A DNA stretch of 29,458 nucleotides from a virus, in IMG/VR virus record IMGVR_UViG_3300031919_000008, positions 1 to 29,458 of that record. One strand, given 5' to 3'. The notes beneath the pieces were generated by a model. That model did no database searches, had not been told where the DNA came from, and worked only from the letters and a program-made list of their open reading frames with translations. This document shows positions 1 to 29,458 of the stretch, in pieces. The position numbers and the translations under genes were made by a program. Numbering within the stretch: position 1 is the stretch's first letter; every line of letters begins with the position of its first letter.

Positions 1-4
1 AATC

Positions 5-448
5 TTGCGGAAATTTGGGGCAAAGCAGGTATCTGTCCGGTTTATAACCGATTGGAAAGCAGCCCGGGGCGCAGCCAAGGAAGCAGCCAGGGACGCAGCC
101 AGGGACGCATCCTGGGCCGCAGCCTGGGACGCAGCCAGGGACGCAGCCTGGGACGCATCCAGGGACGCAGCCAGGGACGCAGCCAGGGACGCATTCTGGG
201 CCGCAGCCTGGGACGCAGCCTGGGACGCAGCCAAGGACGCATCCTGGGACGCATCCTGGGCCGCAGCCTGGGCCGCAGCCCATATCGTAGTCGAAGATTT
301 GATGGATTTCGAGAACCCGTTTACATCACTGATTGAGATTTGGGAACTAGGATACTGGCCTATTGGCGTAGTAAGCGGTGAGTTTTTGGTTTATGAAAAG
401 CCGAAAGGAGCGAATTACCATGCAAGTAACCCCAATATTAACAAGTGA
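5..448 (+). CDS. Ala/Asp/Trp tetrapeptide-repeat phage protein, probably 5'-partial
   Basis: The function is unknown. The frame is open to the window edge, so the TTG at base 5 may not be the true start. Residues 19-90 are 18 tetrapeptides of the type AARD, AAWD or ASWA. The C-terminal part is ordinary and contains PFTSLIEIWELGYWPIGVV, a tail I recall from many small phage proteins with similar Ala-rich repeats. A repeat spaced at four residues with charged and aromatic positions suggests a long helix, which is inference. The last 29 bases overlap the next gene. The repeat is GC-rich and lacks stops in several frames, so the other frames here are artefacts. Confidence 0.7.
   Translation: MRKFGAKQVSVRFITDWKAARGAAKEAARDAARDASWAAAWDAARDAAWDASRDAARDAARDAFWAAAWDAAWDAAKDASWDASWAAAWAAAHIVVEDLMDFENPFTSLIEIWELGYWPIGVVSGEFLVYEKPKGANYHASNPNINK
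59..274 (+). repeat. 18 tandem 12-bp coding repeats
   Basis: There are eighteen consecutive 12-bp units of consensus GCAGCCTGGGAC or GCAGCCAGGGAC. Variants are GCATCC at the second codon and GGCC/GGAC at the end. The period is a multiple of three, so copy-number change adds or removes whole tetrapeptides without breaking the reading frame. Confidence 0.9.
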
Positions 449-746
449 AGCGGCCACGATAGCCAAGGCGCGGGAGCTGGTCAACGGTATGTTAGCTATG
501 CGGGATGAGTTAACCCGGTTGCTAGGGCTAAGTGAGATAAGCATTGTGCTGCAAGCATTCGGCAGCAGTAACCAGGGCGTTGAACTTGGCGAGGTTGGAT
601 ACATCTTAGCCCAGGCGGTGGAGATGAAAAGAAACGATAATTGTCTGCAAAAAAAAGTAAGCAAAATGTACCCCTTCGGCAATGTCACCAGTATCACCGA
701 TTACAACAGGCGTTTAGAAATTGATATACACCATAATAAAAAATAA
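420..746 (+). CDS. hypothetical phage protein (108 aa)
   Basis: I do not recognise the family. ATG 420 is chosen because AAAGGAG lies at 404-410; an upstream in-frame ATG at 378 has no such site and would deepen the overlap with the previous gene. The product is mostly helical in appearance, with SEAATIAKARELVNGML near the N-terminus and a basic, Asn-rich C-terminus ending in HHNKK. It is a soluble protein with no signal peptide or membrane segment. It follows the repeat protein with a 29-base overlap, so the two are probably cotranscribed and translationally coupled. Confidence 0.65.
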   Translation: MQVTPILTSEAATIAKARELVNGMLAMRDELTRLLGLSEISIVLQAFGSSNQGVELGEVGYILAQAVEMKRNDNCLQKKVSKMYPFGNVTSITDYNRRLEIDIHHNKK

Positions 747-812
747 AACCCCGCGCGAACGGGGCCAGAAGAAATAGCTTATCTGGAATATACCATAGGA
801 GGGGCTAATAAA

Positions 813-1016
813 ATGCAAGTTTGCTTAGATAGATTTGCCGTAGGTATGGCTGATACCGTAGGCCAGGAGCTGAAAGAATACACTATATGCGAAGGTTGCG
901 GGGAAAGCATATACATTGGCGACGATATGTTGGAGTTGCAGGATGGCGCCCTGGTACACGATGACCTGGATTGCCTGCGAAAGTACACCGGGGCGGTAAT
1001 GCGGGAGGCTGGTTGA
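813..1016 (+). CDS. small zinc-ribbon-like protein (67 aa)
   Basis: The protein has a CEGC pair followed by a DDMLELQDGALVHDDLDC segment. That Cys-Cys...His/Cys layout is typical of the small metal-binding proteins scattered through phage early regions. ATG 813 is preceded by GGAGGGG about 10 bases upstream. The stop is one base before the next gene's start, so the gene belongs to the recombination operon. The metal-binding role is inferred from spacing only and the biological role is unknown. It may be an adaptor or a host-targeting protein. Confidence 0.65.
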   Translation: MQVCLDRFAVGMADTVGQELKEYTICEGCGESIYIGDDMLELQDGALVHDDLDCLRKYTGAVMREAG

Positions 1017-1017
1017 G

Positions 1018-1899
1018 ATGCCTGCAAAATTTTTCGTCTGTTCCGATGGTGAACAGATATCTATTACCGATTGCTTGAATAAGTGCCGCATGGAGTGGTG
1101 TCTGCCGGCTGGCCGGTGCCTCTCCATCCGAACCCTGCGACTGATAGCAGAACAGCGGGAATGGACCGGCAAACCTTCCACCACGCAACTACTCAAAGGC
1201 ACTCGGGAAGCATACCTGGAACTAACCACGGAGTACGCCATAAACCCGCAAGACGCAATATTCCGCATCATAGGCACCAAGTCCCACGGGGCGCTGGACG
1301 CCTACGTTGGCAACAACGAACTTGGCGAGGAACGCCTAGAGAGTGAGTTTTCAACCGGTCAGTTTGACTTTTACGACAACGGTGTCCTCATAGACACCAA
1401 GACCAGCGGCAGTTACAAGGTGATGAAAGCCCTGGGCTATTACCAGGCAAACATTGAAACCGGTGAATACTACAAGTCCGGCGCAAAAAAGGGACTACCC
1501 AAGACCCGTAAAGAGATACGGGAAGGCGGGTACAAAAATAGGTTAGATTGGGCGATACAGTTAAATGACTACCGCATGAAGCTAGAAGCCTTAGGTTTCC
1601 CGGTGCATCAAATGGTTATCGAAGCCCTATGCCGTGACGGTGGGACATACATAGCACAGCAACGGGGGATCACCTTCAACGGCACATTGATACCGATAAA
1701 CCGGATTAGTGATCACTGGATAAAGCGGTACATGGGCGCGAAGCACCGGGCACTAATGCAAGCACTGGAAACCGGTGAAATGCCGCCCCAATGCCGCAAA
1801 AGGGAAACCTGGGGCGGTAGGAAGTGCGAGAAATACTGCGACGTTAAAGATACCTGTATGGAGCATGAAACCAAGGGAATGGAAAGGGGGCTAGCATAG
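1018..1899 (+). CDS. Cas4/AddB-like PD-(D/E)XK exonuclease with Fe-S cysteines
   Basis: This is a probable recombination nuclease that resects DNA ends for the neighbouring ATPase and SSB. The core motif FYDNGVLIDTKTSGSY (about residues 119-134) fits the D...(D/E)xK active site of the PD-(D/E)XK superfamily. Cysteines near the N-terminus (CLNKC then C) and a C-terminal cluster (C, then KCEKYC, then C) match the split four-cysteine 4Fe-4S arrangement of Cas4 and AddB. At 293 residues it has the size of phage Cas4-like proteins. No CRISPR or cas genes are nearby, so a phage recombination role is preferred over a CRISPR role. GGAGG lies about 12 bases before ATG 1018. A YqaJ-type label is the main alternative. 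Confidence 0.75.
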   Translation: MPAKFFVCSDGEQISITDCLNKCRMEWCLPAGRCLSIRTLRLIAEQREWTGKPSTTQLLKGTREAYLELTTEYAINPQDAIFRIIGTKSHGALDAYVGNNELGEERLESEFSTGQFDFYDNGVLIDTKTSGSYKVMKALGYYQANIETGEYYKSGAKKGLPKTRKEIREGGYKNRLDWAIQLNDYRMKLEALGFPVHQMVIEALCRDGGTYIAQQRGITFNGTLIPINRISDHWIKRYMGAKHRALMQALETGEMPPQCRKRETWGGRKCEKYCDVKDTCMEHETKGMERGLA

Positions 1900-2877
1900 A
1901 TGCCACCACACAAAGCAAGTAGGCGCAAAAAGCCGCTAAAGATGCTTATATACGGTCCTTCCGGTGCAGGCAAAACCCACTTTGCCCTACACGCTACACC
2001 GGGCAAGACGCTGGTATTCGACATGGAGGGCGGTACAGACCTGTTTGAGGGGCGGGTTAACTTCGATTATTGGACCGACCAGGACGGCTTTAAAACGCAA
2101 AGTTACCGCGAACTGCGGGCATGTATCGATTATCTGAAAAGCTCTGAGGGGCGCAAGAACTACGAATCTTTCATCATTGACCCCGTGACGCTTATATGGA
2201 CCCTGCTTCAACAGGAACGGCAGGACTACAAAGAGGACCGTACCAAGCGGGCCAAGACTAATGAAACAGACCTGGAAACCTTCACCACCAGGGACTGGAA
2301 CATAGTTAAGAAAATGCACAAGGGGATCATTGACGAAGTTTCAGCCCTGCCGCAGAACGTGTTTTTAATTGCCCGTGAAAAGCCGGTAATCATTATGAAG
2401 AACGAGGAACCGATACAGACCGGAGAGATCACCTTTGAGGGGGAGAAAAACACCATCTATGCTGTTGACTTTGCCTTCCGGTTATGGGTGGATCTAAAAA
2501 CCAAAAAGCGGTATTGTCAGATTGCCAAAGACCGCAGCGGCAACTATGGCACCGGCGATGTTCTAGGGAACCCCACATTTGAAATATTCAACACCATCGT
2601 AAATAGTATGGCCGATGCTAAAGAAGAAGTAAAAGGCATCAAGACTAACACTGAAAACACCTTCACCGAGGCCGAGAAACCGCCGGGAATTACCCAAAAC
2701 AGTATCAAAGCACTACATGCCATCCGCACCGGCCTGGGCAAAGAGGAAGCTGAATTCAAGGCCGGATTAAGCCAGATGTTAAAGCGGGAAGTAGAGTCCA
2801 TAAAGGATATAACCGAACCGGAGGCTCGGGAGTTAATCAAGATGCTGAATAAATTCAAAGAGAGGAAGGCTGGTTAA
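1900..2877 (+). CDS. Sak4-like RecA-fold ATPase (AAA_24), phage recombinase
   Basis: The N-terminus has a Walker A motif, YGPSGAGKTHFA (residues 18-29). It is followed by LVFDMEGGTD, and a Walker B-like ESFIIDPVT strand lies around residue 90. This is the pattern of AAA_24/Sak4 proteins, small RecA-like ATPases that promote single-strand annealing with a phage SSB. The last ~90 residues are a variable, charged region, possibly for partner contacts. The gene lies directly between the Cas4-like nuclease and SSB with no gaps, which strongly supports a recombination module. The start is set by the GGGGG site near 1885 and by abutment with the upstream stop. Confidence 0.82.
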   Translation: MPPHKASRRKKPLKMLIYGPSGAGKTHFALHATPGKTLVFDMEGGTDLFEGRVNFDYWTDQDGFKTQSYRELRACIDYLKSSEGRKNYESFIIDPVTLIWTLLQQERQDYKEDRTKRAKTNETDLETFTTRDWNIVKKMHKGIIDEVSALPQNVFLIAREKPVIIMKNEEPIQTGEITFEGEKNTIYAVDFAFRLWVDLKTKKRYCQIAKDRSGNYGTGDVLGNPTFEIFNTIVNSMADAKEEVKGIKTNTENTFTEAEKPPGITQNSIKALHAIRTGLGKEEAEFKAGLSQMLKREVESIKDITEPEARELIKMLNKFKERKAG

Positions 2878-3255
2878 ATGTATAACAAAGTAACACTAAT
2901 TGGCCGTTTGGGGAAGGATCCTGAATTACGTCACACCCAAAGCGGCAAGGCAGTATGTGACTTTAGCATAGCAGTAGACGGAGGGGTAAAGGACTCCACC
3001 GAATGGGTTGATATCGTGGCCTGGGAGAAAACAGCCGAGAACTGCGTCAATTATATTAAAAAAGGCTCCACCGTGGCAATAGAGGGTAGACTACAGACCC
3101 GTGCATGGGACGACAAGGACAGCAATAAGCGGCGTAAGACCGAGGTAGTGGCGAATAGGGTAATATTCCTCGACAAGAAGCAAGATGGCGGCAGTAACAA
3201 GAACACTGGCTTCGCGCAGGAAATACCGTTTAATGAATCCGATATTCCTTTTTGA
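2878..3255 (+). CDS. ssb: single-stranded DNA-binding protein
   Basis: The protein has a typical OB-fold SSB start, MYNKVTLIGRLGKDPELRHT, then VCDFSIAV and WVDIVAWEKTAENC, with GSTVAIEGRLQTRAWDD in the second half. The C-terminus ends in the acidic tip ESDIPF, which in bacterial SSBs docks partner proteins. At 125 residues it is slightly shorter than chromosomal SSB because the linker is short. It coats single-stranded DNA during phage replication and recombination. It is the third gene of the nuclease-ATPase-SSB module, and its start abuts the upstream stop codon. Confidence 0.95.
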   Translation: MYNKVTLIGRLGKDPELRHTQSGKAVCDFSIAVDGGVKDSTEWVDIVAWEKTAENCVNYIKKGSTVAIEGRLQTRAWDDKDSNKRRKTEVVANRVIFLDKKQDGGSNKNTGFAQEIPFNESDIPF

Positions 3256-3281
3256 CAGGTAATGCATAAACTGTATATTAT
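3252..3281 (+). promoter_or_regulatory. sigma-A-type promoter at the end of ssb
   Basis: TTGACA (3252-3257) overlaps the ssb stop codon and is followed after 18 bases by TATTAT (3276-3281). It could drive the run of micro-genes that starts at 3320. Confidence 0.5.
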
Positions 3282-3285
3282 TCAC

Positions 3286-3305
3286 GGGGCGGCATACGCT
3301 GCCCC
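3286..3305 (+). promoter_or_regulatory. GC-rich hairpin just before a ribosome site
   Basis: The 8-bp stem GGGGCGGC / GCTGCCCC contains one G-T pair and has a 4-base loop. No T-run follows, so it is not a terminator. It ends next to GGAGGGAGG, the ribosome site of the gene at 3320, so it could stabilise the leader or tune translation. Confidence 0.45.
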
Positions 3306-3319
3306 GGAGGGAGGTAAAT

Positions 3320-3379
3320 ATGACGGTCCACAAGTTGAAAACTTGGCCTGAGTTTTTTTGGAAGGTAGGTGAAGAATAA
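3320..3379 (+). pseudogene. DUF3850 remnant or micro-ORF (19 aa)
   Basis: ATG 3320 has a strong GGAGGGAGG site. The 19 residues include HKLKTWPEFFWKVGEE. From memory, DUF3850 proteins start with a very similar H-x-LKTWPEYF segment and then continue with a GxKTFExRxxDR core, which is absent here. The stop overlaps the next start (TAATG). I infer a DUF3850 gene that lost its body by deletion, leaving a translated leader that may now only couple translation of the next gene. Confidence 0.5.
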
Positions 3380-3528
3380 TGACTAAATGGACACCAAACC
3401 ACTACGGCAAACTACGCCCCTGCCGCAAAAACATAACCGAGCGGGACGTAACCTGGGACGATGTCATAGGCGCTGTAAGCCTGGTGGTGCTGGTGCTGAC
3501 GATAGTGGTGGGGGTGTCGGTGCTATGA
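3379..3528 (+). CDS. small single-pass membrane protein (49 aa)
   Basis: After a polar N-terminal half (MTKWTPNHYGKLRPCRKN...), residues 29-49 are almost entirely hydrophobic (VIGAVSLVVLVLTIVVGVSV), a clear transmembrane helix at the C-terminus. The start overlaps the previous stop by one base (TAATG), and its own stop overlaps the next start (ATGA), so it sits in a coupled chain. There is no recognisable family. A holin-like role cannot be assumed, because such single-helix peptides are common in phage early regions. Confidence 0.6.
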   Translation: MTKWTPNHYGKLRPCRKNITERDVTWDDVIGAVSLVVLVLTIVVGVSVL

Positions 3529-3899
3529 AATACGCAAAGTGGACAGACGAGCACAACGATATCCTCCGCGAGAAATACGGGAAAATGCCTAATAAAGATC
3601 TGGCCGCTATAATAGGACGCTCGGTAGCCAGCATTAAATCTCGGGCTCGAAGATTAGGTCTAACAAATGCAATTAATCGCGGCATGGGCAACCGCATGGA
3701 ACACCGAATTCAAAAGTACACCATACTACCCAAGGTGCGAACCTGGTTGCAATATGCCCCGGTATTGCCGGTGTGTGTGTTGCTACAGGGTCGGTATAAG
3801 CAAAGCTGGAAAAAGGACGAACTCTGGCTCTACCTTGCGGCGCTGATTGTGCAAGTTGGAAGGGGGCATGACCGTATGGAGGTGTACCATGATTGCTAA
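3525..3899 (+). CDS. SANT/Myb-like helix-turn-helix protein (124 aa)
   Basis: The start at ATG 3525 is set by the ATGA overlap with the upstream gene. The N-terminal 45 residues, KYAKWTDEHNDILREKYGKM then DLAAIIGRSVASIKSRARRLGL, have the tryptophan-helix-turn-helix pattern of small phage DNA-binding proteins of the SANT/GcrA-like type. The C-terminal ~75 residues are unlike the N-terminal domain and include a hydrophobic patch (YAPVLPVCVLL) and LYLAALIV. They may be a separate domain. The last bases overlap the zinc-ribbon gene at 3889. A DNA-binding regulatory role is inferred and the target is unknown. Confidence 0.65.
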   Translation: MKYAKWTDEHNDILREKYGKMPNKDLAAIIGRSVASIKSRARRLGLTNAINRGMGNRMEHRIQKYTILPKVRTWLQYAPVLPVCVLLQGRYKQSWKKDELWLYLAALIVQVGRGHDRMEVYHDC

Positions 3900-4011
3900 A
3901 ATATGCCCGCATTGCGGCAAGACAAGCTACAGCGCGTCGGATGCCGGGGAGTGGATATGTCCGTATTGCAGACGGGATATAACGGAAGTGGAAGGGGACT
4001 GCGCAACATAA
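3889..4011 (+). CDS. 40-aa zinc-ribbon protein
   Basis: This short protein has two CxxC knuckles, CPHC and CPYC, 18 residues apart, the minimal rubredoxin-type zinc ribbon. ATG 3889 overlaps the end of the previous gene and has GGAGG seven bases upstream. It is the last rightward gene before the leftward block. The role is unknown; such ribbons often act as small nucleic-acid or protein adaptors. Confidence 0.6.
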   Translation: MIAKICPHCGKTSYSASDAGEWICPYCRRDITEVEGDCAT

Positions 4012-4051
4012 CCATTCCGCGAAACGCAAAAGCCCCGGTGATGAGCCGGGA

Positions 4052-4077
4052 CAAAAAGAAAAAGCCCGGCGAGGGCT
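4052..4077 (-). terminator. intrinsic terminator of the leftward block
   Basis: On the minus strand AGCCC, a 5-base loop and GGGCT are followed by TTTTTCTTTTT. The stem overlaps the stop codon of the gene at 4076-4276. A second CCCGG/CCGGG hairpin (4033-4049) lies just beyond. Confidence 0.75.
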
Positions 4078-4276
4078 AGTAAGTATATGTCTGTTTAATG
4101 ACCTCTAAGGTGTCCCAGTTTATTATTCTATGATATTTGCCCATTATTTGCTCTAGCGGTTCAATTGCTTCACATAGGGCTACTTGTTTCCATCTATAGC
4201 TTTGACAGGTACGATTTTTTGTTAGCTCAGTTTTAACTATGTATGGTTCGGCGATTTCAAGCATATACATTGTCAT
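4076..4276 (-). CDS. hypothetical protein (66 aa)
   Basis: The family is not recognised. ATG 4276 is preceded on the minus strand by AAAGGAGG about 9 bases upstream, a near-ideal ribosome site. The protein is short and soluble, with a central RWKQVALCEAIEPLEQIMGK segment that looks helical. It is the last gene of the leftward operon driven from near 5100. The stop codon lies inside the terminator stem. It is possibly a small regulator or host-modulating protein. Confidence 0.6.
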   Translation of the reverse strand: MTMYMLEIAEPYIVKTELTKNRTCQSYRWKQVALCEAIEPLEQIMGKYHRIINWDTLEVIKQTYTY

Positions 4277-4377
4277 TTCTTTTTATCCTCCTTTCTGCCG
4301 GGATAGCTCCCGGCGGGCCGTGGTGTGGGGGGAGATTGATAACCCGGCGTTTCCCAGGCCGGGGATTGAGTGAGAAA

Positions 4378-4554
4378 CTATTCCCAATCCACATATTTGC
4401 AGTCGATATCCTCCTCTGTGACCGTTTCATCGACATGGGTATGAATATAATCGAGGTAATCGTCGATCACCTCATCGCGGGTACCTACTAAAACATCCTC
4501 ATACCCGCCGCGGATGCAGCCGGAAGCATCTTTCAGGTTGAGAACAAATTTCAT
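4378..4554 (-). CDS. candidate internal translation product of the RHH fusion (58 aa)
   Basis: Within the 110-aa frame, minus-strand AAAGGAGG followed after 8 bases by ATG (4554) is as good a ribosome site as any in the window. Translation from here would yield a free 58-residue acidic protein (MKFVLNLKDASGC... ending KYVDWE). It could be the ancestral separate gene, now fused in frame to the RHH gene by loss of a stop codon, or a deliberate two-product arrangement. Confidence 0.5.
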   Translation of the reverse strand: MKFVLNLKDASGCIRGGYEDVLVGTRDEVIDDYLDYIHTHVDETVTEEDIDCKYVDWE

Positions 4555-4710
4555 AGGGGATTCCTCCTTTGATTTTAGGTATTCGGTAATAAGATATAGC
4601 ACCATGTTTGACATGGACCGCTGTTCCTTTTCGGCAGCAGCTTTTAGTTGCGGGTGCAGGTCTTTAGGGATGTTTACGACTATGCGGGTGGTTTCAGGTC
4701 CTACTGGCAT
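4378..4710 (-). CDS. ribbon-helix-helix protein fused to a small acidic domain (110 aa)
   Basis: The N-terminal ~50 residues (TTRIVVNIPKDLHPQLKAAA, then RSMSNMVLYLITEYLKSK) fit an Arc/CopG-type ribbon-helix-helix DNA-binding domain. Its beta-strand RIVVNIP is followed by two helices. Such proteins dimerise and repress phage promoters. The rest (MKFVLNLKDASGCIRG...) is a separate acidic domain that begins exactly at an internal ATG with a perfect AAAGGAGG in front. The gene therefore looks like a readthrough fusion of two adjacent genes. The start overlaps the upstream gene by 10 bases. Confidence 0.7.
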   Translation of the reverse strand: MPVGPETTRIVVNIPKDLHPQLKAAAEKEQRSMSNMVLYLITEYLKSKEESPMKFVLNLKDASGCIRGGYEDVLVGTRDEVIDDYLDYIHTHVDETVTEEDIDCKYVDWE

Positions 4711-4937
4711 TTGTGTGTGCCTCCTATTTTAGTAATTTTACTAGCATATTCCCTCATGCCTGCGGCGATAAAGTAGTCGTCGCTGTAAGTAGAACCGAAT
4801 CCGCCAAACTGTTCATGTTCTCCATTGAGGACTATATTATCATAGTATTGTACTACAGTTTGGCCGTTGACTAATACCTCCGCTTCGCCCTGGGTGACGC
4901 TAAATCTTTTGCGTTTAACTTCAAAATTTAGGTTCAT
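4701..4937 (-). CDS. hypothetical protein, first gene of the leftward operon (78 aa)
   Basis: The family is not recognised. The start at ATG 4937 is supported by minus-strand ATGGAGG about 10 bases upstream. The N-terminal half is beta-rich in appearance (NFEVKRKRFSVTQGEAEVLV) and the C-terminal half is Gly/Tyr-rich (FGGFGSTYSDDYFIAAG). There is no membrane segment. It lies about 150 bases downstream of a strong leftward promoter and overlaps the RHH gene by 10 bases, so the two are coupled. Confidence 0.6.
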   Translation of the reverse strand: MNLNFEVKRKRFSVTQGEAEVLVNGQTVVQYYDNIVLNGEHEQFGGFGSTYSDDYFIAAGMREYASKITKIGGTHKCQ

Positions 4938-5085
4938 TTTACAGTACCTCCATTTAGTTTTAGTTCGCCGGTGTTACCCGACCAGCGGCGGGGATGGTCG
5001 GTGCTGATATGTTATGACTTATTCATTTCCTCCCTGGCTGGCACTGCCGGTGTGTTTGTGCTGTCGCTGTGCTGTTGATGTGTAT

Positions 5086-5114
5086 ATAATATCATGGTGC
5101 AGGCACTATGTCAA
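5086..5114 (-). promoter_or_regulatory. strong leftward sigma-A promoter
   Basis: On the minus strand, TTGACA (5114-5109) is followed by a 17-base spacer and TATTAT (5091-5086). TGA sits directly before the -10 box, giving an extended TGn element. It is placed to drive the leftward genes at 4937-4076. The leader of about 140 bases holds no gene I can support. Confidence 0.75.
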
Positions 5115-5189
5115 CACCATTCAGCAAAGTTTTAAAAAACTTTTTCAACTCCGCAAACCCTTGCCGCTGTAAGGTTGACGAGTATGGGC

Positions 5190-5215
5190 AAAAAAATAAC
5201 CCGGCATGTGCCGGG
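5190..5215 (-). terminator. terminator of the small leftward RHH gene
   Basis: On the minus strand CCCGGC, a 4-base loop and GCCGGG are followed by TTATTTTTTT. It lies 12 bases after the stop of the RHH gene at 5227-5370 and separates it from the leftward promoter at 5114. Confidence 0.8.
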
Positions 5216-5226
5216 GGTGGGGGTGA

Positions 5227-5370
5227 TTATTTTGGTTTTTTTGTAACCAGGCCGGCGCGGATGAGTTCGCGGATGGCCTTGGCCTTGGGCGGTGGGTTTT
5301 CTTGGGCGCCGCGGTATGCGTCGATTTCCTTCATTAGTTCGCGCTCTATCATCATATTAAATTTTATCAT
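5227..5370 (-). CDS. small ribbon-helix-helix regulator (47 aa)
   Basis: Residues 1-8 (MIKFNMMI) form the predicted beta-strand, then RELMKEIDAYRGA and KAKAIRELIRAGL form two helices. This is the layout of a minimal CopG/Arc-like DNA-binding protein. Minus-strand AAGGGG lies about 10 bases before ATG 5370. The gene is monocistronic: a leftward promoter at 5438-5410 lies in front and a terminator behind. That promoter shares a palindrome with the rightward replication promoter, so autorepression plus control of replication is the simplest model, but this is inference. The gene is short and easily missed, since a longer open frame on the other strand covers it. Confidence 0.72.
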   Translation of the reverse strand: MIKFNMMIERELMKEIDAYRGAQENPPPKAKAIRELIRAGLVTKKPK

Positions 5371-5409
5371 GTCGCGTTTTCCCCTTCATTATATATGTAA
5401 CTTACTTAA

Positions 5410-5438
5410 ATTATACCTAAAATTTATTGACAAGTCAA
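5410..5438 (-). promoter_or_regulatory. leftward promoter of the RHH gene
   Basis: On the minus strand TTGACT (5438-5433), a 17-base spacer and a consensus TATAAT (5415-5410). The -35 box directly abuts the -35 box of the rightward promoter. Confidence 0.75.
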
Positions 5439-5455
5439 TTTGATAACTATATAAT
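5427..5455 (+). promoter_or_regulatory. rightward replication promoter
   Basis: TTGACA (5427-5432), a 17-base spacer and TATAAT (5450-5455) form a perfect consensus sigma-A promoter. The 12-base palindrome TTGACAAGTCAA (5427-5438) covers both divergent -35 boxes, and a second inverted repeat CTATA-taat-TATAG (5447-5460) covers this -10. Both are candidate operators. It drives the initiator and primase-helicase genes. Confidence 0.8.
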
Positions 5456-5499
5456 TATAGGCAAATTGGGTAAATGGGGTAGTTTTATACAGGAGTGTG

Positions 5500-6384
5500 A
5501 TGCCGTTGGAAGTAATCAGGTGTACAAAATGCGGCAATTTTGTTTTGGAGGTGAATGGCGGTGAGATGACAGAGCAGAACTTAGGCGGGTGGATCAGCTT
5601 GCACAGGCGGATAAAAAATCACTGGCTGTGGTATGAGCCGAGGAAATTCAGCAAATACGAAGCATGGACGGACATGCTTATGACTGCCAACTATGAGCGT
5701 GGTTGGTGGCCGGCTGGAAAGAGATATGTAGAACGCGGGAACTTCATAGCCAGCGAACCAAAACTAGCATTCCAATGGGGATGGACCAGAAAAGCTGTTC
5801 AACACTTTATAAAAGTGCTGGAAAATGAAGGCATGATTGAACGAATGCCGCGGGGAAAAAAATACACGGAAATAAAAATACTCAACTATGAAAAGTACCA
5901 ACAAGACCCTGAAACAGGGGACAAGTCAGGGGACAAGAGAGGGCACAAGAGAGGGGACAAGCCAGGGGACAAGAGAGGGGACAAGAGAGGGGACAAGAAA
6001 AAGCCAACAAAATCAAAGGATGAGAGTGTGTCAGGGGACAAGTCAGGGGACAAGCCAGGGGACAAGCCAGGGGACAAGCCAGGGGACATAAACAATAAGA
6101 TAATAAGTTTAATAAAAGATTATTCGGAAATGAAGCCCTCAGAGGTTTTAAATCATTTGGTAAAAATGCGGACAGAAAATTCACCAATGGCGGTCAAGAA
6201 ATACGGAACCGGCGCCGTCATAAAGGCCCGGGACAGTTTTGAAGTTGCGTTACATGAAGGTATAAAGCCGGAGCGATTAGCCGAGGCAATACAAAGTAAT
6301 CCCGAGGCGCCACCGTGGGAGATTGTAGATAAGGCAAAGGACCATGTGCTGAACATGCCCATCATTGGGCGCCCAAAAAGGTGA
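5500..6384 (+). CDS. DnaD-like phage replication initiator
   Basis: The segment GGWISLHRRIKNHWLW and the following winged-helix-like region (WTRKAVQHFIKVLENEGMIE) match the N-terminal domain of DnaD/phage replisome organiser proteins. These bind the phage origin and load the helicase. Residues ~140-198 are low-complexity GDK-type tetrapeptides encoded by 12-bp DNA repeats. The C-terminal part (SPMAVKKYGTGAVIKARDSF...) is unique. The start is uncertain: GTG 5497/ATG 5500 has GGAG only 4 bases away, while ATG 5566, which would remove a CTKC knuckle, has GGAGGTG 12 bases upstream. The primase-helicase follows 4 bases after the stop, supporting a replication role. Confidence 0.75.
   Translation: MPLEVIRCTKCGNFVLEVNGGEMTEQNLGGWISLHRRIKNHWLWYEPRKFSKYEAWTDMLMTANYERGWWPAGKRYVERGNFIASEPKLAFQWGWTRKAVQHFIKVLENEGMIERMPRGKKYTEIKILNYEKYQQDPETGDKSGDKRGHKRGDKPGDKRGDKRGDKKKPTKSKDESVSGDKSGDKPGDKPGDKPGDINNKIISLIKDYSEMKPSEVLNHLVKMRTENSPMAVKKYGTGAVIKARDSFEVALHEGIKPERLAEAIQSNPEAPPWEIVDKAKDHVLNMPIIGRPKR
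5916..6092 (+). repeat. two arrays of 12-bp iteron-like repeats: candidate replication origin
   Basis: The 12-bp unit AGGGGACAAGNN occurs seven times head to tail at 5916-5999 (one copy has GGGC) and five times at 6033-6092 (the last one degenerate). A 33-bp spacer separates the arrays. Directly after the second array lies a very AT-rich stretch (about 6088-6130), a plausible unwinding element. Iterons inside the initiator gene next to an AT-rich tract repeat the layout of the lambda O/ori region. Origin function is inferred. Confidence 0.6.
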
Positions 6385-6388
6385 GGAA

Positions 6389-8299
6389 ATGCAAAACAAA
6401 GATTACTGCTACATTGACATAGCATTTAATGGTGTAAATAAGCGAAACAACGTAATAAACATTCGGGAGCTAAAAACACCGGTCGGTTTGAACGATTGCT
6501 ACCGCACCGTCTACCGGTACCCGGACGAGTTTAAGCAGCACTTTGACCGCCTGGGCACCGTGGCCGGCTACAAAGGTTCCTGTTATGCCGACTTCATGCC
6601 GCTGGATATTGATGCCGAAGACTTGACCCATGCTCATGAAGCGGCCCGGGAAGTATTAGAGCGCCTAATGGCTACCTACGACATAGACCTTGCTAACCTG
6701 CGGATATACTTTTCCGGCGCCAAGGGGTTCCATATTATGATACCGGCGCCACTGTTTGGTGGATATGCAAGCCCAAAACTGCCGATCGCATTTAAGAAGA
6801 TGGCCGCGGTCATGCTCCGCGATATTGAGTACGACAGCAGTATTTATGATGTGGTACGACTGTTTCGCTTGACAAACACGGTAAACAGTAAGACCGGCTT
6901 ATACAAGATACCGGTTACCGCGGCCGAAGTGCTACACAAAGAAATGGCCGACATTATGGAGTTGGCCAAAGGTCCGCGAAAATTGGAGTTTATCCCACTG
7001 AACGAGATAGATCCGGCGCCAGTACTAAAAGAGTTATTCGTCGCTAGCATAAGGGGTGGGTCAAAACAGGAACCGGTGCCAACCAATGACGGCCGCCCGC
7101 CCAAAGATGCAAAGCTATGTTATTACGAGTTGATAAAAGGTGTTGAAAGCGGGGAGCGGGATAATGCCGCCATAAGATTAGCCGTATTTTGGCGGAAGCA
7201 TGGCCTACCCGGGGAAGTGATACACGGTATTATGACCGGTTGGAATCGGTTGAATAGCCCACCACTTGAACAGACCGACATTGACAAAGCTGTCCAGCAA
7301 GCATGTAGCCGGCCGTATGACTTCGGGTGCAATGATGACCTATTGCAAAGGTACTGTACTAGCCGGTGTCACTTAAAGCGGCGCCAGAAAGAGAATCGCA
7401 TTACCGCGGCCAACATTTACACCCTGGACGAGGCCCGGGATAAATACCGAGAGTATCTTACGAAGGTGGACCAAAAGCGGATCAGATTTGGTATCCCTAT
7501 GGTGGACAAGGTAATCCGCGGAGTGGCGCCTGGTGAAGTTGCTGTATTGCTGGCCCGATCCGGAGTGGGCAAAACGGCCGCAGCATTAAACCTGATTCGC
7601 AATGTGATAGTGGGGCAAAAGGTACCGGTATTGTTCTATAGCCTGGAGATGCCGGTAGCGCAGATATACGAGCGGATATGCCAGATTTCCGGGGAGATTG
7701 ACGGCCGGCAGGTAGAAAGCATTTACCGCCGCGGTGAGGATGCGGAAGTTTATGAGGTAGCCTGCAAGAACTTTGGCAAACTGTATGTGTGTGACCAGGA
7801 CTTTCTAACCATTGATGAACTGCGCGACTTTTACGAGCTTGCCACCCGGGAAAAGGTTATGCAGGCGCCCGGGTTAATCGTGATTGATTACCTCGGCCGG
7901 ATGAAGGGCGGGCACGGATCCAGTTATGAGATAACTAGTGAGCTAGTTAAGAACATGAAGAATTTAGCCAAAGAATTAGATGTCGCCGTTGTTTATCTGC
8001 ATCAAACATCACGCGAAGGTGGTACCGGTAAAGAACCGGTCACCATAAAAATGGCCCGGGATAGTGGGCAGGTTGAAGAATCGGCCGACTATGTGGTGGG
8101 CATGTGGCGGCCGGAGCTAGAGCAGTCATATGACAAGGAAGAAGAAGAGATGATGTGGGGATTTTTGAAGGTGCGTAACGATGGAAATAAACAGGTTAGC
8201 TTGCGATTCCATAAAAAGTATTTGACTATCACCGAGTGGGACGCGATTAAAACGGCCGAAGTTATACCGTTTAAGGAAGGAGAGTTGCCTTTTGATTGA
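6389..8299 (+). CDS. AEP-type primase fused to DnaB-like replicative helicase
   Basis: The N-terminal half carries archaeo-eukaryotic primase motifs: the metal-binding PLDIDAED at residues 68-75, the SGAKGFHIMIP motif near 110, and RLFRLTNTVN. A PriCT-like region and a Cys cluster (YCTSRC, near 328) follow. The C-terminal half is a DnaB/RecA-fold helicase with Walker A LARSGVGKTAAAL (about 388-400), the SLEMP motif, and Walker B LIVIDYLGR. One protein therefore both makes primers and unwinds DNA at the fork. ATG 6389 is preferred over TTG 6365 because AAGGTGAGG sits just before it. It lies directly downstream of the initiator, in the same operon. Confidence 0.85.
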   Translation: MQNKDYCYIDIAFNGVNKRNNVINIRELKTPVGLNDCYRTVYRYPDEFKQHFDRLGTVAGYKGSCYADFMPLDIDAEDLTHAHEAAREVLERLMATYDIDLANLRIYFSGAKGFHIMIPAPLFGGYASPKLPIAFKKMAAVMLRDIEYDSSIYDVVRLFRLTNTVNSKTGLYKIPVTAAEVLHKEMADIMELAKGPRKLEFIPLNEIDPAPVLKELFVASIRGGSKQEPVPTNDGRPPKDAKLCYYELIKGVESGERDNAAIRLAVFWRKHGLPGEVIHGIMTGWNRLNSPPLEQTDIDKAVQQACSRPYDFGCNDDLLQRYCTSRCHLKRRQKENRITAANIYTLDEARDKYREYLTKVDQKRIRFGIPMVDKVIRGVAPGEVAVLLARSGVGKTAAALNLIRNVIVGQKVPVLFYSLEMPVAQIYERICQISGEIDGRQVESIYRRGEDAEVYEVACKNFGKLYVCDQDFLTIDELRDFYELATREKVMQAPGLIVIDYLGRMKGGHGSSYEITSELVKNMKNLAKELDVAVVYLHQTSREGGTGKEPVTIKMARDSGQVEESADYVVGMWRPELEQSYDKEEEEMMWGFLKVRNDGNKQVSLRFHKKYLTITEWDAIKTAEVIPFKEGELPFD

Positions 8300-8483
8300 T
8301 CTATCCTGCCGCGCTTGCGGTCCAACCAATATAGAGGATTTCCCCCATGACATACACGGCACCGGCATAAGATGCGGTGATTGTGGCCGGTTTATTAAGT
8401 GGATGGGCAAGGGTAACCGGAAGAACCGGCTTGTTGGTATCCTTAAACAACATGAAGTTAATTACACCATCGCCACTGGGTGA
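8292..8483 (+). CDS. zinc-ribbon protein (63 aa)
   Basis: Two Cys pairs, CRAC and CGDC, flank a HDIHGTGIR segment. This phage zinc-ribbon pattern, ending GDCGRFIKW, I recall as a common small gene next to phage primase-helicases. TTG 8292 overlaps the end of the helicase gene by 8 bases, with AAGGAGAG about 8 bases upstream. The function is unknown; binding DNA or helping the replisome is plausible from position only. Confidence 0.65.
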   Translation: MIDLSCRACGPTNIEDFPHDIHGTGIRCGDCGRFIKWMGKGNRKNRLVGILKQHEVNYTIATG

Positions 8484-8522
8484 GATGCGGGCGTGGGCGC
8501 GGATGATAAAGGAGGGGCAGGT

Positions 8523-9944
8523 ATGCGGGAGTTAACGCAAGGCTCACACTTCGACGGAATATCGGCATTTCCCCTGGCGGCATCGCGTTATGGCATCAAA
8601 ACCATATGGGCCACGGAGATTGAGGCGTTTCCGGTGGCGGTGTCAAAGCATCACTTCCCTGATGTGCGGCACTATGGCGACATTACCCAGGTGAGCGGGT
8701 ACGACCTGGAGCCGGTGGACATTATCACCTTCGGCAGCCCGTGTCAGGATTGGAGCGTGGCTGGCAAGCGTGAGGGGTTGTATGGAGAGCGGTCAGGCTT
8801 ATTCATGGAAGCTACACGGACAATACGAGAAATGCGGGAGGCAACCAATGGAAAATACCCTCGATTTGCTATTTGGGAAAACGTGCCCGGAGCTTTTAGT
8901 TCCAACCGAGGATTTGATTTTAAAGCCGTGCTGGAAGAAATCACAGAGAGCAAAATTCCAATGCCTGAATCTGGAAAATGGGCGACAGCCGGCATGGTCA
9001 GAGGGGATGGGCGTTCAGTTACGTGGCGAACCCTGGACGCGCAACGTTGGGGAACCCCCCAACGACGTCGTAGAATCTTCCTTGTCGCAGATTTTGCAGG
9101 ACAACGTGCCCCAGAAATACTTTTTGAGTGCCAAGGCATGTCAGGGGATTTTACGGAGGGCAGAAAAGCGGGGCAAGAAGTTGCCGCCAGCGCTAGAGAT
9201 GGCGTTGAAACAACAAGCCAATGCCTGACCCCATGGGATGTTCAGAGCAAGAGAATACACAAAACAAATGGTGAATGGCCGGCGTTGTATAGTGGCAAAG
9301 GCGGAGGTGGAGCACATGGATATATGGCTATACCAATCAATACTCAGATAGCAACCCGACACAATAAATTAGGCAGAGGCACGGGATTTGCCTTAATTGG
9401 ATATTCTGAATATTCCCCGGGGTGCGGGCCACTCAGATATAAGGGCGGCGGCTGTGGTGGCGGCAGTGAAACACTGGTTGTCTTCGGCCCCGGTGGTCAG
9501 CACGACATAGCCCACGCAGTACGGGCGCAGCCAAGTAGAGCAGACAAGCCAAGCAGTACAACGTATGTGGTTCGCACTGCCCAAACTAGCGCAAACGGCC
9601 ACGGTATAGCGGAGGAAAAGGCGCACACATTGGACGGGGCGCAGTGGCAAGCGGTTTGCTACGACCCCAAAGACTTGGGCAGGCGGCCTGCTACATTCGA
9701 GGACAAGTCACCTACGATTAAAGCCCGGTGCGGCACGGGCGGCAATAACATTACGGTTACACAGGTAGGTTACGCCGTCCGTAGGCTCACGCCGACAGAG
9801 TGCGAACGCCTGCAAGGGTTTCCCGATGATTGGACGCTGTTACCTGGTGCAAGCGACACGGCGCGGTATAAAGCTATAGGTAATAGTATAGCGGTGCCAT
9901 GCTTGGAATGGATATACAGCCAACTGGTTAAGGTGACAACATGA
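8523..9944 (+). CDS. DNA (cytosine-5) methyltransferase
   Basis: The protein shows the C5-methyltransferase motifs in order: SHFDGISAFPLAA (motif I-like), the catalytic TFGSPCQDWSVAGKREGL (motif IV, nucleophile Cys), WENVPGAF (motif VI), QRRRRIFLVADF (motif VIII), and at the C-terminus ECERLQGFPDDWT and YKAIGNSIAVP (motifs IX-X). The long segment between VIII and IX (about 200 residues, Gly-rich) is the target-recognition region. The cofactor is AdoMet. No restriction enzyme is adjacent, so this is an orphan phage methyltransferase, probably protecting phage DNA from host restriction. ATG 8523 is chosen for AAAGGAGGGG upstream. Confidence 0.92.
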   Translation: MRELTQGSHFDGISAFPLAASRYGIKTIWATEIEAFPVAVSKHHFPDVRHYGDITQVSGYDLEPVDIITFGSPCQDWSVAGKREGLYGERSGLFMEATRTIREMREATNGKYPRFAIWENVPGAFSSNRGFDFKAVLEEITESKIPMPESGKWATAGMVRGDGRSVTWRTLDAQRWGTPQRRRRIFLVADFAGQRAPEILFECQGMSGDFTEGRKAGQEVAASARDGVETTSQCLTPWDVQSKRIHKTNGEWPALYSGKGGGGAHGYMAIPINTQIATRHNKLGRGTGFALIGYSEYSPGCGPLRYKGGGCGGGSETLVVFGPGGQHDIAHAVRAQPSRADKPSSTTYVVRTAQTSANGHGIAEEKAHTLDGAQWQAVCYDPKDLGRRPATFEDKSPTIKARCGTGGNNITVTQVGYAVRRLTPTECERLQGFPDDWTLLPGASDTARYKAIGNSIAVPCLEWIYSQLVKVTT

Positions 9945-10042
9945 CCCGCCGAGGCACATTCGCCCACCACAAGCCCCCCCCTGCGCTGTATTCGGGCGAC
10001 AGAAGTATTGCGACCGGTGCCGGCTGCCGTATGGGGACGTAG
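9941..10042 (+). pseudogene. frameshifted zinc-ribbon micro-gene at a C8 tract
   Basis: ATG 9941 overlaps the methyltransferase stop (ATGA), the usual sign of a real coupled gene. The frame reads MTRRGTFAHHKPPP and soon becomes implausible. After a run of eight C (9974-9981), another frame reads CAVFGRQKYCDRCRLPYGDV, a convincing zinc-ribbon segment, and runs on into the next gene. A one-base slip in the C run would join the two. It could be a mutation, a sequencing error, or programmed slippage. Confidence 0.5.
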
Positions 10043-10056
10043 GAAAGGAGCGAAAA

Positions 10057-10218
10057 ATGGATAAACAAGCGATTGTGGAGCGGGTGTATATACAAACAGC
10101 ACTAAAAACTGGTGCCGTTGACAACATGGGTCTGCATGTGACCACTGGCTATATCATACCGATGCTGGGACTGGTGGGGGCATTGCAAGCCCTTGCCGAC
10201 CTGGACGAAAGGAGTTAG
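10057..10218 (+). CDS. small hypothetical protein (53 aa)
   Basis: AAAGGAG lies about 7 bases before ATG 10057. The protein contains a hydrophobic stretch, YIIPMLGLVGALQALADL, and ends in DLDERS. The same ending (QALTDLDER) recurs in the next gene, suggesting that the two arose by partial duplication. The stop is two bases before the next start. The frame is the same as that of the upstream zinc-ribbon segment, so a readthrough fusion is possible. Confidence 0.55.
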   Translation: MDKQAIVERVYIQTALKTGAVDNMGLHVTTGYIIPMLGLVGALQALADLDERS

Positions 10219-10220
10219 AT

Positions 10221-10529
10221 GTGGAAGTGGAACAGTTGAAGGCGCAAGCAGCAGCGATGCGGGAGGTATTGGAGGAATTGGCTAATGCTCCGGCTGTTTT
10301 TGATGATGAGCGTTTAAACTACATTGAAATACAGGTTTCAAAAGCATCTTTGGAAGATGCACAAAAAGCCCTCTCCACCGACGCAGGCCGGGGGATGTTG
10401 GAGCGGGTGCAGGCAATGGAGAAAGTAGTGGGGGCGGCGCGAAGACTTAAACCTTATAAAGACATTTATGTGATGCTAGACGGGCTGTTTCAAGCCCTCA
10501 CCGACTTGGACGAAAGGGGGCGGGAGTAG
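10221..10529 (+). CDS. coiled-coil hypothetical protein (102 aa)
   Basis: The family is unknown. GTG 10221 has AAAGGAG about 9 bases upstream. The N-terminal helix (EQLKAQAAAMREVLEELANA) and a central AMEKVVGAARRLK segment look helical or coiled-coil. The C-terminus GLFQALTDLDERGRE closely resembles the end of the 53-aa protein upstream. The stop overlaps the start of the next gene (TAGTG). It belongs to the small-gene accessory operon. I have seen similar phage proteins without assigned function. Confidence 0.6.
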   Translation: MEVEQLKAQAAAMREVLEELANAPAVFDDERLNYIEIQVSKASLEDAQKALSTDAGRGMLERVQAMEKVVGAARRLKPYKDIYVMLDGLFQALTDLDERGRE

Positions 10530-10744
10530 TGGAGAAATACAAGGACCACGAAAGACCGCGGGGCAAGTGCTATGACTGTAAAAGACCGTACCACTCATTT
10601 CCGGACTTAATAATATCCGATGAAATGTGGAGGAAAATTAACCCAACACACCATGAGGGAGCAGGTTTACTATGTCTTACTTGTAGTGGGATTAGGTTAC
10701 GTGAAGATGGCTTACATGAAGTACCGGCTACATTTTACTGCTAA
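10529..10744 (+). CDS. cysteine-rich hypothetical protein (71 aa)
   Basis: GTG 10529 overlaps the upstream stop. The pair CYDC near residue 14 and CLTC near residue 50 form a probable zinc-binding ribbon with a long middle loop (DLIISDEMWRKINP). That segment resembles phage small proteins whose middle reads ISDEVWxxIxP. No catalytic residues are evident. The gene is tightly packed, with the next start 18 bases after its stop. Confidence 0.65.
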   Translation: MEKYKDHERPRGKCYDCKRPYHSFPDLIISDEMWRKINPTHHEGAGLLCLTCSGIRLREDGLHEVPATFYC

Positions 10745-10761
10745 AAAAAGGAGTGGGGGTA

Positions 10762-11070
10762 GTGAAAGAATTTCTCAATGCCGTAAAAATGGAACTCAAA
10801 AAGTTTGAGAAGAATCTTATTGAACCGGCCAAAGCCGAAGGTGCCCGGCAAGAGCGCGAGCGGATACGGGCGGCGGTGGAGAGTATGCTTGGTCAGGCTG
10901 ATAATATAGTGAAACAATTAGGTGATAATCAAGAGGATCTCCGTAATCTCTTTACTGGAAAACTTTTCGGTTTCAAAGCTGTGTTGCACATCCTCGACCC
11001 AAAGGAGGCCGACAATGCGCTGGGAATAACCATAGACCCACAGGGAGAGGATGATGGTTACTGTGACTAA
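10762..11070 (+). CDS. hypothetical helical protein (102 aa)
   Basis: GTG 10762 is preferred over GTG 10753 because AAAAGGAG ends about 10 bases upstream of it. The sequence is rich in charged helices (KEFLNAVKMELKKFEKNL, GARQERERIRAAVESML) and suggests a coiled coil. There is no known domain. The C-terminus is acidic (PQGEDDGYCD) and overlaps the following metalloprotein gene by 17 bases, so the two are likely translated together. Confidence 0.6.
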   Translation: MKEFLNAVKMELKKFEKNLIEPAKAEGARQERERIRAAVESMLGQADNIVKQLGDNQEDLRNLFTGKLFGFKAVLHILDPKEADNALGITIDPQGEDDGYCD

Positions 11071-11434
11071 CGAACAACTTACCGAATTATGCACTGAGTG
11101 GAAGGAACGGTTAGGGTTACAGGCGTGGCAGGTAGGAATAGCGTTTGCCAGGCACTACGAAATGGAGTTACGGGGGCAGGGCGAGTGTTCATGGACACTA
11201 GACAAGTTGCAGGCATATATCAGGATACTTGACCCGGCAGACTATGAGCCAAACGAAACATTTCCACAGGATATAGAAAAGACGTTGGTACATGAACTGT
11301 TACATCTGATGTTTGCTCCGTTTGATACCGAAAGAGGAACGTCGGAATATGGTGTTCAGCACCAGGCCATAGAGCTATTGTCGCGGGCACTGGTGAATTT
11401 AAAAAGGGAGGCTGAACCCGATGCCCGGCGGTAA
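11054..11434 (+). CDS. HExxH metalloprotein, SprT/peptidase-like (126 aa)
   Basis: The motif TLVHELLHLMFAPF near residue 80 is a canonical HExxH zinc site, with a conserved-looking hydrophobic surround and a downstream HQAIELLSRAL helix that could give a further ligand. The size and an N-terminal WKERLGLQAWQVGIA segment match small phage proteins of the SprT-like or predicted-metallopeptidase group. The substrate is unknown. ATG 11054 is chosen over ATG 11051 for better spacing from GGGAG. It overlaps the resolvase gene by 14 bases. Confidence 0.65.
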   Translation: MVTVTNEQLTELCTEWKERLGLQAWQVGIAFARHYEMELRGQGECSWTLDKLQAYIRILDPADYEPNETFPQDIEKTLVHELLHLMFAPFDTERGTSEYGVQHQAIELLSRALVNLKREAEPDARR

Positions 11435-11735
11435 ATCCTCCCGCGACAAGGGAGGGCGGGGTGAAAGGGAGCTTGCAAAGCTCCTGGGCGGGGAGCGTGT
11501 CCCTCTCTCCGGTGCCCAGGGCGGGAGTTTCAAGGGCGACGTTATTATACCATATATCGGTACGGGCGAATGTAAGTGGCGTAAAAATGGTTTTGTCCAG
11601 TTGTATAACTGGCTGGATGAAAAGGACTTCCTTGCATTAAGAGCGGACAGACATGAGTGGCTTATTGTGATGCGGGCGAAGGATTTAAAACTGTTGCTAG
11701 ATGAGATAGACGAGTTGAAAAGGGGTGCTAAATAA
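11421..11735 (+). CDS. Hjc-like Holliday-junction resolvase / PD-(D/E)XK nuclease
   Basis: KGGRGERELAKLLGGERVP at the N-terminus, then GGSFKGDVIIP, then GTGECKWRKNGF give the E...D...ExK catalytic layout of Hjc/RusA-replacing phage resolvases. At 104 residues it is the expected size. It would cut branched DNA formed during recombination and replication before packaging, which fits the Cas4-Sak4-SSB set upstream. The start overlaps the metalloprotein gene, with AAAAAGGGAGG about 11 bases upstream. A VRR-NUC-type label is the main alternative. Confidence 0.75.
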   Translation: MPGGKSSRDKGGRGERELAKLLGGERVPLSGAQGGSFKGDVIIPYIGTGECKWRKNGFVQLYNWLDEKDFLALRADRHEWLIVMRAKDLKLLLDEIDELKRGAK

Positions 11736-11764
11736 GTGATACAGGTTGATATTGGCGTTGCATT

Positions 11765-11833
11765 ATGGGTACATTGATAATTGGCATCTGTATTGGTGGG
11801 GCATTTGGATTTATTCTTGGAAGAAATAACTAA
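11765..11833 (+). CDS. 22-aa membrane micro-peptide
   Basis: ATG 11765 opens the frame MGTLIIGICIGGAFGFILGR plus NN, a single hydrophobic helix with a GxxxG-like pattern and a basic end. There is no strong ribosome site, only weakly purine-rich sequence upstream. Similar glycine-rich single-helix peptides are common in Gram-positive phages. The call rests on composition alone. Confidence 0.4.
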   Translation: MGTLIIGICIGGAFGFILGRNN

Positions 11834-11879
11834 CCAACGACATCACCGGGACAGGCACAACCAAAAAAAGGAGGTTGTG

Positions 11880-12011
11880 ATGGTGAACAAAGGCCCAACA
11901 TGCGGCAGAAAATACATGACCCTGGCCGAAGCGGACGAACAGCGGCGCGAATGGTTAAAATCACTGACATGGAGCGGATACGACATCGTGGAAACGAGGG
12001 GGCGGCCATGA
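11880..12011 (+). CDS. hypothetical protein (43 aa)
   Basis: GGAGG lies seven bases before ATG 11880, and the stop overlaps the next start (ATGA). The short protein has a Cys (PTCGRKYM), a charged helix (LAEADEQRREWLKSL) and the end DIVETRGRP. The family is not recognised. An open frame extends further upstream but has no ribosome site there. Confidence 0.55.
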   Translation: MVNKGPTCGRKYMTLAEADEQRREWLKSLTWSGYDIVETRGRP

Positions 12012-12244
12012 CCTACTACTGCCCGATATGCGGAGAGAAGATGCACGCGGTTTATTACGGGTACGAGGTGTGCAAATGGAGATGTATGGTGTGCGGCAGG
12101 GTGTGGAGCATTAAGATGCGGGGTAAGACGGGGATTGCGCTAGAGGGGAGCAGAGGATTGGTTAAATGTAGGTACTGCAAAACGGTAATGAAACACGGAA
12201 GCATATGCCATGCTTGCCTGATTGCCGCTGCCAAGCGGAAGTAG
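12008..12244 (+). CDS. double zinc-ribbon protein (78 aa)
   Basis: Four Cys pairs occur in order, CPIC, CMVC after CKWRC, CRYC and CHAC, giving two zinc ribbons. The start at ATG 12008 overlaps the upstream stop (ATGA). The first ribbon reads like a nucleic-acid-binding or transcription-factor-type ribbon. The function is unknown. About 60 bases separate it from the methyltransferase, and I see no gene there beyond a possible 10-codon leader. Confidence 0.6.
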   Translation: MTYYCPICGEKMHAVYYGYEVCKWRCMVCGRVWSIKMRGKTGIALEGSRGLVKCRYCKTVMKHGSICHACLIAAAKRK

Positions 12245-12303
12245 GACACGGCGGTCGGTATACTGGTCCGGCAGATGTACCCGGAGGAGTTTGGGGGTGC
12301 CAA

Positions 12304-13023
12304 ATGAAAGACGTTCTTAGCCATAAAAAACAGTACGCCATTATAAATGGCGATTGCCTACACGTCATGCGGGATTTACCTGACAAATGCGTTGATGCCG
12401 TTATAACAGACCCGCCTTATGGAATAGACTTTCAGTCCAGGCGGACTAACAAGGAAAAGCGGCATAAGAAAATTGCTAATGATAAACGGCCGTTTATCTG
12501 GTGGCTATACGATGCCTACCGGGTAACTAAAGATGGTGGCGCGTTGCTTTGTTTTTGCCGCTGGGATGTGCAAGAAGTATTTAGACAGGCCATAGAATGG
12601 GCGGGTTTTAAGATAAAGTCCCATGTAATATGGGATAGGGGAACGCATGGCATGGGGGATTTAAAAGCATCATACGCACCACAGCACGACATTATATGGT
12701 TTGCAATTAAAAACGGGTTTTCCTTTGGAGGCAACAGGCCACATTCGGTATTAAGGTGTCAAAGACTTCCGGCGAAAAAACTTAACCATCCTAACGAAAA
12801 GCCAATTGAATTAATGGTTCAACTAATTATGCACGTAACCAAGGAAGGTTCGCTTGTATTAGACCCGTTTTTGGGTTCAGGTACAACGGCAATAGCGGCG
12901 TTAAATATGGGTAGGCGAATTATAGGCATAGAACTAGACAGACAGCATTACAGGATTTGTTTAGATAGGGTATTACCCGAGGTTGAAAAAAGGATGTTTA
13001 CCGATGGGGGTGCTTATCAATGA
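12304..13023 (+). CDS. DNA adenine-N6 (or cytosine-N4) methyltransferase, beta class
   Basis: The catalytic motif DAVITDPPYGIDF (residues ~34-46) comes before the AdoMet-binding motif LVLDPFLGSGTTAIAAL (about 185-201). That is the motif order of beta-class amino methyltransferases. DPPY favours adenine-N6, although N4-cytosine cannot be excluded. HPNEKPIELM precedes the AdoMet motif, as in this family. No restriction partner is present, so an orphan enzyme guarding phage DNA is likely. ATG 12304 is chosen because the GGAGG and GGGGGTG sites precede it; upstream frame extensions lack one. Confidence 0.9.
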   Translation: MKDVLSHKKQYAIINGDCLHVMRDLPDKCVDAVITDPPYGIDFQSRRTNKEKRHKKIANDKRPFIWWLYDAYRVTKDGGALLCFCRWDVQEVFRQAIEWAGFKIKSHVIWDRGTHGMGDLKASYAPQHDIIWFAIKNGFSFGGNRPHSVLRCQRLPAKKLNHPNEKPIELMVQLIMHVTKEGSLVLDPFLGSGTTAIAALNMGRRIIGIELDRQHYRICLDRVLPEVEKRMFTDGGAYQ

Positions 13024-13115
13024 CCCGCCCCACACCATGCGCTCCATGTAACTACACTTGCTGTATCGGGATTGTAATTGGTTTTGTGATAGCTATCATA
13101 GCGGGGGTGGCATAA
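13020..13115 (+). CDS. 31-aa Cys-rich membrane micro-protein
   Basis: ATG 13020 lies in the stop region of the methyltransferase gene (ATGA), with GGGGGTG upstream. The product starts MTRPTPCAPCNYTCC and continues as one hydrophobic helix (IGIVIGFVIAIIAGVA). The four cysteines before a transmembrane helix are unusual. The next gene starts in its stop codon (TAATG), supporting translation. Confidence 0.5.
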   Translation: MTRPTPCAPCNYTCCIGIVIGFVIAIIAGVA

Positions 13116-13276
13116 TGAGTTGCCAACATAAACGCCCAGGCCGCACGGCACGAATAGCGCGGCAGGAACGGGCCAAGCGCCGCCCGGTGCTGGTGATAGA
13201 GATGTGGCCAAGGGTACACGACCACAGGCCGGGCAGGGTGGTATGTGTGGCTGAGTATAGGGAGGCGGTAGTGTGA
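13115..13276 (+). CDS. small basic protein (53 aa)
   Basis: TAATG overlap with the previous micro-gene and GGGGGTGG upstream set ATG 13115. The protein is strongly basic at the N-terminus (HKRPGRTARIARQERAKRR) and then beta-like (PVLVIEMWPRVH), so nucleic-acid binding is possible. There is no known family. About 90 bases follow before the next gene, in which I see nothing. Confidence 0.5.
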   Translation: MSCQHKRPGRTARIARQERAKRRPVLVIEMWPRVHDHRPGRVVCVAEYREAVV

Positions 13277-13367
13277 TACCGTCTTAGGCGCACAGAAACG
13301 GTTCAAATTAGCGACAAACCAGGGCGGCTAAGGTGATTATACCTACCGCCCACACAAGGGGGCAAAA

Positions 13368-13502
13368 ATGGACAGGTTAACGCAACTAATCGAGCGCACC
13401 GGGGCAGTGATAGACCTAATAACAGCGGTAGTGTTCCTGGCGATAATGATACGGGTGTTTCGGTGGGTGGATGAGAATTTGATACTGGTGGGGGTGCAGT
13501 GA
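13368..13502 (+). CDS. 44-aa single-helix membrane protein
   Basis: AAGGGGG lies seven bases before ATG 13368. A polar start (MDRLTQLIERTG) leads into one transmembrane segment (VIDLITAVVFLAIMI), and the stop overlaps the following start (TGATG). The role is unknown. It is the fourth such peptide in the early region. Confidence 0.55.
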   Translation: MDRLTQLIERTGAVIDLITAVVFLAIMIRVFRWVDENLILVGVQ

Positions 13503-13780
13503 TGAAAGACGATGAAAAGCGATTTCTTATAGATGTTTATAAGTTGAGTCTTGATAGAGTACCGCATGTAACATTTGGAGGCTTATGCGTAGATGCACAA
13601 AGGAGAAGTCCAAGAGATTTAATTAATCAGCCCGACTTCTATATGCACTACAAGCGGGCGTGGTATCTGCTTGAAAAGTGGGGTAATAAGGATTGGTACG
13701 ACTGGGACGTAACTATGGATTTAGGTTGGATAACTCCTAAAGGTGTCGTAAAGGCAAAAAAATTGATGGGGGTGCAATAA
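13502..13780 (+). CDS. hypothetical protein (92 aa)
   Basis: The start overlaps the upstream stop (TGATG), with GGTGGGGGTG upstream. The protein is soluble and rich in aromatic residues (YMHYKRAWYLLEKWGNKDWYDWD) and ends in KKLMGVQ. The family is not recognised. The next start is directly after its stop. The AT content is higher than in the flanking genes, hinting at separate origin. Confidence 0.55.
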   Translation: MKDDEKRFLIDVYKLSLDRVPHVTFGGLCVDAQRRSPRDLINQPDFYMHYKRAWYLLEKWGNKDWYDWDVTMDLGWITPKGVVKAKKLMGVQ

Positions 13781-14089
13781 ATGGCTAAGTGGAGAAAAAA
13801 ACCCGTTGTTGTTGAGGCGTTCAGGATGAGGATTGACCCCCGGCCTGACTGGTTTCAGGGCGAAGTAACCAAGAACATTATCACTCACCAAGTAGTTGAA
13901 ATAGGCCACGGACATAATCCGTTTGAATTTAGTAAGACATACTACATCATCAAGACGCGCGAAGGTGAAATGACCGGGGATTATGGCGATTACATTATCA
14001 AGGAACCATTTCCAACGGCAGACAGGAAGATTTATCCCTGTAAACCAGATATATTCCACATGACCTACGAACCGGCGGAGGTGGACTAA
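13781..14089 (+). CDS. conserved phage protein of the PGDYIIKG/CKPDIF type (102 aa)
   Basis: The start WRKKPVVVEAFRM and the end GDYIIKEPFP...IYPCKPDIFHMTYEP match a family I recall from many Gram-positive and Gram-negative phages, of unknown function, with this N- and C-terminal pair. The start abuts the upstream stop and GGGGGTG precedes it. It probably works in the cytoplasm, as no membrane segment is present. Its stop overlaps the MazG-like gene by one base. Confidence 0.7.
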   Translation: MAKWRKKPVVVEAFRMRIDPRPDWFQGEVTKNIITHQVVEIGHGHNPFEFSKTYYIIKTREGEMTGDYGDYIIKEPFPTADRKIYPCKPDIFHMTYEPAEVD

Positions 14090-14361
14090 TGCACTATCAA
14101 TTCCCGCCCGTACGTTGGGCGGACACAAATACACCGTACCAGCAACTAGAACACATTCGTGAGGAACACGGCGAGGCATGGCAGGCGATGCTAAAGGGGC
14201 ACCTGGGTGATGTGGACGATGAGGTTATGGATTTGTACCACAGTTGTGAGACTTATTTCAGGGTGCGGGAACGGATGGGGATTGATGTGGACGCAGTGCT
14301 GAAGCGGACACAGGACAAGAACCATGACCGGGGGCATTATGATGCTGACGGTAACGGTTAG
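14089..14361 (+). CDS. MazG-like nucleotide pyrophosphohydrolase-type protein (90 aa)
   Basis: QQLEHIREEHGEAWQAM followed by DVDDEVMDLYHS gives the ExxE...ExxD pattern of the all-alpha MazG/dUTPase superfamily, whose acidic residues bind magnesium for NTP hydrolysis. The C-terminus VLKRTQDKNHDRGHY also fits MazG-like phage proteins. Such enzymes may clean the nucleotide pool or lower (p)ppGpp during infection. At 90 residues it is a minimal domain. ATG 14089 lies in the preceding stop (TAATG), with GGCGGAGG upstream. Confidence 0.65.
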   Translation: MHYQFPPVRWADTNTPYQQLEHIREEHGEAWQAMLKGHLGDVDDEVMDLYHSCETYFRVRERMGIDVDAVLKRTQDKNHDRGHYDADGNG

Positions 14362-14491
14362 AGAATACATCCTCTGGCGGCAGGGACTGGACCTACGCAG
14401 GGTTAAGCACCCGCCACAGTGGGAGGATAGCGCGGAGGTGGAGCGGTTGATGCGGAGGAAGCCGGAGAAGGGAGGCCCACTGTTTGCGTAG
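14342..14491 (+). CDS. small basic protein, last early gene (49 aa)
   Basis: ATG 14342 overlaps the MazG-like gene by 20 bases in another frame. The product (MLTVTVREYILWRQGLDLRR... ending GGPLFA) is Arg/Trp-rich and basic. There is no known family. It ends four bases before a strong terminator, as expected for the last gene of the early operon. Confidence 0.5.
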   Translation: MLTVTVREYILWRQGLDLRRVKHPPQWEDSAEVERLMRRKPEKGGPLFA

Positions 14492-14494
14492 GTA

Positions 14495-14526
14495 AAAGTT
14501 GGGGTAACTTTCGTTACCCCAACTTT
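14495..14526. terminator. strong bidirectional intrinsic terminator
   Basis: A perfect 14-bp stem (AAAGTTGGGGTAAC / GTTACCCCAACTTT) with loop TTTC is followed by an AT-rich tail in both directions. It closes the rightward early operon. On the minus strand it contains the stop codon of the RHH gene. Confidence 0.85.
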
Positions 14527-14663
14527 ACTTTATACTTTAATAACAAGTCCTTAACGGCCTCCTCTATGAATTTTGCTTGAGGTATCCTTGTTTCTTCTGA
14601 CAATTGTTTGAGTTTTTCTATTAATTCTTCTTTTAGGTATGTGGTGTATCTTGCTTTCCCCAT
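14514..14663 (-). CDS. ribbon-helix-helix regulator (49 aa)
   Basis: The product has a short strand (ARYTTYL) and two helices (KEELIEKLKQLSEETR; PQAKFIEEAVKDLLLKYK). These are typical of the RHH_1/CopG fold, used by small dimeric repressors. Minus-strand AAGGAGGG lies about 8 bases before ATG 14663. The stop codon falls within the terminator stem at 14495-14526. A divergent promoter pair lies directly upstream, so it probably regulates itself and the late-regulator gene at 14760; this is inference from layout. Confidence 0.75.
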   Translation of the reverse strand: MGKARYTTYLKEELIEKLKQLSEETRIPQAKFIEEAVKDLLLKYKVKLG

Positions 14664-14685
14664 GACATAACCCTCCTTATGCTAT

Positions 14686-14714
14686 ATCATAACACACACT
14701 AACCTTATTGTAAA
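14686..14714 (-). promoter_or_regulatory. leftward promoter of the RHH gene at 14514
   Basis: On the minus strand TTTACA (14714-14709), a 17-base spacer and TATGAT (14691-14686). TGT precedes the -10, giving an extended element. Confidence 0.7.
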
Positions 14715-14736
14715 TGTAATAAATTTATGGTATAAT
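14708..14736 (+). promoter_or_regulatory. rightward promoter of the late-regulator gene
   Basis: TTGTAA (14708-14713), a 17-base spacer and TATAAT (14731-14736), with TGG directly before the -10 (extended). The -35 overlaps the leftward -35 almost completely. ATGTAA occurs nearby three times and could be an operator repeat. Confidence 0.72.
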
Positions 14737-14759
14737 GTAAAAAACGAAAGGAGAATTAC

Positions 14760-15206
14760 ATGCCCAAACAAAAATCTGTTAATTACAATAGCAGGCGGTA
14801 TAGAGATATATTTAAGTATATTGAGTTTGAATTATATAACCATGAGCGCAACAAAAAGGAACTCGATGAAACGTTTAAAGATTTTTTAGGAGAGAAGCCA
14901 AAAGAAGGAGAAGTTAGGCCAAAAGGGGTCGCATCTGATCCTACGGGCCGAATTGTGACTAAATATTTATCCAGTAGACGAGTGTCAATGATGTCCAATA
15001 CTATAATTGCAATAGAAAGGGCACTTGCTAGAGCGAATGATGAGCATAGACAATTATACCACCTAAAATATGTTCAATGTTTACCATGGCAGCGTGTTTG
15101 CGATGAATTGCCTGTTAGCGAAAGAACTTATTTTAGACTAAGAAAAGAATTAGTTGTAGCTGTTGCGGAGGAAACAGGCATGGTTAACTTTGGTGAATGG
15201 CGGTAA
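14760..15206 (+). CDS. ArpU/RinA-like late transcription regulator (148 aa)
   Basis: The C-terminal segment YHLKYVQCLPWQRVCDELPV followed by SERTYFRLRKELV is a sigma-70 region 4-like helix-turn-helix. It is typical of ArpU/RinA-type proteins that switch on late genes in Firmicutes phages. The size and position, directly before the packaging genes and after a divergent promoter, fit this role. AAAGGAG lies about 7 bases before ATG 14760. This gene and the next are clearly more AT-rich than their neighbours. Confidence 0.8.
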   Translation: MPKQKSVNYNSRRYRDIFKYIEFELYNHERNKKELDETFKDFLGEKPKEGEVRPKGVASDPTGRIVTKYLSSRRVSMMSNTIIAIERALARANDEHRQLYHLKYVQCLPWQRVCDELPVSERTYFRLRKELVVAVAEETGMVNFGEWR

Positions 15207-15240
15207 TTTGGCAGGAATAGGGGGTATAAAAAGAAATATA

Positions 15241-15909
15241 ATGTATAATAGAGAAAAGTATTACTTTAATTGTTGGCGTTGTGGAACTTTAGTTCCCAAA
15301 ATGAACAAAGAGCCATTAAACAGGATTTTTTGTAGAGATTGTGCTGAAGAACATTATAAAGAAATAACCGAAGCAAAAGAAAGATATATTAATCTTAGAA
15401 CAAAATTAATGTTTGAAAACGCATTAATGATATTGGAAAAGCAAAATGTAAAAATGTATAAATACATTGATGCGGCTGAAACGATTAAAGAAGTCATCGA
15501 GAAAGGTTTAAAACAGTTTGATAGCGCACATGAAATAGTTGCCGTAATGGAGCTGTTGAGAAATAAGATTAGGGTAAAAATTCATCCAACGGTTGGTAAA
15601 TATAAAATAGACTTTACATTACCGGAACTTTTTGTGGTCTTAGAAATAGATGGATATATGCACAACTTTAAGAAATTAGAAGATACTAACCGAGATATTG
15701 AAATAAGAAAAGAACTCGGTGCTGAATGGGAAGTTGTGCGAATACCTACAAAATATATTGAATCTAATGTTAAGGCACTAGTTAAGGCAATAAAAGAAAT
15801 AAGACATTATAAGCAGAACATAAGAGCAAATAATCATGGAATAGTGCCTAAATGGTTTTCTGAACGAGATGCTAAAAGATGGGAAGATATTGAAAAAGGT
15901 TTATATTAA
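15241..15909 (+). CDS. DUF559/Vsr-like nuclease with N-terminal zinc ribbon (222 aa)
   Basis: An N-terminal CWRC...CRDC ribbon (residues 10-36) precedes a helical linker. A PD-(D/E)XK-type core then reads KIHPTVGKYKIDFTLPELFV and VVLEIDGYMHN, and ends VVRIPTKYIESN, as in DUF559/very-short-patch-repair-like endonucleases. ATG 15241 is the most likely start; only a weak GGGGGT lies about 15 bases upstream. The AT-rich composition and position between the late regulator and the terminase suggest a mobile nuclease (moron or homing-type) that may help the phage compete, which is inference. Confidence 0.65.
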   Translation: MYNREKYYFNCWRCGTLVPKMNKEPLNRIFCRDCAEEHYKEITEAKERYINLRTKLMFENALMILEKQNVKMYKYIDAAETIKEVIEKGLKQFDSAHEIVAVMELLRNKIRVKIHPTVGKYKIDFTLPELFVVLEIDGYMHNFKKLEDTNRDIEIRKELGAEWEVVRIPTKYIESNVKALVKAIKEIRHYKQNIRANNHGIVPKWFSERDAKRWEDIEKGLY

Positions 15910-15933
15910 TTATGTTACCGTGAAAAGTTATCG

Positions 15934-15957
15934 AGCAGGCCAAGCGGTCTGCTTTTT
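15934..15957 (+). terminator. intrinsic terminator after the nuclease gene
   Basis: An 8-bp stem (AGCAGGCC / GGTCTGCT, one G-T pair) with loop AAGC is followed by TTTTT. Confidence 0.8.
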
Positions 15958-15964
15958 CATTTAG

Positions 15965-16008
15965 CGCCGCGTCCTGGAGCAACCCAGGCCGGCGACCCCT
16001 TACGGGAG
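15965..16008 (+). promoter_or_regulatory. structured leader before the terminase genes
   Basis: CCTGG / CCAGG (15973-15977 / 15984-15988) forms a hairpin, flanked by GCCG and CGGC, and a second CCC/GGG element follows. It lies between the terminator and the terminase small-subunit gene and could be a folded leader or part of a packaging recognition site. No family is recognised. Confidence 0.3.
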
Positions 16009-16017
16009 ATGGTGGGA

Positions 16018-16536
16018 ATGAAAGACAGTATTCAGCATGATAATTTAATCATTGATACGGAAATCGCCCATTTTGCCAAGGCGTACATTGAGTACGGCCA
16101 CGACCCCGAGTTGTTGGCTAAGATGTTCGATAAAAGCCGAGCCACCATTAACCGTTGGCTAAAGCGCCGGGACTTCATTGCGGAGTATAACAAGCAGGTT
16201 GGTGACGGGGTTGTTATCCTACAGACTACTTGTAAACGAGAAGCGCCGAAATCGCTGTATTCCAAAGTTGCCTTGCGGGATAAACTCCAAGCGAAGGTTG
16301 ATAAAAACGTGGCTAGTGTTTATGAAATGCGACTCTTAAATGAGATTAATAACGACATTATTAAGCTGATTACCGGCGAGAAGCTGAGAATGGAGCATAG
16401 CGGGCCGGATGGCGGGCCGTTGCAGGTGGAACATGGGGGTGAGTTGATTAATGAGCTTATCCAGGACCCCGAATTGGCAAAGCGAATTAAAGCACGTTAC
16501 AGACGGACAGTTATACCGAGCGTTAGCGAGGAATGA
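16018..16536 (+). CDS. terS: terminase small subunit
   Basis: The N-terminal helix-turn-helix (HFAKAYIEYGHDPELLAKMF, then DKSRATINRWLKRRDF) is the DNA-recognition domain expected of a small terminase. It is followed by a coiled-coil-like oligomerisation region (RDKLQAKVDKNVASVYEMRL). It recognises the phage packaging site and delivers DNA to the large subunit. ATG 16018 has GGTGGG just upstream; ATG 16009 is in frame but poorly spaced. The last 86 bases overlap the large-subunit gene in another frame. Confidence 0.75.
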   Translation: MKDSIQHDNLIIDTEIAHFAKAYIEYGHDPELLAKMFDKSRATINRWLKRRDFIAEYNKQVGDGVVILQTTCKREAPKSLYSKVALRDKLQAKVDKNVASVYEMRLLNEINNDIIKLITGEKLRMEHSGPDGGPLQVEHGGELINELIQDPELAKRIKARYRRTVIPSVSEE

Positions 16537-18067
16537 TTATGCCTTTTACTGTGAGTACGTCCACCGGGGGAGATGGATACCTGGTAAGCACCTGTTATTA
16601 ATTTGCGGAGAGGCTGAAAAATTAATATACGATGCACTTTACAATGATGCCGGCGAAAAGGTGAGTATACTTATTTTTCAACTGCCGCCACAGCATGGTA
16701 AATCTACCTCACTAACCGAAACCTTGCCGAGTTTTTATCTGGGCAAATTCCCTGACCGGCGCGTTATTGAGTTATCATATGGTGACGACCTAGCCCGCCG
16801 GTTCGGGCGGCGTAACAAGCAGAAAATTGAGGAATTTGGGAAAGAGCTATTCGGCATTGAACTGGATAGTTCACGCAAAAGCGACACCGACTTTGAGATA
16901 AAAGGTCATATGGGCGGAATGATTAGCCGGGGCATAATGTCAAGCGTTACGGGCAACTCTGGGGAATTGATTCTCATAGATGACCCAATCAAAAACAGGC
17001 AGGAAGCAGAAAGCGAGACTTACCGCGCAAGACTATGGGAAGAATGGCAAAACTCAATCAAGACCCGCCTTTCAGCCAATGGTAAGGTTATCCTTATTCA
17101 AACCCGTTGGCATGAGGGGGACTTGGCTGGCCTAATCATGCAGCACGAAAAAGGCGTGAAGGTTTATAACATCCCCTGTGAAGCCGAGGAAGGTGACATC
17201 TTAGGCCGTGAGCCTGGGGATGCTTTGTTTCCCGAGATAGGCAAAGACCGGGCCTGGAAGGATCAGTTCAAGAACTCATACATAAATGACCCTACGGTGG
17301 AAGGCGGCGGCCTGCGGGCGTGGCTGGCACTATTCCAGGGGCGGCCATCATCCCAGGAGGGCAACATGCTAAAACGGCATTGGTGGCGGTACTGGAAACC
17401 CAAGGACGTTGAATTGCCTCCGGTAACGGTGAAACTGCCTACCGGGGAATATGTTAACCTGTACGCCGTTGACCTACCGAATAAATTTGACCGGGTGTTG
17501 CAAAGTTGGGATATGACCTTCAAGGATTCAGCCGGTACTGACTTTGTGGCCGGCGGTGTGTGGGCAAATAAGGCGGCGAACATATTTTACCTTGACCAGT
17601 TTTACGAGCGCGTGGACTTCGTGAAAACGATTCATGCACTTTTGACTGTGACTCAGAAGTGGCCGGAAGCAACAACTAAACTGGTTGAGGATAAAGCCAA
17701 CGGCCCGGCGGCTATCTCCATGTTGCGGCATAAAGTGGGCGGCATTATCCCGGTACTGCCGGAGGGAAGCAAGATAGCGCGGGCAAGTGCAGTATCGCCG
17801 CTGATTGAGGCTGGTAACGTGTACCTGCCCCATCCAATGGTTCATCCGTGGGTAAACCTGTTTATTGAGCAATGCGCGGCGTTTCCCAAGGGGGTAAATG
17901 ACGATCTCGTGGACGAAATGAGCCAGGCTTTAAAGCGGTTTATGTATGTGCGGGAGAGTGAAACCGGCACCAAACTACCGGACAATCTCCCGGAGGATTT
18001 AAAACAAGACCTATTACAAGATCCCAAAGCGTTAGAGCACTGGTTAGCCACACATGGAGGACGATAA
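16451..18067 (+). CDS. terL: terminase large subunit
   Basis: The packaging ATPase-nuclease shows Walker A-like QLPPQHGKSTSLTE (about residues 76-89), Walker B LILIDDPIK, and a C-terminal RNase-H-like nuclease with QSWDMTFKDS, VEDKANGP and VNDDLVDEMSQAL supplying acidic residues. This matches the psiM2/TIGR01630-type terminase. It cuts concatemeric DNA and pumps it into the prohead through the portal. ATG 16451 has GGGGGTGAG upstream and gives an unusually long 86-base overlap with the small subunit; no later start is found before the conserved ARNDYAFYCEYVH segment. Confidence 0.93.
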   Translation: MSLSRTPNWQSELKHVTDGQLYRALARNDYAFYCEYVHRGRWIPGKHLLLICGEAEKLIYDALYNDAGEKVSILIFQLPPQHGKSTSLTETLPSFYLGKFPDRRVIELSYGDDLARRFGRRNKQKIEEFGKELFGIELDSSRKSDTDFEIKGHMGGMISRGIMSSVTGNSGELILIDDPIKNRQEAESETYRARLWEEWQNSIKTRLSANGKVILIQTRWHEGDLAGLIMQHEKGVKVYNIPCEAEEGDILGREPGDALFPEIGKDRAWKDQFKNSYINDPTVEGGGLRAWLALFQGRPSSQEGNMLKRHWWRYWKPKDVELPPVTVKLPTGEYVNLYAVDLPNKFDRVLQSWDMTFKDSAGTDFVAGGVWANKAANIFYLDQFYERVDFVKTIHALLTVTQKWPEATTKLVEDKANGPAAISMLRHKVGGIIPVLPEGSKIARASAVSPLIEAGNVYLPHPMVHPWVNLFIEQCAAFPKGVNDDLVDEMSQALKRFMYVRESETGTKLPDNLPEDLKQDLLQDPKALEHWLATHGGR

Positions 18068-18068
18068 C

Positions 18069-20057
18069 ATGGGCATTTTGGACGGGGTAAAAAGGGGCGT
18101 GAAGCGCATCATGGGCGACGAAAAGCAATTGGCCGACGACCGCGACCAGGCTAAACTGGAACAGTGGAAAAATAAACTCACCGAGGCTATGTCTGAGCAT
18201 GATACCTTCCGGGGCAATGCGGCCACCTGGGATGCTATCTATAACGGTACCAAGGCGGTAGGGGCTAATGTTGGCAGGGTTTATGTTTCTGATCGCTATA
18301 ACTTTGACGATATTACCAACCTGCCCGGTACTAAAGACGCTCGTCAAGTGGTTAACCTGACATTCCAGCTAATTGAGTCACAGATTGATATATCCGTGCC
18401 CATGCCATCGGTTGATGCTATCGAGGGCGACGACGACAACGAGCGCAAGGACATGATAGAGGGCATGCTTACCTACATGGCCGAGGGGCCGGAGTTGGAA
18501 CGCATCAACTCTGAGAATGAGCGTATAGCCAAGAAAAATAGCATGGCCATTATGAAGGTATCCTATAACCCAGACTTTAAGCGGCATAAATTCCGTGGGC
18601 GTATTGAAACCACTAACCCCCATCCGGTAAACGTGATACCGCAGCCGGGAGTGTACCGGGTTAAGGATATGGATTATCTTTTCCATATTGAAACCCGTAC
18701 CATTGATTATGTATGCCGCAGGTATGGCGACGAGTTTAGAGATAAATTGCAAGATGAGTCAGCCGAGTATAGTTATCTTGAAGAATTTTCAACTACACCA
18801 AGCTATACCAATAACAGCGCCGACCGGGGCAAAGTTTCCGTGGTGGAGTGCTGGTATAAGGATAAAGAAGGTGATGTGTGCCTGTTAACCTGGGCAAATG
18901 ATGTCATCCTAAAGGATATGCCCAAGTTTTTCTATAAACGCGATCCCGAAGGCAACATTTTGGAATATGAAGAAATGGAGATTGAGCAATACGACGAGGA
19001 AGGTAATTACATTGGTTCGCAGACCGTAACCATTCCGGCGTATGTGCCCAAGCATTTCCCGTTCGTGATACAGTACAATATTCCCAAGGAAAAAAGTTAT
19101 TATGGCAAGGCCGATCCTGACATCATTTACGACCAACAGGAAGCGATTAAGAAAGTGTTGTCTATCGAGGAAGAAAAGCTAATCAGGGGCACCACTAAGA
19201 TATTTGCGCGAAAGGGCACCGGTATTGCTCAGAGGCTCACCGATGCAGTTAGTCAGATAATCGAAGTAGACGACCCGCTGGCAGACATTCGGGTGGTGGA
19301 TCTGAAAACTCCTGATCGTTCTCTAAAGGACTATTACGAGCTGATGAAGCAGGCGGCCAAGGATTCCCTAGGTGTTACCGAAGCATCGCAGGGGCGTTCT
19401 GAAGGTTCCAGTCTTTCCGGTCGGGCATTGGAAATATTGGCTAACAATACAGCAGGTCGCATTAGTGTGAAAATCTTCGAGAAGCAGATTGCATTTACTG
19501 AACTGTATCAGCTTTATTATGATTTCCTGTTAGCGTTTATTGATGATACAATACCGTACCGGGTACCTGGGGAGAATAACAAGCCGCAGTTTGGATATTT
19601 CGACAAGTCCAGGCTTTTAAAGCAGGATGATGCTGGAGAATGGTACTGGCCTGACTTCGACATTAAGATTAGCTCTGATACCGGGCTACCGAAGGATAAA
19701 CGGTTCATCATGGATTCGGCTAACCAGTCGGCAGGGAAAATGCTTGACCCCATAGCTTACTGGATGGTTATGAAAAGTATTGGATTTCCTAATGCCAGCG
19801 CGATATTGGAGCGTGAACAACAGAAGGAAGAAATGGCACAACAACAGGCACAGCAGCAACCGCCTGGGGCACAGATACCACCAGAGGGACCGATGCCTCT
19901 AGGTGGAGGTATGCCCCCGGAACTACAGCAGGCAGTGGCGCAACTCCCGCCCGAGGTGCAGCAGGTACTTTCTCAACTACCACCAGAGCAGGTTATGCAA
20001 TTTTTAAGTATGCCGGTTGAACAGCAGATGGCTATACTGCAAGGGCAACAGTTTTAA
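18069..20057 (+). CDS. portal protein (P22-like size)
   Basis: At 662 residues it follows the large terminase directly, as portals do. Landmarks are NPHPVNVIPQPGVYRVKDMD, VPKHFPFVIQYNIPKEKSYYG, DIIYDQQEAIKKVLSIEEEK and SQGRSEGSSLSGRALEIL. These are familiar from long P22-type portals and their relatives. The C-terminus is Gln/Pro-rich with pseudo-repeats of LPPEVQQVLSQLPPEQVMQF type, a probable long helical barrel or flexible tail. ATG 18069 is chosen because GGAGG lies 9 bases before; ATG 18054 lacks one. The portal forms the dodecameric DNA entry ring and anchors the tail. Confidence 0.85.
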   Translation: MGILDGVKRGVKRIMGDEKQLADDRDQAKLEQWKNKLTEAMSEHDTFRGNAATWDAIYNGTKAVGANVGRVYVSDRYNFDDITNLPGTKDARQVVNLTFQLIESQIDISVPMPSVDAIEGDDDNERKDMIEGMLTYMAEGPELERINSENERIAKKNSMAIMKVSYNPDFKRHKFRGRIETTNPHPVNVIPQPGVYRVKDMDYLFHIETRTIDYVCRRYGDEFRDKLQDESAEYSYLEEFSTTPSYTNNSADRGKVSVVECWYKDKEGDVCLLTWANDVILKDMPKFFYKRDPEGNILEYEEMEIEQYDEEGNYIGSQTVTIPAYVPKHFPFVIQYNIPKEKSYYGKADPDIIYDQQEAIKKVLSIEEEKLIRGTTKIFARKGTGIAQRLTDAVSQIIEVDDPLADIRVVDLKTPDRSLKDYYELMKQAAKDSLGVTEASQGRSEGSSLSGRALEILANNTAGRISVKIFEKQIAFTELYQLYYDFLLAFIDDTIPYRVPGENNKPQFGYFDKSRLLKQDDAGEWYWPDFDIKISSDTGLPKDKRFIMDSANQSAGKMLDPIAYWMVMKSIGFPNASAILEREQQKEEMAQQQAQQQPPGAQIPPEGPMPLGGGMPPELQQAVAQLPPEVQQVLSQLPPEQVMQFLSMPVEQQMAILQGQQF

Positions 20058-20096
20058 TACTACTTCCAATAGCACCACGCAAAGGAGGTGAGTCAC

Positions 20097-20222
20097 TTGA
20101 AAGGAAAAGGCAAACAAATGCCGGTAAAAGGGGTCGTGCAGTACGGCAATCCCACCGGGCAACCACAAAGCACCAGCAAAATTAAATACGGCGACGACCT
20201 ACGGAATGGTAAAGGTAAGTAG
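20097..20222 (+). CDS. small basic protein (41 aa) after the portal
   Basis: AAAGGAGGTG lies directly before TTG 20097, giving MKGKGKQMPVKGVVQYGNPT and a Lys/Gly-rich end. It is easily overlooked. Short basic proteins often occur between portal and scaffold genes; it may be a minor head protein. A terminator follows immediately. Confidence 0.6.
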   Translation: MKGKGKQMPVKGVVQYGNPTGQPQSTSKIKYGDDLRNGKGK

Positions 20223-20248
20223 GGCTTGTGAATAACACAGGCCCTTTT
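20222..20248 (+). terminator. intrinsic terminator between portal and scaffold genes
   Basis: A 9-bp stem GGGCTTGTG / CACAGGCCC (one G-T pair) with loop AATAA is followed by TTTTCTT. The next ~80 bases up to 20328 hold no gene. Confidence 0.75.
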
Positions 20249-20328
20249 CTTATGCTGATTCGCGGCATAGGCTCACCCACTATACGGGTAGATTCGGTGG
20301 CGACCGTAAACGCGGGAGGCAACAATAA

Positions 20329-21228
20329 ATGTTTGGACACAAAGCTATGATGTTTCGGGGTTGCTATGAAAGTACCGGCGACCTGACCAATAACGGCGGC
20401 GTAACCGGGGACTTCGCCGCATCCCAAACAAACGACGACACCGGCACAGATGATAATGCTGGAGATGATACCGGAGGCGAAACCGAGGTCGATGATGATT
20501 CGGCCAGTGCTGACGACGCCACTCAGCAAAAGGATGACGATGAACGCACCAGTAAACAACCGCCCGAGGTTGACGCGGCCTTTGCCAAGCTAAGGCGGGA
20601 AGCAGAAGAAGCCAAGCGGCAGTTACAGCAGCGCGACAGGTGGGTCGCCGACCAATTCGGCAAGACCCACGGCATATACACCTGGGAGCAGTACCAGCAA
20701 GCCGTACAGCAGCAACAACAGCAACAGCAGGTACAGGTTTATAACCAGGCCAGGCAGGAGCTTGCAGACCAGGGCTATGACGTTGACGCAATCAGCCGCA
20801 TTATGGAGATGAACCCGGCGTTTCAGAATATGCGCCAACAAAACGAGATCCTCCAGCGACAGCTACAAGAACAGCAGTTAAACCAGCGACTACTGGCCGA
20901 GTATGGTGAATTGCAAAAAGAGTACCCCGACATGGTGAAAAAGCCCGACGATATATCAAATGACGTATGGGCCAAGTTTGACCAAGGGTATAGCCTGCTG
21001 GACGCCTTTGAAAGCATCAATCGGCAGGCATTAAAAAAGCGGGCAGCGGACGCGGCCAAACAAAAGACACTAAACAATCTGGGCAGTAAATCGCATCTCA
21101 AAACAGAAGGTGACGGATCCAGTGAAAGTAATGATGTCCATGTACCGAGTGACACTTTGCAGATGTATATGGATATGGGCATGAGCAAGAAACAGGCCGC
21201 CGCCTACCACAAGAAACTTTACGGTTAA
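20329..21228 (+). CDS. head scaffolding protein
   Basis: The acidic, low-complexity N-terminus (DDTGTDDNAGDDTGGETEVD) is followed by a long Gln-rich coiled-coil (EAEEAKRQLQQRDR; poly-Gln around 122-133; EILQRQLQEQQLNQRLLAEY) and a basic C-terminal helix (GMSKKQAAAYHKKLYG). This is the classic composition of phage scaffold proteins, which guide coat assembly and then leave. The order portal-scaffold-decoration-coat supports it. GGGAGG lies about 10 bases before ATG 20329. Confidence 0.8.
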   Translation: MFGHKAMMFRGCYESTGDLTNNGGVTGDFAASQTNDDTGTDDNAGDDTGGETEVDDDSASADDATQQKDDDERTSKQPPEVDAAFAKLRREAEEAKRQLQQRDRWVADQFGKTHGIYTWEQYQQAVQQQQQQQQVQVYNQARQELADQGYDVDAISRIMEMNPAFQNMRQQNEILQRQLQEQQLNQRLLAEYGELQKEYPDMVKKPDDISNDVWAKFDQGYSLLDAFESINRQALKKRAADAAKQKTLNNLGSKSHLKTEGDGSSESNDVHVPSDTLQMYMDMGMSKKQAAAYHKKLYG

Positions 21229-21242
21229 AGGAGTGATATAGA

Positions 21243-21629
21243 ATGGCTTTTCGTTTAGAAAGCACTTATGACGGCGCAGGAACTATTGTTGAAACTGTTA
21301 ACCTTACTGATAGCGAAGCTGCTTCCGTAGGGGAAGCAATGGTGTTTGCAGCAGGAAAAGTTACCAAATGCGCAACGACTGCCGCGCCGCAGGCAATTGC
21401 AATTGAAGCCGTTACCGCCGGAACCAATAACGATGTTGACGTTATCCTGGTACGGCGCGACCAGGTATTCCTGGCTGATTATATCGGGATCGCCCCGGTG
21501 GTTGGCACAAAGTCCTATGTAATGGATCCCACTGGGCTTTTAGTGAACGGTTCTACAACCGGCGGCAAGGTTGAAATCGTCTCAGTAGACACTGCAAATA
21601 CAAAATGTCGCGTTAAATTCGACCTGTAA
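21243..21629 (+). CDS. head decoration protein-like (128 aa)
   Basis: The beta-rich sequence with AFRLESTYDGAGTI and VTKCATTAAPQAIAIEAVT resembles the small capsid-decoration proteins encoded just before the coat gene in many tailed phages. They bind the outer shell and stabilise it. AAAGGAG lies eight bases before ATG 21243. The identification rests on position and general style. It could alternatively be a head-stabilising minor protein. Confidence 0.6.
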   Translation: MAFRLESTYDGAGTIVETVNLTDSEAASVGEAMVFAAGKVTKCATTAAPQAIAIEAVTAGTNNDVDVILVRRDQVFLADYIGIAPVVGTKSYVMDPTGLLVNGSTTGGKVEIVSVDTANTKCRVKFDL

Positions 21630-21659
21630 ACTGAACACAATTGAAAGGAGTGATAACAA

Positions 21660-22601
21660 ATGATTGTTACCTCAACTGTAGGTAAAATTGACGCACTGAT
21701 TGGGCGTTTTGAAGGGCCGATTATGGCCTATATGGAAAAAGAGGAGGGCGATTTCGCTAAGAACTCGCTAAAGAAGGTACTGTTCAACGTCAAAACTTCC
21801 AAGCATTACAGCGAATCTGTGGCAGGGGTAACCGGCATTGGCGACTTTGTGGCCACTGATGGCGCGGTGCCTTACGATGATTTTGAGGAAGGTTACAGCA
21901 AGACCTTTATTCACCAAGTGTTCAAAAAGGGCGTCGAGATTAAACGGGAAACCATTGAGGATGCCCGGATCATTGATATAGAGAACCAGTCTGGTAACCT
22001 AATGGATAGCTACAACCGTACAATGGAAAAGTTTGTTCACGCTATTTTTAATAACTGCGATCAGACCAGTTTCACATTGGCCGGCAAGTCCTTTAATTGC
22101 ACCGGGCAGGATGGTGCAGCCTTGGCATATGATGCTCATACTTCTAAGACTGGTAAAGCATCGACCCAGAGCAACAAAACCGCCTATGCATTAACCCCGG
22201 CTAACTTGAAACTGGTGGAAGAAATGATGAAGGATTTCACCACAGACATCGGGGAAAAAGCGAATCTTAAAGTTGATACCCTGCTTGTGCCTTTTGAATT
22301 AAGAAATGAGGCATGGGAGATTGTGAAGTCTGAGGGTAAACTGGACAGTCCCGATAACAACGTTAACCCATACTACGGGAAGTTTAAGGTTATCGTGTCG
22401 GACTGGTTGACTGATACCGATCGTTGGTTTGCAATGGATTACAACTATATGCGGAAGTGCCTGTACTGGCTGGACAGGGTGCCGTTGGAGGTTAAGAGTC
22501 AAAAGGATTTCAATACTGATAACTGGCAGATAAAAGGGTACTCCAGGTCATCGTTAGGCTTCACGGATTGGAAGTTTTGTGTTTGCAACATACCAGTATA
22601 A
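21660..22601 (+). CDS. major capsid protein
   Basis: The product is 313 residues long with SKHYSESVAGVTGIGDF near the N-terminus, and DYNYMRKCLYWLDRVPLEV followed by KGYSRSSLGFTDWKFC at the C-terminus. It has the strong AAAGGAG ribosome site and downstream terminator expected of the most expressed late gene. The C-terminal motif (GYSRxxxGFxDWR-like) is one I associate with HK97-fold capsid proteins of the Mu gpT/P22-like type. The position after scaffold and decoration genes confirms it. It assembles the icosahedral shell. Confidence 0.85.
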   Translation: MIVTSTVGKIDALIGRFEGPIMAYMEKEEGDFAKNSLKKVLFNVKTSKHYSESVAGVTGIGDFVATDGAVPYDDFEEGYSKTFIHQVFKKGVEIKRETIEDARIIDIENQSGNLMDSYNRTMEKFVHAIFNNCDQTSFTLAGKSFNCTGQDGAALAYDAHTSKTGKASTQSNKTAYALTPANLKLVEEMMKDFTTDIGEKANLKVDTLLVPFELRNEAWEIVKSEGKLDSPDNNVNPYYGKFKVIVSDWLTDTDRWFAMDYNYMRKCLYWLDRVPLEVKSQKDFNTDNWQIKGYSRSSLGFTDWKFCVCNIPV

Positions 22602-22633
22602 AAGAGAGGGTAATTTCCCTCTCTTATCTTTTT
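22602..22633 (+). terminator. intrinsic terminator after the capsid gene
   Basis: An 8-9-bp stem AGAGAGGG / CCCTCTCT with loop TAATTT is followed by a T-rich tail. It lies immediately after the capsid stop codon and should lower expression of the downstream fibre and DGR genes relative to capsid. Confidence 0.88.
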
Positions 22634-22669
22634 CTTGGAGGTGAAACAGATTATACACACCATAAAGGG

Positions 22670-23032
22670 ATGGACGCTGAATATTTATACATTAACGGCA
22701 TCCAAGTAACCCCTACTGCCGCACAAATCAACCTTTTAGCACAAGGTGTGGCTGCTGGGTATAAAATCGCCCGTGGAACTTTGACCCCGGTGAGTGCAAG
22801 TGATACGGTTGTAACTGGGCTGTCAACAGTGGTGGCGGCAGTGGCGTCTTTAAAAGGTGCGCCTACCTTGACGCATAATATTGTAGTGGCTGACATTGGC
22901 GACCAGGCAGGAACGCCTGTCGCTGGTTCTATTTTGATTAAAAGCTACAAACCGACGGGGGCCGCAGATTGTACCCCCGTAGCAGCGACTACGCCATGGA
23001 GTGCAGTAGATTTGGTAGCAATAGGCGTCTGA
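22670..23032 (+). CDS. head-fibre or structural protein with TAAQINLL motif (120 aa)
   Basis: The segment YINGIQVTPTAAQINLLAQG is the short phage motif (TAAEINxLxG) that marks fibre and head-fibre proteins. The rest is beta-rich, with Ala/Thr/Val, and probably an Ig-like or fibre domain. ATG 22670 is preferred because the longer frame starting at 22568 runs through the capsid terminator; GGAGG lies 26 bases upstream, so translation may be weak or start at a non-standard codon. It could decorate the capsid and hold the variable protein encoded downstream, which is inference. Confidence 0.6.
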   Translation: MDAEYLYINGIQVTPTAAQINLLAQGVAAGYKIARGTLTPVSASDTVVTGLSTVVAAVASLKGAPTLTHNIVVADIGDQAGTPVAGSILIKSYKPTGAADCTPVAATTPWSAVDLVAIGV

Positions 23033-23064
23033 GTTTAATGTTTGAGTTGCGACCCTAAATAAAC

Positions 23065-23097
23065 GGGAGGGAAGGCGTAAACCCCCCCTCTATTTTT
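23065..23097 (+). terminator. probable intrinsic terminator
   Basis: A short GAGGG / CCCTC stem with a longer loop is followed by TATTTTT. It is weaker than the others in the window. Confidence 0.5.
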
Positions 23098-23108
23098 GAG
23101 GTGTAGTT

Positions 23109-23342
23109 GTGTTTGACGTAAACCCGGACAATCTTGTATCTAAGACTGATAAACTACTCTTCAACATATGGCAAGAGTTGCGGCAGTTAAACCGGCCCCT
23201 GCGTCCAACGCGCGAGGACACAGTGGCCAAAGAATACCGCTGTAAGTATTGCCATGAACCATTCGATAACCGCCACAAGATGGCGAACCATGCGGGTAGG
23301 TGCGTAAAAAATCCGAAGAACTCCGCGAAGGAGGGGGAATAA
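23109..23342 (+). CDS. zinc-finger-like protein (77 aa)
   Basis: The C-terminal half contains CKYCHEPFDNRHKMANHAGRC, a C-x2-C...H...C arrangement typical of a compact zinc finger. The N-terminal half (DNLVSKTDKLLFNIWQELRQ) is helical. GTG 23109 has GAGGTG 3-8 bases upstream. It lies inside the structural region between the head-fibre and variable-protein genes. The role is unknown. Confidence 0.6.
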   Translation: MFDVNPDNLVSKTDKLLFNIWQELRQLNRPLRPTREDTVAKEYRCKYCHEPFDNRHKMANHAGRCVKNPKNSAKEGE

Positions 23343-23567
23343 TTGGGATTTCTAAGTAAGATTATTGACAAAACCGGAGCTTATTTTTGGAATATTAATT
23401 CCGATGGATCTGCTGATGTTCAACTAACGGGCAGTATAATGGAACAATTCGGTGCAACTATCGCGGATAGGCCAGCGGCAAATTCCGTCCCTGTTGGGGC
23501 GACATTTATGATAGTTGGCACTACAGACGCATGGCAGAGTAATGGTACTGATTGGGTGGTGATGTAA
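23343..23567 (+). CDS. small structural protein upstream of the variable protein (74 aa)
   Basis: TTG 23343 abuts the previous stop, with GGAGGGGG upstream. The segment IADRPAANSVPVGATFMIV and the ending WQSNGTDWVVM are typical of short beta-structured pieces of phage fibres. The stop overlaps the start of the DGR target gene by one base (TAATG), so the two are translated together and may associate physically. No family name is certain. Confidence 0.6.
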   Translation: MGFLSKIIDKTGAYFWNINSDGSADVQLTGSIMEQFGATIADRPAANSVPVGATFMIVGTTDAWQSNGTDWVVM

Positions 23568-24928
23568 TGGGTGCAACCGATACAATGCTAATGAATAGAC
23601 GTATCAATGAGTTAGATAGAGGACTTGATTACAAAGCACCTATCTTTGGGGTGTATTGGGATAAAGCATCATCTCCCGTTCTGACTCGTACCCATGACGC
23701 TGTTGGTATGTCTGCCGCGATTGGGATAGATGGTCTGTGGGTACAAAATGATTTTGACGGTGCTCCAATATTTGGTCAAATAGGGGACGAAAAAGACGAT
23801 TTAGGCAATGTGTTTTGCCGCATACCACGTCTTTATATACGAAAAACAGATGGGCCGGATTTTAAAACATGGGCAGTAACTACTAGACCGTTACCAGGGT
23901 TTTATTTACCTTCGGTTTATTATGATTTTGCCAAGGACAAACCTTTGCTTTATTACGATCATGGCAAATATAAAGCATCACTTAGTCAAGATAGCAAACT
24001 GGAATCTAAACCCAATTTTTACCCCTTAATTAACAAAAATATTGTTGATTTTAGGAGCTATGCACAGGCAAATGGTAAAGGTTATCAGCAACTTGATATC
24101 CATGCTGTAGACATATTACAGACTTTGTTTGTGATTGAATTTGCAACATTGAACAGTCAGTCGATTATGCAGGGATTTACGGCAGGGCAACTTAGTGATA
24201 CCCACACGGCTGTAATATCCGAATTAGGCGTAAACAGGATTGTAGTTGATAATGCCATAGCAGGCAACTACAGAGTAGGGCAAACAATATCTGTAGGTTC
24301 ATTACTAGGCAACAATAGTGTATTTTATGGTCGGACAATAACAGATATTCAGGTTGATACTCCAGGAGTAGGGCAATCAGCAATAGTGTTTGATGGCGAC
24401 CCAGTTAATATTACGTTAGGAGATTGTGTTTATAATACGGGCTGGAAAAACGGATTTAGTGCTAGCATTGCCGCCAGTAGTGGTTGTATTGGTGCAAATG
24501 ACGGGAAATACCCCTGTATGTACCGTGGCATAGAATCACCTTTCGGTGATGTTCGGCAGTTTGTAGATGGTGTAAACATAAATGAATTACAGGCGTGGGT
24601 TGCTAAGAACGCCGAGGATTACGCCAGTAACGTATTTGCCAATCCGTATGAAGAACTTGGATATGTAAATCATAATTTAAGTGGTTACGTGTCCCAGATG
24701 GGTTTTGATACAGGTTATCCTTTTGCTGAATTTCCAATTGCTGTAGGTGGGGCAAGCGGTACCTACTATTCAGACTATTACTCTCAAGACATAGGACAAA
24801 GAATTGCCCGTGCTGGTGGGAGCTGGAGCAGTGCCTCGTCTGCAGGGTTCTTTTACTGGAACCTGTTCTACTCGTCGGAGAGTGCGCACGTGTACATCGG
24901 CGGGCGGCTTCTTAGAAAACTTCTTTAG
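23567..24928 (+). CDS. DGR variable protein: formylglycine-enzyme/C-lectin-like tail or head-fibre adhesin (453 aa)
   Basis: ATG 23567 overlaps the upstream stop (TAATG). The C-terminal half has the FGE-sulfatase/C-type-lectin-like pattern of phage DGR targets: PCMYRGIESPFGDVRQFVDG (about 320-339), then the variable end GGSW...AGFFYWNL...IGGRLL (417-449). Within 24804-24914 the codons vary from a downstream template mostly at adenines: 15 residues (415, 419, 421, 422, 425, 428, 430, 434, 435, 439, 441, 443, 446-448) differ at sites carrying template-adenine changes. Trp420, Trp431 and Asn432 are kept. This is how DGR proteins diversify a binding face on a stable fold. Position between capsid and neck genes suggests a receptor-binding fibre or capsid-borne adhesin. 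Confidence 0.88.
   Translation: MGATDTMLMNRRINELDRGLDYKAPIFGVYWDKASSPVLTRTHDAVGMSAAIGIDGLWVQNDFDGAPIFGQIGDEKDDLGNVFCRIPRLYIRKTDGPDFKTWAVTTRPLPGFYLPSVYYDFAKDKPLLYYDHGKYKASLSQDSKLESKPNFYPLINKNIVDFRSYAQANGKGYQQLDIHAVDILQTLFVIEFATLNSQSIMQGFTAGQLSDTHTAVISELGVNRIVVDNAIAGNYRVGQTISVGSLLGNNSVFYGRTITDIQVDTPGVGQSAIVFDGDPVNITLGDCVYNTGWKNGFSASIAASSGCIGANDGKYPCMYRGIESPFGDVRQFVDGVNINELQAWVAKNAEDYASNVFANPYEELGYVNHNLSGYVSQMGFDTGYPFAEFPIAVGGASGTYYSDYYSQDIGQRIARAGGSWSSASSAGFFYWNLFYSSESAHVYIGGRLLRKLL
24804..24914 (+). repeat. DGR variable repeat (VR)
   Basis: This is a 111-bp segment at the 3' end of the adhesin gene. It matches the template repeat at 25005-25115 (offset 201) with 24 mismatches and no gaps. Eighteen of these fall where TR has A. 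The 3' end keeps ATCGGC, then differs at four close positions (24902, 24906, 24908, 24909), consistent with IMH versus IMH* ends in known DGRs. Confidence 0.93.
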
Positions 24929-24935
24929 CGGGGGT

Positions 24936-24956
24936 TTGGGGGCGGCCAGCCCCCAA
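24936..24956. promoter_or_regulatory. DGR hairpin/cruciform after VR
   Basis: A perfect 8-bp inverted repeat, TTGGGGGC / GCCCCCAA, with loop GGCCA starts 21 bases after the end of VR and 7 bases after the adhesin stop codon. No T-run follows, so it is a poor terminator. Known DGRs carry a similar small hairpin just after VR that promotes homing of the mutated copy. Confidence 0.7.
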
Positions 24957-25004
24957 GTATATATTTCGAGGTAAGGATTTAAAATAGGGTTTTAAGGTGC
25001 ACGC

Positions 25005-25115
25005 TTGCCCACGTTGGTGGGAACTGGAACAATGTCTCGAATGCAGGGTTATTTAACTGGAACCTGAACAACTCGTCAGGGAATGCGAATGTGAACATCG
25101 GCAGGCAGACTCTTA
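25005..25115 (+). repeat. DGR template repeat (TR), non-coding
   Basis: This 111-bp copy of VR lies 90 bp after VR in the same orientation. Read in the VR frame it encodes mostly Asn (AAC/AAT) at the variable positions: GGNWNNVSNAGLFNWNLNNS. Adenine-rich AAY codons are the hallmark of DGR templates, since adenine mutagenesis there can give many residues but no stop. No ribosome site or start makes it a gene of its own. Confidence 0.93.
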
Positions 25116-25122
25116 TTAGTAA

Positions 25123-25131
25123 TGTTATAAT
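25123..25131 (+). promoter_or_regulatory. extended -10 promoter just after TR
   Basis: TGT-TATAAT (TGn plus consensus -10 at 25126-25131) lies 8 bases after TR; no -35 is visible. It would drive the 77-aa gene at 25163. No equally clear promoter is seen before TR, although A/T-rich TATATT and TAAAAT lie at 24958-24990. Confidence 0.5.
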
Positions 25132-25162
25132 ACAAATAAAGCGAGAAAGGTGATAAGTAATT

Positions 25163-25396
25163 ATGCCAAAGCAAAAATACGGAATTATTGAAAACGGTCA
25201 ATTAATCATTACAGGTGAGAATTTAGTTGGAGCAAAGCCGATAGTTTATGAAGACGTGCCAGAATTCAACCAAACAACACATTATGCTAAACAGCAGACA
25301 CCTGTAGACGCAGGAAATCACATTTTTATGGGTGTTGAGTTGCACAAAATGGAAGTGTCTGAAGGATGGCCGAGTGAGGATTTCTTGTTTGAGTAA
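25163..25396 (+). CDS. hypothetical small phage protein after TR (77 aa)
   Basis: GAAAGGTG lies before ATG 25163. The product begins QKYGIIENGQLIITGENLVG and has the style of small accessory proteins of phage tail regions (an 'ENGQL...GAKPI' start, then acidic ending). It does not look like Avd, the helical accessory protein of DGRs, which is longer and basic. The function is unknown. The following 152 bases up to 25548 hold no gene; they contain a CCTGG/CCAGG inverted repeat. Confidence 0.6.
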   Translation: MPKQKYGIIENGQLIITGENLVGAKPIVYEDVPEFNQTTHYAKQQTPVDAGNHIFMGVELHKMEVSEGWPSEDFLFE

Positions 25397-25548
25397 ATAT
25401 GGTATATTATGGTCATCCTGCGAATTATGAAAAACCTGGCATGAGATTAATGCGGATTTTACCAGGCTAACGGGTAAAACCAAATGGCGCAATGAAGGAC
25501 GTATTTAACTAAAGGGATAAGCGAGAGTTGCATAATTGGAGGGGTTAG

Positions 25549-26058
25549 ATGGCACGAAGAAAAGAACCAGCAAAAGTTTGGATAGAAGGTAGTCTTATTA
25601 AGATTTTACCTGTTAATTCAAATGAAGTATACTTCACTGATTATGACCCCGTCATATACCAAAAAGCAATTGGCGTTAGATGGCGAGTAATAAATAATGG
25701 TTATTTACAAGGATGGGTCGATAAAAAATTCGTCCTTTTTCATTACCTAATAATCGAGCGGAAAAAAGGTTTCCTTTGTGACTATGCCAACAGGAATAAA
25801 AAGGATAATACGAAGGAAAACCTTCGACATGTCACAAGAAGCGAAAGCGGTATTAACAGAAACAAACAATCAAGTAATAAATTTGGCTATGTAGGAGTGT
25901 TTTGGGTAAAGAGGAGAAACAGGTGGCAAGCGAATATAAGGGTTAACGGTGAAAGGGTTTACTGGGGCTATTTTAAAGACGCTAAAAAAGCACATGAAGC
26001 GTATTTAAAAGCAGTCGAAAAATTTTACCCTGGAATTTTGGTTAAAAAGCCAGCTTAA
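25549..26058 (+). CDS. HNH-AP2 homing-type endonuclease (169 aa)
   Basis: The N-terminal part is HNH-like: VLFHYLIIERKKGFLCDYAN and NTKENLRHVTRSESGINRNK give the H...N...H layout of HNH_3 enzymes. The C-terminal AP2-like DNA-binding domain reads YVGVFWVKRRNRWQANIRV and WGYFKDAKKAHEAYLKA. Such genes are mobile and spread by cutting alleles that lack them. GGAGGGG lies before ATG 25549. It sits in the DGR region in the place where a reverse transcriptase would often be found, and may have inserted there. No intron is recognised around it. Confidence 0.85.
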   Translation: MARRKEPAKVWIEGSLIKILPVNSNEVYFTDYDPVIYQKAIGVRWRVINNGYLQGWVDKKFVLFHYLIIERKKGFLCDYANRNKKDNTKENLRHVTRSESGINRNKQSSNKFGYVGVFWVKRRNRWQANIRVNGERVYWGYFKDAKKAHEAYLKAVEKFYPGILVKKPA

Positions 26059-26063
26059 CATTA

Positions 26064-26088
26064 ACTCCCATGAAAGGGGGTCTTTTTT
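26064..26088 (+). terminator. terminator-like hairpin merging with a ribosome site
   Basis: ACTCCC / GGGGGT (one T-G pair) with a 6-base loop is followed by a T-run (26083-26088), which directly precedes ATG 26089. The GGGGG of the stem is also the ribosome site, so folding would block translation of the next gene. Confidence 0.55.
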
Positions 26089-26703
26089 ATGGCCGTAACA
26101 TACGGCGATATCAGAAAACAGACATTGCGCCTACTAGATGAATACAGTTCTCGCGGCGCAATCGTAACCAGCATTACCAAAATAGGTGACATTAAACTGA
26201 AAATTCAGGGACTTATAAACGATGCTCAATATGACCTTGCCAAGACAAAAGCCAAAATACCCAAGGTTTATACCTTTGAACGCACAGCGGAAACAGATGC
26301 AACTGAATATGACGTCCCTGCTGATTTGCTAGAATTTAATTATGCTATGGTTAAGAATAGTGATACCGAAAGGTATTATCATTACTCTAGTTTCTATTCG
26401 CCGCCTACGGGCAAAATCATAGTTAGTAAATATCTTTATCCGTTTACATTTGATTTTCATTACTTCAAACGACCCGCTTTAGTGGTATTTACAGATACCG
26501 ACGTAGACGATAATTTAACCTTTGAAGTTAGCGACGATGCCGCACTGATTATGCCCTACTTCATAGTGGCACAGATTTTAATTAGCGAGGGCGATCAGAC
26601 TAAAGGTTGGGGCTACCTAAACCAATATTTGAACATGAAATCCGATTTATCGGGGCCTTTTTATTACCTTGGCGGTACAATAATTAACACTACAGGATGG
26701 TAA
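26089..26703 (+). CDS. tail accessory / head-completion protein, P22 gp4-like position (204 aa)
   Basis: YGDIRKQTLRLLDEYSSRGA and IQGLINDAQYDLAKTKAKIP at the N-terminus, then DVPADLLEFNYAMV, resemble the short neck proteins that attach to the portal in short-tailed phages. The gene lies directly before a 632-residue protein in the order seen in P22 (gp4, gp10). ATG 26089 is close to GGGGG. The function is inferred from position. A general head-tail connector is the alternative. Confidence 0.55.
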   Translation: MAVTYGDIRKQTLRLLDEYSSRGAIVTSITKIGDIKLKIQGLINDAQYDLAKTKAKIPKVYTFERTAETDATEYDVPADLLEFNYAMVKNSDTERYYHYSSFYSPPTGKIIVSKYLYPFTFDFHYFKRPALVVFTDTDVDDNLTFEVSDDAALIMPYFIVAQILISEGDQTKGWGYLNQYLNMKSDLSGPFYYLGGTIINTTGW

Positions 26704-26742
26704 AATAGGCTCTTTTCTTTTTGTCAAAAGGCAGGTGATTAA

Positions 26743-28641
26743 ATGGTTTTACAATACCCTATCCCACTGCCACCACGCAAACCCGATCCCTTCACATTCC
26801 CCGGCTATACCGGTGGCATAAACATAAGCGTAACGCCTGACCAGATACGCTCTAACCAAACGCCTGACCAGTTAAACATGAATTACGATGACGGTGCCGT
26901 GCCCACCAAAAGACCCGGCTTTGAGCGCGTTAACGCAGCATCATGGGGCGCGGGTAGTATCCGGGGTATGACCGAATGGACGAAGCCTGATGGCACTACC
27001 GTATTTGTCGTGGCCTGGGGCGGCAAGCTCTACACCGTGGTTGAGGACGGCACCAAAACCAACCTTTGCACCGGCACCAAGACTAGTATAGCTGATGCCC
27101 AAACAAACTTTTTCGAGATGGGCGACAAGCTATTTGCTTACACGGGGACGGATTACGTTTATTGGGACGGAACTAACCCGGTTGCAGATGTGGCCGACAT
27201 TGCTTATGTCCCGCTGTTCACCTTGGGACGTTCACCGGACGGCACAACCAGCACCGCTAATGAGGACTTAAACTATTTGCGTAATCGCTGGACGGATAGT
27301 TTTTCCCCGGACGGTACGGCGATGGCATACCAACTTTCGTACACCGACCTTGCCGCTGATGCGGTAACCGGGGAGCAGGATACCGTCTCCGGCACCGTGA
27401 CGCTGGTTGAGGGTACCGACTTTACGGTGAACCGCACAACCGGCGTGGTGACGTTTAGCATTGCACCGGCGGCAGGGACTAACACCGTTAGGCTAACAGC
27501 AACCAAGGATGCATTGATGGACCCGACCAAGATAACCAAGTGCACCTGCCATGAGATATACGGCGGGAAAAACGACATCAAGGTATTCCTGGGGGGGCAC
27601 CCTGACGACAAGAATATTCGCTATGAATCCGGCTTATTAGATCCGACATACTGGCCGGAGAATAATTACGAATACATCGGCAACAACTCCGAGCAGTTGA
27701 CCGCTTTCGGCAAGATGATTGACTACCTGATAAACTTTAAACAGCACAGTATCAGTTATTCCACCGTTGACACCGATACAAACGGCAACATCGTATTTCC
27801 TACCTACCCGCTGAATGATGAATACGGCATACTAGCTTCCCGCACAGTCCGACCGGCAAACGGCGGGCTTTTGTTTTTGGCGCAGAATAACGAAGGTTCA
27901 CCGGCAGGCGTGGCGTGGCTTACTCCGTCACTAGTACGCGGGCAGTTAAACGTCCGCATTATTAGCCAGGACATCAATCGCAACCGTAACCGGGGCACCG
28001 TGAACGGCATACTCGAGGAGGACACCACAGACCTGCAAGCGGCCCATGCCTATATTTATCGGGAGAAATATTGGCTGCACATCGGCACGGCTGTTTGGGT
28101 ATTAGACTTGGCTTATGCCGACTTTGCCAACGGAGTATTTCCGTGGTACCGTTACGATGGCACACCGGGTAAGGCGGCGCAATACCTGGAACGTGCTGAT
28201 GGTGAGTTGTACATTGGCGATAAGGATAGCGGGATTATTTACAACTCCTACGCCCAGTACCGGGATGATGGCGAGATAATAGACGCTTACTGGACGTCCC
28301 CCATAGTGTACCCGGCAAGGCATGGGATGCTGTGTAAATTTGAGCGTTTACAGTTGACGTTCAAGGGTCAAACAGACAGTGATCATGCGGTAACTTTTGT
28401 TACTGATCAAGGCAAAGAAGAAGTAACGTTGGATATTCAAGCAGGAGCAGTTTTGGATTATAGCGTAATAGATTACGGCGTATGGACATACGGAGTACCG
28501 CTGTACCCGTCCACACAAAACGAGAAGGTAGGGTATAAGGGTGAATACTTACAGTGGAGAATCCGCAATAACACCATTGACCAGGGCATGACGATACTGG
28601 GACAGTCTTTACGCTGGTTCCCGATAAAAGAGGTGAAGTAA
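26743..28641 (+). CDS. large neck/tail stabilisation protein, P22 gp10-like position (632 aa)
   Basis: The N-terminus GGINISVTPDQIRSNQTPDQ with PTKRPGFERVN resembles the start of large phage neck/tail proteins that plug the portal after DNA packaging. The middle contains beta-rich repeats (KLYTVVEDGTKTNLCTGTKT, FFEMGDKLFAYTG) in beta-propeller style, and a thick tail-protein C-terminus follows. AGGCAGGTG lies before ATG 26743. Size and order next to the 204-aa protein support a gp10-like role, but the sequence match is not certain. A tail-tube protein B-like role is possible. Confidence 0.55.
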   Translation: MVLQYPIPLPPRKPDPFTFPGYTGGINISVTPDQIRSNQTPDQLNMNYDDGAVPTKRPGFERVNAASWGAGSIRGMTEWTKPDGTTVFVVAWGGKLYTVVEDGTKTNLCTGTKTSIADAQTNFFEMGDKLFAYTGTDYVYWDGTNPVADVADIAYVPLFTLGRSPDGTTSTANEDLNYLRNRWTDSFSPDGTAMAYQLSYTDLAADAVTGEQDTVSGTVTLVEGTDFTVNRTTGVVTFSIAPAAGTNTVRLTATKDALMDPTKITKCTCHEIYGGKNDIKVFLGGHPDDKNIRYESGLLDPTYWPENNYEYIGNNSEQLTAFGKMIDYLINFKQHSISYSTVDTDTNGNIVFPTYPLNDEYGILASRTVRPANGGLLFLAQNNEGSPAGVAWLTPSLVRGQLNVRIISQDINRNRNRGTVNGILEEDTTDLQAAHAYIYREKYWLHIGTAVWVLDLAYADFANGVFPWYRYDGTPGKAAQYLERADGELYIGDKDSGIIYNSYAQYRDDGEIIDAYWTSPIVYPARHGMLCKFERLQLTFKGQTDSDHAVTFVTDQGKEEVTLDIQAGAVLDYSVIDYGVWTYGVPLYPSTQNEKVGYKGEYLQWRIRNNTIDQGMTILGQSLRWFPIKEVK

Positions 28642-28642
28642 A

Positions 28643-29422
28643 TTGGGTCTTACTGAAAAGGCAGATTTTACGTTTAAGCATAGCAATTATCCTGATAGGC
28701 CAACCGATAGCGCGGCCACTGTTAAGTCTAACTTTGACAGCAGGGCGGCAGAACTTCGCGCATATCTAAATGACACTCTTATCCCCGAACTTACCGGTTA
28801 CGGCGCAACCTATGCTGCATCTGCCGCAGGCTCAGACGCGTACGCTGTCACACTGACCAATTTCCCTGCCGCTTACACCACAGGCCAGCGGGTGACGTTT
28901 AAAGCTGACGTTGCCAACACGGGCGCGTGTACCCTGGCGATAAACGGACTGGCGGCAGTGGCTATAAAACTAGATGATGGCTCAGATCCTGGCGATGGTG
29001 ATATACAGGCGGGTGCGATTGTGACGGTGCAGCATGACGGCACGAATTGGCAACTTGTTACGCCGGGGCTTGTTAGACATAAGGCCGAAACTACGCAAGC
29101 CCACGGCGGCATTGTCGGAGACCTGGGCGGAGTGCCGACCATTCAGGCAGGCCTGGACGCTGGAAAGCCCGCCGCGGGTACCGTCGGCCGCCTCTATATT
29201 GCTACTGACACGCAAATCATCTACCAGGATACCGGAACTGCTTGGGGAAAACGGGGTGTGGTGAAATGGGACGATATCGACAATAAGCCTGCAAGCTTCA
29301 GCCCGGCGACCCACGGCAACGAAGCCCACGACCCGGATCTGGCCCTGGCCAGCGACCTTAATACGCATTTGTTAGATTATGCGCATCACTACGCCAGAAG
29401 TTTTTTGATGATGGGAGGTTAA
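28643..29422 (+). CDS. tail-fibre-like protein (259 aa)
   Basis: TTG 28643 lies one base after the previous stop, with AGAGGTG upstream. The N-terminus contains SAATVKSNFDSRAAELRAYL, a common start of phage fibre/baseplate proteins. The middle (TLTNFPAAYTTGQRVTFKAD) is a beta-rich fibre repeat that I recall from Gram-positive phages. The C-terminal IDNKPASFSPATHG is a fibre-like motif. It probably forms part of the tail tip that contacts the host surface. Confidence 0.65.
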   Translation: MGLTEKADFTFKHSNYPDRPTDSAATVKSNFDSRAAELRAYLNDTLIPELTGYGATYAASAAGSDAYAVTLTNFPAAYTTGQRVTFKADVANTGACTLAINGLAAVAIKLDDGSDPGDGDIQAGAIVTVQHDGTNWQLVTPGLVRHKAETTQAHGGIVGDLGGVPTIQAGLDAGKPAAGTVGRLYIATDTQIIYQDTGTAWGKRGVVKWDDIDNKPASFSPATHGNEAHDPDLALASDLNTHLLDYAHHYARSFLMMGG

Positions 29423-29425
29423 AAC

Positions 29426-29458
29426 ATGTCTGAGACATTGAAGGTTTTAGGCCAGGCC
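29426..29458 (+). CDS. start of a further tail gene, 3'-truncated by the window
   Basis: GGGAGG lies about 9 bases before ATG 29426, which reads MSETLKVLGQA. This opening I recall from small phage tail or fibre proteins that continue with a Pro/Ala/Thr-rich stretch. The gene runs past the window end, so its role cannot be set from 11 codons. Confidence 0.6.
   Translation, partial: MSETLKVLGQA

Follow-up and report, generated by a model that had tools for sequence, protein, structure and literature searches.

In the window, the whole 29,458-bp viral contig analysed here, a gene for a tail adhesin is followed by a pair of repeats and by traces of a diversity-generating retroelement (DGR). The following features were placed:

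23567–24928, plus strand: DGR target gene, encoding a tail adhesin of 453 aa with a predicted C-terminal DGR variable-protein (C-type-lectin-like) domain (PHROG 5302, AlphaFold2)
24804–24914, plus strand: variable repeat (VR), covering about codons 415–449 of the target gene
24936–24956, plus strand: GC-rich hairpin 3' of the target stop, TTGGGGGC-GGCCA-GCCCCCAA, with an 8-bp stem
25005–25115, plus strand: template repeat (TR), complete, with Asn-rich codons
25111–25119, plus strand: TCTTATTAG, the 5' strand of a conserved stem that pairs with CTAATAAGA in relatives; the partner strand is absent in the window
25120–25137, plus strand: deletion junction region, at which ~1.1 kb of spacer RNA and reverse transcriptase (RT) is missing as judged by the distance from TR to small ORF, with the breakpoint placed only to within the region
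25138–25191, plus strand: stub of the RT gene, its last 17 codons and stop (KARKVISNYAKAKIRNY, stop), recognised by an RT-tail profile
25163–25396, plus strand: small gene of 77 aa that follows RT in intact loci, its start overlapping the RT end; homology by synteny
25549–26058, plus strand: HNH/AP2 homing-endonuclease-like gene (PHROG 99, E 5e-29; weak Pfam HNH_3 and AP2 matches)

The endonuclease-like gene lies directly downstream of the DGR scar and outside the DGR. Elsewhere in the window, positions 1–336 hold long low-complexity Ala/Asp/Arg repeats (AARDAAWDAS...) with several frames open, and positions 5888–6091, inside the ORF at 5497–6384, hold repeats encoding (K/R/P)GDK units.

The target protein matches the tail protein family PHROG 5302 (E 2e-43), and its relatives are mostly 46–61% identical to it. 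Its AlphaFold2 model (pLDDT 87) has a sole PDB match at E ≤ 0.001, TaqVP, the Thermus aquaticus DGR variable protein (5vf4; E 8e-10, prob 1.00), with Mtd variants ranking weakly behind. TaqVP is the best structural match at 12–14% sequence identity and belongs to a different system. The model and this match support the C-lectin/FGE-like fold that the initial annotation had assigned to the C-terminus, in the form of a variable-protein fold, and this fold together with the PHROG 5302 match supports a phage adhesin as the target. The VR sits in the 3' end of what the model predicts to be a gene for a C-type-lectin-like variable protein. Behind the target stop, the hairpin has by itself an unremarkable folding energy (z -1.5); comparable hairpins occur at the equivalent place in RT-bearing relatives, and hairpins after the VR have a role in retrohoming (PMC3240598).

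VR and TR, a pair that was also recovered blind, are 111 nt each and align without gaps. Computed alignment and tabulation by TR base reproduced the counts of the initial annotation exactly: of 24 mismatches in all, 18 fall on the 31 TR adenines and 6 on the remaining 80 bases. Rather than being spread evenly over the bases, the mismatches are concentrated at adenines (hypergeometric p = 4.9e-8), where A>G accounts for 8 changes, A>T for 6 and A>C for 4; all six mismatches at other bases are transitions. In frame, the TR codons are mostly AAC/AAT and the VR has Ser, Tyr, Phe or His there, as had also been proposed. One of the six non-adenine mismatches is the difference at the 3' boundary (IMH/IMH*; CAGACT in TR, CGGCTT in VR), which L001 and L008 share. 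Of 28 RT-bearing loci (median 2), all but one have fewer than six such mismatches; the outlier is L007, with a full RT and 10. As a date of RT loss these mismatches were rejected, as the difference is suggestive only (Mann-Whitney p 0.013, 4 degraded loci versus 28) and L007 bears an RT. The 10 mismatches of L007 compare with 1 in its 94% identical relative L058, an excess that possibly comes from VR recombination.

Relatives of the target protein were gathered from viral contigs and genomes, with five genome records that are Bacillota or so labelled (Alkalihalobacillus, Salirhabdus, Scopulibacillus, an uncultured Bacillus and a Firmicutes MAG). In 24 relatives, target, VR and TR are followed by a structured spacer RNA of ~120 nt, the RT, and then the small gene overlapping the RT end; the full-length RT open frame of these 24 contigs begins 108–137 nt after TR. 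Five of the RTs were aligned, all with IGNYTSQ and YVDD motifs, and their profile has the solved RT 8ub7, presumably the BPP-1 DGR RT, as its best match (E 1e-33). In those intact relatives that were inspected, no apparent avd gene separates VR from RT. The small ORF as query found no relatives, and its homology was established through synteny instead; a role as DGR accessory protein was rejected, since the gene is present in loci without TR or RT.

The window differs from these loci immediately 3' of TR. No RT was found next to TR or elsewhere in the 29,458-bp contig by PF00078 (RVT_1) or by the relatives' own RT alignment, a point absent from the initial annotation; the same PF00078 search detects an RT in 6 of the 11 first relatives. 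The distance from the TR end to the start of the small ORF is 47 nt, versus 1138–1148 nt in five RT-bearing relatives. TR is followed by TTAG (4 nt), with which the 5' strand of the conserved stem ends, then by ~18 AT-rich nucleotides and then by AAAGCGAGAAAGGTGATAAGTAATTATGCC..., which reads as KARKVISNYAKAKIRNY and a stop in the RT frame. Scored with a profile of 23 RT tails, this stub reaches 23.0, the top value among 58,804 six-frame windows of the contig (next independent value 9.9), and it matches the RT tail of L034 at 30 of 34 nt. An RT remnant thus lies at the place expected of a decayed DGR, in synteny with the intact relatives. This comparison indicates that an internal deletion of ~1.1 kb took everything between TR plus 4 nt and the last 17 RT codons. 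Retention of the stub is probably due to its overlap with the start region of the small gene, likely including that gene's ribosome-binding site; the same overlap probably explains why the right-hand breakpoints of degraded loci do not pass the RT tail.

The deletion also removed a structured RNA. One structure, in which a 9-bp stem encloses two hairpins, is common to the TR-RT spacers of 23 relatives (L001, L003, L006 and 20 others); the stem pairs the 3' edge of TR (TCTTATTAG) with CTAATAAGA near RT, at the spacer end, and compensatory changes are found in 9 of the 19 pairs of this RNA. A covariance model gives 61–144 bits in spacer-keeping loci outside model building, including L032 and L059 with their broken RTs. 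The spacer RNA is absent from the window, where only the two ends contribute to the model's score of 12.8 bits (E 1.6). A search of Rfam, which did not take in the relatives' spacers, gave no match. The BPP-1 spacer has two functions, recruitment of the RT-Avd complex and priming of the cDNA (PMC12875486). By analogy, the TR of the window should be dead even with an RT supplied in trans, because its spacer is gone and the BPP-1 spacer serves both steps.

Other relatives show comparable damage of different extent. The RT of L047 carries a frameshift near codon 17, for which a sequencing error is also possible. L059 has TR, spacer and an RT of which the first ~17 and the last ~45 residues are left, and L032 has TR, spacer and RT fragments. 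All three are also present in L086, a named-strain assembly of Scopulibacillus, which is the same as L032 in the compared part of the target. After the stage of the window, with TR and RT stub, come a TR fused to the tail region (L071), half a TR fused to the RT tail (L029, L005) and a VR fused to the RT tail (L019). L053, L066 and L070 have a VR with a TR-type 3' end as in L071, which is expected under recombination between VR and TR. In L004, L024, the L041 group, L046, the L048 group, L062, L072 and L075, the VR is followed by the small gene, without TR or RT. The junctions differ among L059, L032, L029, L005, L019, L071 and the L053/L066/L070 set. A target-protein tree, built without the VR region and with L047 entered as RT-bearing, has about 11 RT-state changes, at least 6 of them forced by well-supported branches, its bootstrap being not fully settled. 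As read from these junctions and this tree, the RT was lost many times independently in related phages.

Two side observations concern this set of loci. In L046, an endonuclease-like ORF (6466–7143) is inserted between VR and small gene, in the former TR-RT slot. The 61-kb contig IMGVR_UViG_3300025154_000095 (L053, L061) carries two target copies with different VRs and no RT.

VR variation was compared between close relatives with and without RT. L035 and L039, which have identical TRs and an intact RT, differ at 20 of 111 VR sites, all of them TR adenines, and at 0 of 875 sites outside. This pattern indicates that the DGR of this pair is active and diversified its VR recently. The VR does not differ at all within either of two RT-less clusters (L041-L045; L048/L050/L052/L056), whose members show 1–5 differences elsewhere. 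Between the two clusters there are 7–12 differences outside the VR and 12 within it, which is compatible with variation made before the loss.

Taken together, the locus is very probably what remains of a phage DGR, now probably inactive, after the loss of ~1.1 kb with the spacer RNA and the RT. The initial annotation had described a genuine DGR that diversifies a phage adhesin. The adenine bias and the target fold bear out the DGR origin; the missing RT and spacer RNA and the visible deletion junction speak against present function. In the past, the RT would have reverse-transcribed an RNA of TR and its 3' spacer, making errors at adenines, and this cDNA would have taken the place of the VR, so that the tail adhesin varied at its lectin-like tip. 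A deletion in the lineage of the window would then have taken out nearly all of the RT along with the structured spacer RNA, after which VR and TR would have drifted and the adhesin would have been left with one fixed binding surface. In the phage of the window, activity has thus probably been lost and specificity fixed.

It is improbable that the DGR still works with an RT encoded elsewhere, in a missing part of the genome, a prophage or a co-infecting phage, that keeps copying TR into VR. TR, VR and hairpin are all complete, the contig is a fragment of a phage genome, and DGRs whose target genes lie far off have been described (PMC4891356). However, the spacer RNA that follows TR and in BPP-1 recruits the RT complex and primes the cDNA (PMC12875486) is gone, and TR and VR have diverged at non-adenine sites. 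Moreover, Pfam RVT_1 finds no further RT in any of the 19 RT-less or RT-truncated virus records, which may themselves be fragments. The single RT of the Scopulibacillus genome lies in a 609-aa frame and is probably that of a group II intron.

Even less credit can be given to an assembly artefact, in which DGR-bearing and DGR-less variants were joined or the assembler was misled by the repeats and skipped the RT. The junction is known from one contig, as no near-identical contigs were found with TR 30-mer, junction 32-mer, target 28-mer and portal protein queries, and a direct repeat pair is close by. But the junction lies downstream of TR, outside the repeat, the RT stub has substitutions of its own, and similar yet distinct deletions recur in many contigs from independent assemblies, among them the named-strain Scopulibacillus L086. 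An ordinary duplication with chance A-rich divergence that was never a DGR would fit the absence of RT and can be dismissed: the adenine bias (p = 5e-8) and the RT stub speak against it, and the relatives, with VR, TR and RT at orthologous positions, refute it.

The remains of the DGR resemble the Bordetella BPP-1 type (mtd-avd-TR-brt). The window shares with it a 3'-terminal VR in the target, an IMH-type 3' boundary, a hairpin after the VR, a TR ~200 bp downstream and adenine-specific VR/TR differences; its relatives add an RT after TR and a structured spacer, the RT being closest to 8ub7. It differs in that the window is without RT and spacer RNA, and the inspected intact relatives are without an apparent avd between VR and RT. 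Treponema denticola is a described case of DGRs gained and lost while target genes stayed behind (PMC4891356); there, target genes with adenine-biased VRs likewise persist after RT loss. Those isolates lack RT and TR, whereas the window keeps a complete TR and a visible RT stub; therefore, the deletion itself can be read. Our literature search, which is weak evidence given its partial journal coverage, found no description of such a deletion series in phages.

About 18 RT-less or RT-truncated lineages stand against 24 RT-bearing contigs. RT loss could be a recurrent and selected "lock-in", in which the DGR finds a receptor, the RT and finally the TR are discarded, and the evolved adhesin is kept; we put this forward tentatively, as an idea that we doubt more than we trust.

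VR/TR pairs are easily taken as proof of an active DGR. At the locus of the window, the adenine bias outlasts the machinery, and therefore RT and spacer RNA need to be checked. The phage family forms a graded series from an active DGR to no trace of one, along which the target gene serves as a shared phylogenetic marker. Therefore, the rate, route and consequence of hypermutation loss are directly testable in phages.
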